Source: Acidobacteriota bacterium (GTDB lineage: Bacteria; Acidobacteriota; Blastocatellia; Pyrinomonadales; Pyrinomonadaceae). Taken from it: a DNA stretch of 64,000 nt. The translations under genes were made by a program, and so were the position numbers. The stretch is taken from the NCBI GenBank assembly GCA_019639135.1, contig JAHBSL010000009.1:62001-126000 (forward strand), written 5' to 3'. Positions 1 through 64,000 of this stretch are shown one piece after another (the first letter of the stretch is position 1; every line of letters starts with the position of its first letter). The notes below the pieces were generated by a model, which saw nothing but the letters and a program-made list of their open reading frames with translations, ran no database searches and was not told the DNA's origin.

Positions 1-72
1 TCGGCAAATGCGGAATCGACGGCCTCTCAGGGTGGCTCGTTTCAAATCACCATCAAGATCGAAGGAGAGTAA
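1..72 (+). CDS. C-terminal end of an unknown protein (partial)
   Basis: Only the last 23 codons are inside the window, ending at the TAA at 70-72. The tail is Ser/Ala-rich followed by a short beta-like segment (FQITIKIEGE). The next start codon lies 2 bases after this stop and its ribosome binding site (GGAG) lies inside this gene, so the two genes are very probably co-transcribed. The function cannot be judged from this fragment. Confidence 0.6.
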   Translation, partial: SANAESTASQGGSFQITIKIEGE

Positions 73-74
73 GC

Positions 75-452
75 ATGAAAGTATTGATCTGCGGCAGCAG
101 AACTATTAGCGATTCGGCCGTTGTACTAAAGGCGGTTGCGCAGAGCGGCATCCGTCCGACTCACGTTATTTCCGGTGGGGCAAGGGGTGTCGACAGGCTG
201 GCAAGCCAGTATGCGGCGTCACACGGCATCGAGTTCACGGAATATCTCGCCGACTGGAACAAGTACGGGAAACGAGCGGGATTCGTTCGCAACTACGTGA
301 TGGTTGGGGCAGCAGAGGCTGTTATCGCAGTCTGGGACGGTACAAGCCGGGGCACAAAGCACTCGATCGAGTATGCGAGATCATGCGGGAAACGGGTCTT
401 TGTTTACTTGCACAAGGTCCGAGGAGCAGAACTTGCGGCAACCCCGAATTAG
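75..452 (+). CDS. YspA/DUF2493-type SLOG-fold protein
   Basis: A 125-residue protein of the SLOG (DprA/LOG-related) superfamily, whose members are thought to bind nucleotides or nucleotide derivatives. Visible motifs are CGSR at residues 6-9, the GGARGVD phosphate-binding type loop at 34-40, an aromatic/basic WNKYGKRAGFVRN segment at 61-73 and WDGTSRGT at 87-94; length and order fit YspA-like proteins. The ATG at 75 has a GGAG ribosome site 7 bases upstream. It is the first complete gene of a plus-strand block next to oriT that also holds two ssb genes. Genes of this family are common in phages and conjugative elements; the precise role (signalling or counter-defence) is not known from sequence. 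Confidence 0.8.
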   Translation: MKVLICGSRTISDSAVVLKAVAQSGIRPTHVISGGARGVDRLASQYAASHGIEFTEYLADWNKYGKRAGFVRNYVMVGAAEAVIAVWDGTSRGTKHSIEYARSCGKRVFVYLHKVRGAELAATPN

Positions 453-596
453 CGGGGACGGCTTTCTTCTCTGAAGACAAAAATAAAGGCGGCGGACAGA
501 TCCAAGGCTCCGGACGGCGAGACAATCGCTAACGATCGTTGGTCGGATCGCTTTCGGGGCACAGAGACTAACAATAACAGGAGAGTAATCAATAAC

Positions 597-1004
597 ATGT
601 CAGCTAACATTTCGCTTATCGGCAATCTCGGCAAGGAACCGGAGACTAAGATAACGGACAACGGAACCTTCATCGCAAATTTTTCAATCGCATCGAACAC
701 TTTCAAGAATACGCCTGACGGACGGGTCGAGAAGACCGACTGGTTTCGAGTGACCGCGTTCGGCAAGCAGGCCGAGACGATCGCCCGTTACGTTCGTAAG
801 GGCCATCGGCTCTACGTGCAGGGTCGGCTCACGTTCAACCCCTGGCTCGACCGGAATGACTCGCCGCAGTCGGGAGCGGAGATCGTTTTGCAGGAGTTCC
901 AGTTCCTCACCGGCAAACAGGAGGATGGCGGCGGTGTGGATGCAGCTGCCATGCCTCCGCCAACGGATATGCCGACCGAGGTCCAACAGGCCGCGGCATA
1001 TTGA
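597..1004 (+). CDS. ssb: single-stranded DNA-binding protein, copy 1
   Basis: A 135-residue SSB with an OB fold over roughly residues 1-108 (MSANISLIGNLGKEPE start, WFRVTAFGKQAE and GRLTFNPW segments). It would coat single-stranded DNA during conjugative entry or replication. The tail ends VQQAAAY and lacks the usual acidic D-D-x-I-P-F tip used to recruit partner proteins. The start is supported by AGGAGAG about 9 bases upstream. The 144-base gap before it holds a perfect palindrome AACGATCGTT at 531-540 that may be part of its control region. A second ssb with a different tail lies at 4067. Confidence 0.95.
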   Translation: MSANISLIGNLGKEPETKITDNGTFIANFSIASNTFKNTPDGRVEKTDWFRVTAFGKQAETIARYVRKGHRLYVQGRLTFNPWLDRNDSPQSGAEIVLQEFQFLTGKQEDGGGVDAAAMPPPTDMPTEVQQAAAY

Positions 1005-1129
1005 CACCGATTTCAAGCTTGCCAAACCGACCCATCCTACATCGGACCGCCGTCATCGTATCTGACACGAGAACGTTGCCGGTGGTCCGTCCCTTGTATG
1101 GCAGTCTCGCGGCGGGACGAGAATTCTCT

Positions 1130-1519
1130 ATGAAGAACAAAGTTGAAAGGATTAAGTTCATCACCCGCCAATACGTCAGGGAGAACCGCGACAAGCTGTT
1201 TCTCTTTGGCGACAACCTGGAGCGTCGAGGTTTCGGCGGCCAGGCAGCGGCGATGCGAGGTGAGCCGAATGCTGTCGGTATCCCGACCAAAAAGAGTCCG
1301 AGCTATAGAGACGACGCATTCTTTTCCGACGAGGAGTTCGAACAGAACAAGGCCTCCATAGACGCCGCCTTCGCCGAGATCATGAACGCCGTCACGGATT
1401 CGATTCGCGTGATTGTGATACCCTCGGACGGCCTTGGTACGGGCCGGGCGCAGCTCGAGAGACGTGCGCCTCGAACCTTTGCCTATCATCAGAAGCGCAT
1501 GACCGAGATCGCCTCCTAG
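1130..1519 (+). CDS. phage-type conserved protein with FGDN / GGQA / GIPTK motifs
   Basis: A 129-residue protein of a family widespread in phages and mobile elements (I believe listed as DUF7831; number from memory). Motifs in order are LFLFGDNLERRGFGGQAAAMRGE at about residues 20-42, NAVGIPTKKSP at about 44-54, a VIPSDGLGTG strand-loop near 100-109 and TFAYHQKR near the C-terminus. The ATG at 1130 is chosen because homologous-looking sequence begins there; the open frame extends 43 codons upstream into low-quality sequence. No strong ribosome site is seen. Biochemical function is unknown; the Gly-rich loops suggest nucleotide or ADP-ribose binding, which is inference. A degenerate second copy of its C-terminus lies near 2069-2125. 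Confidence 0.7.
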   Translation: MKNKVERIKFITRQYVRENRDKLFLFGDNLERRGFGGQAAAMRGEPNAVGIPTKKSPSYRDDAFFSDEEFEQNKASIDAAFAEIMNAVTDSIRVIVIPSDGLGTGRAQLERRAPRTFAYHQKRMTEIAS

Positions 1520-1552
1520 CAAACGTCCTCACGTAGATCTCACATCATTCCT

Positions 1553-1607
1553 GCCGAAACTTGAGAGGGGTTTCGAGCCTGAAACCGGGTGTCCTTAATT
1601 CAGGTGC
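1553..1607 (+). promoter_or_regulatory. two-hairpin leader element, copy 1
   Basis: The sequence reads CGAAAC - loop TTGAGAGGG - GTTTCG, then CCTGAA (1578-1583) - 15-base loop - TTCAGG (1599-1604). Both stems are perfect inverted repeats. The same arrangement recurs at 2154-2210 with the first loop conserved, the second loop changed and the second stem kept, which suggests selection for structure. It lies about 60 bases before the DUF4326 gene. It could be a structured mRNA leader, a protein-binding site, or a single-strand promoter used when the element enters as ssDNA. Confidence 0.5.
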
Positions 1608-1668
1608 TGAGGAGGCAGCTTCCTTAAACAACGCTTCCCCGGGTTGGGTCCGGTTCAGGAGATCTCAC

Positions 1669-1961
1669 ATGACAGGTCAACAAACTCTCGTGGTTCACTG
1701 CAAGAAGGATAGATTCGACGTTTACATTGGACGGCCCTCGAAATGGGGCAACCCTTTTACACATTTGTCGGACCGAAAGACGAGGGCCGAGTTTATTGTC
1801 CGATCGAGAGAAGAAGCTGTTCGATGTTATGAGGAATATCTTTTCTCGAGTGGTTTGATCGCGGATATTGAAGAACTGCGGGGTAAGGTCCTCGATGCTG
1901 GTGCAGTCCAAAAGCGTATCACGGCGACGTGTTGGTCAGGGTATTAAATACTCTGGGTTAA
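1669..1961 (+). pseudogene. DUF4326 protein, interrupted by a -1 frameshift
   Basis: The ATG at 1669 follows AGGAGA with good spacing. The N-terminal part (VVHCKKDRFDVYIGRPSKWGNPF, about residues 8-30, then ELRGKVL) is a clear DUF4326 domain. After KVL the frame runs into unrelated sequence and stops at 1947. Reading the +1 frame from 1896 gives CWCSPKAYHGDVL and continues to a TAA at 1959-1961, exactly the Cys/His signature expected next in this family. One G appears to be missing at about 1894. DUF4326 proteins are typical of phages and conjugative elements and their Cys/His cluster suggests metal binding; function is unknown. The gene is either recently broken or carries a sequencing error. 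Confidence 0.75.
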
Positions 1962-2068
1962 GACCGAGAATGCGGTTTGGCCAATACGTGGCGCACAATT
2001 CCTCGCCGCCTCCCCGTCCCCTGGAACGGTTGCCGTTCCGCCCATGCACAACCAGACATAAGAGCACT

Positions 2069-2125
2069 CCAACCTTCGCCTATCTCCACCAAAAGCTAAC
2101 CGAATTGTCTTCGCCTGAAGGTTAG
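2069..2125 (+). pseudogene. C-terminal remnant of a second FGDN/GIPTK-family gene
   Basis: The plus-strand frame ending at the TAG at 2123-2125 reads PTFAYLHQKLTEL, matching RTFAYHQKRMTEI at the end of the gene at 1130-1519. Sequence further upstream (1962-2068) has no recognisable remainder of the family. As at 1130-1519, the fragment is followed by the two-hairpin element, so the pair (gene end plus leader element) looks like an old tandem duplication whose coding part has decayed. Apart from this remnant I see no gene in 1962-2273. Confidence 0.45.
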
Positions 2126-2153
2126 CTTCACCCGTTTATCCCGTATTGTCCAC

Positions 2154-2210
2154 GCCGAAACTTGAGAGGGATTTTCGAGCCTGAATGAAAGTGATTTTTT
2201 ATTCAGGGCT
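2154..2210 (+). promoter_or_regulatory. two-hairpin leader element, copy 2
   Basis: This second copy has CGAAA - loop containing CTTGAGAGGG - TTTCG, then CCTGAAT (2180-2186) - 14-base T-rich loop - ATTCAGG (2201-2207). The stretch GCCGAAACTTGAGAGGG is identical to copy 1, and TCGAGCCTGAA is shared. The second stem is one pair longer than in copy 1, while its loop sequence is unrelated. It lies about 65 bases before the 552-residue gene at 2274. Confidence 0.5.
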
Positions 2211-2273
2211 TTGAAAGCGCTGCCCTCAATACCACGCGTTTTCTCGGATCTCTCGATTCCGATATAGGAAGTT

Positions 2274-3932
2274 ATGGCAGAACAATTGAGTATCGAACAG
2301 CTTAGAAAATTCGCACCGCAGGGCCCGATCCTGGCATTCTCACCGCTCAATACAGGGTCCCCGATGCAGGACTGGTGTGCACATCTCGGGAACAATCCGC
2401 TCCGCCGAAGGGAGCTTGAAGAGTTCGCGATCCTCGGCGATGTAGTTGTCAGGATTGCCGACGAACTCGAACCTGAACCGTTAGATCGCGTGCGAATAAT
2501 GTCGCTTGAATACGCGGTTCGAGTCCTCGGCAATGAGGACGATGGGCGCGAGTTTGTTCGGTGTGTAAAGGCCATCGTAAGCCCCGATGCCGGCCAGTTC
2601 GAATACGAGCAGATAGCGGCATATTACTACGGGGAGATCAGGAAACGAGGCTCAAGCGAAGTGCTCGGGGAAATGGGTCTTCTCGGCATGCAGCTTGAGG
2701 CTGTAACGGCGACCAATTCGGACCGCGAGGTCTCGTTTGAAGAGTTCGATCGGGCCGAGCAGAAGCTCACGGTTGCTGACCAACGAAGGGTGCACGAGGC
2801 AGCAAAAACTCGCAAGCCGCTCCCACCGCGATGCAAGGATTTCGATGATGAAATGAAGGCGGTTCTGGCACGAGTCGGACGGCAGAAGGTCAGCAGAATG
2901 ATCTATGACGATCTCGCATCCTACTACCTTGAGGACGGCGACAAATCGATCGAAGAACTGGATCGCGACTTTCTCACATTTGAGAACATCGAGCAGTACG
3001 ACGAGAACGGCATTATCGGTCTGACGATGAACGGCGGACAGCGTTCAGTGGTGGTGTTCGATGTCGATTGTGAAGTCGATGCGTCGTGTTTGCCGCCCGA
3101 AGCAAGACACCTGGCGTCCGAGGTCGGAAAGCTGTTTGTCGGCCACGCGATGGGCGGGAACGCAGCACAAAACGCGCGCCGAATGATAGCCGAAGCGTGG
3201 GCGGATCGGACATATGCGGCGATACCGGTGGCGGCGTGGCATGAGCCATCGAAACACCCGTTCTCGGACCATGAATTCGAGGAATGGCTCTCGCTTTCTC
3301 TTGACAGGATCTACGACCGAAAGGTGGTTCGCTCTGCCCGCAGGTTATTCACATTCAGCAAAGGAACGGCGGTTGAATTTGTCACCGATCAGGAGATCAA
3401 TCCGGACTTCGAAGAGATGCAGTACGCAGCCGCGGTTCTCAGGCTTTTATGGCGTCGGCAGTACTCGGACTTTCATTTGAGGAGCCTTCGCCATGAAGCG
3501 TATCAGGAACTGTATCTTGCTATTCGCGGCACCTCGGATACCGCCGAAGTAGCCGAGCTTAAGAAGCAGGCGTACGCGGATTTCAAGGAGCGCAACCGGC
3601 TCTCGCTGAAAGAATTCACGGCACTGAACACGGTAGCGAAATCCCAGGAAGTACGGTTGCGAGATCGGTTCTCGCAAGGGGCAAGACAATGGCTTCGGAA
3701 GATCGAAAGGGCCTCGTCCGGAGGGCTTCGGTTTCTCAAGTTTTCACTCTATAACGATCCGGAAGCTCAGGCGCTTACACGTCAGGAGAAACAGCGGCTT
3801 TGGGACGCGGTTCGCACGCGAGAAGCTGAACTGAGATTGGAAGCCTCGACGGCTCTGGCACACCGGCAGCAGAACCTCTTCTCGCAGCCCGCAAGCCAGC
3901 GTCGGCACGTCCAGGTCGTTCCTTCGGCCTAG
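2274..3932 (+). CDS. hypothetical protein, 552 aa, with a C-terminal clamp-binding-like motif
   Basis: I do not recognise this family. The protein is soluble, largely helical and charged, without signal peptide or membrane segment. A central region (about residues 250-275) has alternating hydrophobic strands (SVVVFDVDCEVD). The last 25 residues contain QQNLF, which resembles the QxxLF-type motif that docks proteins on the bacterial DNA sliding clamp. The ATG at 2274 has GGAAG close upstream and follows leader element copy 2. Position between DUF4326 and the second ssb in the leading region suggests a role just after DNA entry or in replication, which is inference. Confidence 0.75.
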   Translation: MAEQLSIEQLRKFAPQGPILAFSPLNTGSPMQDWCAHLGNNPLRRRELEEFAILGDVVVRIADELEPEPLDRVRIMSLEYAVRVLGNEDDGREFVRCVKAIVSPDAGQFEYEQIAAYYYGEIRKRGSSEVLGEMGLLGMQLEAVTATNSDREVSFEEFDRAEQKLTVADQRRVHEAAKTRKPLPPRCKDFDDEMKAVLARVGRQKVSRMIYDDLASYYLEDGDKSIEELDRDFLTFENIEQYDENGIIGLTMNGGQRSVVVFDVDCEVDASCLPPEARHLASEVGKLFVGHAMGGNAAQNARRMIAEAWADRTYAAIPVAAWHEPSKHPFSDHEFEEWLSLSLDRIYDRKVVRSARRLFTFSKGTAVEFVTDQEINPDFEEMQYAAAVLRLLWRRQYSDFHLRSLRHEAYQELYLAIRGTSDTAEVAELKKQAYADFKERNRLSLKEFTALNTVAKSQEVRLRDRFSQGARQWLRKIERASSGGLRFLKFSLYNDPEAQALTRQEKQRLWDAVRTREAELRLEASTALAHRQQNLFSQPASQRRHVQVVPSA

Positions 3933-3958
3933 AAGTTGAATTGCAAAAACATTTGAAA

Positions 3959-4027
3959 GGGAGCGGCGGTCAGGCAAGTGGCGGAAATACAGGTTCCGGC
4001 CGCGAAATAGCCGGGCCGCCGCTTCCC
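3959..4027 (+). promoter_or_regulatory. large imperfect hairpin upstream of ssb copy 2
   Basis: The outer arms are GGGAGCGGCGG (3959-3969) and CCGCCGCTTCCC (4016-4027), an 11-pair stem with one bulged base. Inside lies a second perfect hairpin, CCGGC (3996-4000) and GCCGG (4010-4014) with a 9-base loop. There is no T-run after it, and it sits 40 bases before the ssb start, so a terminator is less likely than a leader structure or a folded ssDNA promoter. Confidence 0.5.
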
Positions 4028-4066
4028 GGACGGAGCAAAAATTAACCAAAGGAGCAAGAATAATCC

Positions 4067-4510
4067 ATGTCAGCAAATATCTCGATACTGGGAAACGCGG
4101 GACGCGACGTAAGCCTGCGCTATTCAGAAAAAGGTACAGCGGTCGCGAGTTTTCCGATCGCCTCGAACTCGTTCAAGAATGGCCCGGAAGGCCGTGTTCA
4201 GGTCACTCACTGGTTTAACGTGACGGCATTCGGAAAGACGGCGGAAACTCTTGCCGAATACGTTAAGAAGGGCACGTACCTGTTGGTTCACGGCAGGCTC
4301 TCATTCAATCCGTGGAGCACGGACAATGGGGAGCCTCGATCGGGGGCCGAGGTCGCACTTTTCTCGTTCGAGTTTGTCGGCGGAAACCGCTCCGATGGAC
4401 AGGAATCGGACGCACCAAGCGGTGAGAATCAGGCCCCTTCCAGCCCTGAATACACGGGTCCGCTGACTGCGGAGACGCAACCCGCAGAGCCGTTCGTAGA
4501 CCAGTTCTAG
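4067..4510 (+). CDS. ssb: single-stranded DNA-binding protein, copy 2
   Basis: A 147-residue SSB closely related to copy 1 (MSANISILGNAGRD start, HWFNVTAFGKTAE and GRLSFNPW segments; OB fold about residues 1-108). Unlike copy 1 the tail is acidic and ends AEPFVDQF, closer to the partner-binding tip of housekeeping SSBs. AAAGGAG lies about 11 bases before the ATG. It is preceded by a large hairpin and followed by a terminator-like hairpin. Two different SSBs next to oriT fit a role in protecting the entering strand, with copy 2 better suited to recruiting replication or repair partners. Confidence 0.95.
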   Translation: MSANISILGNAGRDVSLRYSEKGTAVASFPIASNSFKNGPEGRVQVTHWFNVTAFGKTAETLAEYVKKGTYLLVHGRLSFNPWSTDNGEPRSGAEVALFSFEFVGGNRSDGQESDAPSGENQAPSSPEYTGPLTAETQPAEPFVDQF

Positions 4511-4541
4511 GGCAGTTATTCGTTTTTGAAGTTCATTTACG

Positions 4542-4576
4542 GGCACCGACTCTCTCGGTGCCGATTTAATTTTTTC
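4542..4576 (+). terminator. rho-independent terminator after ssb copy 2
   Basis: A perfect 8-pair stem GGCACCGA (4542-4549) / TCGGTGCC (4555-4562) with a 5-base loop is followed by a T-rich run (4565-4576). It separates ssb from the RNase HI gene, whose ribosome site begins immediately after the T-run, so transcription attenuation or a hairpin promoter for the next gene is also possible. Confidence 0.7.
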
Positions 4577-4589
4577 GGGAGGTAAGTCT

Positions 4590-5243
4590 GTGACCGCATT
4601 GAAGCTTGTGAAAGACAACGGCCGCACCGACGCGGGCGAGGCTTACACACCCCTCGTGACGATATACGCGGACGCATCGTGCCTGCGAAACGGTTCGCCG
4701 GATCAATCGGCAGGCTGCGGAGCGGTAATAGTAGACCGCAACCGAATGGAGCTTAAGCTCCTGGCAAGATACCTTGGTCCATTGACGAACCAGCAGGCCG
4801 AGATACTTGCCTGTGTGAAGGCACTTGAGGAGCTTCGTCGTCCTTGCCGTATCGAGATATTCTCCGATTCGCGATATGTGATCGACACGATGAAAGGCAG
4901 GAACCGGATGAAGACGAACCGCCCTTTCTGGGGACGGCTGGTCGAGCAGACCTACGGCCATCACATCACCTGGAGATGGGTGAAAGGGCACGACGGACTC
5001 GTGTTTCAGGAAGCGGCGGATCGCCTGGCAAGAGCTGCTTCAACCGCTCAAACCGATCTGCTTTCCGACGATCTTGAATTGCTTACGGAGCATCTTTCGA
5101 ATGAAAGTAATCAGTTGAATATCCGGGCTTTCGAGATCGAGCTTGATAAGATCATCAGCCGGTACACGACTTTCGACCATCCGATCACTTCGCCTTCGAC
5201 TTTCGACGGAGTAGCCTCACTTCCGTCAGCGTTTTCCGCTTAA
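4590..5243 (+). CDS. rnhA: RNase HI family ribonuclease
   Basis: A 217-residue protein with an RNase HI domain over about residues 22-150: YADAS (first Asp), NQQAEILA (Glu), SDSRYV (second Asp) and a final WVKGHDG...AADRLAR block with the His/Asp pair. All catalytic acidic positions appear present. The C-terminal ~65 residues are an extension beyond ordinary RNase HI with no recognised domain. Translation starts at GTG 4590 behind a strong GGGAGG site. It would cleave RNA in RNA:DNA hybrids, plausibly removing primers or transcripts made on the entering strand. Confidence 0.9.
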   Translation: MTALKLVKDNGRTDAGEAYTPLVTIYADASCLRNGSPDQSAGCGAVIVDRNRMELKLLARYLGPLTNQQAEILACVKALEELRRPCRIEIFSDSRYVIDTMKGRNRMKTNRPFWGRLVEQTYGHHITWRWVKGHDGLVFQEAADRLARAASTAQTDLLSDDLELLTEHLSNESNQLNIRAFEIELDKIISRYTTFDHPITSPSTFDGVASLPSAFSA

Positions 5244-5255
5244 ATCGGGTGCCGA

Positions 5256-5513
5256 TCAGGTTCTTGTCTTGCTCCAACTCTTGAAGGCTGAGTCCCGCTC
5301 GAAAAGCAGGTTGAGAGCGTATTCGACCACATCGTCATTGGTCACTTTCGTTTTCATTTGTTCGCCGGAGAATTGAAGATATTTCTTCAGTTCTTGATCG
5401 GTCGCATCGAGGATCTTGGCGTTGATCCGAACATAGTTGAGGCGGTTGATCTGAAGCATCGGACGCACCTGTTTCGGCTTCGCTGAGGGGTTTGTTTCGG
5501 GCGTTGTTGACAT
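5256..5513 (-). CDS. small putative relaxosome or partition accessory protein
   Basis: An 85-residue basic protein transcribed away from the oriT region. Its middle (LNYVRINAKILDATDQELKKYLQF) and C-terminal (NDDVVEYALNLLFERD) segments resemble a small ribbon-helix-helix or helical DNA-binding protein, but no family is certain. AAGGAG lies about 13 bases before the ATG on the minus strand, a rather long spacing. It is the only minus-strand gene left of oriT. By position it may bind the repeats between itself and the relaxase operon, as TraJ/MobC-type accessory proteins do; this is inference. Confidence 0.6.
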   Translation of the reverse strand: MSTTPETNPSAKPKQVRPMLQINRLNYVRINAKILDATDQELKKYLQFSGEQMKTKVTNDDVVEYALNLLFERDSAFKSWSKTRT

Positions 5514-5668
5514 AGTTTTTAATCGACTCCTTTTGCAGTGGTAGTAGTAGCCGCGAGGAGTGCAATCAACTCATGTGCCAGCGAGACTTTGTCTCGGAAG
5601 GAGGTGATAAGCCCGGGGTCTTTGGCGTGTAAATAAGCCGCCCGACGCAAGCTGGTTCAAAAATGCGT

Positions 5669-5709
5669 AAAAGCCTGCTGTCACCGTACGACAGGATAGA
5701 CCGGCTTTT
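5669..5709 (-). other. oriT: candidate oriT with MOBP/RP4-like nic site
   Basis: Outer arms AAAAGCC (5669-5675) and GGCTTTT (5703-5709) enclose inner arms CTGTC (5678-5682) and GACAG (5690-5694). On the minus strand the core reads CTATCCTG followed by TCG, matching the YATCCTG/Y nic consensus of RP4-type (MOBP) relaxases; the plus-strand octamer CAGGATAG at 5692-5699 also occurs at the RP4 nic region as I remember it. The relaxase gene 0.8 kb away has MOBP-type histidines. Cleavage would fall between 5692 and 5691 on the minus strand, so DNA left of this point would be transferred first. Confidence 0.6.
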
Positions 5710-5757
5710 CGTTTCGTATTTCCCGCAAGTACTCACAGATACAAAGGTTTAAGGCTT

Positions 5758-5849
5758 GTACACAAGGTACACGAGTGCGAATACAAGTCCGCGAATTCAG
5801 ATACGGTGCGTATATTGCTTGGTTTCGCTTCGAATCGTTCGTACACAAA
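5758..5849. repeat. GTACAC direct repeats beside oriT
   Basis: Two 9-mers GTACACAAG and GTACACGAG are exactly in tandem at 5758-5775, and a third copy, GTACACAAA, is at 5841-5849, 45 bases before the accessory gene. The arrangement suggests binding sites for a relaxosome accessory protein that also represses the mobilisation operon. Confidence 0.5.
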
Positions 5850-5893
5850 GGCGGAGCTCCTTTTAACGAAATGAGCGGTTCGACGAGACGAAT

Positions 5894-6541
5894 ATGAGGA
5901 AGCGAGAACGAGACAGCATCGCCAACAAGTTACACGGAATCTCCGACGAGAAACCCGGACAGCCCATTACCATCAGACCCTTCGAATCGGACGAAGAAAA
6001 GCTCGACGAACTGGTCAAGGAAACGGGAGAAGAAAGATCCCTCTTGGTCCGCAAAATGATCCGCTTTGCCCTGTCCGACAAGTACGAACATTTCAGCGCG
6101 AATCCGTGCAGAGACAGGCTAGATCTGCTAGTCGAACAAAGCCGCAAAGACGAGGTCGGATCCGAACGCCTTACGGAGATTCTCGATCGGCTAAAGAATA
6201 TCGAAGAGAACCAGAGGATCGAAGCACAAAATACTTCCGTTTTTTCGCGCGAGATATATTCGCTGTCGGGTCTCTCCGTACTTGTGCTGAACATCATCTT
6301 AAGCCGAATGATCGAACTCAGTTCGCCGAAGGAAACAGGTAAGGAAAACATCAAACTTATTACCGACGGCACAATGCAGGCGGTTATCTCTCAGGCAATC
6401 CTCGACCTCGCTAAATGCTGTTCCTTCCACGGCATCGACTCCGGGCCGCAGTTGATGGATGAACTTTACTTCGCAACGCGGCTTCGCGGGCTTGTCGCTG
6501 CGACCCCGAATGATCTGCCTTCCGAACCGAAACCACTATGA
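5894..6541 (+). CDS. relaxosome accessory (MobC-like) protein
   Basis: A 215-residue protein directly before the relaxase; its stop TGA overlaps the relaxase ATG (ATGA at 6538-6541), so the two are translationally coupled. The N-terminal ~60 residues (ITIRPFESDEEKLDELVKE, then SLLVRKMIRFAL) look like a ribbon-helix-helix DNA-binding domain, followed by a helical region with coiled-coil character (residues ~75-115) and a helical C-terminus. This fits a protein that binds oriT and positions the relaxase. No strong ribosome site precedes the ATG at 5894. Confidence 0.65.
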   Translation: MRKRERDSIANKLHGISDEKPGQPITIRPFESDEEKLDELVKETGEERSLLVRKMIRFALSDKYEHFSANPCRDRLDLLVEQSRKDEVGSERLTEILDRLKNIEENQRIEAQNTSVFSREIYSLSGLSVLVLNIILSRMIELSSPKETGKENIKLITDGTMQAVISQAILDLAKCCSFHGIDSGPQLMDELYFATRLRGLVAATPNDLPSEPKPL

Positions 6542-8934
6542 GAGTCGTCGCAAGCGTGCAGGCGAAAAGAGGAAGCTCGCGCGGTCTGGTTCATTACATA
6601 GCCCATAGCAAAGTCGATCCCGAAAGAGAGCCGCAGAATTCGCGCGAGATCTTTAACGCTTTCGCCGACGAACTCTCCGTAAAAAGTGCCAACAACTCGA
6701 TGAGGGTCGGTATCGCTAAAGGCCGGCCTTCGAACGATGAGCTGCACCATCTCGTTCTTTCATTTCGGGACGACGACTACCGGAAGCTGGGGACTAACGA
6801 AGCGGGTCGAAAGAAAGCCTTGAAGGAGATCGCTCGCGCGGCGATGAAGAGCTTTGAAACTTCCATAAATGCGGAGCGACTCTTATGGACTGCGGCGGTG
6901 CATCGCAACACAGGGAACCCGCACGTTCACATCGCGATCCAGAAACAATATCTCACCAAAGAAATAGAGAGAAAAACCCTGACAAAGATCCCGCGAGAAG
7001 CTCTTCCTCACTATGTGGTTCGCGACAACGAAATGGTGCTGGTCAATGGGCACCTGATCGACGCCGCGACCGAGAAAATGGAAGCCATCATCGGCCGCGA
7101 GCGGATGCATGACAAAGCTCCGAAAAGGTCGGAGAGGGGAACGACTTTCGAGGAGAGAAAATTAGCTATGCGGATCGCCGAAGAGCGTAAGATTCTGGCA
7201 AGAGGAATAGTTGCGGAATACGAGCTTCTTCGCATCGAGACCAGGATCGAGTCTTTGCTGGACCGTGGCGGTAAAATGCGGTTTACGGTAAGCGATCCCA
7301 TAACCGGCAGAAAAAAACGCCTTTCTCTTCAGGATATCCAGAAACAAGACACCCGAAATGAAACTGGCGAGGCAACATCGGCGGAACGACAGATCAGAAC
7401 GATTCTTCACAAAATGCTTGCGAAGGAGGAGGCCGCAAAGGCACACCTCCTGACCAACTCTTCAGAGGTGCTCCGGGACGCAAAGCTGATCCGAAGCGAG
7501 TATAAGAAGAGCGGCCGCCAGCTTCCGATTCCTCTGCTTTCAAACGAGGACGTCGACAGGCTTCAGGAGCGGTGTCTTGAAGCGTCGGATATAAGAAGAT
7601 TCTCCTACCTTGAAAGGATCAGGACCGACCTCGCGCGTTCGGGTGAAATCGAGCCCCGAAGCCGTGACGATCTTAGTTCCATCCTCGCGCGGAAAAACAT
7701 CTCCGAACTTCAGTCACAGCTGAGCGAAAAGATGCACAACGAACTGAGCGAGAACGGCTACTATCTCCGGGTCGAAATCGACGAACGATCGGTGTCGCTC
7801 GCCGACCTGGATCGGGAGCAAAAGGATCAAAGCAATTCGCCACATTCTTTCCTTGAAATGGTGAAGGCCGCGGCAACGCGATTATCCAAGAATCGAGCGG
7901 CATCAGCACAACCGACTCCGACAGCCCCCCTACGCGACCAGGTCGCCGAGAAACTGACCGGGCAGCTGGCGAGCATCAAGAAAGAAGGAAAGGCCGAACA
8001 GAACAAGGCGAAGATCCTTGCTGGGATCCTGGACACCGCTGCGCAAAACGCCTCCATAGATCCTTCATATTCACCGGAACAGATCGCGGAGATCGAGAAA
8101 CTGTCGGTTCAGTTGAGACTAAAGAGTGACTACGAAAATAGCTGGAAACAACAACGCTCGATAATTGAATCGGCCGGGCACGATTCCCTCGTCTATCGAA
8201 AGCTCCTAAAGACCGATCCGGCGGCCAGTTTTTCCGAACATAGGAAGGGCATCATTGCCGGCCGAGCTCTTGCCAGGGAGATCGTCGCGAGAGTTGAGTT
8301 CCTTCAGGCTAAAGACGACCTGAGATCGTTCCAGGATGGGAATCGATTTCAGAAGTTCGCGATGGAAGATAAGCGGTCGAATAGCACTTTGTATTTGAGC
8401 CTGCACGATGTCGATCTGCCTCAAAGAAGCTCATTGCTCGACAGGGCGATCAACGAACTTTTCGAAAGCCGCGAGCACCGAAAACTTCGCCGCACGGTCT
8501 CAGGCCTTGTCGAAGATAAAGAGCTGAGACTGAAAGACGATGTAACGGCTGCGAAAGAGATCATGGTTTCCGCCTCGCGCCATGCGTCGGAGTTCAAGGA
8601 ATCTTCGTACTTCGCGCTGAAACGCGAAACAGTCTTTCAGCCGATCTTCACGCATCCTGAGATCACGATTTTAGAGTCTCGTATCTCGAAAACCCGCAAC
8701 CCGAAAGAAGCCGAAAGGCTGCGATCGCTTGTGGAAGCTGCTGAGGATCGATCGATACGTTCCGTCGGCGAACTGTTGCGAGACTTCGAGTCCCCGAAAA
8801 CAATTCATGCTGAAGTTAAGGAGATCGATATTCCGAAGCACGACCCGGCAGATGAAAATCGGAAGCAAGGGGACTTGGAGCGGACAACGTCTACTCGTCG
8901 GCCCCAACACGTGATCGAGGGCCCTTTTCGATAG
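6538..8934 (+). CDS. MOBP-like relaxase (mobilisation nuclease)
   Basis: A 798-residue protein with an N-terminal HUH nuclease domain. The metal-binding triad is H122, H129 and H131 (HRNTGNPHVH), with the same spacing as RP4 TraI-type motif III; Tyr20 in LVHYIAHSK is the likely strand-transfer residue. It would nick oriT on the minus strand and stay attached to the 5' end. The remaining ~600 residues are long, charged and mostly helical with no recognised helicase or primase domain. It overlaps the accessory gene by 4 bases. Confidence 0.9.
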   Translation: MRVVASVQAKRGSSRGLVHYIAHSKVDPEREPQNSREIFNAFADELSVKSANNSMRVGIAKGRPSNDELHHLVLSFRDDDYRKLGTNEAGRKKALKEIARAAMKSFETSINAERLLWTAAVHRNTGNPHVHIAIQKQYLTKEIERKTLTKIPREALPHYVVRDNEMVLVNGHLIDAATEKMEAIIGRERMHDKAPKRSERGTTFEERKLAMRIAEERKILARGIVAEYELLRIETRIESLLDRGGKMRFTVSDPITGRKKRLSLQDIQKQDTRNETGEATSAERQIRTILHKMLAKEEAAKAHLLTNSSEVLRDAKLIRSEYKKSGRQLPIPLLSNEDVDRLQERCLEASDIRRFSYLERIRTDLARSGEIEPRSRDDLSSILARKNISELQSQLSEKMHNELSENGYYLRVEIDERSVSLADLDREQKDQSNSPHSFLEMVKAAATRLSKNRAASAQPTPTAPLRDQVAEKLTGQLASIKKEGKAEQNKAKILAGILDTAAQNASIDPSYSPEQIAEIEKLSVQLRLKSDYENSWKQQRSIIESAGHDSLVYRKLLKTDPAASFSEHRKGIIAGRALAREIVARVEFLQAKDDLRSFQDGNRFQKFAMEDKRSNSTLYLSLHDVDLPQRSSLLDRAINELFESREHRKLRRTVSGLVEDKELRLKDDVTAAKEIMVSASRHASEFKESSYFALKRETVFQPIFTHPEITILESRISKTRNPKEAERLRSLVEAAEDRSIRSVGELLRDFESPKTIHAEVKEIDIPKHDPADENRKQGDLERTTSTRRPQHVIEGPFR

Positions 8935-9021
8935 GCGGCTTTCGGCAAGCGAAAAAGGCACACCGCTTGCACATACCTCATTGCACCGGAAGGCCGATAA
9001 GGGCACCCGTGTATTGAGAAT

Positions 9022-11349
9022 ATGAAGTCAGATCTTAACAACCGCGTTATCGCTCGAATAAATGAAAAAGTTCACGGCACCCCAAACCGAACTCTGGATC
9101 TCGGAAACATCGTGACCCCGGAACTTGGTTTACTTTCGCCCCAGCGGAGCGAAATAGCACCAAAAGGCGTGGGCCGGGACGCGGCCCTTATCGCCTACGC
9201 GGAACGTCTTCGAAACAGCTACCGAACGAACGAGGGAGGCTTGCGTGACGGGATGCTGAAACTTGGGCAAGCTTTTCGCGACGGCCAGACCATCAACATC
9301 ACATGTTTCTGCCGGGCGGGGGAAGGATGCCACGCCGATATCGTTAAGATTGCCATCGAAAAGCTCGGACATGGGTTAAACGGCCGTGAATCCGTTGTCG
9401 AGAGGTCTCAAAGATCCGTCGCTGAGCATACTCCAGCTTCCCGAGTAAACCCGCGAACCCAAAGAGCCATAAACGAGATCCTTTCCGTCAGCAGGTCGGA
9501 AATGCTGCTTGCGAAACTGGAAGATACTCAAGGACGCAATCGAGGCGAACATGCGTCTCACCTTAACGGCCAATCGCAATTCGCGAGAGATCTCTACGAA
9601 CGTGGAGCGGTGGTTAAGGACGGGATGCTGATAACGCCGAAGGAAACCCCTTCATCCGCGCCGCCGCTTGCGATCGCGACCAATGAGTATGGGGTCAAGA
9701 GACTCTCAACTCTAGTGGGCGAATCGCGAGCCAAAGAACTCGTACCGCAAATAGTCGAGCACGGTAAGAGCATCGCTGGCTCGTCAGCCGACCGCGACAC
9801 CCAGATGAAGGTCTTCAATTGGATCTATGGAGCCCTTGAGGGCCGGAACGAACTTCTCACCTCGGACTCCAAAATCCGCAATAGCGAACCGAACACCGAA
9901 TCGAAAGACGAAAGGGTCGAACGAGTGGTTAAGGATATCTCGGGATTGGCCGAAGAGATGAGCAAACTGGAGCCGTCCGACAGGCTCGACCTGATCGATT
10001 CGCACAGCGAGCGGACCGTATTCGAGGGGCATGATAGAGAGGACGATGAACTATCCCTTGAAAAAGTGTATGAACATGCCATTGCTCAAGAAGCCGAGAC
10101 GCCATCTCTCGATCGGGATGGTAACGGGAGCGGACAACTCGAATTCGATCGGACCGAATTGGGTGACAACTCGCTTGCCCGAATGGCTTCCGAAATGTCG
10201 AAGGAGGAACTCGACAGGTGGACAGAAGTCCGTCTCCCGGCGCTCGATGAAGCTCTCGAGAGCGGAACTCCGGTCGATTCGATCCTGAGAGTTTACCAGA
10301 ACGATGTGTATTACGCTGCGAAAGACCGCTCGGATGAGAAGCAGGCCGCGATCGACGATCTCAAGTTTGCATCCGCTTATATCGCGCACCAACTGAAGCA
10401 GCCCGAATCCAGGTTGAGACATTCCAACGCACGGTACAGGGAATATGCGGTAATGCTCGAACGGGCATCCACAAGGGCCGAAGTGATCGATGCGGCATCG
10501 AAGGTCCGATTGGAGAATGCAAGGCTCGGATTTCAGTGGGAAAGTTTACCGGGGAAGGAAAAAGCCAAGACCGCACCTCCCCTGACCTCTAAAGAGATGC
10601 GATTTCTCTTAACGGAAACCTCTCCACGCCATTACTCATTGGAGATGACCGCAGCGAAACTTTCCTACGTGAGCGTCGGCGGCGATGCCAAGACGAAGAC
10701 AGATGCCTTGATGCGCGGTGAGATACGCCCAAGCCCGGAAGCGGCCCAGCTGATCGACAGTCTTGAATCGAGGCTCAGCAGGCGGCAGCTAAAGGACTCG
10801 ATATCCGCTACAAAACATTTCCTGCAAAGCCTGAAGACGCCGAATGATGAACTACGCTACAAGAACGAATTCGATCACAGCGACGTTTATCGGAAACTGC
10901 CCCCGGCCGAAAGAGACTTCGTTTACCAGCGAGCGGTACTTCAGAAAGAAGAGTTGCAATCGAAGGTGAGCACTAGCGAACTGGATCGCCAGAAGCCGAT
11001 TCAGGAATCGGTTCCGAAACCGGAGGGTAAGATCTTCGGCGAATTCCGTGATGAGTTCAAATCCGAAATACTAACGCGTATAAGGTCCGGTTCAGGCCTT
11101 GACCATCACGAACTTACCAACCGGGCCGTGGAGATACTGGATGCGAGTTTCGCAAGGAACGGCCTGGCAGCCAAAGCCGACCACGAAGCAATGACCATTC
11201 TAAGCCGGGAGCTCTCCGAAGGGATCGGCAAAGTTACGGTTCGACGTCCGGCATACAATAATTCTCGGAACAGCCATCCGTCCGCCGACAGATCGGCCGG
11301 AGAAACCCGTGACCGCGATAATCGATCCCAGGAGATATACATCCGCTAG
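9022..11349 (+). CDS. large relaxase-linked protein with an N-terminal DUF4326-like Cys/His motif
   Basis: A 775-residue, highly charged, mainly helical protein 87 bases after the relaxase, probably in the same transcript. Residues 94-107 read TCFCRAGEGCHADI, with C95, C97, C103, H104 and D106, the same C-x-C...C-H-x-D layout that ends DUF4326 domains (compare the broken gene at 1669). Upstream residues ~50-90 (AALIAYAERLRNSYRTNEGGLRDGM) could be the rest of that domain. The long C-terminal part is unrecognised. Such multi-part proteins in conjugative elements may be carried into the recipient with the DNA; that is inference. Confidence 0.7.
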   Translation: MKSDLNNRVIARINEKVHGTPNRTLDLGNIVTPELGLLSPQRSEIAPKGVGRDAALIAYAERLRNSYRTNEGGLRDGMLKLGQAFRDGQTINITCFCRAGEGCHADIVKIAIEKLGHGLNGRESVVERSQRSVAEHTPASRVNPRTQRAINEILSVSRSEMLLAKLEDTQGRNRGEHASHLNGQSQFARDLYERGAVVKDGMLITPKETPSSAPPLAIATNEYGVKRLSTLVGESRAKELVPQIVEHGKSIAGSSADRDTQMKVFNWIYGALEGRNELLTSDSKIRNSEPNTESKDERVERVVKDISGLAEEMSKLEPSDRLDLIDSHSERTVFEGHDREDDELSLEKVYEHAIAQEAETPSLDRDGNGSGQLEFDRTELGDNSLARMASEMSKEELDRWTEVRLPALDEALESGTPVDSILRVYQNDVYYAAKDRSDEKQAAIDDLKFASAYIAHQLKQPESRLRHSNARYREYAVMLERASTRAEVIDAASKVRLENARLGFQWESLPGKEKAKTAPPLTSKEMRFLLTETSPRHYSLEMTAAKLSYVSVGGDAKTKTDALMRGEIRPSPEAAQLIDSLESRLSRRQLKDSISATKHFLQSLKTPNDELRYKNEFDHSDVYRKLPPAERDFVYQRAVLQKEELQSKVSTSELDRQKPIQESVPKPEGKIFGEFRDEFKSEILTRIRSGSGLDHHELTNRAVEILDASFARNGLAAKADHEAMTILSRELSEGIGKVTVRRPAYNNSRNSHPSADRSAGETRDRDNRSQEIYIR

Positions 11350-11741
11350 GTGGGTTGCCGATTTCTCCGTCGCTAGCGGGACCGGTAACGCATACGAATC
11401 AATTTTCTCCCCTTTCCGCGAGAGTCTCAGGTCACGTCAGGGATCATATAGAGAGCCATTGCGGTCTGCATTGATCCCGCCTCCCCGCGAAAACGCCAAT
11501 CTTTAAACTCCACGATAGAGTTCAACGGCCTATGATCCACGGGCGAAGCGATCAAAGATAACCGAAGTCGTCGTGCGGCCGGAGGTTCGGCGACCGAATC
11601 AATGAACACGTCCGGCAAATCGCACGATAACGGGTATGGATGTCGAAGGTTTGGTGAGTGACAGGCGAGGCGGTCACAATACGGCCGGCGTGCAAGCAGG
11701 TTAATGGCGCGTACCCGATGGCGTGATCCTCCGGAAAGGAC
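11350..11741. other. 392-base gap between convergent transcription units
   Basis: The gap lies between the end of the relaxase-side operon (plus) and the end of the VirD4-side operon (minus). A 63-codon minus-strand frame (11427-11618) is Arg-rich and unlike any family I know, and I do not call it a gene. No clear terminator hairpin, repeat or RNA gene is seen; T-rich sequence occurs at 11745-11751. Confidence 0.4.
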
Positions 11742-12254
11742 TCATTTTTTTAGAAGGCTCGTTGGCTGTTCTATCAGTCCGAGTACGTTTAGTTGATTTG
11801 CTGACGGACGGAGACTCAGGCCCGTAACGTCCTCAGGCGTGAGGGCCGGCCCTTTCCACCGTCGCTGGGACTCGGGGCTTACTACTAGAAACCAGGCAGT
11901 CGCCGCCGCACGCTGCCGTCCCGCGGGGATCGCCCAGAGGGTGAACTCGTGATGACCGATCGGCGTGTAGAGATAATGGTAATTGCGGTGGGTTAGGCAG
12001 GCCCCGTCCTTTAAAAACTCGCGGGTTTCCTTTTTCTCCCATACGACGCCTTCCAGTTCTCTAAGATCCTTCGGGAATCCGCCTCGTTTCTTGTGAAACG
12101 AGCGGAGGTCGCGGATCATTACCTCGAAAGCTTCGACCGGCGTTTCCGCGGTCCTCTGCCTCTCCGTCGCCCACAATGAATAAACATAGAAGCCGACCAC
12201 CGCTACTATAGCGACCGGCAACAGGATAAGCGTGATCTTCAGTTGTTTCTGCAT
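11742..12254 (-). CDS. single-pass membrane protein at the end of the VirD4 operon
   Basis: A 170-residue protein with one N-terminal membrane segment (about residues 8-29, ITLILLPVAIVAVVGFYVYSL) and a periplasmic-type domain. The stretch after it (DLRSFHKKRGGFPKDLRELE) resembles the region after the N-terminal helix in pseudopilin-like proteins, but there is no classical prepilin cleavage motif. It starts only 6 bases after the VirD4 stop, so it belongs to the transfer operon. Function unknown; a minor pilin-like or envelope component is possible. Confidence 0.65.
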   Translation of the reverse strand: MQKQLKITLILLPVAIVAVVGFYVYSLWATERQRTAETPVEAFEVMIRDLRSFHKKRGGFPKDLRELEGVVWEKKETREFLKDGACLTHRNYHYLYTPIGHHEFTLWAIPAGRQRAAATAWFLVVSPESQRRWKGPALTPEDVTGLSLRPSANQLNVLGLIEQPTSLLKK

Positions 12255-12260
12255 TGGAAT

Positions 12261-14264
12261 TTATGCTGCTCCCCGCACCAACGGTGTTTTTTGTTCGTAC
12301 TGTCTTGCCAGGAACAATCGCGTGTGACCGACAAGATCGTTGAGATTTGGCGTGCAGGGGCGGCGGACTTCTGCTTCGGATTTGGGCACCTCTGTCGTGG
12401 CCGAGTGCTTGACCACGGATGGAAGCTTTTCGTTGGAATAGAGACGATCCACTTCGCCCGAAACACTATCCACTACGACCTTGTCCTGTTCGTTATTAGG
12501 TTCCGCAACCGCCTTCGGCATCGCCGCCGTCAATAAGAATGCCGGGTCGATATCTTGAAGGTGAACCTCTCGCGGCGAGCCTTTCCGTTCAGCCGCGTGA
12601 GCGTTCTTCAGCACCGCATACGGAGGATAGGCCGCCCGGATCGGCGGGGCGGTATCGCTGACTATGAGCACTTCCGAGTGCCTGGCTATCTGCCTTATCT
12701 CCGAAGCGTGCATAAGAGAGCGTCTCTGTTCCCCGTATCTGGTATTGTCGTGTTTCTTTCCCGGATAGTCCTGAAACGTTTTTGAGAATATCGTGGTATC
12801 GCCGAGCTGCTTCGAAGCGTATTCGGCGGTTACGTCGTCGAGACCGGGCAGGAATATCTTGGTGAGGAGAGTTCCGAGGATGGCGTTCGCCCGCTCCCGT
12901 CCGTACTGGTCGTACATCTGCGGAAGGTCCTGGTATCCGAGCCCCAAGCCGACACCGCGTCCGCGCCCGATCCCCGATATGCGCTTCACTTCCGCCACGT
13001 TAAGCTGGTACGCCTCGTCGATCAAAACGAAACACGGATGCTCAGGCTCGTTCAGGCCGTCGAGGCGCATTTCCATTACAGCTTGCCCGAGGAATGTTGC
13101 GATGAACTCTTTGTAGATATCGGCGGCTCCTTCGGAGACGACAAGATAAATGGCTGTTCCGGGTTTGCGAAGATTCGAGAAATCGATATTCCTGCAGCCT
13201 GCTTCTACTTCTTCCGCCGTTGGCGGCATTGTGACCATTCGAGCCGGTGCCAACGTGAAAGGCCGGAGCTTATTGTAAAGTCCGATCAGGATCGATCCCC
13301 GAGTTTGGATCGGAGCCTGTCGGAACGCTAAGTATGCCTGCTTAGCGTAAAGGCTCGGCGAGCTTTCCATCGCCTTTGCAAAAGCATCTTTGCCGTCTTC
13401 GCCTAATGAGATCAGGAAGTCGGCAGCAAATGCAGGAATCGCCTTCTCCCGATAAACCTCGGCGATGTGTAATAGGATGGCGGTCAACGCGATCTGTTCG
13501 GCGTCGCCCCAGAACGGATCGGCGTTTGTCTTGCGGCGGCTTTCGATCCCGATCATCATCCCGGCGACCTGGCACGCGAACGCGGGATCGTTCCGGCACT
13601 TCGGGATAAAGTTCCAGCGATCGCTTTTTGTCGGATCGTTCAGATCGAGGCGAAATATTCTTTTGGCGGACCCGGCGGTCTGAGCAAAAAGCTCACCCTT
13701 CGGGTCGTAAACGAGACACGAAGACTTTGCGAGAATCGCACGGATCATCGAAATGAAGAACGTTTTCGATTTGCCCGATCCGGTCGGCCCGAACATCACG
13801 AAATGCCGGAGCCATTGGCTCGGCGGAAGAAAAATGTCCCGGCCTCCGAACGCCTTCGCTATCGGCAGTGCATTAACGGGTAGAGGAAGTCCGCGAACGC
13901 TGTTCATCAGACCGCAACGGACAAGATCTCTCGCTTTCGCCCATCGAGCCGAACCGTGAGCCGTGCTCATCCTTCTTACGCGATAGTCGGAAACCTCCCC
14001 ATAGGCATCGAACAGTCCCCCGCAAATGCCGCAAAGAGCCATCGCCCAGAACGCCAGGTTGCTCGGTCCGGGTTGATCGAACAGCCATCCGCAAAATAGG
14101 AACATGCCCGCCTCGATCAGCCCGAGGCACATGTAAAATCCACCCCGCGCGACATCGGCGGCCCAATGCCAGAAAGCGTTGTACGAAGGCAAATACTGCT
14201 CGTTAGCCTTCCGGGGGATTCCGTATGAAGCGTCGAATCTTTCTATCCGTTCACGGGTAAGCAT
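12261..14264 (-). CDS. virD4: type IV coupling protein (VirD4/TraG family)
   Basis: A 667-residue inner-membrane ATPase that brings the relaxase-DNA complex to the secretion channel. Two or three membrane segments lie at about residues 40-85, Walker A is GPTGSGKS at 159-166 and Walker B is CFVLIDEAYQL near residue 415. Sequence such as FGGRDIFLPPSQWLRHFVMFGPTGSGKS is typical of TraG/VirD4. The C-terminal ~100 residues are a variable tail. It follows the 277-residue-frame membrane protein by 6 bases on the minus strand and closes the VirB8-B10 operon together with the small membrane protein. Confidence 0.95.
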   Translation of the reverse strand: MLTRERIERFDASYGIPRKANEQYLPSYNAFWHWAADVARGGFYMCLGLIEAGMFLFCGWLFDQPGPSNLAFWAMALCGICGGLFDAYGEVSDYRVRRMSTAHGSARWAKARDLVRCGLMNSVRGLPLPVNALPIAKAFGGRDIFLPPSQWLRHFVMFGPTGSGKSKTFFISMIRAILAKSSCLVYDPKGELFAQTAGSAKRIFRLDLNDPTKSDRWNFIPKCRNDPAFACQVAGMMIGIESRRKTNADPFWGDAEQIALTAILLHIAEVYREKAIPAFAADFLISLGEDGKDAFAKAMESSPSLYAKQAYLAFRQAPIQTRGSILIGLYNKLRPFTLAPARMVTMPPTAEEVEAGCRNIDFSNLRKPGTAIYLVVSEGAADIYKEFIATFLGQAVMEMRLDGLNEPEHPCFVLIDEAYQLNVAEVKRISGIGRGRGVGLGLGYQDLPQMYDQYGRERANAILGTLLTKIFLPGLDDVTAEYASKQLGDTTIFSKTFQDYPGKKHDNTRYGEQRRSLMHASEIRQIARHSEVLIVSDTAPPIRAAYPPYAVLKNAHAAERKGSPREVHLQDIDPAFLLTAAMPKAVAEPNNEQDKVVVDSVSGEVDRLYSNEKLPSVVKHSATTEVPKSEAEVRRPCTPNLNDLVGHTRLFLARQYEQKTPLVRGAA

Positions 14265-14270
14265 ATTCTT

Positions 14271-15059
14271 TTAGCGACCTTGAGTTTGAGTCTTAAGCCA
14301 TTCTTCCTGTTCCTGAAGATCCCTGATCGCTGATTCATCCAGTGGAATAGCTTCACCGCGCCATCGCGCAATGCTCCACCCCGATGCGGCCAGCTGCTCG
14401 ATGGAACTGAAAGGTCCGGGAATGGCGGCGGGTGTTTGGGCCCGCGACTGAAAATAGACGATCGTGTTCGCGTCACCGCTCGGGAGAGGAAAGCGGAACA
14501 AGAGAACCGGCCCGTCCACTCCCGCGCCCGGCAAAGAGACGATCTCGAAAGAGAAGGGATCGGATCGGTATCTGAATGCGATTTCGCTCAAGGACGAGCG
14601 GAGAGAGCCGTCGATGATCTCGATACCTGGTGGCAGCAGCGAACGCGTTTGAAGACGCATGAGCACTTCGCTGACGCTTGCCGGGAGTTTATCGTTCACT
14701 CGAAACTCGTCGAACGAGGCTAGCGAGATCGCCATCAACAAGGCCCCGCATTCTCGAAGCCTCAGCGCAGTATCGTAAGCTTCACCGGAAAACACTGGCT
14801 TTACGGGCTCGGCCCCGGACGCCGTTGAGACATCGGTTTGCTGCGAAGCGGGTTCCACGAATTTCAACTGTGCAGGGTCATGGTGCCTTCTGTAGTTGAC
14901 GGCGACCGCGTAGAGCAGGACGAGAGAGGAAACGATAAACATCGAAAACGTGTACTTGCCCTTGATCTTCACACAGCGCCGGAATAAGCGACCGATTCGA
15001 TCGCGCACTGTTCCTTTATGAGTTTCGATCTTCATAGGTTTTCGTTTAGCCGTTTTCAT
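14271..15059 (-). CDS. membrane-anchored T4SS-operon protein of unknown function
   Basis: A 262-residue protein with a basic N-terminus, one membrane segment at about residues 38-54 (YTFSMFIVSSLVLLYAVAV) and a periplasmic-type C-terminal domain ending in a short coiled stretch (IRDLQEQEEWLK). The ATG at 15059 is chosen because it overlaps the TGA of the AAA+ ATPase gene as ATGA, the same coupling used at the ATPase/VirB10 junction; the open frame extends 15 codons further. No family recognised. Its place between the ATPase and VirD4 suggests a part of the transfer apparatus. Confidence 0.75.
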   Translation of the reverse strand: MKTAKRKPMKIETHKGTVRDRIGRLFRRCVKIKGKYTFSMFIVSSLVLLYAVAVNYRRHHDPAQLKFVEPASQQTDVSTASGAEPVKPVFSGEAYDTALRLRECGALLMAISLASFDEFRVNDKLPASVSEVLMRLQTRSLLPPGIEIIDGSLRSSLSEIAFRYRSDPFSFEIVSLPGAGVDGPVLLFRFPLPSGDANTIVYFQSRAQTPAAIPGPFSSIEQLAASGWSIARWRGEAIPLDESAIRDLQEQEEWLKTQTQGR

Positions 15060-16150
15060 AAGCAGTTTTCGGAGGCCGGAGAGAGGCCCCAATGTTCGGC
15101 CCACTCGGGGTCTCTGGAGCCGAGCCAGCGATCAATGATCGGATTGAAGGCGTTCGTCATCGCAAGCAGGTAGTCGATCTGCAAACCGAGCAGTTCGCGG
15201 GCGTCACCGGTTTTTACGAAGTAGCAGAAGAATCGGGACAGCCCCAGATGATCGAGCGAATCTACCGAGTCCCTCACAAATGCCCCCGCGACATCGATCG
15301 ATTCCCGGATGCTCGGGTGATCTTCCATCCCGGCGATCCCACGCACCGCGTCCAGCAGCTTTATCGCGAGGGCGAGTTGAGCGGATGACGCTTTCGGGTT
15401 TCGCGCCCGCAGGATCTCCAGTTCCTTTTCGAGAGTGGGATTGGCGAACCGGGTGTAGATGTGCCGTGAGATGAAAGGACCGCTCAGCTTGTGGCGAAGA
15501 TCGTTCGACGTAGTTATAACTATCGGACGTGATTCCCAATCGGCAACTCCGATGCATCCATTTTCATATCGAGGAATGTATATCAGCCCTCGTTCAAGGG
15601 GCATTAGCAATGAATCTTCAATACTTGCGCCAAACTTGTCGCTTTCATCCAGCAATAAGACTGGCGGCGGATTTCTCGGTGCGGACTGCGCGGCCTTTGC
15701 AGCAAGATCGTATGCCAAGCCGACTTCGCCCGGGATCAGAAACTGTCGCCCCCATTTCATCCTTCGTGCCTTTTCGAGAAACTCTGCCTGCTCTACTGAT
15801 GGTAGACCCTTCGCAATCGCAAGATTCTCGCGCATCCACACTTCCTGCTCTTCGCGGTCCCAGTCGTAAAGGATTTCTTCCTGTTTTAGCCCGTCGCGCC
15901 CCGACACGACGCACATCGTCAGGTTGCAGGCCGAGGCGAGTGCTTCCGGAAAGGCGGTCTTGCCGCTCCCGCGCGTACCCGATATCAGCCACGCACGGCC
16001 CGACTTCAGGCTCTCGCAGAAATCCCCGAACACCTGTTCACCGGGCACGTAACCTGTCCCGCAGAGCAGTCCGTATAGCTCGCGTTCGCTCCCGTTTCTT
16101 ACGAGACGCCGTGGATCGATCTGCGGCCAGTCGGGATCGTGGGGGATCAT
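15056..16150 (-). CDS. MoxR-like AAA+ ATPase in the T4SS operon
   Basis: A 364-residue AAA+ protein with Walker A GTRGSGKT at residues 58-65, Walker B PPVLLLDESDKF near 165-176 and a sensor-1 type PIVITTSNDLRH segment near 220, followed by a helical lid. This is the MoxR/RavA-like layout of ATPases that remodel or load partner proteins. The ATG at 16150 overlaps the VirB10 stop (ATGA); an upstream extension of 92 codons runs inside virB10 and is discarded. It is not a VirB11/TrbB ATPase, and no VirB11 is found in the window, so it may be a specialised assembly factor of this transfer system. Confidence 0.85.
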   Translation of the reverse strand: MIPHDPDWPQIDPRRLVRNGSERELYGLLCGTGYVPGEQVFGDFCESLKSGRAWLISGTRGSGKTAFPEALASACNLTMCVVSGRDGLKQEEILYDWDREEQEVWMRENLAIAKGLPSVEQAEFLEKARRMKWGRQFLIPGEVGLAYDLAAKAAQSAPRNPPPVLLLDESDKFGASIEDSLLMPLERGLIYIPRYENGCIGVADWESRPIVITTSNDLRHKLSGPFISRHIYTRFANPTLEKELEILRARNPKASSAQLALAIKLLDAVRGIAGMEDHPSIRESIDVAGAFVRDSVDSLDHLGLSRFFCYFVKTGDARELLGLQIDYLLAMTNAFNPIIDRWLGSRDPEWAEHWGLSPASENCL

Positions 16151-17511
16151 TCCTTTCGCGCCTCCTTTGTCGGTTGGCTTGTCGTTGCCGCAGAGTTCTC
16201 CGGCAGGCCCGTCACGAGGACATAGCCGTTCGCGCCAGCGGGAACCTCCAGGAAGCTGTCCTCTCGCTCGTTCTTCAGGAACGCACCGGACAGATCCTCC
16301 GTCGTCGACTCGGTCCCCCGACGCAACGGCTCCGAAAGGACCACGGTGCTGCCGGACCGGATCGCTCCGACAGAACCGAGAACGGAAGCGGCCGTATCCT
16401 TCATTCCGCGAAAGAACCGCGCCCACTGCGAGGTGAGATTTCGTCTTTTCCCCTGGATACCCGAACCACCGTCGAGGCCGAGAAGCTCTCCACTGAACTT
16501 CACAAGCACACCGGAAACCGGATCGATAAGGCCTACTACACTAACGAAAGCCCTGACGGATTCACCGCTCCGGACATTTCCGACGAGCATCGTTCCGGCA
16601 GGGTACGAGAAACCTTTTCCTTCCACCGGGCGTGTCAATTCCATTCGCACGAATCCGCCCGAACTGCGAAGCGTATAAATAGAGCCGACAAGCCGGACGG
16701 GCAGCATCGTTCCGAAAGGTATTTCACCTGGCGGCGCGGCGATTGCTGATGCCGGCTTTGGAGATTCGGCTTCAGTCCCTCTGTGCCTTTCGTCTTTGAC
16801 GGAAGCGTTCTTGATTATTCCGAAGAAAAGGGAGCGACCCCGGGCATCGTCCGAATTGGCAACTTTTGACGCAGGCACGCTTCGAGTCCCAGTTTCGGCG
16901 ATAGCGGATTTTGAAGGGTCGGGTGAACTCGGTTTGCTCGCCAAATTCAGATCGGTTAACGGCAAGGAGTACGACTCTTTTCCCCCGATCGATGCCTTCG
17001 CGTCTTGATCGGCGGCGCCCGCCTTTGGAGAAATGTCATCAGCATCTCCCTTGCCGGCAGGAATCCCGGCTTGAGTAATGTCTGCCGGAACACCCGAGTC
17101 GTCCGGATGTGCGGCAGTGACAGACGCCGATGACGGAGGAGCGACCATACTCAGAGCCATCTTCAGCTTCTCATCTTCAGTTGCGGGTGCAGAAGTTTGG
17201 GTGTTTTTTGGTCCACTTCTGTTTATCGCTTCCGTCTTCGGTGAGGAAAACCATCCCATCCCGAAGAACCAGGCGATAGCGACGACGAGAATGCAAAGGA
17301 AGACCGCGAACGCAGCAACGGTCCTGACTACCTGCCATCGGCGTTTTTTTGGTTTTTCACCCCGCTCTTCAATTTCAGCATTATCTTCGTCGGCTATGTC
17401 TTCAAGTTCGTCCGAAGAGTTTTCAAGCAGCAGCTTTTCTCTCGCATCGTCGTCTTCGAAACCTGGTAGTGCTGTCGGTACGTCGGCTGGATCAGGTGTC
17501 GTCTTTTCCAT
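16147..17511 (-). CDS. virB10: VirB10/TrbI-type T4SS protein
   Basis: A 454-residue protein with a cytoplasmic acidic N-terminus, a membrane segment at about residues 66-87 (TVAAFAVFLCILVVAIAWFFGMG), a long Pro/Ala/Ser-rich linker and a C-terminal beta-barrel domain beginning near residue 255 (GEIPFGTMLPVRLVGSI). The segments FSYPAGTMLVGNV and GANGYVLVTGLP fit the VirB10/TrbI family, which spans both membranes in the core complex. GGAGTAGG precedes the ATG, 9 bases after virB9. Confidence 0.85.
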   Translation of the reverse strand: MEKTTPDPADVPTALPGFEDDDAREKLLLENSSDELEDIADEDNAEIEERGEKPKKRRWQVVRTVAAFAVFLCILVVAIAWFFGMGWFSSPKTEAINRSGPKNTQTSAPATEDEKLKMALSMVAPPSSASVTAAHPDDSGVPADITQAGIPAGKGDADDISPKAGAADQDAKASIGGKESYSLPLTDLNLASKPSSPDPSKSAIAETGTRSVPASKVANSDDARGRSLFFGIIKNASVKDERHRGTEAESPKPASAIAAPPGEIPFGTMLPVRLVGSIYTLRSSGGFVRMELTRPVEGKGFSYPAGTMLVGNVRSGESVRAFVSVVGLIDPVSGVLVKFSGELLGLDGGSGIQGKRRNLTSQWARFFRGMKDTAASVLGSVGAIRSGSTVVLSEPLRRGTESTTEDLSGAFLKNEREDSFLEVPAGANGYVLVTGLPENSAATTSQPTKEARKE

Positions 17512-17520
17512 TGGTGTTTC

Positions 17521-18813
17521 CTACTCCTTTCCTTTTGGATCACCGAGACTTGAGGCTATCGGCGCATCGGCGGCTTCACGGTGTGCGACGAGGATGCGGA
17601 CATTCTGATTAGTGCTGAGGATCGGAGCCTTGTAGACGAGAGCGTAATAGGCGGTCGAACCGGGCTGCACAAGTCCTTCCAGAGTTGTCGACTCAACGTA
17701 TTGAGCTGCAAGCCGTGTTGTCTGAATGTTGTTTCCGCTTGTGTCGGTTGTTTGGACCTGAAGCTCGGGCATACCCGGCACGAGTCTTAGGTTTGCCGCG
17801 GTGATGTTGCGCACCGCGACCACTATTAGCCGCGTTTCCGGATCGAGCTCCGTGATGCGCGATACCGAGAGTTCAAGGCCGTGCTGCGGTTTCGACCACG
17901 GACCGAAAAATTTCTTCGGCTCCCTCAAAGACTCGGCGAGCTTTTTGTTGGCAAGTGTCGATATCTCACTGTCTGTTTTCTTCTTATCCGCGCCTTTGCC
18001 GCGAGCGTTTCTCGAGTTTGCAAGATTTGCGTACGCGGAATTTATCGGATGATTTCTTTCACGAGGCGTTTCGCCTGAGTTCATCGGTTCAACGGGTAGA
18101 GATGATCCAACGAGCTTTGAGACTGCCCGTGAGTTCATCGGTGATGGCGAACTGTTTTCACCACCAAGATCAAATGCAAGGCCGGCTGTGCGCCTCGCGG
18201 AAATGACGGCCTCGCGATCATAGGTGATAACGCATCGGTGAGCGTTCTTTCTAAGTTCCGCGACCGGGACCAATTCGAGGATCAGGACAAGCCCCGATCT
18301 CATCTGGAGGCTGATCGCACTAGCGGCAGAGCCGTCACGCGACGGCAGGAACGACTCTCCGGGATAGATAGTTATCGACCTATCCGTTTCCCTTGTCGGC
18401 GATTGAAAGACTGAGGCGAGTTTCGGATTCCCCTCGTGAATGTAGTAGATGCCGTCAGAGGCCGGAAACTCGACTATCGAGACTGCGTTTTGGGCGAGTC
18501 CCAGCCGTATTACGGTGGGCTGCTTCGGATTGACCGTCACCCTGGCCTCACCCGAGAGATACTCAGGTTCAGCCAGATTGACGATCGAGACCGGAGCCGA
18601 CTGCGGAGACAGGAGTGGTTTCGCAGGGGTTTCGGCGGCCGGTCGGGAAACTTGCTTTTGTGGTCGTTTCTTGACCGTTTTTGATTTAATCGGTCTCGGT
18701 TGTGCCTGGGCTGCGATCTCGGGCAAGCCGAGAAAGATAAGTGCCGAAAGAAGGGCGGCAAGAGCGAGTTTTGATACTTGAATGTTCATAAGATTGATAA
18801 GCAGGTATTTCAT
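17521..18813 (-). CDS. virB9: VirB9/TrbG-like T4SS protein
   Basis: A 430-residue exported protein: hydrophobic signal sequence at about residues 14-36 (ending AAQAQ), a Lys/Pro-rich linker, an N-terminal beta domain (VTVNPKQPTVIRLGLAQNAVSIVEF) and a C-terminal domain that begins after a low-complexity Asn/Ser/Lys-rich linker. Position between VirB8 and VirB10 and the domain order fit VirB9, the outer-membrane-side partner of VirB10 in the core complex. Met9 is an alternative start. The exact subfamily is uncertain because the sequence is divergent. Confidence 0.75.
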   Translation of the reverse strand: MKYLLINLMNIQVSKLALAALLSALIFLGLPEIAAQAQPRPIKSKTVKKRPQKQVSRPAAETPAKPLLSPQSAPVSIVNLAEPEYLSGEARVTVNPKQPTVIRLGLAQNAVSIVEFPASDGIYYIHEGNPKLASVFQSPTRETDRSITIYPGESFLPSRDGSAASAISLQMRSGLVLILELVPVAELRKNAHRCVITYDREAVISARRTAGLAFDLGGENSSPSPMNSRAVSKLVGSSLPVEPMNSGETPRERNHPINSAYANLANSRNARGKGADKKKTDSEISTLANKKLAESLREPKKFFGPWSKPQHGLELSVSRITELDPETRLIVVAVRNITAANLRLVPGMPELQVQTTDTSGNNIQTTRLAAQYVESTTLEGLVQPGSTAYYALVYKAPILSTNQNVRILVAHREAADAPIASSLGDPKGKE

Positions 18814-18822
18814 GTGGATGGA

Positions 18823-19626
18823 CTACTGCCCCTGTATCACGTTCGGCGACGGGGCAGCGGCGGTCCCCTGTTCGGCCTCGTCCGCGATCAGTGTCACGGG
18901 CGAAACGGATTTGCCGTTGACCGGCTCTACCCTGAAGCGAAGGATCGTGAAGCCGGTGCGTAGATTGTTGTCGTTCCTTACAGGCGATGATGGGCTGTCC
19001 TTAAGCAGGAACTTGGCCTTCAGCTGCACGGATTCTTCGACATCCTGCCCGGCCGCTTTACGGCGTATCTTTCGAATGCCTATTGCCCGAAGCACGTACG
19101 GATCGTTCTCATCGATGGTGAGGTCCTGGAGTTCCCACGACGAGTTGACGCTCTCCGCCTTCTCCGCCGCAAGCACTCCGTTCTGTTTCAGACGTGTCGC
19201 CATCGCGATCGAGAGATCCGGGTCGAGCATCCGCAATAGCTTGTTGACTTGGCTTTCGCGGTTCGCTTGTTCGACTTCGTAGAGGGCGGCAAGGAACTCC
19301 TTCACCAGATATTTCTTGTCCGTGGTGGTCGGAGTGTCGGGCGAGATACTGACCGTTTCGGTTGAGCCGTAGTCTCGATTGTTTAGTTCCACGACACGTC
19401 CCGAGGATCTATCGATCACAATGCGGTCAGCCTTTCTCAAAGACAGAAATACATTGATCCCGACGCTTAGTGCCAAAACTGTCAGGAGTACCCATACGGC
19501 CTTGAATAGCGACGATATTGTAAGTACGTCCTCGGGATCGCGGCTCAAGTAGAGCTGCGTTTCTAAAGCCGCAAAAGTTTCAGTCGCAACCTCGGAAGTT
19601 TTTGTATCTGGTGTTTTTTCTTTCAT
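18823..19626 (-). CDS. virB8: VirB8-like T4SS protein
   Basis: A 267-residue bitopic inner-membrane protein: short cytoplasmic tail, membrane segment at about residues 42-65 (LFKAVWVLLTVLALSVGINVFLSL) and a periplasmic NTF2-like domain, as in VirB8/TrbF. The domain contains the long helix EFLAALYEVEQANRESQVNKLL. The ATG at 19626 overlaps the stop of the preceding small ORF (TGATG), indicating translational coupling; a GTG one codon upstream is also possible. Confidence 0.75.
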   Translation of the reverse strand: MKEKTPDTKTSEVATETFAALETQLYLSRDPEDVLTISSLFKAVWVLLTVLALSVGINVFLSLRKADRIVIDRSSGRVVELNNRDYGSTETVSISPDTPTTTDKKYLVKEFLAALYEVEQANRESQVNKLLRMLDPDLSIAMATRLKQNGVLAAEKAESVNSSWELQDLTIDENDPYVLRAIGIRKIRRKAAGQDVEESVQLKAKFLLKDSPSSPVRNDNNLRTGFTILRFRVEPVNGKSVSPVTLIADEAEQGTAAAPSPNVIQGQ

Positions 19627-19811
19627 CACTTCGTGTGCGGACTTGGCCGCCGTGTTTCGACTATTCGCAAAATGGATGCCAAAGGCGAGAAGGCATGTTT
19701 TCGCTGTTCTAAAGATGTTCTTTCCTTCGTTTGGAGCAAAACCGAACCGATGGTGCGGCGGATCGCGGCAGAAATGAACCAGTCAGCGTTCTCCCGGGCG
19801 AACACCCGCAA
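19626..19811 (-). CDS. small coupled ORF between transglycosylase and virB8
   Basis: A 61-codon frame that begins 28 bases inside the end of the transglycosylase gene and whose stop overlaps the virB8 start. The predicted protein is basic (many Arg/Lys) with a moderately hydrophobic first third and no lipobox. The tight overlaps at both ends favour a translated gene and its position would suit a VirB7-like small component, but it lacks the VirB7 lipoprotein signal. It may equally be a spacer that only keeps ribosomes moving. Confidence 0.4.
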   Translation of the reverse strand: MRVFARENADWFISAAIRRTIGSVLLQTKERTSLEQRKHAFSPLASILRIVETRRPSPHTK

Positions 19812-20643
19812 AAGTTGATCTGCCTTTTTGAGCCGGGAGGCCTCGAACTTCGGAAGATATGATCACAGGAGCCTTATGGTCTATTGGCTGTAGTTTGCTC
19901 TGACCATTTACGCGAAAGCGGGTTCCGGTACGCGGATCATAGAGCACTGTGATCACCGGTGTTCCCGAAGGACTCTTTTCTTCGCGAGATTCTCGCTCTA
20001 ACGCGAATGTCCCTGTAGCTTCATCAAGAGTTGATCTTTTCTTGACTCCCGCAAATTTGCCCTGAGTTTCCAGCCAGCGATATATCCTTCTCCCGTTCGC
20101 AACGTAGTCAATTGTCTCTTTGTAAGGCGGAACCCCTGCGGACGTTCGTCGCCCGGAAGGGTTTATTAGCTTGCCCTGTGAGCGGATCGTCCTGCCCTCC
20201 AGATACGCTAAAACAGTGCCTTCGCCTGCGTTATAGGCAGCAAGAACAGACTCCAGGCGCCGATCAAAAAGCCGACCGAGATACTTCACATACCGAGCAG
20301 CCGCGTGGATCGACGAGTTCGGATCATATGGGTCGGCGAGACCGAATCGTGCGGCGGTTGCTGGAATAAACTGCATAAGCCCTTGAGCGCGTCTGGGGCT
20401 AGTCAGCCACGGCCGGAACCTCGTCTCGTTGTATGCGATCGTCCAGAGAAGAACTGGATCCACTCCTTCTTTCAGCGCTGCATCGGCTATTGTTCGCTCG
20501 AACAGCGCAGCGCGTGAAAGCACATCCATTCTTGAAAGTGCGGTCCGCGTGAAAACGGTTCGGGATTGCGAAGAGATCGCCAAGGGACTTACGAGAGATC
20601 CGAGTATCAAGAGAAGAGCAGCAATGTGATTTCGTTTTTGCAT
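19783..20643 (-). CDS. virB1: lytic transglycosylase (VirB1-like)
   Basis: A 286-residue secreted SLT-type transglycosylase that would open peptidoglycan for the secretion channel. A signal peptide covers about residues 1-25 (AALLLILGSLVSPLAIS), the catalytic Glu is in YNETRFRPW, and the family motifs GLMQFIPATA and AAYNAGEGTV follow in order, then a C-terminal extension of ~90 residues. The ATG at 20643 directly precedes the signal peptide; the frame extends 10 codons further. It is the first gene of the minus-strand T4SS operon. Confidence 0.92.
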   Translation of the reverse strand: MQKRNHIAALLLILGSLVSPLAISSQSRTVFTRTALSRMDVLSRAALFERTIADAALKEGVDPVLLWTIAYNETRFRPWLTSPRRAQGLMQFIPATAARFGLADPYDPNSSIHAAARYVKYLGRLFDRRLESVLAAYNAGEGTVLAYLEGRTIRSQGKLINPSGRRTSAGVPPYKETIDYVANGRRIYRWLETQGKFAGVKKRSTLDEATGTFALERESREEKSPSGTPVITVLYDPRTGTRFRVNGQSKLQPIDHKAPVIISSEVRGLPAQKGRSTFAGVRPGER

Positions 20644-20721
20644 GACGCGACCGGCTCGCAACCAACGTGCCAACCGCCTCCCTTGCGACGCGGCACAAGC
20701 CTTGCAAAGCGAGCGAAACCG

Positions 20722-20753
20722 TTGACGCTTCCCGAAGTCTAGCGAGGCGTCAA
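20722..20753. promoter_or_regulatory. inverted repeat in the divergent T4SS promoter region
   Basis: Perfect 7-base arms TTGACGC (20722-20728) and GCGTCAA (20747-20753) lie in the 134-base gap between virB1 (minus) and virB2 (plus). Each arm begins with TTGACG, a good -35-like hexamer, on opposite strands, so this could be an operator or a pair of divergent promoters for both T4SS operons. Confidence 0.5.
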
Positions 20754-20777
20754 GAGACTTTTACGCGAGGACGAGAA

Positions 20778-21119
20778 ATGAAGAAATCTTTTCGAACCAT
20801 ACGATACGCCGCGGCGCAGCTGGCTCCGGTCGCGGCCGTTCTGCTTTTTACAAACATCCTGTTTGCGCAAGGACCGATCTTCACCGGGGATGCGAGCAAT
20901 CTTTCGAACATCATCCGCGAGTCACTGAAGCTGATGGCGATCGTTCTGTTCTGTCTCGGTGCGGTGGGTGTTGCATGGGCGATCTACAACAAGATGACCG
21001 GGAAGGAATGGGGGAACCAGGCCTTCGGGTCTTTGCTTTCTTTCGCGTTCGGGACGATCGTCGCCGTCTTCTGGCAGCTTGCTCAAGGCCGGGCGGTCGG
21101 AGTCGACACCAACTTTTAA
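20778..21119 (+). CDS. virB2: VirB2/TrbC-like pilin subunit
   Basis: A 113-residue small membrane protein with a signal-like N-terminal segment (about residues 14-31, ending FAQG) and two further hydrophobic helices (residues ~50-67 and ~83-100), the layout of VirB2/TrbC prepilins. The ATG at 20778 follows GAGG; the frame runs 37 codons upstream but the signal sequence begins here. It leads the plus-strand T4SS operon virB2-B3-B4-B5-B6. Confidence 0.8.
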   Translation: MKKSFRTIRYAAAQLAPVAAVLLFTNILFAQGPIFTGDASNLSNIIRESLKLMAIVLFCLGAVGVAWAIYNKMTGKEWGNQAFGSLLSFAFGTIVAVFWQLAQGRAVGVDTNF

Positions 21120-21130
21120 CGGAGGGCGTT

Positions 21131-21466
21131 ATGAGACGACGAGCGACCAGGCCCAACGTGTTTCGCGGCCTGAAAAGGTTCGGGGTTTATTCGACCGACT
21201 GGAAGTACATACTCGTACCGACTGCCGCGGCATATCTGACGCCGTTCGTCTTCGGCCTCTGGTTCGGTTATGTGCCGCTTGGTTTTCCTCTTGGCTTGTT
21301 TACGTTCCTGATACTGCTCGGAACCTTCAACTACCTCCGCCTGAGCAAACCCGAATGCTGGCTTTCGCAGAAGTTCGACGCGGAGATCGATAGGTGGCAG
21401 TCGATCCGGCCCCCGCTTCACACCGAGCTGGATCCAGCCGTCTGGGTAAATAAAACAAAGACATAA
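21131..21466 (+). CDS. virB3: VirB3-like T4SS protein
   Basis: A 111-residue protein with two adjacent membrane segments at about residues 27-45 and 50-67 and a short soluble tail, as in VirB3/TrbD. The ATG at 21131 is preceded by GGAGGG 5 bases upstream. It lies 11 bases after virB2 and 3 bases before virB4, the standard order, so the assignment rests on size, topology and neighbours. Confidence 0.8.
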   Translation: MRRRATRPNVFRGLKRFGVYSTDWKYILVPTAAAYLTPFVFGLWFGYVPLGFPLGLFTFLILLGTFNYLRLSKPECWLSQKFDAEIDRWQSIRPPLHTELDPAVWVNKTKT

Positions 21467-21469
21467 ATC

Positions 21470-24334
21470 ATGGACACAGCAAATCTTTCATTCGCACACG
21501 TAGCGATCTCACTTTTCGGAAGTCTGTTTTCTATTGGGCTGGCGCTTGTGGTCGGTTACCGGATCGTTCCGGCATTCAGGGCCCACAAGGGACACTTAGC
21601 GGTTCACTCGAATCCCACCGCGGTCCAATATACAAAGATCACCCAACCGGGACGGCTGTTCCCGACCGAGATCGCCGGTCTCGACGGCAACATAATTCGC
21701 TATAGAGATGGGAGCTACGGAAAAGCCTACGTCTTCGATCCCGCGAACAGTCTCTACGTTGACGGAAACGTAACCGAACAACGCATCGAGGAACTCAAAA
21801 CCATTCTCATATTCGAGAAGCCGAAGAACACGATCATCCAGTTTCGGTTCCTCAATTCGCCCGATACAGGAGAGGTGCTCCGGGATCATCTGCGCTCGCG
21901 CGATGCGGAATCGGCGGACCCGATCGCCGGTGTCCTTCACGCGACCAACCTTTCGCTTCATGAAGAAGCTATTCGGTCGGGCAACGTCATGCGGCAGACT
22001 GCAACCGTCTGGATACGCGTGCCGGTCCGGGACTCGGCCGATAAAGGAATGCTTTCGTCTTTACTGCCTTCGCTTCTCCGGGACGTGAAGGAGAACGGGA
22101 TCGCATATTTTTTACGCTCCCCCTTCTTAAGAATAAGAAATCGCGAAAGTGAATTGTTGGTGAAACGTGAAATGCGAAGTGAAGCCGTGTGCAGATCGAA
22201 GGCGTCACGCGTATTCCAGTCATTCGAAGCAAACTTCCCGCGGAGCCTTCAGTTACGCGAGATGACCCGGCCGGAAGTTTTCGAGGCACTTTTCATCAGT
22301 CATCGGAGGGAGCATCGATCCGCACCCATTCTTCCTAAGTTTGCGTTCGTCGATATAAGGCGTTATCTGTGCAGTACAGAGATCGAAAGCGCGCGAGACC
22401 AATTCGTTCGGCACGACGGCACGCCCGTGAGTCTGGTCAGCCTGAAAACCCTTCCGAACGGCTTCGTGACCGCAGATGTTATGCGGTACCTGACGGCGAC
22501 GCGAGCACTCGGATTTCCTCATGAAATCGTTGTGGATCTGATGACCACGGAAAAGCAGGCCGCGAAAAAGGACCTTCAAAAGCGCATCGACCGGATCGAG
22601 GGCAGCCGCAACACCTGGCTTGGATTTCGGAACTTGAAGAAGGACGCGATAGTCATCAAATCCGATCTGGAGAATCTTTTGGAGCAGGTCGAAAGCGATA
22701 ACGAAGAGATCTGCAACCTCCGACTTAACGTGATTGTCTTTGCCGGACGCTCGAAAGGAGCAAAAGAGACGCGGAAGCAGCTTGAGTTACTGGACGAACG
22801 ATGCGATGCCGTGGTGTCAGCTATCCGCAAAAAGATAGGTGCCGATGCGGTTCGTGAAGATGCTGTTCGTCAGCGAGCGCTCTATCCTCGGATGCTTGCG
22901 GGCGAACTATCAGCGAATCGGACCGGTCAAGAGCTTACCGAAACCGCTGACTCGGTCATAGCCTTTGTTCCAGCCGAGACGAGTTGGCGAGGCAGCAAAA
23001 GGCCGCACAGCATCTTTACCACTCCGAACGGACAGATGTTCGGCCTCGACCTGTACGACCGATCCTTGATCAAATCACCGACCGTGATCGTGACGGCAGC
23101 ATCGGGTGAGGGAAAGTCGTTCCTTGCGTCGATGCTGATCACGGACATCCGTGCTCATCGCGGGAAAGTAAAAGTGCGCGTAATGGATTATCGCCATTCG
23201 TTCAAGCCCATCTGTCGGCTATTCGGCGGAAGGCAGATAGAGTTCACCGAAAAAGATCCAAGACCGATCAATATCTGGAACTATCCGTACATCGAGAACG
23301 GCGCGCCCCCGACCAAACGGCAGCTCGCGATGGTCCTCACGGACATCCTGATCCTGAGCAAGACGCCGAAGACCGACGCGATCACAAGCGCGATCGCGTC
23401 GACCGTAATAGATGAGGTCTATAAGATGGCCCTCGCACGGAACGGTCACGGCCGCCCGAAGTTCCAGCCGACCCTCGGGCACTTCCTCGACATCCTGAAA
23501 AGCTACCACTGGAATCTTGGTGAAGAGAGACACGCCAATGAGCTCTACCTGAAGCTGAACGTTCACCGAAAAGACCCGTGGCTGAACGCTCCGACGCACC
23601 CCGAATACGACGAGCCTTCGATGTTCGATGTGTTCGAACTGTCGGGCATAAGCAGCCTCGACGAGAAGATCCGCGAAAGCGTCGGCTTCAGGATCAGCGC
23701 ACAGATCATGCAGGAGATCGGCGAGGAAAATGCCCAGCACCAAAAGACTCCGATCCTTTTCCTTTGCGACGAGATGCGCGAGATCAACCGCCATTTCCCG
23801 GCTATTCAGGAACTGATCGCGGAGGCCACAGTCACCGGGCGAAAGGAAGGGCTTGTCACTGTACTTTTCTCGCAAGCCTATGAGCATTTCACCGGCACAC
23901 CTGAGCAGCCGAACGTAACGGGCGTCGATCTCGTCAAGAATTCGGGTGTGAAGATGATCGGGAAACAGATCGGCGGCTTCGAGCGTCTCGCTGACGATTG
24001 CGAGCTTGCTCACGAGACCGTCGCCGCGATCCGGGGAATCAGGAACCAATACGGCCGTTACACGCAATGGGTGTTTGTCATCGGTAGCGGCGTGGACAAG
24101 ATCGTCCAGATGGCGGAGATCCGTCTCTCGCCCGCGATGCTGTGGGCGAACACGAACGACACGAACGAGGCGAATGCCCGGCGGCTTGTCGAGAATATTC
24201 GACCCGACCTACCTCCGGAGATCGTCGTCTCTTGGCTGGCCTCGAAATATCCGAGCGGCTTGACCGCGGTCGGCCTCACGGGGATCTCTCCCATAGACCT
24301 GAATGAACTTAGCGGCTTGGAGGTGGCGGCATGA
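21470..24334 (+). CDS. virB4: VirB4/TrbE family conjugal ATPase
   Basis: A 954-residue ATPase that powers pilus assembly and substrate transfer. An N-terminal membrane segment (about residues 9-31) is present, which only some VirB4 proteins carry. Walker A is ASGEGKS with Lys549 and Walker B is PILFLCDEMREI near residue 767, followed by VTVLFSQAYEHF. Length and motifs match full-size VirB4. Its stop overlaps the start of the next gene by 4 bases. Confidence 0.95.
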   Translation: MDTANLSFAHVAISLFGSLFSIGLALVVGYRIVPAFRAHKGHLAVHSNPTAVQYTKITQPGRLFPTEIAGLDGNIIRYRDGSYGKAYVFDPANSLYVDGNVTEQRIEELKTILIFEKPKNTIIQFRFLNSPDTGEVLRDHLRSRDAESADPIAGVLHATNLSLHEEAIRSGNVMRQTATVWIRVPVRDSADKGMLSSLLPSLLRDVKENGIAYFLRSPFLRIRNRESELLVKREMRSEAVCRSKASRVFQSFEANFPRSLQLREMTRPEVFEALFISHRREHRSAPILPKFAFVDIRRYLCSTEIESARDQFVRHDGTPVSLVSLKTLPNGFVTADVMRYLTATRALGFPHEIVVDLMTTEKQAAKKDLQKRIDRIEGSRNTWLGFRNLKKDAIVIKSDLENLLEQVESDNEEICNLRLNVIVFAGRSKGAKETRKQLELLDERCDAVVSAIRKKIGADAVREDAVRQRALYPRMLAGELSANRTGQELTETADSVIAFVPAETSWRGSKRPHSIFTTPNGQMFGLDLYDRSLIKSPTVIVTAASGEGKSFLASMLITDIRAHRGKVKVRVMDYRHSFKPICRLFGGRQIEFTEKDPRPINIWNYPYIENGAPPTKRQLAMVLTDILILSKTPKTDAITSAIASTVIDEVYKMALARNGHGRPKFQPTLGHFLDILKSYHWNLGEERHANELYLKLNVHRKDPWLNAPTHPEYDEPSMFDVFELSGISSLDEKIRESVGFRISAQIMQEIGEENAQHQKTPILFLCDEMREINRHFPAIQELIAEATVTGRKEGLVTVLFSQAYEHFTGTPEQPNVTGVDLVKNSGVKMIGKQIGGFERLADDCELAHETVAAIRGIRNQYGRYTQWVFVIGSGVDKIVQMAEIRLSPAMLWANTNDTNEANARRLVENIRPDLPPEIVVSWLASKYPSGLTAVGLTGISPIDLNELSGLEVAA

Positions 24335-25263
24335 TCGGAATGAAAGGAACGTTTAGGCAAATGATCCTCGGAGTTGTTCTTTCGTCAATACTCATTGGCA
24401 TCGATGTCCGCCCGGCGCAGGCGCAGTGGACCGTTTTCGATCCCTCGCAATATGCACTCCAGGTCGCGAAGAAGATCGAGGAAGCCGCCCGCTGGGTCGA
24501 AACGATCAACCACTACATACAGATGTACGAGAACGCTGTGCGGCAGTATCAGAAAATGGTCGAGAGTGTCACGAATCTGCGTGGGATCCTCGACAAGGTC
24601 GATGAGCAGATCATGCGGCACAAGCAGTTGATAACGACCTACGCCACGCTCGGGCGGCTTATCCGAAGCACGTTTGAACTTAAGAAACGGATCGAGGCCA
24701 CGATAACGAGCCAAATACACTCGGTCGTGAACATCGCCCGCAGGCTCAAGAACGGCGTCTTCGATATGGAAGCGAACAAGCGCGACCTGGACGACTTCCT
24801 TCGCCATTCGATCGGCCGCAGTGCGGACGCACATTTTGCTAACCTCGAACGGCTCGCAAAACTCGACTCCGAACTTGAGCGCATGCTTTTCGATCGCGAG
24901 AACATACTTCTCGATCTCGCCAAACTCTATGAAGAGCGGGAAAAGATCGCAGACGCGACACGGGTGATCTCCGCGAATCCCGATGCGAATCAGGACGGCG
25001 TTCAATCCCTGATCGACCAGATGCTTGCAGTGAACCTTCGGATCACGACCGTTGAAGGCCAGCTCCGTGAACTCGAAGCGAAGATCCAGGCGAAGTTTAT
25101 CGCTTACGGTCTCAAGATCGAGCAGATGACGGAGTTCGGTAAGGAGATCCGCCGAACCACTGAAATGATGATCGGGATCACCCGAGCCTCGGACGACTTC
25201 TTGCGCGAACTCGAACGATACGAGGTCTGGAACGACGACGTCTATCAAAGTCCTCTTCCATAA
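24331..25263 (+). CDS. trbJ: VirB5/TrbJ-like T4SS protein
   Basis: A 310-residue exported protein with a signal peptide (about residues 10-31, ending AQAQW), then a mostly alpha-helical, charged body with predicted coiled coils (residues ~45-110 and ~165-215). The N-terminal VFDPSQYALQVAKKIEEAARWVETINHY segment is typical of TrbJ/VirB5. It overlaps virB4 by 4 bases (ATGA) and precedes virB6, the normal TrbJ position. It probably sits in the periplasm or at the pilus tip. Confidence 0.8.
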   Translation: MIGMKGTFRQMILGVVLSSILIGIDVRPAQAQWTVFDPSQYALQVAKKIEEAARWVETINHYIQMYENAVRQYQKMVESVTNLRGILDKVDEQIMRHKQLITTYATLGRLIRSTFELKKRIEATITSQIHSVVNIARRLKNGVFDMEANKRDLDDFLRHSIGRSADAHFANLERLAKLDSELERMLFDRENILLDLAKLYEEREKIADATRVISANPDANQDGVQSLIDQMLAVNLRITTVEGQLRELEAKIQAKFIAYGLKIEQMTEFGKEIRRTTEMMIGITRASDDFLRELERYEVWNDDVYQSPLP

Positions 25264-25290
25264 AAAGACTCCATTCAAAAATCAAAAGCC

Positions 25291-27531
25291 ATGAAACTCA
25301 CGACCACATTGAGCGGCCGAACCGTCGCACTCACGCTCCTGCTAACGTCCTACCTCTTCGCCTGCCTCTTTACGACGACGGCGGCCGGTCAACGGCCGCC
25401 TCGTCCCCCTCGACCGCCACGAGTCGAAGGGCAGACGCCGATCGGGACGATAAACGGGCAGCCCGTAACCGCCAACGATCTTATCTTGACGATCAATCCC
25501 GATTCTCCGTTCATGCCGCCGCTTGATGGAAGCCCCGCACCCGTCCTGCAGCAGTTCGAGAATCAATACCCGGCGAATCCGACACCTACGCCGTCAGGCC
25601 CAGTGCTTCCTCCGAAACCCGCAGCGCCAAGCTTCAGCGAGCAGATCACAAATCTCATGCGGACGGGTCAGGAATGGCTGTTCCGATCAGTGCTCGACAC
25701 GATCATCCGACCGCTGATGCCGATACTAACGTTCCTGGCGTGGATAATTGCAAGCTTCGTACTCATCGTGGCGTTTATTCGCCGCTTTCACGACAATCGA
25801 GGTCTCGGCCCCGAGCAGCTTGTCGCCTGGGGCATCCGAACGATCGTCTTCATGGTCGTTATAGGAGCAAGCCCGTTCATAATCGACGCTCTAACCGTCA
25901 CCGGAAAGTTCTTCGCCCGGCCGATACGGGGTTATAACCGTTCGCTCGTCGCTGAGTTCGACGAAAAGATGAAGCAGTACGTTAAGAACAACTTTGCGGT
26001 CGAGGACCCGAACGAGCTTCTCGCCGAGAGGCTGCCGAACGGAGAGCCCGGACTCGTCGGCATCATCACCAATAAGGACTCATCGGTGAAAGACATCACA
26101 AGCGAGATGAACGTCCTCGGCTGGGATATGCCGCGCATGTTCACCTTCATGGTGATCGGGCAGAACATCATCAAGTTCGGTGCGATCTTTCTGTCGGTTG
26201 CGGGATTGTTCATTCTTATTGGACTGAAGCTTGCCGCACCAGTACTTTCAGCTTTCGGTTTCGACGAGAAGTTCGCCAACCAGATCTTCTATCCGTTCTG
26301 CTGGGGCGTCGCGACATTCGCACTCGCGTTTCCGATAGTCAAAGCGGTAACACTCTACGTGTGCTACAGCATCGGTCTCTTGGCGCTATCCGTTTACAAC
26401 GGTGAAGCGCTGTTTTCGCTCGACCCGGCGACAGCGACGATCATCACGAATAACAACTACGACCCCGCTTCGAGTGCTCTTATAGTTACTGCATTGTTTT
26501 TCGTTTCAAGTTTGTGCTTCATTCTTGTTCCGTGGCTGAGTTATCGGGTCCTCCGGGGACAGGTTTACGAGGGAGTATCGCAGATCTCAATGGGATGGAT
26601 GCTTTCTTCGTTGGGCACGGCTCTTGAAACCTACGGTCTTGTTGCGGGAGCCGCTTTGCACCGTCAGGCCGAGAATACCCAGATACAAGGCATCTACAAC
26701 GCGGAACAGGCCGCTGCGAAGAAGGCTCTCGAAGCCGCAAACCAATCGACCGATGCGAGGTTGGTCTCGTCCATCGCCGGCGTCGAAGGCGGCCTCGTCA
26801 CAAGTCTCGGGCAGATTCGAGCCAATCAGGTAACACAGACCTTGCTTGCCGAAGCCAACAAGACCTTCGGCATCGCGAGCAGTTCCGCCGCCACCCGGCG
26901 TGAGATCACCGGCACATTGGCCGAGGCGGAAGGGACTCGGGAGGCCCGAACGTTCGACGGGAAGAAGGAAGTCGAACTGCGAGGCCAGGGTAACCTCGAG
27001 CGGTTCGGCATGAAGACTTACGAATTTACGCCCGGCGGTTCGTCGGTCGCCGGAACTTCCGTTCCGATACGCGCTGGACAGGAACTCTTCGACTGGTCTC
27101 GGGACAAGCATCCGATTCAGGAAGTGAATAAGCAAATGGATTCGACCACGCGAGCGAACGTGTCGCTTCAAAACAACAACACCGAGATCGTGGCCGGTAA
27201 AAAGATCGAAGCGTCGAATACCTACCAGGGTGAGATCAACAAAGCCTACGAAGCGCAGGCATCGCAGAACCTTGCCGCTATAGATCAGGGTACTGGAATT
27301 GCAGCATCAAGCAGCCGTCAGGGGGCAGGTATTCAGCTATCGGGAATCCGTCGCTCGGCCGATATGGAGAGGGTAGCTAATCAGCTCAACTTCGAGGGGC
27401 GTACCGATGCCGCTTCGATAAACCAGGTTGCGGCTACAGAGGCCGCCCGTCTACGTATGGTATCTACCGTTGTGACCGGCTTTTTTCGGGACATGGATCG
27501 TCGCCTGGAAGAGATGAAGCCAAAATACTAG
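25291..27531 (+). CDS. virB6: VirB6/TrbL-like polytopic membrane protein
   Basis: A 746-residue protein: signal-like N-terminus (residues ~13-32), a Pro-rich linker (about 33-115), then five or more membrane segments between about residues 138 and 445, and a ~300-residue hydrophilic Ala/Glu/Gln-rich tail. This is the plan of extended VirB6/TrbL proteins, which line the inner-membrane part of the transfer channel. It ends the plus-strand T4SS operon. The long soluble tail is larger than in classical VirB6. Confidence 0.85.
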   Translation: MKLTTTLSGRTVALTLLLTSYLFACLFTTTAAGQRPPRPPRPPRVEGQTPIGTINGQPVTANDLILTINPDSPFMPPLDGSPAPVLQQFENQYPANPTPTPSGPVLPPKPAAPSFSEQITNLMRTGQEWLFRSVLDTIIRPLMPILTFLAWIIASFVLIVAFIRRFHDNRGLGPEQLVAWGIRTIVFMVVIGASPFIIDALTVTGKFFARPIRGYNRSLVAEFDEKMKQYVKNNFAVEDPNELLAERLPNGEPGLVGIITNKDSSVKDITSEMNVLGWDMPRMFTFMVIGQNIIKFGAIFLSVAGLFILIGLKLAAPVLSAFGFDEKFANQIFYPFCWGVATFALAFPIVKAVTLYVCYSIGLLALSVYNGEALFSLDPATATIITNNNYDPASSALIVTALFFVSSLCFILVPWLSYRVLRGQVYEGVSQISMGWMLSSLGTALETYGLVAGAALHRQAENTQIQGIYNAEQAAAKKALEAANQSTDARLVSSIAGVEGGLVTSLGQIRANQVTQTLLAEANKTFGIASSSAATRREITGTLAEAEGTREARTFDGKKEVELRGQGNLERFGMKTYEFTPGGSSVAGTSVPIRAGQELFDWSRDKHPIQEVNKQMDSTTRANVSLQNNNTEIVAGKKIEASNTYQGEINKAYEAQASQNLAAIDQGTGIAASSSRQGAGIQLSGIRRSADMERVANQLNFEGRTDAASINQVAATEAARLRMVSTVVTGFFRDMDRRLEEMKPKY

Positions 27532-27666
27532 CGCCGGGGCGGGCTTTGGTTGCGTGCGCTACTGAGGCAGGAATGTCTCGGAGCAAGCCCAACTGGCGGC
27601 GATACGTTTAGGCCAGCAACCAAGGCCACAAGAAGTCCCCGAATGCCGATGCGGACCCAGCCAGGG

Positions 27667-28344
27667 CTACGAAGTCTCGACCGCATGTCCTGCTGCCTTC
27701 CACTCGGGAAAACCATCTTCAAGCCGCCTGGCCTTGAAGCCTTTCGCCCGCAATTCGGTGACGGCCTCGACAGCGAACACGCAGTAGGGACCGCGGCAGT
27801 AGGCGACGATTTCCTGGTCCTGCGGAAGTTCGCCGAGCCGTTGGTCCAACTCATCCAACGGGACATTGCGAGCACCGGGCAGGTGCCCCATCGCAAATTC
27901 ATCTGCGGGACGGACATCGAGCACGGTCACCAGACCGTCCGCGATCCTGCTGACAAGGTCTTCACGAGCGACCGGCTCCAGTGAATCCCGGGAACGGAAG
28001 TAATCGTCCATCACACGCCCCACCTCGGCAATGTTGCGTTCGCCCACACGCCCTAATGCCTTCAGCAGCGTCACGACCTCCGTATCGCTCGCCAGACTGT
28101 AAAGGATGTGTTTCCCCTGACGCGTCGGCTCGACGAGCCGCGCGCGTCGCAGAATCTGCAGGTGCCGCGAGGTGTTCGCGAACGTCATGCCTGACCGCTC
28201 CGAAAGATCCTCGACCGACCGCGTGCCCTGTGCCAGGTGTTCGAGGAGATCGATCCGGTTCGGATGGGCCAGAGCACTTGCCACCTCGGCGAGGCTCTCG
28301 AAAATGGCGTGTTTTGGTTTAAAGCTTGACAAGTTTTTATCCAT
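27667..28344 (-). CDS. ArsR-family regulator fused to a rhodanese domain
   Basis: A 225-residue protein with a winged-helix ArsR domain (residues ~12-100; recognition helix near FANTSRHLQILRRARLV) and a rhodanese domain (~115-222) with active-site loop CRGPYC. The ArsR part contains no cysteine, so the only thiols are the two in the rhodanese loop, which may serve as the sensor for persulfide or oxidised sulfur. It is divergent from an MBL-fold persulfide-dioxygenase-like gene and an MFS gene, and an inverted repeat at 28371-28385 lies between them as a likely operator. Confidence 0.9.
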   Translation of the reverse strand: MDKNLSSFKPKHAIFESLAEVASALAHPNRIDLLEHLAQGTRSVEDLSERSGMTFANTSRHLQILRRARLVEPTRQGKHILYSLASDTEVVTLLKALGRVGERNIAEVGRVMDDYFRSRDSLEPVAREDLVSRIADGLVTVLDVRPADEFAMGHLPGARNVPLDELDQRLGELPQDQEIVAYCRGPYCVFAVEAVTELRAKGFKARRLEDGFPEWKAAGHAVETS

Positions 28345-28370
28345 CGTTCTAACATTCAGCAGAATGATTG

Positions 28371-28385
28371 AATGATTCTATCATT
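28371..28385. promoter_or_regulatory. probable ArsR-type operator
   Basis: AATGAT-TCT-ATCATT is a perfect inverted repeat with a 3-base centre, and AATGATTGAATGATT upstream adds a direct half-site (28363-28377). It sits between the regulator (start at 28344, minus) and the MBL gene (start at 28408, plus), where autoregulated ArsR proteins bind. Confidence 0.6.
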
Positions 28386-28407
28386 TTCTACTAAGGAGGG
28401 CAATATC

Positions 28408-29142
28408 ATGATCTTGAGACAATTCCTGCATCACGACCCGGTCAGCATCTCTTACATGTTCGGTTGCGGCGGCAAAGGCACCGTCGCGGTCGTCGATCCG
28501 GTCGCCGATGTCGATATTTATCTTGAGGCGGCAAGAGCTGCGAACGTGAAGATCGATTATGTCATCGACACGCACATCCATGCCGACCACATTTCCACCG
28601 GGCGGGCCCTGGCCGATGCGGCGGAGGCCGAATATGTACTGTCCGAAAGGGCGGAGATTGCTCTCCCTTTCACACCCGTCCGGGAAGGTGACGAGATCTC
28701 TCTCGGTAATGTCAGCGTCAGAATACTCGCGACGCCGGGCCATACACCGGAGCATATCACCCTTTTGGTCACCGACCGGACACGGGCTGATGAACCTTGG
28801 TTGCTCGTAACCGGGCACACCCTAATGGTCGGAGATCTGGGCCGCACCGAGTTGGCCGTGAGTGCCGAACAGGGGGCTAAGGACATGTTCCGGAGTGTTC
28901 AAAAGCTGAAGACACTCCCGGACTACATACAGGTGCTTCCGGGAGCGTTCTCAGGCTCGGTTTGCGGTCGCAGGCTAAGCGGCAACCCGATCTCGACGCT
29001 CGGGTACGAGCGGCGGCACAATAAGGGTTTCGCAATCGACACCGAGGCGGATTTTATCGAATTCATGCTGCGTGACATTCCGCCCGCGCCAACCGAAGCG
29101 GCCACGCTGCGCAAGATAAATTCCGGAAGAACGGGGGCGTAG
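28408..29142 (+). CDS. MBL-fold hydrolase, persulfide-dioxygenase (ETHE1)-like
   Basis: A 244-residue metallo-beta-lactamase-fold protein with the metal motif THIHADH near residues 55-61, HTPEH near 113-117 and VGDLGRTEL near 143-151. These fit the ETHE1/Blh group that oxidises glutathione persulfide. The ATG at 28408 is chosen because AAGGAGGG lies 7 bases upstream; a frame extension begins 12 codons earlier inside the operator. With the rhodanese-fused regulator and MFS exporter it forms a sulfide/persulfide stress unit. Confidence 0.85.
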   Translation: MILRQFLHHDPVSISYMFGCGGKGTVAVVDPVADVDIYLEAARAANVKIDYVIDTHIHADHISTGRALADAAEAEYVLSERAEIALPFTPVREGDEISLGNVSVRILATPGHTPEHITLLVTDRTRADEPWLLVTGHTLMVGDLGRTELAVSAEQGAKDMFRSVQKLKTLPDYIQVLPGAFSGSVCGRRLSGNPISTLGYERRHNKGFAIDTEADFIEFMLRDIPPAPTEAATLRKINSGRTGA

Positions 29143-29144
29143 AG

Positions 29145-30428
29145 ATGGTGTCAGAAGTTGCAATTACCCCTCTTGCCGGTGTCAGTCTCGGCCTGAAAGA
29201 GAACTGGCGTCAATTCGCGTTGCTCGTGCTGATCAACGCCTTCGTCGGGGGGATGGTCGGGATCGAGCGGACGGTCGTGCCTTTGATCGGGTCGGAAACT
29301 TTCCACCTCGAATCGACGACCCTCTTGATGTCCTTCATCGTGAGCTTCGGCCTGGTGAAAGCCTTCGCCAATCTGGTTTCCGGGCAACTCGCCGATAGCT
29401 GGGGACGCAAGCGGGTGCTTGTCGCCGGGTGGCTGATCGGCCTCCCGGTCCCTTTCATGGTCATCGCGGCACCGAGTTGGGAATGGGTGATCGCCGCGAA
29501 CGTCTTGCTCGGGTTGAGTCAGGGCTTCGCCTGGTCGATGACCGTCGTCATGAAGGTGGATCTGGTAGGCCCCAAGGGTCGTGGGCTCGCCGTCGGACTC
29601 AACGAGTTCGCCGGTTACTTCATGGTGGGGTTGACCGCGTTTCTTACGGGCTACCTCGCCGGCCGGTACGGCCTGCGGCCGGTGCCGATTTATCTGGGAG
29701 TTTTCTACGCGATCGCCGGGACGATACTTTCGATCCTTATCGTCCGAGACACGCGGCACCACGTCAGTCTGGAAGCCGACGGGGCCACCGAAGAAGCGTC
29801 GCCGCTCACCTTCCGTGAAGTTTTCGCACTGACCTCATTCAAGAACCGGAACCTGTTCGCTGCGTCGCAAGCCGGTCTGATCAACAACCTCAATGACGGC
29901 ATGAGCTGGGGGATTTTCCCACTATTCTTCGCCACGCTCGGCGTTGGGGTTGAACGAATCGGGCTCCTCAAGGCCGTCTACCCGATCGTCTGGGGCCTTT
30001 TCCAGACAATAACCGGGCCCCTAAGCGACCGATGGGGGCGCAAAGGTCTGATCGTCGCCGGGATGTGGGTGCAGGCAGGCGGCCTTTTCCTGACAGCCCT
30101 GACGGGCCAGTTCAGATGGTGGGTGTTCGCAAGTCTACTCTTGGGAATCGGTACCGCCATGGTCTATCCGAGCCTGATCGCGGCGGTTTCTGACGCTTCG
30201 CATCCGACTTGGCGGGCTCGTTCGTTGAGCGTCTACCGTTTCTGGCGCGATCTAGGATATGCCATCGGCGCCCTGTCGGCGGGCCTCATAGCGGATCGTT
30301 TCGGTTTCAGCTCCGCAATTTTAGCGGTCGGCATCGTTACATTCGCATCGGGCGTCGTCGTCGCGGTCGTCATGCGAGAAAGGTTGCGAGGTCAATGCCG
30401 GACCAAGCCGGGGGCGCTTTCTGCTTGA
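29145..30428 (+). CDS. MFS transporter (sulfur-stress cluster)
   Basis: A 427-residue major facilitator with about 12 membrane segments and the cytoplasmic loop motifs GQLADSWGRKRVLV near residue 79 and GPLSDRWGRKGLIV near residue 290 in the two halves. It starts 2 bases after the MBL gene and shares its transcript. The substrate is unknown; the neighbours suggest export of a sulfur compound or a related stress metabolite. Confidence 0.85.
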   Translation: MVSEVAITPLAGVSLGLKENWRQFALLVLINAFVGGMVGIERTVVPLIGSETFHLESTTLLMSFIVSFGLVKAFANLVSGQLADSWGRKRVLVAGWLIGLPVPFMVIAAPSWEWVIAANVLLGLSQGFAWSMTVVMKVDLVGPKGRGLAVGLNEFAGYFMVGLTAFLTGYLAGRYGLRPVPIYLGVFYAIAGTILSILIVRDTRHHVSLEADGATEEASPLTFREVFALTSFKNRNLFAASQAGLINNLNDGMSWGIFPLFFATLGVGVERIGLLKAVYPIVWGLFQTITGPLSDRWGRKGLIVAGMWVQAGGLFLTALTGQFRWWVFASLLLGIGTAMVYPSLIAAVSDASHPTWRARSLSVYRFWRDLGYAIGALSAGLIADRFGFSSAILAVGIVTFASGVVVAVVMRERLRGQCRTKPGALSA

Positions 30429-30545
30429 CCCCGCGTCGAATGAGGGGACTCAAACCGCCTAGATCCGTATATACTCCCAGGGGATATTCTTTAAGTCGCC
30501 GGGAACGGCCGATAGCGGGCGCAATTCAGAGACACCGCGAAAGGA

Positions 30546-31037
30546 CTACCGCTCGGCGAGGGCGGATACCGTATCTTTCCGCAGCGTCGCTTCGGGGACG
30601 GCACCGATATATCTCTGAATCAGTTTGCCGCGTCGGTCGATCAGAAGCGTTGTCGGTGTGTTGTCCAGTTTTCGCCAGGGCGAAGCGGGGTCAGGGATGA
30701 GGATCGGGTAGGTTACCTTGTATTCGCAAATGAACGTCGGCACGAGGCTGAGGTCATCGTCGAGAGAAATGCCTGCGACCTCGAGCCCTTCTTTCTTGTG
30801 CTTGATACCGAGGGCGACAAGATACGGGACTTCCATCCGGCAAGGAGCACACCAGGTAGCCCAGAAATTTAGTATCACGACCTTTCCCCGCAGATCAGAC
30901 AGCGTCCAAACCTTACCGTTAATCGTCGCCATCTTGATGTCGGGCACCTGAGCGCCCTGGCCGCGGCTTTCGAGCGTAAAGAGAGCACACGAGATCAGGG
31001 CCAGGGAAGCTGCGAGGGATCGTGACCAAGTTTTCAT
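30546..31037 (-). CDS. TlpA/ResA-like periplasmic thioredoxin
   Basis: A 163-residue exported thiol-disulfide protein: signal peptide (residues ~1-28), then a thioredoxin fold with WCAPC in FWATWCAPCRMEVPYL and the cis-Pro region NTPTTLLIDRRG. It would reduce disulfides on envelope proteins. It is convergent with the MFS gene and divergent from the broken PadR regulator; no operon partner is evident. Confidence 0.88.
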   Translation of the reverse strand: MKTWSRSLAASLALISCALFTLESRGQGAQVPDIKMATINGKVWTLSDLRGKVVILNFWATWCAPCRMEVPYLVALGIKHKKEGLEVAGISLDDDLSLVPTFICEYKVTYPILIPDPASPWRKLDNTPTTLLIDRRGKLIQRYIGAVPEATLRKDTVSALAER

Positions 31038-31124
31038 CGATGTTCTGATGAATCTCGTCTTTTTTGCGTTGGCAGCGGAGTAGCCCAGCCTGAACCGGAG
31101 GCCCTTGACAGGCGGCTACCCAAT

Positions 31125-31412
31125 ATGTCGCCGGAGCTTTATTCGGGATTGATCCGCCTTCACGTTCTCCATCACGCCGTCAAGGAACCGATCGACGACC
31201 TCGGCATTATGGAGGAGTTGGCTCGGCACGGCTACAAGCTGAGCCCCGGAACGCTCTAACCTCTCCTGCACGGGCTTGAGGCGAAGGGTTACCTGCATTC
31301 TGTCAAAGAACGCGACGGTAAGCACGCACGCCGGGTTTACCGGGAGAGCATTATTCCCTACAAGACCGCGAATTCAAAAATTTGCACAAAGCGGGTTTTG
31401 GTATTATTGTGA
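31125..31412 (+). pseudogene. PadR-family regulator, broken by a nonsense codon and truncated
   Basis: From the ATG at 31125 the plus strand reads MSPELYSGLIRLHVLHHAVK..., continuing ELARHGYKLSPGTL, then TAA at 31257-31259, then PLLHGLEAKGYLHS...RRVYR in the same frame. In PadR proteins the interrupted position is Tyr of GTLYPLLHGLE, so TAC became TAA. After VYR the sequence diverges and stops at 31412. It lies in front of chrB, where PadR-type regulators of chromate genes are often found. Confidence 0.85.
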
Positions 31413-31430
31413 ATGTAACACCTGTTACAT
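31413..31430. promoter_or_regulatory. PadR-type operator upstream of chrB
   Basis: ATGTAAC-ACCT-GTTACAT is a perfect 7-base inverted repeat beginning one base after the PadR pseudogene and ending 8 bases before the chrB ATG. The ends ATGT and ACAT match the usual PadR half-sites. Its position over the ribosome-binding region would allow repression of chrB. Confidence 0.65.
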
Positions 31431-31438
31431 AACAGCAG

Positions 31439-32542
31439 ATGTTTCATTTTGCATTGAAGCCGAAACCTACACACAAATGGCTCCTGCTCATACACCAGCT
31501 GCCGGCGAAGCCGACAAACCTGCGCGTGCGCACGTGGCGCAAACTCCAGCTCTTAGGTGCAGTTTCGATCAAGAATTCCGTTTACGTTCTCCCGTTCAAC
31601 GAAAAAACAAACGAAGATTTCCAGTGGCTCAAACAGGAAATCGATGCGGCGGGCGGCGAAGCGTCCCTGTTCCACGCGGATTCCGTCGAGGGCACGACCG
31701 ATGAGGAACTAGTCGCCGCATTTTGTCATCAGCGTGATGAAGATTACGCAAAGCTGATCTCCGAGTTCGAAGATTTCGCCGCAAGCCTTGGCGAACGAAG
31801 AATATCTGACTCCGTCTCGGTTGCCAAACTTGGCCAGTACGAGATGGAACTGGATAAATTGCGTAGGGAACTGGAATCCATTCTTTCCGTTGATTTTTTC
31901 AACGCTTCGAAAAGGAAGAGAGCTCAGGAAACCTTTGAAAAATGTCTAAGGGCGTTACAACGCTTAAGGAGCAGCAGCGCAAAAGCAGCACCTGATGAAG
32001 GCGGCTCTGCGAGACTGGATCCGGCTCAATATCAAAACCGGCGCTGGGTCACCAGAAAAGATCCGCACATCGACCGGCTCGCCTGCGGGTGGCTCATCAA
32101 GAGGTTCATCGACAAGCGCCCACGTTTCGGTTTTGTCGATGAGGGGACTTCAACGGAAGGCAGCATTAGCTTCGATATGGTCGGTGCGGATTTTACGCAC
32201 CGGGGTGACGACTGCAGTTTCGAAACTTTTATCAAGAGCTTCGGCTTGGACGGCGATGTCGCCTTAGGGCAGATAGCTGAAATAGTCCACGATGTCGATC
32301 TCAAAGACGGCAAGTTTAACAGGCTCGAGGCAAACGGGGTCAATGCCGTCATTCGCGGGCTGGCTGAGGTTTACGGTGACGACAACGAAAGATTAAAAAG
32401 ATCCTTCCCGCTCTTTGACGGGTTATACGAATTGTTTGGCTCCTCAGACCCATCGAAAGATGGGACCGGCTTGGGTACGGGCCGAGCCAACGGAAAAAAC
32501 GAAAATGATGGCCAAAGATCCGACCGGGACGACAACAATTGA
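31439..32542 (+). CDS. chrB: chromate resistance protein ChrB
   Basis: A 367-residue ChrB. The N-terminal domain ([41 protein letters not shown]) occupies about residues 12-55, and the C-terminal ChrB domain ([25 protein letters not shown]) starts near residue 201. ChrB proteins sense chromate and/or help its reduction and regulate the chromate efflux gene. The C-terminal ~35 residues are a low-complexity Asp/Asn/Gly tail. No strong Shine-Dalgarno is visible; the operator covers that position. The end overlaps chrA by 38 bases. Confidence 0.92.
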
Positions 32543-33926
32543 AGAGAAACTCGACGCGCCACGAGGCGAACAGATAGGTCGCCCTCGTCAGGTTTCGTTC
32601 GGCGAGGCGTTCCGGTTCTGGGTGAAGCTCGGCTTGATCTCGTTCGGCGGTCCCGCCGGGCAGATCGCCATAATGCACAAGGAACTGGTCGACAAGCGGC
32701 GCTGGCTCTCGGATGAGCGGTTCCTGCACGCGCTGAATTACTGCATGCTGCTGCCGGGTCCGGAGGCTCAGCAGCTCGCCATTTATATCGGGTGGCTGAT
32801 GCACCGGACTTGGGGAGGGATCGTCGCAGGTGCGTTCTTCGTCATCCCGTCGATTTTCGTCTTGCTCGCTCTCTCATACGTCTATGCGGCATACGGGAAT
32901 GTTCCGGCGGTGGCGGGCGTACTCGCCGGGTTCAAACCGATCGTCGTCGCCATCGTTGTCGAAGCGGTGGTAAAGATCGGGGGCAAAGCTCTAAAAGGAG
33001 CGGCCCATTTCGCGATCGCCGCCCTGGCGTTCGTCTCGATATATTTCCTGCACGTTCCGTTCCCGCTGATCATCGTCGCTGCGGCAGCGATCGGGTTCCT
33101 CGGCACCCGAATCGCGCCCGACGTGTTCGTCCGGCAGCCGAAGACGAAGGAACCAGACACGAAAACGGAAGGCGAAGGCGAGGTCACGGACGAGTTGCCG
33201 CTCGTGATCGACGACCATGCTCCGCCGCCCGCGCATACGCTGCCCAACCGGACCCGAACTTTCAAGATCCTCGCTCTCGGGATAACACTTTGGCTGCTGC
33301 CCCTTTTGGCATTAGGATCTTGGCGCGGGTTCGACAGCCTGCATTCGCAGGAGTACAGGTTCTTCACCCAAGCTGCGCTTGTGACGTTCGGCGGGGCCTA
33401 CGCGGTGCTGGCGTACGTCACGCAGGCACTGACGACCGACCCGTACAACTGGATGACTCGCCAGCAGGCGGTGGACGGGCTCGCGCTCGCGGAAACTACG
33501 CCCGGGCCGCTGATTATGGTGCTGCAGTTCATCGGGTTCATTTCGGCGTGGAACAACCCGGGCGGGATGGACCAAACGGCGAGTGCCATTCTTGGAGCAC
33601 TGATCACGACGTACGTGACGTTTCTGCCGTGCTTTCTGTTTATATTCTTAGGAGCGCCGTACATTGAAGTGCTCCGCGGGAACAAGAGCCTGACAGGGGC
33701 ACTTTCCGGCGTGACCGCGGCGGTCGTCGGCGTGGTCCTCAATCTCGCCCTGGTGTTCGGAGCGGCGGTGATTTTCCCGAACGGCGTCACCGGAGGGGTG
33801 GACTGGTTCTCTGCCGCGCTGACGGCCGCCGCGTTCATAGCTCTTTACAGGTTCAAGGCGAACGTTCTTATGGTGGTGCTGGTGGGCGGAGCCGTCGGAC
33901 TTATCTGGACACTTTTCCTGGGATGA
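32505..33926 (+). CDS. chrA: chromate transporter ChrA (long-chain, two-domain)
   Basis: A 473-residue membrane protein with two CHR halves, each starting with a pattern such as [20 protein letters not shown] (about residues 40-60) and later [17 protein letters not shown], and about 10-12 membrane segments. ChrA exports chromate using the membrane potential. The ATG at 32505 (or 32508) is chosen since the CHR signature follows soon after; the open frame starts 30 codons earlier inside chrB. A charged insert at about residues 205-235 separates the halves. Confidence 0.95.
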
Positions 33927-33930
33927 TTTT

Positions 33931-35151
33931 GTGGGCTCGATTGACCAAACATCGCTAATTTTGGGACCGACGCGGGGGCAAAGATTTGCCGATTCTCTCG
34001 GCTTGGAGCGCAACGTGGTCGCCGCTTCCTCGGCGGTCTTCCTGCTCGGCATGGGTGAGGAGCTTTGGAAGAAGTTCCTCCCGAAGTATCTCGAATCCCT
34101 CGGCGCTGGGACGCTCGCGGTGGGTCTGTTCGGAACTACTAAGGACTTCTTGGATGCCGTATATCAATATCCCGGCGGCTGGCTCGCCGATCATCTGGGT
34201 CGTCGCAAGGCTTTTCTCATTTTTATCGCCCTGGCTTCAATCGGCTATTTCATTTATTTATTCAGTCCGTCGTGGGTTTTCGTCTTTCTAGGCTTGGCGT
34301 TCGCGATGGCGTGGCACAGCATGGCGTCGCCCGCGATCTTCGCAGTGATCGGCGACGCGCTCCCCAGGGAGCGGCGGGCGTTGGGCTTTACGATCCAGTC
34401 CGTCCTCAAGCGCGTACCGATGATGATCGCACCAGTTGTCGGCGGGGTGATGATTGCGGCGATGGGAGTGGTGGCCGGCGTCAGAACCGCGCTCGCAATC
34501 ACTCTTGGTCTCGCGGTGGTCGCCGCCGTTATAGTTTTAGCGGTTAACATTCCGATCAACGCCGGTCAAGCGGTCAATGTGCGGGGTGTCTGGCGGTCGT
34601 TCCATTCCGCACTCAAGCGTCTGCTCGTGTCCGACATCATCATCCGAACCTGCGAAGGGATGGCGGAGGTCTTCATCGTTCTCTACGTCACGAACATTAT
34701 CGGGGTCAGCCTCGCGGAATACGGCGTCTTGGTCGCGATCCAGATGGCAACGTCCATTCTGGTCTATTTACCTTCGGCCAAAATCGCCGACCGGATCGGT
34801 CGCAAGCCCTTCGTCATAACGACTTTCCTTTGCTTTGCGCTGTTCCCATTGGCGGTCGTGCTGTCGACCGGTTTCTATTCCTTATTTCTTGCTTTTATTG
34901 TTGGCGGGCTGCGCGAGATCGGGGAGCCGTCACGCAAGGCGATGATCGTGGATTTCGCGGAGCCGCATCTGCGCGCCCGCTCCGTTGGCCTTTATTACTT
35001 GATAAGAAGCCTCTCGATCACACCGGCGGCGTTCGTTGGTGGAATATTGTGGATAGTTGCTCCGCAAACACCATTCATTGCGGCGGGTGTTATAGGGATC
35101 GTCGGGACTTTGGTTTTCGCAATGACGGTTAAAGAGCAATATGCGACTTAA
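33931..35151 (+). CDS. MFS transporter (chromate cluster)
   Basis: A 406-residue major facilitator, about 12 membrane segments, with the motif GGWLADHLGRRKAFLIF near residue 82 and AKIADRIGRKPFVITT near 284. It starts at GTG 33931, 4 bases after chrA, so it is in the same operon. MFS genes are frequent companions of chrB-chrA in soil bacteria; substrate unknown. It has no obvious sequence closeness to the MFS at 29145 beyond family motifs. Confidence 0.85.
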   Translation: MGSIDQTSLILGPTRGQRFADSLGLERNVVAASSAVFLLGMGEELWKKFLPKYLESLGAGTLAVGLFGTTKDFLDAVYQYPGGWLADHLGRRKAFLIFIALASIGYFIYLFSPSWVFVFLGLAFAMAWHSMASPAIFAVIGDALPRERRALGFTIQSVLKRVPMMIAPVVGGVMIAAMGVVAGVRTALAITLGLAVVAAVIVLAVNIPINAGQAVNVRGVWRSFHSALKRLLVSDIIIRTCEGMAEVFIVLYVTNIIGVSLAEYGVLVAIQMATSILVYLPSAKIADRIGRKPFVITTFLCFALFPLAVVLSTGFYSLFLAFIVGGLREIGEPSRKAMIVDFAEPHLRARSVGLYYLIRSLSITPAAFVGGILWIVAPQTPFIAAGVIGIVGTLVFAMTVKEQYAT

Positions 35152-35223
35152 CAAGAAATGCGAGTTGGTCGGTACATTTTACCGAACCTGTATAAGGTTG
35201 CGTCATTAACGGAGGAAAAAGAG

Positions 35224-35687
35224 ATGAAGTGGATCACGAGGGAGCGGGCCAAGGTGGACCGCGTGGCGTGCCCGTGGCTGATCAAGAAATTTGTCGATCC
35301 GAGTGCCGAGTTCTATTTCGTGCCGGCGGATGGCGTAATGAGCGAAGCCGCTCGTCTCAATGCTACGCCGTTCGATGTGGAGGGTGTCGAGCTGGGTCAC
35401 CACGGGCGGGAATGCACATTCGATGCGATCCTCAAAAGTATCGGCTTAATGACGATCCCGCGTTCAGACTGCTGGGCAAAATTGTCAACGGGGCGGACAC
35501 GGACAACACGCTATGGCAACAACCCGAGAGCGCGGGTTTGGAAGCGATCGCGGAGGGCTTTCGCCATCTCGGATTCAAAGACGATCACGAGATAAATGCC
35601 GCCGAATGGATCGTGTACGACGCTCTCCATGCCTACTGTCAGGAGATGGTGCGACGCGGCAAACTCGACGGAGCGTTCACGGATTAA
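35224..35687 (+). pseudogene. second ChrB-like gene (C-terminal domain only), frameshifted
   Basis: The ATG at 35224 follows GGAGG and opens a ChrB C-terminal domain (MKWITRERAKVDRVACPWLIKKFVDP). After FDAILK the frame is lost in an AAAA run at 35434-35437; one extra A would give LKKYRLNDDPAFRLLGKIVNGADTDN and continue in frame to the TAA at 35685-35687 (ending RRGKLDGAFTD). The total would be about 154 residues. The rest is intact, so the break is recent or a homopolymer sequencing error. It is the last gene of the chromate operon. Confidence 0.85.
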
Positions 35688-35843
35688 GGGATCTCGAATG
35701 TGTCCGCAACTTGGGCGTATATATCGGAAGCCGACGAGGCCGCCAAACAGTCTCGCTGTGCCGAGGAAACAATCCGACTGAGAGATTGCTTGATCTTTTT
35801 CGCTTTGAATCTTCGGAACAACAGACTCGCTGCATTAAAACTT

Positions 35844-35871
35844 CTTAATCTGCTCTTAATTCAGCTTTAAT
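35844..35871 (+). promoter_or_regulatory. three tandem PmrA-type boxes
   Basis: CTTAAT-N5-CTTAAT-N5-TTTAAT, that is three half-sites at an exact 11-base period, matches the YTTAAK-N5-YTTAAK box bound by PmrA/QseB-like OmpR-family regulators. It lies 53 bases before the response regulator gene at 35924 and suggests autoregulation. Confidence 0.65.
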
Positions 35872-35923
35872 GAAACTGATGTAAGAGTAAATGTAAGCTG
35901 ATGCATGTCCGACAATCCAAGTT

Positions 35924-36607
35924 ATGAGGATTTTGTTAGTCGAGGATGAAGAAAAGGTTTCCCGATTTATCGTCCGCGGTCTGGAGGCGGAACGCTTTGC
36001 GGTGGACGCGGTGGCCGATGGAACAACCGGACTCGACTTTGCGAGCGCTTACGATTACGACTTGATTATTCTCGATATTCTTTTGCCCGGCATAACCGGA
36101 ACGGAGGTGCTGCGTGGGCTTCGCCGGGTTAACGCGAATGTGCCCGTTCTGATGCTGACGGCGCGTGACGCTCTCGCGGATAAAGTCGAAAACTTCGAGG
36201 CGGGAGCGGACGACTATTTGACCAAACCTTTCGCCTTCGCCGAGTTGCTCGTTCGGGTCAAGGCTCTGCTCCGACGCGGCGCGGTCAATCGCGCGAACGT
36301 ATTACGAGTTGCCGACTTGGAACTTGACCGTCTGTCTCAAACGGTGAAACGCTCCGGACAAAAGATCGAATTGACCTCGAAGGAATATGCATTGCTCGAA
36401 TACCTGATGGCGAACGCCGGGCGCGTGCTTTCGCGGACGATGATAGTCGAGCATGTCTGGGATCAGAGCTTCGACGGCGCGACGAACATTGTGGATGTTT
36501 ACGTGCGGCACCTGCGGAACAAAGTGGACGAGACGCACGAAAAGAAGCTGATTCGCACCGTGCGCGGCGTAGGCTACGCGGTCAGTGTCGAGGCGGAAGG
36601 AGTATGA
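35924..36607 (+). CDS. OmpR-family response regulator
   Basis: A 227-residue regulator with a receiver domain (residues ~1-115; acidic pair EDEE near 7-10, phospho-acceptor Asp in LIILDILLPG near residue 51, Lys in LTKPF near 101) and a winged-helix DNA-binding domain (~127-222). It resembles CusR/CopR/QseB-type metal or envelope regulators. It overlaps the kinase gene by 4 bases. PmrA-type boxes lie just upstream, so autoregulation is likely. It probably controls the downstream lipoprotein, superoxide dismutase and iron-transport genes. Confidence 0.93.
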   Translation: MRILLVEDEEKVSRFIVRGLEAERFAVDAVADGTTGLDFASAYDYDLIILDILLPGITGTEVLRGLRRVNANVPVLMLTARDALADKVENFEAGADDYLTKPFAFAELLVRVKALLRRGAVNRANVLRVADLELDRLSQTVKRSGQKIELTSKEYALLEYLMANAGRVLSRTMIVEHVWDQSFDGATNIVDVYVRHLRNKVDETHEKKLIRTVRGVGYAVSVEAEGV

Positions 36608-38070
36608 ATACTGGCTCGATTCGGTTTCGGCTCACGGTCTGGTATGCGGGGCTGCTCGCGGCGCTTCTGGCTCTCTTCGGAGCGTCAATGTATTTCGGAC
36701 TGGCGAGCTATCTCGAATGGTCTTTGAAAGACTCGCTTGTTAAGCAGGCGCAGCAAATCGCCGTCTCGCATCTCGCCGACGTCGGGATGACGGGCGAGGA
36801 TTACGTCGTTGGCGAAATCGAAGAGCACTACGCGCCGCAGATCAACTCCCGCTTTGTGCGCGTCACGCGGGGTGACGGCAGCGTGATGTACGTTTCAGGC
36901 ACGCCGGAGGACGGAAGTTTCGATCCGACCGGTTTGCCCGTGCCGCCGACGGCTCCGGTTGAAGCATCAATCCGGGAGGTGCATCCGCCGCGCGGCGACG
37001 GTGAGTTACTGCTCTACACGATGCCTTTTGTTGCCCGTGACAGCAGCCGCTTCGTCATTGAAACGGGCGCGCCGTATGATCCGGTAGAAAGCGTGCTGCG
37101 CGGGCTTTTATTGACGCTCGGTTTGGGCATGCCGGTTGTCGTCGTGCTTTCGATCGGCGGCGGTTATTTCGTCATGCGACGAGCGCTCGTGCCGGTCGAC
37201 GATCTGACGCAAAGCGCGGAACGCATCACTTCGCGTAACTTGAACGAGCGCCTCCCGGTGGTCAAAACGGGCGACGAACTGGAACGGTTATCAATCGCGC
37301 TAAACAGCATGGTGGCACGGCTCGACGCGGCGTTCACGCACATTCGTCGTTTTTCGGCGGACGCCTCGCATGAGCTTCGCACACCTTTGACCGTGTTGCG
37401 GGGCGAGCTTGAAGAGTTGGCGCAGCAGCCAATGTTGAACGAAGAATCGCGCGAAAGAATCGGCAGCGCGCTCGAGGAAACCGAGCGGCTGGCGAAAATT
37501 GTCGAAAGCCTGTTGGTGATCTCGCGGCTCGACGCCGGAGAAGCACGGATGGAGCGCACGCGTCTCGACCTCGCGGAGTTGACGGCGACGACGGTCGAAC
37601 AGCTTCGCCTGCTCGCCGAAGACAAAAACATCGAATTGTTCTGCCAAACGCCGGAGTCGATCGAAATTGAAGGTGATCGAGCCCGGCTTAAACAGGTGAT
37701 CGTCAATTTAATTGACAACGCAGTTAAATACACGCCGCCGGGCGGCAAGGTTGAGGTGCGGGTAACGCGCGAAAATGATAACGCAGCATTGGAAGTTCGG
37801 GATTTTGGAATCGGCATCCCTTCGGAGGCGCTGTCGCACATCTTCGAGCGCTTCTATCGCGTGGACAAAGCACGTTCGCGGGCAATCGGCGGCACGGGAC
37901 TAGGTTTGGCGATCGTCAAATCCATCTGCGGGGCGCACGGCGGAAAAGTCGAGGTCGAGAGCGTTGAGAGCGAAGGAAGTCGTTTTCGGATAAGGCTGCC
38001 ACTTGCGGCTGAGAAAACCGGATCCGGCGTAAATTCCCGGACGGAGGACGACACGCGCCCGGCGGTTTAG
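36604..38070 (+). CDS. sensor histidine kinase
   Basis: A 488-residue kinase: membrane segment at ~13-35, periplasmic sensor (~36-160), second membrane segment (~163-188), HAMP (~190-240), H-box FSADASHELRTPLTVL near 255, N-box VNLIDNAVKY near 365, and G-boxes DFGIGIP and GTGLGLAI. All catalytic motifs are intact. It is coupled to the regulator by an ATGA overlap. The sensor domain has no obvious metal-binding Cys or His cluster, so the signal is unclear. Confidence 0.93.
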   Translation: MNTGSIRFRLTVWYAGLLAALLALFGASMYFGLASYLEWSLKDSLVKQAQQIAVSHLADVGMTGEDYVVGEIEEHYAPQINSRFVRVTRGDGSVMYVSGTPEDGSFDPTGLPVPPTAPVEASIREVHPPRGDGELLLYTMPFVARDSSRFVIETGAPYDPVESVLRGLLLTLGLGMPVVVVLSIGGGYFVMRRALVPVDDLTQSAERITSRNLNERLPVVKTGDELERLSIALNSMVARLDAAFTHIRRFSADASHELRTPLTVLRGELEELAQQPMLNEESRERIGSALEETERLAKIVESLLVISRLDAGEARMERTRLDLAELTATTVEQLRLLAEDKNIELFCQTPESIEIEGDRARLKQVIVNLIDNAVKYTPPGGKVEVRVTRENDNAALEVRDFGIGIPSEALSHIFERFYRVDKARSRAIGGTGLGLAIVKSICGAHGGKVEVESVESEGSRFRIRLPLAAEKTGSGVNSRTEDDTRPAV

Positions 38071-38113
38071 GCAGAAATACTCGGCAGGCTAAAGAAACTG
38101 AAGGAGAAGAGCT

Positions 38114-38875
38114 ATGAGTAGATTCGTTTTTAGCGCGATTTGCGGCGTTTCCTTTGCCATCGCCGCCGCTGCGTGTAATGCGCCGACGGCAATCACGACA
38201 AAAGACCAATCAACATCAGAGCCGAATATCGTTCAACCGGAAACGACCGCCCCTTTGCATGAGAGCGGCAAGACTCTCTCCTATAATTTCGACAAAGACA
38301 CGGCGGAAAGTATGCCCGCCAAATTCCATACGGCATTGACCGGGAAAGGTCTGAAGGGCGAGTGGGCGGTGAAAGCCGATTCGACAGCTCCTTCCGCGCC
38401 GCACATCCTGGCGCAAACTTCGACCGACAACACCAGTTACCGCTTTCCGCTCGCCATCGCCGACGAAGGCTCGTTCCGCGACCTCGATTTGAGCGTGAAA
38501 TTCAAGCCGATCAGCGGAAAGGTTGACCAGGCGGCGGGGCTGGTTTGGCGATTAAAGGACGCGAACAATTACTACATCGTCCGCGCCAACGCTTTGGAGA
38601 ACAACGTCGTGCTTTACAAAGTCGAAAACGGCAAGCGTACCGATTTGCCGGTTAAAGGCGAGGGACGCACTTACGGAAAAAGGGCATCCGTTCCGGCGAA
38701 TCAATGGAGCGAATTGCGCGTCGTCCAAACGGGTAATCTCGCCGAAGTGTACGTCAACGGCGCGAAATTGTTCGAGGTCGAAGACGAGACCTTCAGGGAG
38801 GCGGGAAAAATCGGGCTGTGGACCAAAGCGGATTCGGTGACGCACTTCGACGACCTGAAAGTGACAGCCAAGTAG
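38114..38875 (+). CDS. lipoprotein with a LamG/DUF1080-like beta-sandwich, copy 1
   Basis: A 253-residue lipoprotein: signal with lipobox ending AAAC at Cys21, a disordered linker, then a ~190-residue jelly-roll domain (SYNFDKDTAESMPAKFHTALTG ... GLVWRLKDANNYYIVRANALENNVVLYKVENG ... YVNGAKLFEVEDETF). This pattern is that of DUF1080/LamG-like concanavalin folds, which often bind carbohydrate. A close paralogue is at 40864. It has AAGGAGAAGAG before the ATG and probably shares regulation with the kinase operon. Confidence 0.8.
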   Translation: MSRFVFSAICGVSFAIAAAACNAPTAITTKDQSTSEPNIVQPETTAPLHESGKTLSYNFDKDTAESMPAKFHTALTGKGLKGEWAVKADSTAPSAPHILAQTSTDNTSYRFPLAIADEGSFRDLDLSVKFKPISGKVDQAAGLVWRLKDANNYYIVRANALENNVVLYKVENGKRTDLPVKGEGRTYGKRASVPANQWSELRVVQTGNLAEVYVNGAKLFEVEDETFREAGKIGLWTKADSVTHFDDLKVTAK

Positions 38876-38884
38876 CCGGGGCAA

Positions 38885-39673
38885 GTGGGAACAGGCGGGA
38901 GCAAAATTTCGAGGCGCGAAGTTCTCGGCGGGTCAGTCGCCGGAAGCGCGGCAATGACTTTGTGTAAGAGAGATGTTTTCGCTATAGAAAGCTGGAGCGA
39001 AGGAGGAAGAGAAATTATGACGGATATGCAAACAACGGGCGCGGAGTCTGCGGGACGCGCATTCGGCGGCGTGCACCAGCCGAAGCCTTTGCCCTTTGAC
39101 CCGACCAAGCTTAAAGGGATTTCGGAAAAACTGATCAAATCGCATTGGGAGAACAATTACGGCGGCGCGGTTAAAGCTCTTAACGCGATCGAAAATAGAT
39201 TGGCCGCGATGCTCCGCGACAAGGATTTGCCGCCTTACGTTTACGGCGACCTCAAGCGCGAGGAGTTGGTCCGCACGGGATCGGTCGTCCTGCACGAAAA
39301 TTATTTCGCCAATCTAGGGGGCGACGGGGAAGCCGACGGCAAAATCCTCGAGCTGATAAAGCAGTGGTTCGGGAGCTACGAACAGTGGGAAGAGGAATTC
39401 AAACGAACGTCGTTGGCGCTGGCCGGAGGATCCGGCTGGGTGATCCTCGCTTACAACCTGCACAACGGCGAGGTGCACAACTATTGGGCTTGGGATCACA
39501 TGCACAACGCCCCCTTCGCGCGCCCGCTGCTGGTGCTGGACATGTACGAACACGCTTATCACATGGATTACGGCGCGGCTGCTCAGAAATATGTTGATGC
39601 CTTTATGCCGAACGTCAATTGGGAAGAAGTTAACCGGCGCGCGGAGGCTGCACTCAAGATAAGTACGGCTTAG
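38885..39673 (+). CDS. Fe/Mn superoxide dismutase with Tat signal (ChrC-like)
   Basis: A 262-residue Fe/Mn superoxide dismutase that converts superoxide to peroxide. A twin-arginine signal ([15 protein letters not shown], residues ~9-23) predicts export. Expected metal ligands are H87 (SHWENNYGG), a His in VVLHENYF, and Asp/His in [10 protein letters not shown]. Superoxide dismutases of this type occur in chromate gene clusters as ChrC and protect from Cr(VI)-driven superoxide. The frame starts at GTG 38885, 9 bases after the lipoprotein gene; an ATG at residue 24 would remove the Tat signal and is less likely. Confidence 0.9.
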
Positions 39674-39712
39674 ACCCTTTGCGCGTGAAAAAGACAAAAC
39701 GGAGGTGATCTG

Positions 39713-39790
39713 ATGAGATCGTTGGCATCATTGGCGCTTATTCTTTTGCTGCCTGCTATTCAGGAAACGCATCAAGCAAAGGTCTTCTAG
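39713..39790 (+). CDS. 25-residue signal-peptide-like micro-ORF
   Basis: A short frame ATG 39713 to TAG 39788 behind an excellent ribosome site (GGAGGTGATC). The peptide is MRSLASLALILLLPAI followed by a polar end, like a secretion signal cut off just after its hydrophobic core. It lies between the superoxide dismutase and the DUF1259 gene in one transcript. It may be a leader peptide, a small membrane peptide, or the remnant of a truncated exported protein. Confidence 0.4.
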   Translation: MRSLASLALILLLPAIQETHQAKVF

Positions 39791-39806
39791 TAAGGAGGGA
39801 GTAAGG

Positions 39807-40778
39807 ATGAACAAAATATCACGACGAGAAGCGATTGCCGGGATTCTGGCGACGGGTGCGGCCGCTGTGACCAGCGCAAAGGCGGCAACAGCGGAACGCC
39901 CCGCGCAGGGGAAAACCCCGCCGCTGACACCGGCTGAGATAAGCTCCATCGAAACGGCGCTCGGCAAAAAAGGCAGGTACGTCGAGGCGGAAAGCACTTA
40001 CACGGTACCGCTGCCGCGCAACGATTTGAAGATTTCGATCAAGGGCGAAGGCGTGCCGATAGCTTTCGGTTTCGGCGGCTGGGTATCGGTCAAGAAGACG
40101 ATGGACGGCAAGGGAGCGGTTTTGATGAGCGACACCGTTTTGCTGGAAGAAGAAGTAAATCCGTTGATTTCGGCCATGCAGGCGAACGATCTGGAAGTCA
40201 GCGCGATCCACAACCATTTTTTTTACGAGCAGCCCCGCATCTTCTACATGCACGTCCACGGGATGGGCGGTGTGGCGACGTTGGCCAGGAATTACGCGGC
40301 GGCGATAAAAAACAACAAATTGTCCCCGGCTAACCAGCCGAATGTTGCTGCGCCCGTGAAAACGGCGAAAGAGATTTTCGATCTGCCCGCGCTCGATAAG
40401 ATCGTCGGGCGCACGGGAGCCGTCAACGGCGCGGCTTACAAATACACCGTCGGGAGGGATGACGTGAACATAATGGCGATGGGCGCGGAGATAACGACGA
40501 ACATCGGTATGAACTCCTGGGCCGCTTTCGCCGGAGAACGTAAAGCGGCACAGGTCGCCGGTGATATCGCCATGCTCGAGGGGGAAGTCAACCCGGTGAT
40601 CCGCGCGTTGCGCAGCAACAACCTCGAAGTCGTCGCGCTGCACCACCACATGCTCGGCGAATCGCCCCGGATAATTTTTCTGCATTATTACGGACGCGGC
40701 GAAGCCGTTCGGCTCGCGACGGGGTTCCGCGCGGCGCTCGATGTACTGGGCAAACGGCCCCACGCGATGCGGATGTGA
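39807..40778 (+). CDS. DUF1259 (LppY/LpqO-like) protein with Tat signal
   Basis: A 323-residue exported protein: twin-arginine signal at residues ~3-27 (SRREAIAGILATGAAA), then two DUF1259 repeats (about 40-160 and 200-315). Each repeat has the pattern EVNPLISAMQANDLEVSAIHNHFFYEQPRIFYMH or EVNPVIRALRSNNLEVVALHHHMLGESPRIIFLH, so His clusters (HNHFF, HHHM) are conserved in both and may bind metal. AAGGAGGGAG precedes the ATG. The family is common near chromate and oxidative-stress genes; no activity is established. Confidence 0.85.
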   Translation: MNKISRREAIAGILATGAAAVTSAKAATAERPAQGKTPPLTPAEISSIETALGKKGRYVEAESTYTVPLPRNDLKISIKGEGVPIAFGFGGWVSVKKTMDGKGAVLMSDTVLLEEEVNPLISAMQANDLEVSAIHNHFFYEQPRIFYMHVHGMGGVATLARNYAAAIKNNKLSPANQPNVAAPVKTAKEIFDLPALDKIVGRTGAVNGAAYKYTVGRDDVNIMAMGAEITTNIGMNSWAAFAGERKAAQVAGDIAMLEGEVNPVIRALRSNNLEVVALHHHMLGESPRIIFLHYYGRGEAVRLATGFRAALDVLGKRPHAMRM

Positions 40779-40826
40779 TGCGGGTCATGTTCTTTTCCGG
40801 GGAAATGAGAAGCATGAAGAGCAAAA

Positions 40827-40846
40827 CGGTTTCTATCGGGAAACCG
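40827..40846 (+). promoter_or_regulatory. hairpin in front of lipoprotein copy 2
   Basis: CGGTTTC-TATCGG-GAAACCG forms a 7-pair stem 18 bases before the ATG at 40864, just upstream of its AAAGGAG site. It lacks a T-run, so it is a possible mRNA-stability or translation-control hairpin rather than a terminator. Confidence 0.35.
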
Positions 40847-40863
40847 AGAAAGGAGAAAAATTT

Positions 40864-41601
40864 ATGAGAAGGTTTGAACTTATTTTGATTGCGATATTTG
40901 CACCCGTAATGCTCGCCGGCGTGGCGTGCGGGCAGACGGAGAAAAACAAAACTACGGTTCCGGCTGAAACGCCGGCACCGTTGCAGGAAAAAGGAAAGAC
41001 CCTCACCTACAACTTCGACCAGGATGCGGCGGGCAATCTGCCCGCCAAGTTCCACGACGCGCTGACCGGGAAAGGTTCGCAGGGGAAATGGGAGATCCAA
41101 GCCGACCCGACCGCGCCGTCGGGGCCGAACGTCCTCGCCCAAACTTCCGCCGACAGAACCAAAAACCGGTTCCCCGTCGCGATGTCCGATGAAGGCTCGT
41201 TTCTCGATCTGGATCTGAGCGTGAAATTCAAGCCGATCAGCGGGAAGGTGGACCAGGCGGCCGGGCTCGTCTGGCGTTACATGGACGCGAACAATTACTA
41301 CATCGCACGGGCGAACGCCCGCGAAGGCAATGTTGTGATGTACAAAGTGGAGAACGGCGTGCGGACCGATCTGCCGGTCAAAGGCGAGGGCAGAACTTAC
41401 GGGAAGAAGGCGAAAGTGCCGGCCAACGAGTGGAGCAGCCTCCGGATCGTGATGGTTGGGAACCTGGCGGAAGTTCATCTCAATGGAGCGAAACTTTTCG
41501 AGGTCGAGGACGAGACCTTCAAGGATGCCGGCAAGGTTGGCTTGTGGACGAAAGCCGATTCGGTCACGTATTTCGATGATTTAAGCGTCACGGCGAAATA
41601 G
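40864..41601 (+). CDS. lipoprotein with a LamG/DUF1080-like beta-sandwich, copy 2
   Basis: A 245-residue paralogue of the protein at 38114. Lipobox ends GVAC at Cys20, followed by a linker and the same jelly-roll domain (TYNFDQDAAGNLPAKFHDALTG ... GLVWRYMDANNYYIARANAREGNVVMYKVENG). The last ~190 residues align with copy 1 almost without gaps, so the pair arose by duplication around the superoxide dismutase-DUF1259 genes. AAAGGAG precedes the ATG. It may present a carbohydrate-binding surface or serve as an envelope sensor. Confidence 0.8.
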   Translation: MRRFELILIAIFAPVMLAGVACGQTEKNKTTVPAETPAPLQEKGKTLTYNFDQDAAGNLPAKFHDALTGKGSQGKWEIQADPTAPSGPNVLAQTSADRTKNRFPVAMSDEGSFLDLDLSVKFKPISGKVDQAAGLVWRYMDANNYYIARANAREGNVVMYKVENGVRTDLPVKGEGRTYGKKAKVPANEWSSLRIVMVGNLAEVHLNGAKLFEVEDETFKDAGKVGLWTKADSVTYFDDLSVTAK

Positions 41602-41613
41602 GAGGATTCTTCT

Positions 41614-42678
41614 GTGAAGAGAATTATCGAATATCGAACTCTGTTTTGGCTGCTCGGCGTTTCGCTTTTGAGTTTCGCGTGCGGCTCGCCGCCCGGGACA
41701 GAAAATACAACCCTCAACAATTCCGCGCCGAAACCGAATGCGGAAGTGACGATCTACGTCTCGACCGACCGCGTTTTTTCCGAACCGATCCTGCGGGACT
41801 ATGAAGCGAGCACCGGTGTGAGAGTTAACGTCGTGTACGACACCGAAGAAACAAAATCGACCGGGCTCGCCAACAAGTTGCTCGCGGAAAAGAATCGCCC
41901 GCAGGCGGACGTTTTCTGGTCGAACGAGCCGGTCAGGACTTTAGTTTTGAAAAAGAACGGGGTTCTGGCTGCTTACAGATCGCCGCAAGCGGAAGGCATT
42001 CCGGCGAACTTCAAAGATCCGGAGGGGTTTTGGACGGGGTTCTCGGCGCGCTCCCGCGTGATCGTTTACAACACGGATCTGGTCAAACCGGACGAAGCTC
42101 CGAAGTCGATTTTCGATTTGACCGATCCGAAGTGGAAAGGGCAGGTGGCGATCGCCGACCCGCGTTTCGGTTCGACTTCCTTCCACGTCGCGGCGCTCTA
42201 CGCCGAACTCGGCGACGAGAAAGCGGACGATTTCTTCCGCAAGCTGAAAGCCAACGAAGTTAAGATCGTTCCCGGGAATTCGGTCGTGCGCGACATGGTC
42301 GCCCGCGGCGAAGTGAAAGTCGGTTTGACCGACACCGACGACGTGAACGTCGCGCTCGAGGACAAACAGCCAGTCAGCATGGTGTTCCCCGACCGCGACC
42401 GTCTAGGCGTCCCGATCATGCCGAACATGGTTTCGCTGATAAACAACGCGCCGCACCCCGAAGAAGGAAAGCGTTTGATCGATCACCTGCTCTCGGCGGA
42501 GGTCGAGCGAAAACTGGCACAGTCCGAAGCGGTGCAGATCCCGCTGCGCGAAGGCGTCGAGCCGCCGAAAAACATCCCGCCGCTCTCTTCATTCAAGCCG
42601 ATGACGCTCGATTACGGCAAAGCGGCCGACCGCGTGGAGGACGTAACGCGGCGTCTGCAGGACATTTTGGGGTTGTAG
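41614..42678 (+). CDS. iron-type ABC transporter substrate-binding lipoprotein
   Basis: A 354-residue extracytoplasmic binding protein of the FbpA/AfuA (Fe3+) class: lipobox SFAC at about residues 17-20, then VTIYVSTDRVFSEPILRDYEASTGVRVNVVYDTEE, a typical start of ferric or thiamine/iron binding proteins. It starts at GTG 41614 with AGGAGG upstream and heads a binding protein-permease-ATPase operon. The metal cannot be fixed from sequence; Fe3+ is most likely. Confidence 0.85.
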   Translation: MKRIIEYRTLFWLLGVSLLSFACGSPPGTENTTLNNSAPKPNAEVTIYVSTDRVFSEPILRDYEASTGVRVNVVYDTEETKSTGLANKLLAEKNRPQADVFWSNEPVRTLVLKKNGVLAAYRSPQAEGIPANFKDPEGFWTGFSARSRVIVYNTDLVKPDEAPKSIFDLTDPKWKGQVAIADPRFGSTSFHVAALYAELGDEKADDFFRKLKANEVKIVPGNSVVRDMVARGEVKVGLTDTDDVNVALEDKQPVSMVFPDRDRLGVPIMPNMVSLINNAPHPEEGKRLIDHLLSAEVERKLAQSEAVQIPLREGVEPPKNIPPLSSFKPMTLDYGKAADRVEDVTRRLQDILGL

Positions 42679-42706
42679 GCTCGGAAACCGAATTCGCGTC
42701 CGGAAC

Positions 42707-44311
42707 ATGGAGTCAGTCTTAAAGAATAGCGAATTACGACGTTCGGCGATCATTCGCTGGCGTCTGACATTTCGCGGGGTGATTTTCCTCGCGGCAGCGG
42801 TCGTGTTTTTTTGTTTTTCCGTGTTGCCGGTCGGCTACATGCTGGCTTTGTCGCTCATCGATGAACGAGGCGATTTCGGTCTTGAAAATTACCGGACACT
42901 GCTCGCCTTCGACTCGCGGCAGCGCGGGCTGCTTCTCAACAGCGCGGCGCTGGGCTTCGGCGCTGCCAGCCTTTCGACCGTGATCGGTGTCCCGCTTGGC
43001 TTGCTGCTCGCCCGCGGCGAATTCGCCTTCAAACGATTCTGGCGTTTCGGGCTGGTCGTTCCACTGGTCATTCCGCCTTATATTTTCGCGCTCTCGTGGA
43101 TTTTACTGCTCGGCGGGCTGGTGCCCGGATTTGTTTACAGTGTGTTCGGGACAGTTGCGATTTTGGGCTTGTGTTTTTATCCGCTTCCGATGCTTGCGAC
43201 GGAGGCGGCCCTGCGAAGCGTGGACGGTCGAATGGAGGAGGCGGCTTTGCTCGCCGCGCCACCCTTTCGAGTTTTTTGGCGGATCACGCTGCCGCTGGTC
43301 GCGCCGGTCGTTTCGGCTGCCTTTTTGATAGTGTTTGTTCTTTCGGTGGCGGAATTCGGCGTTCCCGGTCTGCTACGCGTGCGCGTTTACACGACGGAGG
43401 TGTTCACGGCTTTCGCCGCGCTTTACGATTTCGGGGCGGCGACCGCGCTGGCCGTTCCGGCGTCATTGGTGACGCTCGCGGCGGCGGTTTTCGTGGCGAA
43501 GATCATCGGCGAAAAAACTCTCGTCGGCAGGAGGCAAAGCTCGTCGGCGTTGAACATGACGAGCGGCGGTTCGAGGCTCGTTTTATTGGCGGCGGGGATG
43601 ATTTTCGTCGCGACATGTTTGCTTCCGGCTGTGGTACTGCTTTCGGAAGCCTTCCGCATCAGGAATTTGTCAAGCGTAGTTTTGGAGTCCGGCGCGGCGA
43701 TCGCGAACAGTCTGCTGCTTTCGGCAATCGGCGCAACACTGGTCATCGCCGTTTCGGTTATTCTCGGTTACGCCCGCGGCCGCGCGGGAACGAATTGGAA
43801 TTGGCTCGCCGACGTCGTTTTCGTCGTCATCTTCGCCGTGCCGAGCACCGTCGTCGGGGTTGGGATCATCGGACTCTGGAACCGCGGCGGCCTGGAGATG
43901 GTCTATACCAGTCAGGCGATCATCGTGGTTGGTTATCTTGCCCGTTTTACGCCGGTCGCGGCTCTTATTTTGGGCGGCATCGTCCGGCAGATCCCTTACT
44001 CGATCGAAGAGGCGGCGGCGATTTCGGGGGCGAGCTGGCCGCGGATTTTCGGCCGGATCGTTTTGCCGAATGTGAGAAACGGCATCGTCGGGACGTGGCT
44101 GATCATTTTCATTTTCGCCTTCGGCGAACTCGGGACGACGCTGCTCGTCGCGCCGCCTGGGGAGACGACGCTGCCCGTGCGGATCTACACCATCATCGCC
44201 AACACGCCGCCCAGCGAAGTCGCCGCGCTCGCCCTTTTGCAGATCTCCTTCGTCCTGCTTCCTCTGGCGTTTTTGATTTTATGGCGAAGCCGGGAGAAGA
44301 GAACCGCGTGA
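42707..44311 (+). CDS. iron-type ABC transporter permease (fused two-domain)
   Basis: A 534-residue permease with about 12 membrane segments in two BPD_transp_1 halves, each with an EAA loop: EEAALLAAPPFRVFWRITLPLVAP near residue 180 and EEAAAISGASWPRIFGRIVLPNV near residue 435. The fused layout is that of FbpB/AfuB. The stop overlaps the ATPase start by 4 bases. Confidence 0.92.
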   Translation: MESVLKNSELRRSAIIRWRLTFRGVIFLAAAVVFFCFSVLPVGYMLALSLIDERGDFGLENYRTLLAFDSRQRGLLLNSAALGFGAASLSTVIGVPLGLLLARGEFAFKRFWRFGLVVPLVIPPYIFALSWILLLGGLVPGFVYSVFGTVAILGLCFYPLPMLATEAALRSVDGRMEEAALLAAPPFRVFWRITLPLVAPVVSAAFLIVFVLSVAEFGVPGLLRVRVYTTEVFTAFAALYDFGAATALAVPASLVTLAAAVFVAKIIGEKTLVGRRQSSSALNMTSGGSRLVLLAAGMIFVATCLLPAVVLLSEAFRIRNLSSVVLESGAAIANSLLLSAIGATLVIAVSVILGYARGRAGTNWNWLADVVFVVIFAVPSTVVGVGIIGLWNRGGLEMVYTSQAIIVVGYLARFTPVAALILGGIVRQIPYSIEEAAAISGASWPRIFGRIVLPNVRNGIVGTWLIIFIFAFGELGTTLLVAPPGETTLPVRIYTIIANTPPSEVAALALLQISFVLLPLAFLILWRSREKRTA

Positions 44312-45003
44312 GTGAAAGCCCGTTTCTGCGAATTGTGGGAGTCTCCAAATCGTTCGGTGGGCGGGCGATACTCAAGAATCTTTCGCTTGAAGTAGCGCAG
44401 GGCGAATCAGTCGTCCTTGTGGGACCGAGCGGCTGCGGGAAAACGACACTTTTGCGGATGATCGCCGGTCTTGAAACGCCGGACGCGGGGGAAATTTATC
44501 TCGACGGCGAGTGCGTTGCCGCAGGAGGACAAAATCTGGTTCCGCCTTTCGTGCGCAGGATCGGGTTCGTTTTTCAAGACCTCGCTCTCTGGACCCATTT
44601 GACGGTCGAAGGGAATCTGCGGTTTGTTCTTTCGTCGCGCAAAGTCCCGAAGACAGAACACGCCAAGCGCATCGAGGAAATGTTAAGTCTGGTGCGGATG
44701 AAAGGCTTCGCCGAAAAATACCCGGGCAAGCTTTCGGGCGGCGAGCAGCAGCGGGTCGCCCTCGCGCGTGCCCTGATCGGCGGCTCGCGCCTGCTTTTGC
44801 TGGACGAGCCGCTCTCGAGTCTCGATGCGGATTTGCGAGGCGAATTGCGCGACGAACTCATCCGTATCCAGAAACGTCTGCGCATCACAACCGTCTCCGT
44901 CACGCACGACGAAGCGGAAGCGCGGGTGCTCGCAGATCGGATCGTGAAATTGAAGGATGGAGAAATCGAGAGCATCACGATTGTGAAACCGGAAATACGT
45001 TGA
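44308..45003 (+). CDS. ABC transporter ATPase (FbpC-like)
   Basis: A 231-residue ATPase: Walker A GPSGCGKT near residue 39, signature LSGGEQQRVALARAL near 140, Walker B LLLLDEPLSSLD near 160, H-loop SVTHDEAEA. It is shorter than classical FbpC and lacks its C-terminal regulatory domain. Translation begins at GTG 44308 (GTGA overlap with the permease stop); the longer open frame upstream is antiframe sequence inside the permease gene. Confidence 0.93.
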   Translation: MSESPFLRIVGVSKSFGGRAILKNLSLEVAQGESVVLVGPSGCGKTTLLRMIAGLETPDAGEIYLDGECVAAGGQNLVPPFVRRIGFVFQDLALWTHLTVEGNLRFVLSSRKVPKTEHAKRIEEMLSLVRMKGFAEKYPGKLSGGEQQRVALARALIGGSRLLLLDEPLSSLDADLRGELRDELIRIQKRLRITTVSVTHDEAEARVLADRIVKLKDGEIESITIVKPEIR

Positions 45004-45012
45004 TTCGGCCTC

Positions 45013-47211
45013 ATGAAACCCTTACTTCCTTTAGCCATCTTCGTTATCACTTACTTTCCCGCTGTTCCGATCTTCGGGCAGAGCGGTTCACCGGGGAACA
45101 GCGTAAAGATTTCCCGTGCCAGCGGGGAGATCGAAATCGACGGCGTGCTGGACGAAGCGGCTTGGGCATCGGCGCCGGCCGTCAAGGAGTTCCGTCAGCA
45201 AGAACCGAACGAAGGCGAAGCGGCGACGGAAAAAACCGAGGTTCGCGTTTTGTTCGACGACAAAAATCTCTATTTCGGGATCCGCGCTTTCGACTCGCAA
45301 GCCTCCAAAGTCAACGCACGCGACTTGGTACGCGATTCCTCATTCTCGAACGACGACAAGGTGGAAATCCTGCTGGACACCTACCACGATCGCCGCAACG
45401 CTTTCCGCTTCGCCGTCAACCCCCTCGGCGTTCAGCAGGATGCCCTCATCACGGACGAAGGGCGCGACGTGAACCTCTCATGGGACACCAGCTGGATAAC
45501 GGAGAGCAGCAGGGATGAGAGCGGCTGGACGGTCGAGGTTGCGATCCCTCTGACGAGCCTGCGCTTCAAGGAAGGGCTGGATGTGTGGGGCTTCAACCTC
45601 GCCCGGATCATCCGACGGAAGAATGAAGAAGTGCTATGGGCGAGTTGGCAGCGCGAATTTGGGCTCGAAAGAGTATCTCAAGCGGGAGAGCTCACCGGGG
45701 TCGGTGCGATCAAAAGGCGAAGGCTTTTAGAGATCAAGCCATACGTCACCGGCGGCTGGCGGCAGGGAACGCCGAAAATCGGTAGACTGGGCTTTGACGC
45801 CGGGCTTCGCGGCACGGGCGGCTTGGAAGTGGCCCGGATCGGTATCACCCCCTCGCTAACGGCCGAATTCACGGTCAACCCCGATTTCGGCCAGGCGGAA
45901 GTGGACCAACAGGTCGTCAACCTCTCACGGTTTTCGATTTTCTTCCCCGAAAAACGCGACTTCTTTCTCGAAAACGCCGGCATATTTCTTTTCGGGCGGG
46001 AAGAGAGCAACCAACTGTTCTTCACTCGCCGGATCGGTCTGACCGAAAGGGGCGAGCCGGTGCCGATAGATTACGGGGCCAAGATCACGGGGAAGGTCGG
46101 TAAATACAACGTCGGGTTTTTGCAAGTCGGGACCCGTCAACTTGGCGACCAGCAGTCGGTGTTCGGGATTCCGCGTCAGCAATTCACAGTCGCCCGTGTC
46201 AAACGCGACATTTTCGGGCGCTCCTCAATCGGTGCGATGTTCGTCAACCGGCAAGGCGGTCAATTCACAAGTGTCGCCGATCCGGCGGGCTTGACCCGTT
46301 ACCACCGCGCGGCCGGAGTCGATGCGGAGCTCAACATCACCGACCATTTTCGGGTGCACACCTTCTTGATGGGGACGGTGAACCCCGGCGTGAAATCGAG
46401 CTTTCTGTCGGGGCGCGTGGACTCGCGCTACGAGGACGACAATTTCCGCTTCATCGGGGTGTACGAGGACATCGGGAGCAACTTCCGCCCCGAAGTCGGT
46501 TTCGTCGAACGCAATGGGATCAGGCAGTATTTCGGGCAAGCCGCCTACAAGCCTCGGCCGCGCTTCATCCCGTTCGTCCGGTCGATGGAGTTCGAGACTC
46601 AAATCGAGTATTACGAAGACCGCAAGGGGCGACTCTCGACCAGACAAACCGAATTGTCTTGGGAGACGGAATTTAAGAATTCCGCCGTCTTCTTTTTTCG
46701 TCCGATCGAGGATGTGACCGACCGGTTGACCGAACCGTTCGAGATTCGGCCGGGGATCGTGATCCCCGCCGGTTTGTACCGTTTCAACCGTCCGAGGGTC
46801 GAGTTCGCCAGCGACCAGAGCAGGAAGATCGTTTTCACCGGCCGTTACAAGTGGGGAGATTTTTATTCGGGCAAGCGCGACGAGTACTCGGTCGGCATCG
46901 CGTACCGCCCGAACAAACACTTATTGTTCGATTTCTCGGACAACTACAACGACGTGCGGCTCCCGCAGGGCGACTTCACGACCAATCTGTTCGCGGGCAG
47001 GGTGAACTACAATTTATCCCGGAAAATGTTGACCTCCGCCCTGCTCCAACTCAATTCCGCCGCGCAGATCTCGGCACTCAATGTCCGGTTCCGTTACATC
47101 TACCGGCCGAACAGCGATTTCTTCATCATCTACAATCAGACAACCGGTAAGGGGCTCGAACGCGCATCGTACAGTCTGCAAATGAAAATGACGTACGATT
47201 TTACGTTTTGA
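45013..47211 (+). CDS. DUF5916 / CBM9-like outer-membrane protein
   Basis: A 732-residue exported protein: signal peptide (~1-23), a family-9-type carbohydrate-binding domain (about 30-220; IDGVLDEAAWASAPAVKEFRQQEPNEG ... LYFGIRAFDS), then a beta-rich domain with long amphipathic strands typical of DUF5916 predicted outer-membrane barrels, ending in the aromatic MTYDFTF. It starts 9 bases after the ATPase gene, so it may be the outer-membrane partner of the importer. Substrate unknown. Confidence 0.85.
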   Translation: MKPLLPLAIFVITYFPAVPIFGQSGSPGNSVKISRASGEIEIDGVLDEAAWASAPAVKEFRQQEPNEGEAATEKTEVRVLFDDKNLYFGIRAFDSQASKVNARDLVRDSSFSNDDKVEILLDTYHDRRNAFRFAVNPLGVQQDALITDEGRDVNLSWDTSWITESSRDESGWTVEVAIPLTSLRFKEGLDVWGFNLARIIRRKNEEVLWASWQREFGLERVSQAGELTGVGAIKRRRLLEIKPYVTGGWRQGTPKIGRLGFDAGLRGTGGLEVARIGITPSLTAEFTVNPDFGQAEVDQQVVNLSRFSIFFPEKRDFFLENAGIFLFGREESNQLFFTRRIGLTERGEPVPIDYGAKITGKVGKYNVGFLQVGTRQLGDQQSVFGIPRQQFTVARVKRDIFGRSSIGAMFVNRQGGQFTSVADPAGLTRYHRAAGVDAELNITDHFRVHTFLMGTVNPGVKSSFLSGRVDSRYEDDNFRFIGVYEDIGSNFRPEVGFVERNGIRQYFGQAAYKPRPRFIPFVRSMEFETQIEYYEDRKGRLSTRQTELSWETEFKNSAVFFFRPIEDVTDRLTEPFEIRPGIVIPAGLYRFNRPRVEFASDQSRKIVFTGRYKWGDFYSGKRDEYSVGIAYRPNKHLLFDFSDNYNDVRLPQGDFTTNLFAGRVNYNLSRKMLTSALLQLNSAAQISALNVRFRYIYRPNSDFFIIYNQTTGKGLERASYSLQMKMTYDFTF

Positions 47212-47231
47212 GAAGTGCTTCCGCAGTCCCG

Positions 47232-49499
47232 TTACTGGGGATTGTCGGGCGAATTTGGCTGCCCAGACGCCGGCCATCGTGTTTTTAGTTCTTCAACTAT
47301 TTCGTCAGCAATCCGCAGAGCCAGGGCCGAAATCGTCAATGAAGGATTAACCCCCAACGCTGTCGGGATTATCGACGCGTCGGCGATGTACAAACCCTCA
47401 TAATAGGGGCGCCCGCCAGTTTTCGACTTGTCAAACACCCGGCCGAATTCGTCAACAACACCGCCGGTTGCGTCATGGGCCATACGACAACCGCCCAATG
47501 GGTGACTGAGCGCGATCGACTTGTTGCCGACCGAGTCGGCGACATCGGTCAGAAAAGGATTGAAGAACTTATAATCCGAACCGTCGGGCCGAAGTTTCTC
47601 GGCTAGCCGCGCCAGGGTCCTTTCGACGGCTGCATAGATTCCATCGTCCCAAAATCTCGCGCCGCCCGGTTTCTTCACTCTCAGTGTCGTCTCACCATTG
47701 CCCTGCCCGAGAGTGAATTGCGCGTCGGCTCCATCGCGCCCCATACCGACCACGCAAATCATATTGGACACAAGCTCTTCTTCCGAGCGGAACGTTTGTC
47801 CCCGCTCCCGATAGTTCGAAAAAAAATCTCGGAAGTACTGAACGCTGCGCTTTTTAAGGTATCTCAAAGCGGCGTGGAGGATGAACACTTCTCCTGTGTT
47901 ACCCCTGCTCAACGACTGGATAAGCGGAACGCCCTCACCGATGACTGACGCCAGCGCGGGCGGAACACCTGGATCCTCGATCGTATGGAAATACTCGGTA
48001 TCGGGAGTGGACGTTCCGTCAGGGCCGTCGTCGCCCGTACCGCGCTCGTTCGTATTGAAATGAGCGAACGACGTGGTCACGGGGCCGCGGACAATGCTCG
48101 CACGGTTCTTCGTCTTTTCAAGAAACGCTAAGTAGTCCCCGTTGGTGGAGAAGCCGTAGCCGACCTTTTCGCTCAAGTTCGGCAAGGCATCAGCCCTTTC
48201 TTTCGAGCGCAGCATGATCTCATTGGTCCCGATGCAACCTGCCGCGACGACGACCATGTCCGCCCGAACCGTTTGATCATTGAAAAGCGATGGGTCATCT
48301 TTCCGACGCTGGATGAACCTAACCTCGTAACCGCCACCCGGAAGAGCGCGAATCACATCGACCTCCGCCAGAGCTTTGATCTCGAGATTTTCTTTATAAA
48401 GCGGGTCCGGGTGATTAGGCGTACCCAGCGCAGCCGCCATCAGTTGCTTGTTCAAGGTGTGACGTGCTCCGGGCAAACAGCCGACGTTGCAGCGGCTTTG
48501 GCGCTCGCAATAGTTTTTCGCCTTGCTCCCGTCAACCGGATAATTAGGAGGTGGAAATGTCGATCCCAACGGTGAGTTTTCCGATGTCAGGTCGTTGATG
48601 GACAGAACGACCGCTCCGTAGTCGCGCGTCAGACCGTGCATGGCCGTCTGAAAGACGCGCGCCCGGTCAAGCCACAGTCGGTTTTGGTTCTCCGGCGGGT
48701 TCTTATCAGATTCTTCGATGCTTATTTGTTTGAGTCCCGGAATATCGTTCTGGGTGGGCGTTTTGAAATGCGGATCGAGCCTCGCCGTTCGCGTGACGAT
48801 GCTGCTGAGACCGGTGTTGACCATCGTGTCCAAAATCGCTTCCTTTTCTTCCTTGCTTAAATCCGTCAAATCACCAAGGAGCGGAAACCGATTCGCCTTC
48901 CTTGCTCCAAGCATCGAAACCACGCTGTAGCCGATGGCGTGTCGTGCCAGATCGTAATACTTCTGGCGCGTTGTCTCGTCCCAAGTGGTGACCCAGCGTT
49001 CGTCGTCGAAGATAAAATCGGGCGGGGCTATCGTTATATTCGAGTATACGAGCGAACCGCCGCCGACCCCGCTTGCGCGAATGACCGTGATGCCGTCGCT
49101 CTTGCCGCCGAACAGTCCGAGAAAGCCGCGTGTGCCGAATCGGGTTAAGTCGAACAGTCCGTCCTCGTTTCTGAAACGCTTGAAGAGCCGAGTAAAGATA
49201 TTGACGTCCTTGGTGCGGCGGAAGCAGCGGGTGAAAATGTCTATAAATCCTCGGAAATGATTCTGCGAAGACCAAAACTGAACCGGCTGGCCCGCTTTGG
49301 CGAGATGCTCGGCAGCGCGTACCTCCTTGTCTTGCACGGTGCTGACCGGTGTCGTCCACCACGTTCCGCGCTCCAGAATTAGAACTTTCTCCTTCTTTCC
49401 TCGCTCCTTGAAGGCATCAGCCAACGGCAAAGCAGTCATTGTCCCACCGAAGCCCGACCCTATAACTACGACTCTGTAATGCGGCGTTTCTTCTTTCAT
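47232..49499 (-). CDS. FAD-dependent GMC-type oxidoreductase (cholesterol-oxidase-like)
   Basis: A 755-residue flavoprotein with an N-terminal FAD-binding motif VVVIGSGFGGTMTA (residues ~9-22) and C-terminal GMC signature region (SHPLGGCRMA ... GLYIADASIIPTALGVNPSLTISALALRIAD). It would oxidise an alcohol or sterol-like substrate. Large inserts make it longer than usual GMC enzymes. The ATG at 49499 is the one just before the FAD motif; the open frame runs 24 codons further. It lies after the metallophosphoesterase on the same strand with an 81-base gap, so both may be co-transcribed. Confidence 0.85.
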   Translation of the reverse strand: MKEETPHYRVVVIGSGFGGTMTALPLADAFKERGKKEKVLILERGTWWTTPVSTVQDKEVRAAEHLAKAGQPVQFWSSQNHFRGFIDIFTRCFRRTKDVNIFTRLFKRFRNEDGLFDLTRFGTRGFLGLFGGKSDGITVIRASGVGGGSLVYSNITIAPPDFIFDDERWVTTWDETTRQKYYDLARHAIGYSVVSMLGARKANRFPLLGDLTDLSKEEKEAILDTMVNTGLSSIVTRTARLDPHFKTPTQNDIPGLKQISIEESDKNPPENQNRLWLDRARVFQTAMHGLTRDYGAVVLSINDLTSENSPLGSTFPPPNYPVDGSKAKNYCERQSRCNVGCLPGARHTLNKQLMAAALGTPNHPDPLYKENLEIKALAEVDVIRALPGGGYEVRFIQRRKDDPSLFNDQTVRADMVVVAAGCIGTNEIMLRSKERADALPNLSEKVGYGFSTNGDYLAFLEKTKNRASIVRGPVTTSFAHFNTNERGTGDDGPDGTSTPDTEYFHTIEDPGVPPALASVIGEGVPLIQSLSRGNTGEVFILHAALRYLKKRSVQYFRDFFSNYRERGQTFRSEEELVSNMICVVGMGRDGADAQFTLGQGNGETTLRVKKPGGARFWDDGIYAAVERTLARLAEKLRPDGSDYKFFNPFLTDVADSVGNKSIALSHPLGGCRMAHDATGGVVDEFGRVFDKSKTGGRPYYEGLYIADASIIPTALGVNPSLTISALALRIADEIVEELKTRWPASGQPNSPDNPQ

Positions 49500-49580
49500 G
49501 CGATTTGGCTCCTGTAATCGAAAGTTGATGCGTACGATACGGATACTTAAATCTTCTTCACGGTTCACCAAGGTTGGTTC

Positions 49581-50762
49581 TTACAAATCTTGAAACGGTA
49601 TTTCCCACTCGGATATCGGCCCGGCATTGTAACTCTCTTCGCCGAAATGGCGAATCCCGAAGACTTGCACCAGGATGCCGGGGGCCCGGATGTAAACTTT
49701 CACGAAACTCTTGTGATAGGGCGGAAGATCATGGTCCGCAAAGGCGTCAGGCAACCGTTCCAAGAGCCACGAACCGTACAGTTTTCGAGACGCCTCGCGG
49801 TTCGGATAGCATTCGAAGTCGTCCGGTTCGTCGGCCAACCGGATTCCCAAATCCGGTGGAAATCTCATGTCTTTCGCTTCGGGAATGATGTGAGTTCGCG
49901 AGAGGTACGCACCACCGCCGCCGTTGACCAGGTGCCAAACGATCTTCCGCTTCCCGTTCGTGCTTACCGGTATGCGGTATTTCTGAAAATTGTGCGTATC
50001 GCCCGCGACAACGAGCCGATAATTGAAACGATTAACGATGTCGTTGACGTCGCGCAAACGCTCGTCGAACTGCCCGTTTGCGAAGATCGGTTTGCCGGAA
50101 ATTAGAATTTTCGGCTTATCTTGTCCATCATCCGAAACTCTAAGCAGCCATTCCCTCTGGGAATCACCGATGCGCCCCTTTATCCCCGTGTCGATGAAAA
50201 CCAGCCGGACGAATCTCGTGTCAATGTAGAAATACATATTCGGCTGGAAAAACCGATTGCACCGAATCACCCGCAGCATCTTCAGCTTTTCCAGGCTTAC
50301 GGTCCGTTGGTTCGGGTCCAGGCGGTGAAAAGTGTTGTCGCAGAAATGAATCATGAAGCCGGTGAGCTCGTCGTACCAATCGTGATTGCCCGGAACGGCA
50401 TAAATGTCTTTCGGGTAGTTCCGGTACGGGACGTAGAATTTTTCCCGGTACTCGTGCGAACGACCGGAAGGGTAGATGACGTCGCTCGCGACTACGGAGA
50501 ATTCGGTGTCGGCGCCTTCTTTTAAGAACTTATCTACGACGACCATTTGGGAAGAATCGCCTTCGCCGGTGTCGCCCATCACGATAAAGGAAAACTCGTC
50601 AGGCAAATCATCGCGACGAAAAGCAAAGTCTCGCGAGCCCGGACCCTGCGCCTGCCGCCGCGCCCATTCTTCCCGTTTCTTGTTGGTGGTGTCCCAGATG
50701 AAGGCGGTTAAATGACGATAAGAACGCAGCCAATTTAACGGATTACCCCAACTAAAGGCCAT
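49581..50762 (-). CDS. calcineurin-like metallophosphoesterase
   Basis: A 393-residue metallophosphoesterase with motifs in order: VMGDTGEGD near residue 61, SDVIYPSG near 92, GNHDWYD near 122, and AGDTHNF near 250. These give the two-metal site of the family. No signal peptide is seen, so it is probably cytoplasmic. Translation start at 50762 is supported by AGGAGGGG. The substrate (nucleotide, lipid or protein phosphate) is unknown. It precedes the GMC oxidoreductase. Confidence 0.88.
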   Translation of the reverse strand: MAFSWGNPLNWLRSYRHLTAFIWDTTNKKREEWARRQAQGPGSRDFAFRRDDLPDEFSFIVMGDTGEGDSSQMVVVDKFLKEGADTEFSVVASDVIYPSGRSHEYREKFYVPYRNYPKDIYAVPGNHDWYDELTGFMIHFCDNTFHRLDPNQRTVSLEKLKMLRVIRCNRFFQPNMYFYIDTRFVRLVFIDTGIKGRIGDSQREWLLRVSDDGQDKPKILISGKPIFANGQFDERLRDVNDIVNRFNYRLVVAGDTHNFQKYRIPVSTNGKRKIVWHLVNGGGGAYLSRTHIIPEAKDMRFPPDLGIRLADEPDDFECYPNREASRKLYGSWLLERLPDAFADHDLPPYHKSFVKVYIRAPGILVQVFGIRHFGEESYNAGPISEWEIPFQDL

Positions 50763-51181
50763 TGGATCCCCTCCTTTTGGAGTCAGGTTCGAAGTCTCAG
50801 GGTGACAACCGGCCGCAGTAGTGCTGAAAAAGATTTCGTTTCCGCGGACTGCTCGGAGTAGTAACCCACCATCGAGAGTGACATTCGATCCGCCCGTAGT
50901 TCACTGAAACAATGGGTTTGTCCGCAGCGGTCAGCAGTGACTGCTGGTCGGCCCCGACAAAGACGCTAGGGACGCTTCGTCTACAGCTATACCTTCGTGA
51001 CGAGTGCGGAAATGGTTTTTTGCGGTCAAAAAATAACTTTTTGAACGATATTCTCCATCTGAATAAAACCTGAATGAGATATTGACATCGAATGAGGCTC
51101 TTATCCAAGTAAAGTCGCGCGGCATCATATATTGGAGGACAAACAAGCGGCTGACATTTCGGGGAAGGGACGGATGCGGCA
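50763..51181. promoter_or_regulatory. 419-base gap with adjacent palindromes and an AT-rich stretch
   Basis: This gap separates the cargo from the DNA-processing cassette. It contains CAGCAGT-G-ACTGCTG (perfect, 50932-50946), immediately followed by GTCGG-CC-CCGAC (50947-50958), then an AT-rich part with TCAAAAA-ATAAC-TTTTTGA (51026-51044) and a TTGACA at 51082-51087 without a good -10. It could be an operator/promoter region or a binding site for replication factors. No gene is seen in it. Confidence 0.45.
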
Positions 51182-52315
51182 ATGACCGGGACAGGATACA
51201 GACGCGTGTCTAAAAAGCGTCCATGCAGTATTTGCGGGAAGCCGGATTGGTGCAGTACGACCACAACGGAAACGATATCATTCTGCGCCCGATCCACTCT
51301 AAATGCCGATCGGGTCAGCCGGCAGGGCTGGGGAGTGTTTTACAATCGGGATTCCGGTTTCGATTTCAACTTCAATTTCAACCGAACCTTCTACGAATCT
51401 TCAAAACAGAAGAAAACCCGGGTTTCAAAACTTATCGCCCCGCCCGAGGTCCGAGATAGGGTCTATCGAAAGCTCATCGAATTGTCACCTGCATCCTCCA
51501 ATTACGAGATCGTGAATGGACGAGGCGGTCTGTCGACGCGAGGGATACATAACTACTCACAGTACGGAAGCCTTCCGAGAACAGCGAATGAAAGAAACGT
51601 ACTGGTTGACCGTCTTATTGAAGTGCTCGCGAAAGAAGGAAATGGAAAACAGCTATCATTCGCCGGAATACCGGGTTTCTGGAGAGATACAAGGAGCAAA
51701 CTGCGTCTCTGGAGTGAGCAGGATTCGTTCGATGACTTAATGCTGATCCCGTTTGTCGGACCTGACGGATTAATAAGGGGCTGCCAGATACGGTTCATGC
51801 GCTATGTCCCGAATAAGTCCGGGCGTTACGTGTGGCTTTCCTCGTCAAAAGAGCGAACCGGCTGCGGTCCGGGGGCTCCTTTGCATCACGCCAATCCTGG
51901 TTCACGGTTAGACAAACCCGTTCTGGTCACGGAAGGAGCACTGAAAGCCGCGATCGCGCAAAAGTTCCTGACCGACAGATACGTCGTTGGAAACAGCGGT
52001 GTCGCAACTGCGCATCACGATATCGTGAAAACCGCTAGGAGCCGAACGCTTGAGATCGCATTCGACAATGACAGTTTCACCAACCCGCACGTAGCACGCG
52101 CTCTAGCGGCGTTAGTTCGGCTTCGCTGCTCGGATCAGAGTTCCTTCGCGTATAACGAAGATGTTCGGATCGTAACTTGGGACAAACGTATAAAGGGCCT
52201 GGACGATGCACTGCTCACCTGTGCTCCCCTGAAATATCTAACCGTAGCCGAATGGCTCAAATCTCTAACACCCGAATGTCTGGAACAGGCGAGTGGTCAA
52301 TTATCTTTCGCCTAG
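51182..52315 (+). CDS. DUF3854/Toprim-like protein with an N-terminal zinc finger
   Basis: A 377-residue protein: a CHC2-like zinc finger (C15, C18, C24, C35), a middle domain, and a Toprim-like DUF3854 domain (about 240-345; VLVTEGALKAAIA ... NSGVATAHHDIV ... IAFDNDSFTN ... KGLDDALL). Finger plus Toprim is the layout of plasmid and phage primases, so it is probably primase-related, though no primase activity can be claimed. The tail ends GQLSFA, similar to a sliding-clamp-binding motif. It heads a four-gene plus-strand cassette. Confidence 0.75.
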   Translation: MTGTGYRRVSKKRPCSICGKPDWCSTTTTETISFCARSTLNADRVSRQGWGVFYNRDSGFDFNFNFNRTFYESSKQKKTRVSKLIAPPEVRDRVYRKLIELSPASSNYEIVNGRGGLSTRGIHNYSQYGSLPRTANERNVLVDRLIEVLAKEGNGKQLSFAGIPGFWRDTRSKLRLWSEQDSFDDLMLIPFVGPDGLIRGCQIRFMRYVPNKSGRYVWLSSSKERTGCGPGAPLHHANPGSRLDKPVLVTEGALKAAIAQKFLTDRYVVGNSGVATAHHDIVKTARSRTLEIAFDNDSFTNPHVARALAALVRLRCSDQSSFAYNEDVRIVTWDKRIKGLDDALLTCAPLKYLTVAEWLKSLTPECLEQASGQLSFA

Positions 52316-52318
52316 AGA

Positions 52319-53305
52319 GTGGGAAACAAGCGGCTGGCAGAAAGTATGATAGGTCAGTCTGACGAACCCCCGAGCATTCCTTTAGACCTGATTGAACGGA
52401 TCGCCACGATCATCGATTCCGGGACACAGCTAAATAATTGTGAGCTGCTGACAATTTGTCGCGACTGGGGGATAGATGGTCTAGCGACCGATCCGCACCT
52501 GTGTCATGAGATCTGCGAAACGGCGCTTAACTACCTCATAGCGACGAAATACGGGAAACAACTTTTGTCTTCAGAAGATCCCCGCCGAGGGGGCATCGAA
52601 GTTCTAAGATCGCTGCAACTGTGTCTCCCTACCCAATCGTGGCGAAGCGCAACCCAGGTCACCTATCAACAGTTTTCCACGCCGGCACCCATCGCATACC
52701 TTGCGGCATACCTAACGAATTTAAGCGGCAGCGACAGCGTGCTTGAACCGTCGTGCGGCACGGGCAGTCTTGCCGTTTGGGCGCGGGCGTCCGGAGCGAC
52801 TGTGGTCACGAATGAGATAGATCCGAGGAGACGGCAGCTTGCCGGGCTCATCGGTTTCGACCCGACCGGTCATGACGCGGAATTCATCGATGACTTTGTG
52901 CCGGAGAGCATTGTCCCGAACATTGTATTGATGAATCCACCATTCTCCTCTAGCGGCGGCCGAGTGGAGCGGAACGGGAATAAGTTCGGGTTTCGGCATG
53001 TCGAGTCTGCCCTTCGGCGTCTAGCAACCGGAGGCCGGTTCGCCGTCATCCTCGGCGAAGGAGGATCACCCGGAACTCGTACGGGGAAGCGGTTCTGGGA
53101 TTCAATTTCGCCCGAGATTCGAGTTACGAGATCCATAAGTCTTCCCGGCCGGGAATTTTACCGCAACGGAACAACGGTGGGCGTAACTTTGATCCTCGGT
53201 CGTAAATCTGCAGCCGATCAGCCGGAAGGCCATGTCCAGTGTAGCCCCGGGCTACTGAGCTTCGACAACATCGAAGCAGCCTTCGAGACGATCAAATCCA
53301 AATAG
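52319..53305 (+). CDS. N6-adenine or N4-cytosine DNA methyltransferase
   Basis: A 328-residue methylase: SAM-binding motif EPSCGTGS at residues 143-150 and catalytic NPPF at 206-209 (MNPPFSSSGG). A helical N-terminal region of ~110 residues precedes it. No restriction endonuclease or target-recognition domain is adjacent. The frame starts at GTG 52319, 3 bases after the previous stop; the ATG at 52346 is an alternative. Methylases of this kind often travel with Strawberry-notch helicases in conjugative elements, as here. Confidence 0.85.
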   Translation: MGNKRLAESMIGQSDEPPSIPLDLIERIATIIDSGTQLNNCELLTICRDWGIDGLATDPHLCHEICETALNYLIATKYGKQLLSSEDPRRGGIEVLRSLQLCLPTQSWRSATQVTYQQFSTPAPIAYLAAYLTNLSGSDSVLEPSCGTGSLAVWARASGATVVTNEIDPRRRQLAGLIGFDPTGHDAEFIDDFVPESIVPNIVLMNPPFSSSGGRVERNGNKFGFRHVESALRRLATGGRFAVILGEGGSPGTRTGKRFWDSISPEIRVTRSISLPGREFYRNGTTVGVTLILGRKSAADQPEGHVQCSPGLLSFDNIEAAFETIKSK

Positions 53306-53307
53306 AG

Positions 53308-54006
53308 ATGAACTACCAGCAACTTCATGAAGCCGTCAGAAACGGCTCGATCGTCGGCGCCGTAGATACCGACGGCAACAAAGATCGATTCTTTATTTCG
53401 GATGGCGGCAGCTTGTGCCGATTCAAACCACGCAGCAGCCGACGCGGTTACTGCGTGTACGAATCGGATCTTGCTCGCTACTCGCAATTCATACCTTCCA
53501 AGCCTCCGCAGACCGGCGAAGAGAGACTTCGCAAAGAATACCGACTCATCGAAAAGTACAAGCGGATGGCGGGCGAGGCGAGCTTTACAAATCCATTCCT
53601 CCGCGACTGTCTTGCACTTCCGGATCTCGAAGCGTGGAGAACTGATCTTGTCGAGGCGAATTCCTGGGAAATGGATAAAGAACCACGCCCGAAGACTCTG
53701 TATGAACTCCACATTACGACCGGGACCAATATCGACGGAAAGGTGATCTCGCTGAACCGGATCGCTAAAAAGTATCCGCGCGAGATCGAACGGCTTCGTG
53801 AATCCATCCGGAACAGGTCAGGGGGGACGTTCATCACGGGCCGCTGGGCGAAGTTCGCCGGGTACGACATATCGATCGAAACCGATTTTGACACCGTAAC
53901 CGGAGACTTTCGCGGCTTCTTATCGCTGGAATATGCGGGCTGCGGCAATGGATACTATTACCTGCTCATTAACGACGAAAACTTCATCGGCGACGACGTT
54001 GATTGA
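53308..54006 (+). CDS. hypothetical protein in the methylase/helicase cassette
   Basis: A 232-residue soluble protein, no recognised family. It has an N-terminal segment (about 1-60) with alternating strands, a charged helical middle, and a C-terminal acidic tail (NDENFIGDDVD). It begins 2 bases after the methylase stop, and the helicase frame can start inside its stop codon, so it is an integral member of the operon and may be a partner of either enzyme. Confidence 0.7.
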   Translation: MNYQQLHEAVRNGSIVGAVDTDGNKDRFFISDGGSLCRFKPRSSRRGYCVYESDLARYSQFIPSKPPQTGEERLRKEYRLIEKYKRMAGEASFTNPFLRDCLALPDLEAWRTDLVEANSWEMDKEPRPKTLYELHITTGTNIDGKVISLNRIAKKYPREIERLRESIRNRSGGTFITGRWAKFAGYDISIETDFDTVTGDFRGFLSLEYAGCGNGYYYLLINDENFIGDDVD

Positions 54007-57000
54007 ACGCGCGAAGAGAGGCAATCTACCGACCTTCAAATTCAACCCCCCGACCGACCAATAAAATGTTATCAAGCTACCAGCAATCGGCGGACACAAC
54101 TGCGCCGTTTTCGGCAACAGCGGCGGCCACTGTGCCCGTGGAGGCGAGCGATCCTGATACCACTGATCAGATCCAAGCATACGCACCTCGATTCGTTGTT
54201 GGTGGAGCCGCACATCCCGGCGTCATAGTCGAACCGCCCGGCCTTGCGAACGTAGAACCGCCTCCGATCACTTATCGTCCGTGTTTGCCGAAAGAGTTAT
54301 CCGAAACGGGCAAACTCTCCGCGATGCAGCTTGAGAGGATCATCTACGCGGGGCAGGCTCACGGGCAGAGCCTTGCGGACGGATCGCGTGCCGGCATCAG
54401 TATCGGAGACGGAACCGGAACGGGTAAGACCGCGACCCTTGCCGGAATAATTCTCGATAACTGGTTTCAAGGCAGAAGGCGTGCCGTCTGGTTCTCGGTC
54501 AAGGCCGACCTGATCGAGGCCGTATCCGACGAATTTGCGAGGCTTGGTCTGACTCCGCCGATAAAGCTCATAAACGACTATCCGACCGATGGCGAGATCG
54601 ACATTGGCGATGGAATAGTTTTCTGCACATATCGCTCTCTGATCGCCCGCTCAAGATCAGGCAATCGGCGAATTGACCAACTGATCCGCTGGCTCGGAAC
54701 CGAAGGAGTGGTGATCTTCGACGAGGGTCACAAGGCTAAATATGCATTTGCCGACGATCGAGGAAAATCGACGCAGACCGGCGCCGCGGTGCTCGAGATA
54801 CAGGATCCGGAGAAGTACCCCGATTTCAGGGTTGTCTATTCTTCCGCCACCTCCGCGGGAGAAGTAAGGCATCTCGCATATATGTCTAGGCTTGGCCTTT
54901 GGGGTGAGGGGACGAACTTCCCCTTGGGGTTCGAGCAATTCGCGGAGGAGATCGAATCGGGCGGAGTCGGTGCCTTGGAAATGGTCTGCCGCGACCTGAA
55001 AGCTATGGGCCGGTACTTGTGCGGGAATCTAAGCATGGCCACCGATCCGGAGTCCGGCCTTGCGGTTGAGTTTAGAGAGGTGACTCACTGGCTCACTCCA
55101 GCCCAACGGACGATGTACGACAACATGGCTCAAGGCTGGCAGGAGGTCTTCCGGAATATACATCGGGCATTGGATCTCACGAACTCCGGCAAGGCGACGC
55201 GAGCCCAAGCGGTTAATCAATTCTGGGCCGAACATCAGCGATGTTTCCGGAACCTAATAACGGCCTTCAAGGTGCCGACCCTCATCCGGGAGATCGAAGA
55301 CGCTCTCGGAAGAAAGGAGTCCGTCGTCGTTTCGATAACCGGCACAGGCGAAAGCCAGACAAAGAAACAGATCGAGCGTGCGGCCGATCAGGACGAGGCG
55401 ATCGACAGCCTGGATTTTAGCCCACGCGAAACCTTGACCCGGCTCGTCGCCCACTGTTTTCCGACTGCCTGCTTTCAGGAACGCACCAATCCATACAGCG
55501 GAACGATCGAATATATTCCAGTTCTTGACGCCCAGGGAAACCAGGTCGAGAGCCGAGCGGCCTTGCAGTTAAGGACTGAGTTGCTGGATAAACTCTCGGT
55601 CCTCGAAGTTCCTGAGCACCCGCTCGATCAACTCGCCAATTACTTCGGCGTGGAGAACGTAGCGGAGATGACCGGGCGGAAGAAGCGTCTCATCCGAACG
55701 GCCAACGGAACTCTCGAATATCGTCCCCGCCAGCTTCCGGGCGTTCCGTCGAAGCTCATCAATCTTCACGAGAAGAACGCATTCCAGAACGGCGACAAAC
55801 GGATCGCGATCATGTCGGAAGTTGCATCAACCGGCGACAGCCTTCATGCCGGAAAACAGGTCGGCAACAAGCAAAGGCGTCTCCACATCGCCGCCGAACT
55901 GAAATGGTCGGCGGACAAGCAGATCCAGGACTTCGGACGAACTCATCGGACGGGACAAGTCTTTCCGCCAGTTTATCTGCTCGTGTTTACAGAACTGGGA
56001 GGAGAAAAGCGGTTCTCGGCGACGATCGCCCGCAGGCTCGGGAACATGGGAGCCCTTACAAAGGGCGACAGAAAGGCGGAGAAGGCAGGCAATCTCGACA
56101 AGTACAATCTCGAATCGAAGGAAGGCCGCTCGGCGTTGAATGTTGTGCTAACCGGCATTATGCGTGGCGTCGAGATCGAAGGGATCGAAGATCCGAAACA
56201 GGCTTTGCGGGATATGGGGCTTGTCCGAAATACCGATGACGGCGAAGTGGTTCCGGATAGCGAGAAGACCAATATCCCACGTTTCCTCAATAGACTCCTT
56301 TCCCTGGAAGTGGACCGGCAGAATGCCTTGTTCGATCATTTCTACGCAACGTTCCTTGAGACTCTGGAATACCTGAAACAGAACGGAAAGCTCGATGACG
56401 GCATGGAGGATTTGAAAGCCCTGTCGGTGGAGATTGCGGAACCGCCGCAGGTACTCCACTCCGATGCTCTTACGTCCGCTAAGACGGTCTATTACAAGCT
56501 CAACCTGAAAGTAGCCACAAAACCCGCGAGATACTCAGAGCTGTCCGAAACCGGTGTCCATCAGTTCTTTCAGGATCGGCGTGACGGTTCGTTTGTCGCG
56601 GTTCGCAGAACGCTTTCACACACCGATCCCGAAACGGGCGAGAGATACCAGATGTTCTCGATCTCGAAACCGGACGGCCGGAATATTTCATATATTCGAG
56701 AGAGTGAACTGAACCAGAAATTTCGCATAGTCCCAAAAACAAAGGCGGAGAAATGGTGGCTGGCTGAGGAGAGAAAGATTCCTTCTTTTGAAGAAAAAAC
56801 CGTACATTTGCTCAGCGGTGCTTTGCTTCCGATATGGAAATATCTCAAGACTCTCAGCAAGGATGCTCTCAATATCGTTCGAACGACTACCGATGATGGC
56901 ACGAGGCTCGTCGGTGTGAAGATATCCGAAGAATGGCTTCGTGACCTTTTCCGCCACTTCGGGTTGCGATCTGATATTCCGTCAACCGCTCCGGAAGTGC

Positions 57001-57392
57001 TTCGCATAGTCGATTTCGAGAACAACACCGTGCATCTCACCGGGGATATCCGGATAAAAACGACTCGGTTTCAGGGACGCCTCCTTACAGAAGTCTGCCC
57101 TTCCACGTTCGAGCAGATCCGCGAACTTCGCGGGATGGGGCTCGTCAATATCGTTCAGAACGGAAAGCAGCGGTTCTTCCTGCCCGAACTGTCGCCGCAT
57201 ATTTATCTCGAACCGGTCCTGGCTCTTTATCCTCCAATATCAACCGATATCGACTTCCTGCCGGAATTAAAGCCTGAGTTCCAGGCTCTTAAGAACGAGG
57301 CGCCTATAAGTCTGCCCCAGTGGCTATCTGCACCCGATCCGGGAGACGTAAGCGAACTGCAAATATTCGAGGAGACGCTGTTTTTGAGTTGA
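54003..57392 (+). CDS. Strawberry-notch-family SF2 helicase/ATPase
   Basis: A protein of up to 1129 residues. Walker A GDGTGTGKT is at residues 135-143, the DEGH box at 240-243, a motif-III-like SSATSAG near 280, and the C-terminal helicase part with GRTHRTGQV and the Strawberry-notch signature GGEKRFSATIARRLGNMGALTKGDRKA near 660-690. Beyond residue ~800 it has a long C-terminal region of unknown type. Frame start is TTG 54003 (overlapping the previous stop); ATG 54066 is an alternative and no strong ribosome site is seen for either. It probably remodels DNA or transfers with it into the recipient. Confidence 0.88.
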   Translation: MNARREAIYRPSNSTPRPTNKMLSSYQQSADTTAPFSATAAATVPVEASDPDTTDQIQAYAPRFVVGGAAHPGVIVEPPGLANVEPPPITYRPCLPKELSETGKLSAMQLERIIYAGQAHGQSLADGSRAGISIGDGTGTGKTATLAGIILDNWFQGRRRAVWFSVKADLIEAVSDEFARLGLTPPIKLINDYPTDGEIDIGDGIVFCTYRSLIARSRSGNRRIDQLIRWLGTEGVVIFDEGHKAKYAFADDRGKSTQTGAAVLEIQDPEKYPDFRVVYSSATSAGEVRHLAYMSRLGLWGEGTNFPLGFEQFAEEIESGGVGALEMVCRDLKAMGRYLCGNLSMATDPESGLAVEFREVTHWLTPAQRTMYDNMAQGWQEVFRNIHRALDLTNSGKATRAQAVNQFWAEHQRCFRNLITAFKVPTLIREIEDALGRKESVVVSITGTGESQTKKQIERAADQDEAIDSLDFSPRETLTRLVAHCFPTACFQERTNPYSGTIEYIPVLDAQGNQVESRAALQLRTELLDKLSVLEVPEHPLDQLANYFGVENVAEMTGRKKRLIRTANGTLEYRPRQLPGVPSKLINLHEKNAFQNGDKRIAIMSEVASTGDSLHAGKQVGNKQRRLHIAAELKWSADKQIQDFGRTHRTGQVFPPVYLLVFTELGGEKRFSATIARRLGNMGALTKGDRKAEKAGNLDKYNLESKEGRSALNVVLTGIMRGVEIEGIEDPKQALRDMGLVRNTDDGEVVPDSEKTNIPRFLNRLLSLEVDRQNALFDHFYATFLETLEYLKQNGKLDDGMEDLKALSVEIAEPPQVLHSDALTSAKTVYYKLNLKVATKPARYSELSETGVHQFFQDRRDGSFVAVRRTLSHTDPETGERYQMFSISKPDGRNISYIRESELNQKFRIVPKTKAEKWWLAEERKIPSFEEKTVHLLSGALLPIWKYLKTLSKDALNIVRTTTDDGTRLVGVKISEEWLRDLFRHFGLRSDIPSTAPEVLRIVDFENNTVHLTGDIRIKTTRFQGRLLTEVCPSTFEQIRELRGMGLVNIVQNGKQRFFLPELSPHIYLEPVLALYPPISTDIDFLPELKPEFQALKNEAPISLPQWLSAPDPGDVSELQIFEETLFLS

Positions 57393-57844
57393 GGCGATGA
57401 AGAGGGGAGCTAGGTGTCCTCAATATCTTCCTGCAGAAGATCCATATAGCGGTCGCGAACGAATAGCCGATCTTGCCTTTTTTCTCAGCCTCATTGAACG
57501 GGAAAGAAATTTTCTTAGTGAAATGCTCTAAGAAAAGATGGCACGTAATTCTTTCTTAGTAAACGGCGCCGAATTGCATTTTTAGCTAGTCGATTTTTTA
57601 GAAATTGTGCCTGCGGTTCAACCCCGCCCATGCCTCGGCGTGAATATTGAGGTCCAGAAAGCCGTTCGTCAAATAAATCGTAGAAAATTGGTTTTAGAAA
57701 GTAACCTCTCCGTCTAATGCGGGTTTTTAGTTATGTAGGGTGAATATCGGAATGGTATCGCAGGTTCGTCCGGCACGGGAGAATCACCGGTGATTTACCT
57801 CAATTGAAATAATCTATCGACGTTTTTACGAGGAGATCCGCCTT
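57393..57844. promoter_or_regulatory. 452-base AT-rich gap with TTTCTTAG repeats
   Basis: This AT-rich stretch has no gene. It contains a perfect inverted repeat TTTTCTTAG (57510-57518) / CTAAGAAAA (57528-57536) with a 9-base loop, another TTTCTTAG about 35 bases further on, and several TTTTTAG stretches downstream. It precedes a sigma-54 activator. It may be the operator and promoter of that gene, or an origin-like region with iterons; I cannot decide. Confidence 0.45.
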
Positions 57845-58915
57845 ATGAACAATCAGGATGCTGTCGCCAACACCGACACAGGGTCGTTGATCTTGGAGGA
57901 AAAGATAGCGCTTTACGCCCGAGTACCGCATTACGTGCTGATCACCGGCGAGAGGGGAACCGGCAAGACGACGATCGCCCGGAAGCTTCACGAGCAAAGT
58001 CCGAGATTCAAACGGGAGTTCGTAAGCGTCAATTGCGCTAGCTTCACGGCAGAACTTCTCGAATCGGAGCTGTTCGGCTACGAGAAAGGAGCATTTACGG
58101 GAGCGAATGCCGCCAAATCAGGGCTATTCGAGACCGCTGACGGCGGAACTCTCTTCCTCGATGAGGTCGGCGAACTGTCGTTCAGTCTTCAGGCTAAACT
58201 GCTAAAGGCTGTCGAAGAAAAACGCCTCCGGCGTGTTGGTGGCAATCGGGAGCGGGAGATCGACGTAAGAATAATCGCTGCCACTTCCAAAAACCTCCAC
58301 TCGATGGTTTTTGAAGGGGGATTTCGGGCGGACCTATTCGACCGTCTCAACATACTGCAACTCGAGACGATCCCGCTTCGGTTCCAGCGGGAGCAGATCC
58401 GCGATCTGTTCATCCGGCAGATGAACGAGGAAAGTGCCGCAGTGGGCAGAGCTTGCCCGTTTGTTATTGACGACGAGGCTCTTGCGAGGGTCGAGTTGCT
58501 CGAATGGAGAGGTAATTATCGAGAACTCAAAAACTTTGCCTCCCGCCTTGCAGTCCAGGCTTTCGACACTCCTTCGATCACGGAGGATATCGTTCTACAT
58601 GTCGCCGGGATCGACCAAAGCAAAACACAAGTCTCCGACTCCCCGATAGAACCGGGCATTCATCTGAACCGATCGAATCTTGTAACGGTGACGCTGGATG
58701 CCGACACGGACGATCTTGACAGCGTTTACGTGAAGGCGGCCGCCACGTTCATCGAACACGCACTCAAGAGATCCCGTGGGAACCTGCGTCGTGCCGCCCG
58801 TTCAATGGGGACGACGCATTCGACACTTTCGCGGATATTGAAGAAGCACAAAGAAAGTGTCGCGACCAGCCCTTATGCTCCATCAGAGCAGTCGGCCTAT
58901 TCCGCAGCCGCGTAA
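57845..58915 (+). CDS. sigma-54-dependent transcriptional activator without receiver domain
   Basis: A 356-residue bacterial enhancer-binding protein: AAA+ domain from near the N-terminus with Walker A GERGTGKT (35-42), intact sigma-54 contact loop GAFTGA (82-87), Walker [11 protein letters not shown] near 102-111, and a Fis-type helix-turn-helix at the C-terminus ([22 protein letters not shown]). There is no response-regulator or GAF domain, so control must come from expression level or a partner, as in PspF-type activators. GAGGAG lies about 8 bases upstream. It is immediately before the PRTRC operon. Confidence 0.93.
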
Positions 58916-58945
58916 CATTTCCGGCACCACCCGAACCTTACTAAA

Positions 58946-59002
58946 ACCTGTCTATGATCTGTCGCTGTCTTGGCTTTATAGACATCCGCGGATCATAGAC
59001 AG
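58946..59002. promoter_or_regulatory. 12-base inverted repeat before the PRTRC operon
   Basis: Arms CTGTCTATGATC (58946-58957) and GATCATAGACAG (58991-59002) are perfect and enclose a smaller repeat TGTCT/AGACA (58964-58983). They lie 160 bases before the first PRTRC gene, between it and the sigma-54 activator. A binding site for that activator (an enhancer) is a natural reading; TTTT follows the right arm, so a terminator for the activator gene is a less likely option. Confidence 0.5.
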
Positions 59003-59161
59003 TTTTACGCTTGCCTGATTTTCGCGGATCTGCCCGATATCTCTGCCTCCTTCCCTTCGAGATGAAGTGAGAAAACGATCCACTCACTCATCAAGACGCT
59101 CGCATTTGGCTTGAAATTGGAAAAATATGCGGAGGGCAGCAGTGTGGAGTGAACAACGAAT

Positions 59162-60337
59162 ATGGAAATCTTGAACAGCGGTTCGTTCGTACCGCTCGAC
59201 AACCGGGAAAAGATCGACCAGCTTATCTACACTGCCAGAGAACTTGCGACTGAAGTAAGTCGGGCTGAAGGATTCCAGAACAGCGGCCAGACCAATCATC
59301 AGCTCGGGCTTGAGATGTGGAAGGGGGCAGAGTATGTCTGCCGAGCTCACGAAGAAGCGAATATCCGCAATCTCTTCCTAAGCAAGTTCCTCGAGAGGCT
59401 TCGTGAGATCGAAAAAGAGCGAGCAGTTCAGGCTAAGACAACTCCCAATGTTTATGCAGCGGCGCCCGTTCAACCGGAACCGATTCGACAGCCTTTACCC
59501 GCTCCAGTTTCAGTTCAACCGCCACAGCCGCCGGCACTGCAAACAGTACCGGAACCGCCGTCTCAAACTGAAACACAGGATGAATACCTCGGCGTTATTC
59601 CTGCGGATGACCGGGTGGATGACCAGGCCGAGAATAAGCGATCATCCTATGCTGACGAATGTGTGCCGGAATACGATGCGGATATCGACGCAATCGTGGA
59701 AAGGCTCGAGAATGAACATCCTGACCCGGATGCCGATGGATCGTCCGGACAGCTCGACATGGAACCGGCACAACCCGCGATCACCGAGACAGCCGATGCG
59801 CCTGTCAAAGAAACAGGAACAGATCATCCGATCACAATCGAGCCAAGTGCTTCAAGTGATGTTGCCGCAAACGAAGGCCAGCCCGACGTTGCGGAATCGG
59901 TCGAATCGGAGTCGATAGAGTCTGTCGTCCTTGCCGAAAAGGAGCCTTACAATCTTGATGCCTGTACCGTTACGGCTGTCATTCAAATGCTTCCCGAAAA
60001 TTCTGGCTCACGTAAATGCATCGTCAGCATGCGGACCCACGATTTTGCACCGATGGTTGCCGTAAGCGAGGCGGGAGCTGGAGAGATCATCCCGCATATT
60101 TCCGCTGCGTTGCGTGACGCCTTGGAGCAGTATCGGATCGATCTTCCCGCAAAGGCCGCCGAGAAATTAAAGAAGGAAAAGCCGGCTTCCAAGAAACAAG
60201 CTAGGTCCGGCTCAAAGTCGGCGAAGGCAACAGCGGTCCAACCAAAGGCAGTTACGAATTCCGAAACGGCCACAGCCACTGCCACGACCACGAGCTCTGA
60301 AACGAATCAAAGCCAGCAGGGGCTTTTCACATCGTAG
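59162..60337 (+). CDS. PRTRC-operon first protein (E-like), with clamp-binding-like tail
   Basis: A 391-residue protein: helical N-terminal ~75 residues, a long Pro/Glu/Gln-rich disordered linker (~80-255), a small beta-rich domain (about 258-330; VTAVIQMLPENSGSRKCIVSMRT) resembling PRTRC protein E, and a Lys/Ala/Thr-rich tail ending QQGLFTS. QQGLF resembles sliding-clamp-binding motifs. GGAGTG lies before the ATG. It heads the operon and is followed by PRTRC C. Assignment to E is from the C-terminal domain and position. Confidence 0.6.
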   Translation: MEILNSGSFVPLDNREKIDQLIYTARELATEVSRAEGFQNSGQTNHQLGLEMWKGAEYVCRAHEEANIRNLFLSKFLERLREIEKERAVQAKTTPNVYAAAPVQPEPIRQPLPAPVSVQPPQPPALQTVPEPPSQTETQDEYLGVIPADDRVDDQAENKRSSYADECVPEYDADIDAIVERLENEHPDPDADGSSGQLDMEPAQPAITETADAPVKETGTDHPITIEPSASSDVAANEGQPDVAESVESESIESVVLAEKEPYNLDACTVTAVIQMLPENSGSRKCIVSMRTHDFAPMVAVSEAGAGEIIPHISAALRDALEQYRIDLPAKAAEKLKKEKPASKKQARSGSKSAKATAVQPKAVTNSETATATATTTSSETNQSQQGLFTS

Positions 60338-60367
60338 GTCCTCAAAGGCTTCCCAGGAGAAACCATT

Positions 60368-60634
60368 ATGGAAGAGAAAAAAGAGACGCCGGCCGCTGAA
60401 ACAAAGGCTGGGGAAAATACGAGTGCGGATACTGTTACTGAGCCCAAGGCGACGATCAAGATCGAAGGGCAGGAATTCGAGCTTGACGCTGCCTTGGCAC
60501 AGGAAGATAAGACCTTGAAGGTTGTCCTTCAGCCGCACTTCGCATCTATCGAGAACGCGAATATCACGCGCGAGGTGAAGGACGGGAAGCTCACGGTGAC
60601 GATCGTCAAACGTGCCCAGCACAAAGGAGCATGA
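60368..60634 (+). CDS. PRTRC protein C, ubiquitin-like (Prok_Ub) protein
   Basis: An 88-residue protein: acidic, disordered N-terminal ~32 residues and a small beta-grasp-like domain (ATIKIEGQEFELDAALAQEDKTLKVVLQ ... EVKDGKLTVTIVKRA). PRTRC C proteins belong to the prokaryotic ubiquitin-like families and normally end in Lys-Gly. Here the end is KRAQHKGA, one Ala beyond that glycine. AGGAGA precedes the start. Its stop overlaps the next gene (ATGA). Predicted role: a modifier conjugated with help of the E1-, E2- and JAMM-like proteins further on. Confidence 0.8.
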   Translation: MEEKKETPAAETKAGENTSADTVTEPKATIKIEGQEFELDAALAQEDKTLKVVLQPHFASIENANITREVKDGKLTVTIVKRAQHKGA

Positions 60635-60876
60635 TGAACGGCGAGGCTCCGCTCGATATCTTGATCGGTGAAACGGAGCAGGTGAATCCGGCGATCCTTC
60701 TTGCGGAGGAATTCATGCGAAGAGATGCCGCCGACCTTCTTAGTGCGGAAGATGTAAATCGGGCAGAAGAGGTCTTGAACGAAGGCAGAATGGAGATCGA
60801 GACGATCAGGCGTCAGATCGCAGCTTTCGAGAGATCTTCCCCAAGTCCATCAATTCACACGCCGACAGGATTCTAG
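60631..60876 (+). CDS. small hypothetical protein in the PRTRC operon
   Basis: An 81-residue acidic, helical protein (ILLAEEFMRRDAADLLSAEDVNRAEEVLNEG). No family recognised. It starts at ATG 60631 overlapping the stop of PRTRC C, behind AAAGGAG formed by the last codons of that gene, and its stop abuts the start of PRTRC F. The tight packing makes it a real gene of this operon. Confidence 0.7.
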   Translation: MMNGEAPLDILIGETEQVNPAILLAEEFMRRDAADLLSAEDVNRAEEVLNEGRMEIETIRRQIAAFERSSPSPSIHTPTGF

Positions 60877-61695
60877 ATGGGATTTGAGTGGCAACATCCG
60901 AACAAACCTGGGTTCGGAGAACGGCTTTCGAGATCGCTTGAGTACCTGAGTTTCAAGGCGCGAAGTCACAACGCAACTGCCTCTTTCGAACTTGTCGAAC
61001 GTGTTCTCTCCGAGCAGCGGAAATATGCCATGTATCGGGAGATGTTTCCGAAGGAATGGAAGCATTCCCGAGCGAGTCTTTATAACCGCGGCTACTACGG
61101 GAGATACAGCGAGCGGGTCAATGAGCTATTCAATCTGGTCAATGAGAATTGCTTCCCGCTACTTGAGTGCGCTTACGACGACCCGGAGAACGAATTCGAG
61201 CAGTTCGCCATACCGCCCTTGAACGTGGATCTCTGCTGCGAGGATATCTACTTCGAGAATCTGAAGATCAGTTATGCCGCGGCGTTGATCTTTTACATCC
61301 CCGATGACGCCTGGGATTTCCTAAACCAGCGGTTCAAGTTGTCAAGAAGTAATTTTCCCGAGATAGATTCCGATCCCCATCCAAATGTCTGGGATCGAAA
61401 GAACGGTTCTCTATTCGGGGAACTTCTGCGATTAGTCGATCACTCCACCGGTAATCCGTGGCTCGACAGCAACTATTGCCAAAGTGCCGACTGGTTCAGC
61501 TGGGACCGGGAAACGATCGTTGGGCTCACGGCGGAATACAAGGCGGCAAATGACGTCTTCGAACGATTGAATATCCTCGATGAGATGATCGAGGCCGATC
61601 CGAAAAAGATGCTGCTGGCACTGATCGACTTCTGGAACAAAGGGGAGCATCCGGGTCTTGTGTTACCGGCCTCCGTGGTGGAGAAAGATGTATGA
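60877..61695 (+). CDS. PRTRC protein F-like
   Basis: A 272-residue helical protein. The C-terminal part (GNPWLDSN ... WSWDRETI ... FERLNILDEMIEADPKKMLLALIDFWN) and an internal CC motif (VDLCCEDIYFENL, near residue 114) resemble PRTRC system protein F. It sits at the expected place, between C and B, and overlaps the ERF gene by 4 bases. Function is not established. Confidence 0.65.
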   Translation: MGFEWQHPNKPGFGERLSRSLEYLSFKARSHNATASFELVERVLSEQRKYAMYREMFPKEWKHSRASLYNRGYYGRYSERVNELFNLVNENCFPLLECAYDDPENEFEQFAIPPLNVDLCCEDIYFENLKISYAAALIFYIPDDAWDFLNQRFKLSRSNFPEIDSDPHPNVWDRKNGSLFGELLRLVDHSTGNPWLDSNYCQSADWFSWDRETIVGLTAEYKAANDVFERLNILDEMIEADPKKMLLALIDFWNKGEHPGLVLPASVVEKDV

Positions 61696-62192
61696 ACAAG
61701 AGCGAAAGCATCGGTAATCTCGCAAAATCTTTGGCCCTGGTGCAGGCAAGCCTCGCACCCGCGAAGAAGGATTCCACGAACCCGTTCTTCAACTCGACGT
61801 ACGCCGATCTTAGCTCGGTGTGGGAGAGCTGTCGTGAGCTTCTGGCGAAGCATGGGCTCAGTGTGATCCAGGGGAACAGCATCGGGGCGAACAATACCGT
61901 CATTGTCGAGACCATCCTAGCCCACGAATCGGGGCAATGGATTCAGAGCGAGCTTTGCATGCCTCTCGCGAAGAACGATCCGCAGGGAGTCGGTTCGGCT
62001 ATCACGTATGGCAGGCGTTACGGCCTGGCTGCCATCGTCGGGATCGTCGCCGACGACGATGACGACGGAAATGCGGCATCGGCGAAGAACGGCAACGGGC
62101 AGATCCGGCCCACGCCGCAGAATCAGCCGCCCCAGAACCGGCGTCCCGTCTCCGTCAGCCAGCCAACTCGCGGTTCCGTCCCGGTCCGTTAA
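61692..62192 (+). CDS. ERF-family single-strand annealing protein
   Basis: A 166-residue recombinase of the ERF family: ALVQASLAPAKKDSTNPFFNSTYADLSSVWE (about 13-43) and GSAITYGRRYGLAAIVGIVADDDDDGN (about 101-127) are its hallmark segments. The tail is a Pro/Asn/Gln-rich linker without a recognised domain. It anneals complementary single strands, useful for recircularising or recombining entering DNA. It is embedded in the PRTRC operon, starting in the stop codon of the F-like gene (ATGA). Confidence 0.9.
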   Translation: MNKSESIGNLAKSLALVQASLAPAKKDSTNPFFNSTYADLSSVWESCRELLAKHGLSVIQGNSIGANNTVIVETILAHESGQWIQSELCMPLAKNDPQGVGSAITYGRRYGLAAIVGIVADDDDDGNAASAKNGNGQIRPTPQNQPPQNRRPVSVSQPTRGSVPVR

Positions 62193-62203
62193 GGATAGGT
62201 GTC

Positions 62204-62881
62204 ATGAGGAATCACACAGTACCGCCGGATGCGGAGGCAGCTCTCTATTTTCTCCCCGGGCAATATCTCTTCGAGACCTTCGGCGATACCAGGCAGGGCC
62301 TGAAGGCCTTGTCGAGCGTACAAGTGACGAGGGCTTTTCGCGATCTTCAAACGGATACGGGATGGATAGATCGAAGGGTCTTAAGGTATCGAGAAGGTAC
62401 TGATGGGAACGCGATACTTTCGTACCTGCCGGCGGGCGTCCGGACTATTACGGTAGCGTTTCCGAGCGATCGCATTGAGACCCTAACCTTGCCTCTTCCG
62501 ACCTTGATCCTTCTAGGAAAGGGGAAAGACTACTATTTGTGGGCCTCTTCGACATCCAAAGTCACACCTAGTTCTCGTCTCGCTGTGGCTCCCTTGCCGA
62601 ACATCGGTTCGGGAAAGATTTGCTTTGGGAAGAATGAGGTCCCGGAGACACATCCTTCGTCGCTACAAGCCATCTGGAAACTTATCTTCGACGCACCGTT
62701 CAACGGCGATCATTCGACAGGCAGATGTCAGACGGAGAATGATGTTCGCGACCTCCTTGCAAAACTCGCGGCGGACAAACTTAAGAAGTTCCCGGCCACC
62801 CAGTTGATCATGTCGTCCAGTACAGTCGAGGACGCCTGGGAGAGCATAGTCGAACGTACCCGATACAATGGCCGCTTTTAG
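62204..62881 (+). CDS. PRTRC protein B, E2-like (Prok-E2 family D)
   Basis: A 225-residue protein with the PRTRC B pattern: LPLPTLILLGKGKDYYLWA, then LAVAPLPNIGSGKICFGKNEVPE, then DAPFNGDHS and DVRDLLAKLA. The family is classed as an E2-ubiquitin-conjugase-like fold; Cys140 in KICFGKN is the likely thioester cysteine. It overlaps PRTRC A by 14 bases. Expected to take the ubiquitin-like protein C from the ThiF/E1 protein. Confidence 0.85.
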   Translation: MRNHTVPPDAEAALYFLPGQYLFETFGDTRQGLKALSSVQVTRAFRDLQTDTGWIDRRVLRYREGTDGNAILSYLPAGVRTITVAFPSDRIETLTLPLPTLILLGKGKDYYLWASSTSKVTPSSRLAVAPLPNIGSGKICFGKNEVPETHPSSLQAIWKLIFDAPFNGDHSTGRCQTENDVRDLLAKLAADKLKKFPATQLIMSSSTVEDAWESIVERTRYNGRF

Positions 62882-63554
62882 TTTCAATTCTTCTTATATG
62901 TCATCGAATCTACTTGCTCCACCAAGACTGGTCGGGCATCGCATCGCTGCGACTGAAAATAACCCGATAGATGCGGCTTTGTTCGAATATCTCCTCGCCG
63001 GGAATGGTCTATTCGTCCGGGCAAAACGAAGGGAGTTTGCCGTATCCTTGCCGCTCAGTTTGCAGAAGATATGGGGCCTTCCGAATGGCCCGATTGGGAT
63101 CTCGTGGACAAAGTCGAGGATCCCAGCGTCATTGTGGCAGGCGATATTGCGACATAGCCAGCAAACACACGCATCCTCGGACTTTAGAGAAGACGTCTAC
63201 CTGATCTATTGGGACAAACTTCTCGGCATCTGGCAGTGGCGGGCATCGGGCCGTGAAAGCAATTGGGCATCGACCATCGCCGACGATACTCTCCCCGAAT
63301 ACGCTCAATGCTGCATAGAGCTGCATACTCACCCGCCCGGAGCTTTGCACTTCAGCAGAGCGGATGATCGAGACGAATTGGGAAAGTTCCGCATCTTCGC
63401 GATCCTTATAGATGTCCACGACAAGCCAAAGATCCGGTTCCGCTGCGGCGTTTACGATCACCTTATCCCGATCCCCGCCGTCTGGGTTGGAGAGATGCCC
63501 GAAGGGATCATCGACCTGAACGAGATAGACGCCCTTGTGGAAATATTGTCGTGA
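62868..63554 (+). CDS. PRTRC protein A, JAB/JAMM-domain metallopeptidase
   Basis: A 228-residue protein with a complete JAMM motif: H153-T-H155-P ... S163 ... D166 (HTHPPGALHFSRAD), preceded by ELH, which gives the zinc site of deubiquitinase-like peptidases. The N-terminal ~120 residues are a family-specific domain. It could trim or release ubiquitin-like protein C. It overlaps the B gene and its stop overlaps the GTG of the ThiF gene. Confidence 0.88.
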   Translation: MAAFSFNSSYMSSNLLAPPRLVGHRIAATENNPIDAALFEYLLAGNGLFVRAKRREFAVSLPLSLQKIWGLPNGPIGISWTKSRIPASLWQAILRHSQQTHASSDFREDVYLIYWDKLLGIWQWRASGRESNWASTIADDTLPEYAQCCIELHTHPPGALHFSRADDRDELGKFRIFAILIDVHDKPKIRFRCGVYDHLIPIPAVWVGEMPEGIIDLNEIDALVEILS

Positions 63555-64000
63555 ACGGGATAGATCTCAGCTTCGCCCAAGCCGCCGTTGTGATGCCGAA
63601 GGAGCACAATAAGCTGCGGATCATACAAGTAGGGGCGGGCGGTACAGGGTCATTCGCCTCGCTTGCTATCGCCCGGCTCATGTACGAGCTAAAGGAGTCC
63701 GGAAAAGCAGTTGAATTCCTTATTGTCGATCCTGATGTAGTTGAAAGCGGGAACATTCCGAGAAGCAACTTCTGCACGGCGGAGATAGGAAGCAGTAAGG
63801 CCCAGACGCTCGCGAAAAGGATCACGCTTGCCTGGGGCCTTGAATGCCACTACGCGAACGAGCCGTTCGATGCTGAAGTCCATCTGAAGCAATCTTCGGG
63901 AGACTACCGCACGCTCACCGTGATCGTCGGCTGCGTGGATAATCATCTCGCAAGGCGAGCGATGCACCTTGCGGTCGAAAAGCATCAGGGCTATCGTTCG
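63551..64000 (+). CDS. PRTRC ThiF/E1-like protein (partial, cut by window end)
   Basis: The first 150 codons of an E1/ThiF-family adenylating enzyme, open to the last base. The nucleotide-binding motif VGAGGTGS is at residues 27-34, followed by VDPDVVESGNIPRSNF near residues 60-75, the typical substrate and Mg-ATP region, and GCVDN near 132. Translation begins at GTG 63551, overlapping the previous stop (GTGA). It would activate the ubiquitin-like protein C. The C-terminal part and catalytic Cys are outside the window. Confidence 0.9.
   Translation, partial: MNGIDLSFAQAAVVMPKEHNKLRIIQVGAGGTGSFASLAIARLMYELKESGKAVEFLIVDPDVVESGNIPRSNFCTAEIGSSKAQTLAKRITLAWGLECHYANEPFDAEVHLKQSSGDYRTLTVIVGCVDNHLARRAMHLAVEKHQGYRS

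Follow-up and report, generated by a model that had tools for sequence, protein, structure and literature searches.

A pseudoknotted leader RNA located 5' of P552 and DUF4326 genes in a mobile module of Acidobacteria

A conserved structured RNA, which is formed on the sense strand and contains two crossing stems kept by compensatory change, is located directly 5' of two gene families (viz. P552 and DUF4326) of a mobile module found in Acidobacteria, and it is probably a pseudoknotted cis-regulatory leader. This RNA was uncatalogued before and it represents a new family with a defined consensus. In Rfam 15 (4227 families), 0 matches at the gathering score were obtained anywhere in the window (i.e. 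the whole stretch of 64,000 nucleotides that was analysed, which belongs to a 149-kb contig), and the best weak match over the element scored 14.5 bits against a cut-off of 45. In terms of function, the reading that we favour, with moderate confidence, is that of a new cis-acting leader RNA of P552 and DUF4326, carried by a conjugative element of Pyrinomonadaceae and exerting translational control, probably via an element-encoded protein in a manner similar to that of T4 gene 32.

An earlier note on this DNA had described a block with two hairpins that is repeated at positions 1553 and 2154. The repeat is confirmed by an exact 17-mer, GCCGAAACTTGAGAGGG, which is present in both places (1553-1569 and 2154-2170) and at no other site in the 4.09-Mb genome. 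When up to 3 mismatches are allowed, the window contains 2 matches to this 17-mer versus 0.30 expected, both of them exact, and GAAACTTGAGAGGG at up to 1 mismatch is found at two places only in the whole 4.09-Mb genome, which are the same as the repeat copies. The block does not end at 1607/2210, as the repeat forms the 5' part of an element of ~110 nt, which extends up to the Shine-Dalgarno sequence of the DUF4326 gene (copy 1) or the P552 gene (copy 2). Both copies had been stated to follow a gene of the FGDN/GIPTK type, and this is indeed the case, with copy 1 coming after the intact DUF7831 gene (1130-1519) and copy 2 after what is left of a DUF7831 3' end. This remnant is the trace of a tandem duplication of the DUF7831 end together with the leader, which accounts for the two-copy layout. 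The coordinates of the two copies and of the genes around them are listed in Table 1.

Table 1. Positions in the window of the two leader copies, their helices and the associated genes
Feature	Position	Strand	Details
Whole leader element, copy 1	1558-1668	+	5' of DUF4326 gene (start 1669); covariance-model match 1558-1640, 30.6 bits, E=8.5e-6 in window
P1 hairpin, copy 1	1560-1577	+	1560-1564 with 1573-1577; from sequence, aligned by covariance model
Pseudoknot stem 1, copy 1	1602-1624	+	AGG.U.GCU 1602-1608 with AGC.UU.CCU 1617-1624; same in five DUF4326 leaders
Pseudoknot stem 2, copy 1	1611-1638	+	GGAGGC 1611-1616 with GCUUCC 1633-1638
DUF4326 gene	1669-1947	+	downstream of copy 1; PF14216, E=1.5e-11
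DUF7831 3' end remnant	about 2070-2118	+	before copy 2; translated TFAYLHQKLTELSSPE versus DUF7831 C-terminus TFAYHQKRMTEIAS
Whole leader element, copy 2	2159-2273	+	5' of P552 (start 2274); match to covariance model R1 2159-2245, 101.9 bits
P1 hairpin, copy 2	2161-2179	+	CUUGA-gagggauuU-UCGAG, 2161-2165 with 2175-2179; near-invariant loop AGGGAUUU
P2 hairpin, copy 2	2180-2207	+	CCUGAAU 2180-2186 with AUUCAGG 2201-2207; GUGA loop region
Pseudoknot stem 1, copy 2	2205-2226	+	AGGGC 2205-2209 with GCCCU 2222-2226
Pseudoknot stem 2, copy 2	2213-2243	+	GAAAGCGCU 2213-2221 with CGCGUUUUC 2235-2243
P4 hairpin	2244-2262	+	between pseudoknot and Shine-Dalgarno
Shine-Dalgarno-like AGGAAG	2266-2271	+	then ATG at 2274; AGGAAG/GAGG there in homologues
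P552 gene	2274-3932	+	uncharacterised, 552 aa, downstream of copy 2
TraG/VirD4 coupling protein	12261-14264		
TraG P-loop/VirB4-like ATPase	21470-24334		

The sense transcript would fold, from its 5' end, into the P1 hairpin with a near-invariant AGGGAUUUU loop and, in most copies, the P2 hairpin, and then into an H-type pseudoknot (stem 1 of ~5 bp and stem 2 of ~9 bp) and the P4 hairpin, which would end just 5' of the Shine-Dalgarno sequence. The P1 helix (CUUGA/UCRAG), which overlaps hairpin 1 of the earlier note, is paired in 82% of the cells in 35 homologues; compared with a phylogeny-aware null, 84.8% of its cells are paired versus 41.3% (p=0.0005), with the sequence being nearly invariant. 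Hairpin 1 as it had been drawn (CGAAA/TTTCG) is not a kept stem, as all five of its pairs are present in 5/35 homologues and 58% of its cells are paired. P2, which is the same as the previously drawn hairpin 2, is kept in a part of the family and is clade-specific (76.4% paired versus a null of 61.2%, p=0.016), but its Watson-Crick pair types are not above the null, leaving it without compensatory support, and its bases overlap those of the better-supported pseudoknot. Two G residues (G2206-G2207 in copy 2) belong to P2 as well as to stem 1 in the main clade, and hence P2 can be present only in a shortened form when the pseudoknot is complete. Thus, although the complementary segments named in the earlier note are found in both copies, it will be incorrect to interpret the stems as drawn as the selected structure; the conserved fold is another one, the core of which is an H-type pseudoknot.

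In the curated strands, this pseudoknot consists of 5 pairs in stem 1 and 9 pairs in stem 2, with a loop 1 of 3 (rarely 5) nt, a loop 2 of 0 (once 1) nt and a loop 3 of 6-9 nt; in copy 2, these loops correspond to 2210-2212, 0 nt and 2227-2234, respectively. From the loop geometry, we infer that the two stems are formed simultaneously, although they could instead be alternatives to each other. Among the homologues, stem 1 is found as AGGGC/GCCCU, UGGGC/GCCCA, UAGGC/GCCUA, AGGUG/CACCU and GGGGC/GCCCC, and the variants of stem 2 include GAAAGCGCU/CGCGUUUUC, GAGAACACU/AGUGUUCUC, GAACUCGCG/CGUGAGUUC and GCAAGUGUC/GGCACUUGC, besides others. P4 is found at a constant position in the P552 leaders, and its sequence differs among them (UCCGGC/GCCGGA, CCAACC/GGUUGG, CGGC/GCCG). 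In the leaders of the DUF4326 genes, the CCUG block is kept, as are P1 and the overall plan of the pseudoknot, while the stem sequences are particular to them (for stem 2, GGGAGG/CCUCUC and GGGAGGC/GCCUUUC in copies other than that of the window); the pseudoknot of these five leaders, which a strict unbiased search did not pick, was placed by hand and is weaker evidence. The conserved unpaired blocks of the element are the P1 loop, CCUG and GUG.

A pattern search of the order allowing one mismatch revealed paired copies in two further genomes, and a search with P552 identified >30 homologues, nearly all upstream regions of which contain a clearly related leader. A covariance-model search, of the kind proposed in the earlier note, was made with model R1 and detected 37 sites at E<=0.01 in 22 of the 119 related genomes. 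Thirty-two of these sites are directly 5' of P552 and 4 are 5' of DUF4326, while the remaining one (in genome G014, locus L119) is a hairpin/terminator between two convergent genes and was rejected as a chance match. Within the same 119 genomes, the leader is present in 32/32 P552 genes that show >=55% identity and have upstream sequence, and it precedes 5/5 DUF4326 genes of the same module, the fifth of which (L137) was detected when the loci were searched alone. In the distant P552 genes (45% identity, L085-L087), the P1 and GUG motifs are kept and the pseudoknot is not. An even sample of 396 genomes from the phylum yielded the element and P552 neither in other classes of Acidobacteriota nor elsewhere outside the genus; viral contigs lacked the exact motif as well as P552, and plasmids lacked P552 and any DNA match to the leader. 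In the genome under study, two further P552 genes preceded by leaders are located on different contigs (G000:C38:158637-160292 and G000:C10:88446-90062), and the genome may thus carry three related mobile modules. The same module, with a P552 identity of 71%, was also observed in a contig labelled Patescibacteria (JALHMV010000009.1), which is probably a mis-binned Acidobacteria contig. The suggestion made earlier that the repeat could be an undescribed structured RNA is thus borne out by homologues in some 20 related genomes, by the Rfam result, and by the compensatory changes in both pseudoknot stems.

The latter changes were evaluated against a null in which every column evolved independently on the leader tree (2000 runs). 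The pairs of stems 1 and 2 taken together are kept on the sense strand in 98.1% of the cells versus 73.5±4.6% under the null, and they show 15 extra Watson-Crick pair types versus 4.2 (p=0.0005 for each). For stem 1 alone, 97.9% of the cells are paired versus 81.7% (p=0.0005 for the paired cells as well as the extra Watson-Crick types), and for stem 2 the corresponding values are 98.3% versus 68.4%, with 10 extra Watson-Crick types versus 3.0 (p=0.0005). As the curation of the strands was done by eye and preceded the counting, these values somewhat favour the structure, whereas two other analyses are free of that bias. In a machine alignment, both sides have changed in 8/9 pairs of stem 2 and the observed score was reached by 0/500 shuffles, and an unbiased pseudoknot search of each sequence recovered the same geometry in most of the P552 leaders, usually scoring above all 40 dinucleotide shuffles, although it was unsuccessful for the DUF4326 leaders and for L085-L087, which are distant. 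An all-against-all test similar to R-scape, the power of which is low due to few substitutions, a shallow tree and few related sequences, gave no single pair at E<0.05. The support for the pseudoknot therefore stands at the level of helices and not of single pairs, and the check for covariation proposed in the earlier note has a positive outcome for stems 1 and 2 at that level and a negative one for hairpin 2. Minimum-energy folding gave z values of -0.3 and -1.9, but such folds are nested and hence uninformative for a pseudoknot.

These data also indicate the strand on which the fold is formed. In stems 1 and 2, G·U is found in 41 cells of the sense strand and A·C in 2. Wobbles formed on the template strand would be seen in the sense sequence as A·C, which is not the case, and the fold is therefore on the mRNA-sense strand; for the opposite strand, stem 2 does not exceed the null (p=0.08). 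In IncI-type repZ control, an antisense RNA blocks pseudoknot formation. The presence in a mobile element of loop-closed hairpins beside a pseudoknot is reminiscent of a target of this kind, but for stem 2 there is no sign of selection for structure on the opposite strand, and a scan of the region gave no promoter-like site, and we regard an antisense RNA target as highly improbable. The pattern of wobbles also argues against the other alternative of the earlier note, viz. a folded single-strand DNA promoter of the Frpo/ssi type, which is used when the transferred strand enters. As with Frpo/ssi, hairpins precede the leading-region genes of a conjugative element here; the module resembles a leading region, contains SSB genes and adjoins the MobL relaxase and T4SS genes, and such promoters are known from places of this kind (PMC11541004). 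However, the function of Frpo requires that the transferred strand mimic a duplex promoter (PMC11541004), whereas the present fold, with its G·U pairs, is that of the sense strand and not of the template, which would be the transferred strand as judged from gene orientation. In addition, its structure is kept up to the Shine-Dalgarno sequence, which would be inside the transcript, and a consensus scan, from which Acidobacteriota promoters may differ, found 0 sigma-70-like -35/-10 sites in 1400-2400 on either strand. A promoter of this type is thus very unlikely.

As the element abuts the ribosome-binding site and a terminator-like site (a GC-rich hairpin followed by a U run) was not found in 1400-2400, it would act in translation initiation. 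An attenuator based on an intrinsic terminator was rejected on the latter ground, and so was one based on a leader peptide (ATG AAA GTG ATT TTT TAT TCA GGG CTT TGA, at ~2185-2214), the frame of which is open in the window copy and L059 but is lost among the homologues, with a one-base length difference among the close homologues L058, L059 and L063 and no ATG in the clade of L070-L076; this possibility is practically nil. The Shine-Dalgarno sequence lies outside any conserved helix, and due to this a simple switch of the ribosome-binding site is not evident. Its being left open in the conserved structure is consistent with the main rival of our reading, according to which the leader is a translational enhancer, a ribosome-standby or S1-binding structure, or serves to stabilise the mRNA, with no regulator dedicated to it. 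A precedent is provided by the tisB mRNA, in the 5' UTR of which a pseudoknot recruits 30S/S1 and has been proposed to control the initiation of translation (PMC7708055); however, tisB combines a sequestered ribosome-binding site with a standby site that is single-stranded and distant (PMC7708055), and neither is evident here. Further, the near-invariant unpaired AGGGAUUUU, CCUG and GUG exceed the needs of a generic standby site and the element is confined to two gene families of one mobile module, and this explanation, while possible, appears to us rather doubtful. A small-molecule riboswitch also merits consideration, as the element has the compact pseudoknot in a bacterial mRNA leader seen in preQ1-II and SAM-II (and in the rpsO ribosomal-protein leader), conserved unpaired bases and an adjoining ribosome-binding site, and a nucleotide signal is thinkable given that DUF4326 is proposed to process ADP-ribose phosphates (PMC9503650). 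However, unlike these RNAs, no Rfam model matches it and no metabolic or ribosomal gene is downstream; the genes belong to one mobile element family and P552 is not a known enzyme, making a riboswitch quite unlikely.

The genes around the element are a YspA-type SLOG gene, SSB, DUF7831, DUF4326, P552, a second SSB, RNase HI and a MobL relaxase, and the order YspA-SSB-DUF7831-(DUF4326)-P552-SSB-RNaseH-relaxase is kept in most of the 32 loci, which are from Acidobacteria MAGs, several of them labelled Pyrinomonadaceae. The nearby TraG/VirD4 coupling protein and TraG P-loop/VirB4-like ATPase identify this as a conjugative element. The genes from YspA to RNase HI are oriented toward a gap of 380 nt (5514-5893) beside the MobL relaxase, which has divergent genes on either side and is a candidate oriT region; if this gap holds oriT, as it could, the layout would be that of a classical leading region with the template as the transferred strand. 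Other leaders in the module also contain conserved features. Those of the SSB genes (3933-4066 and 453-596) share a different conserved motif, AGCGGCGG..CAG, and a helix in the SSB2 leader (GGCGGY/RCCGCC) varies with pairing kept over 27 loci; these leaders gave no R1 match and are not members of the R1 family, but they may represent another family of structured leaders within this module. The DUF7831 leader (1005-1129) contains a long hairpin (GGACCGCCGTCA.. / ..GGTGGTCC), the sequence of which is changed in several loci, and a terminator-like arrangement, viz. a hairpin similar to GGGCACCGA/TCGGTGCC followed by a T-rich stretch, is seen before the RNase HI gene (4511-4589) in many loci.

For the P552 protein, Pfam, PHROGs and PADLOC gave no family, a sequence search of the PDB gave no relative, and the one match in NCBIfam was far below the cut-off. 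Its AlphaFold2 model is poor (mean pLDDT 67), and fold searches with Foldseek and VIA-align, in which helical matches with Z under 7 were counted as uninformative, gave no informative match and no recognised RNA-binding fold. The family is found in Pyrinomonadaceae, with distant members elsewhere in the class, and two such members adjoin genes for a RecD-like helicase (L176) and a DNA cytosine methyltransferase (L177), these names being based on translated sequences.

Returning to translational control as the favoured reading, the leader probably sets the amount of protein made from P552 and DUF4326. The near-invariance of the unpaired blocks suggests a specific binder, and this conserved unpaired sequence would be read by an RNA-binding protein encoded by the element, for which P552 is the first candidate because the element was not found in any genome without P552. 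With the binder and the direction of control that we infer, both genes would be kept at a given level, or be released jointly once the element enters a new cell. A precedent for a pseudoknot operator is that of T4 gene 32, in which a pseudoknot of ~28 nt is followed by an unstructured UUAAA-rich stretch (PMC535899). Both systems have an H-type pseudoknot in the intercistronic leader of a mobile genome, at a distance of at least some 40 nt upstream of the start codon, and the present module encodes two SSBs. However, in place of the UUAAA-rich stretch, which was looked for, the P4 hairpin is present here; the present leader also has an additional hairpin on its 5' side, the loop of which is invariant, and the genes behind the leader are P552 and DUF4326 rather than SSB genes. 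It is conceivable, though only tentatively proposed, that these features make up an RNA regulon in which P552 recognises the pseudoknot of its own mRNA as an operator, together with a duplicated copy at the neighbouring gene, thereby timing leading-region synthesis after conjugation.

The consensus of the new RNA family can be used for Rfam and for the annotation of ICEs, and the uncharacterised P552 family is tied by it to a probable RNA target. The known early control of leading regions is by single-stranded DNA promoters, and a conserved pseudoknot leader would add a step at the level of translation. If the regulon reading is true, zygotic expression in these elements would be controlled at translation and not at the promoter level.
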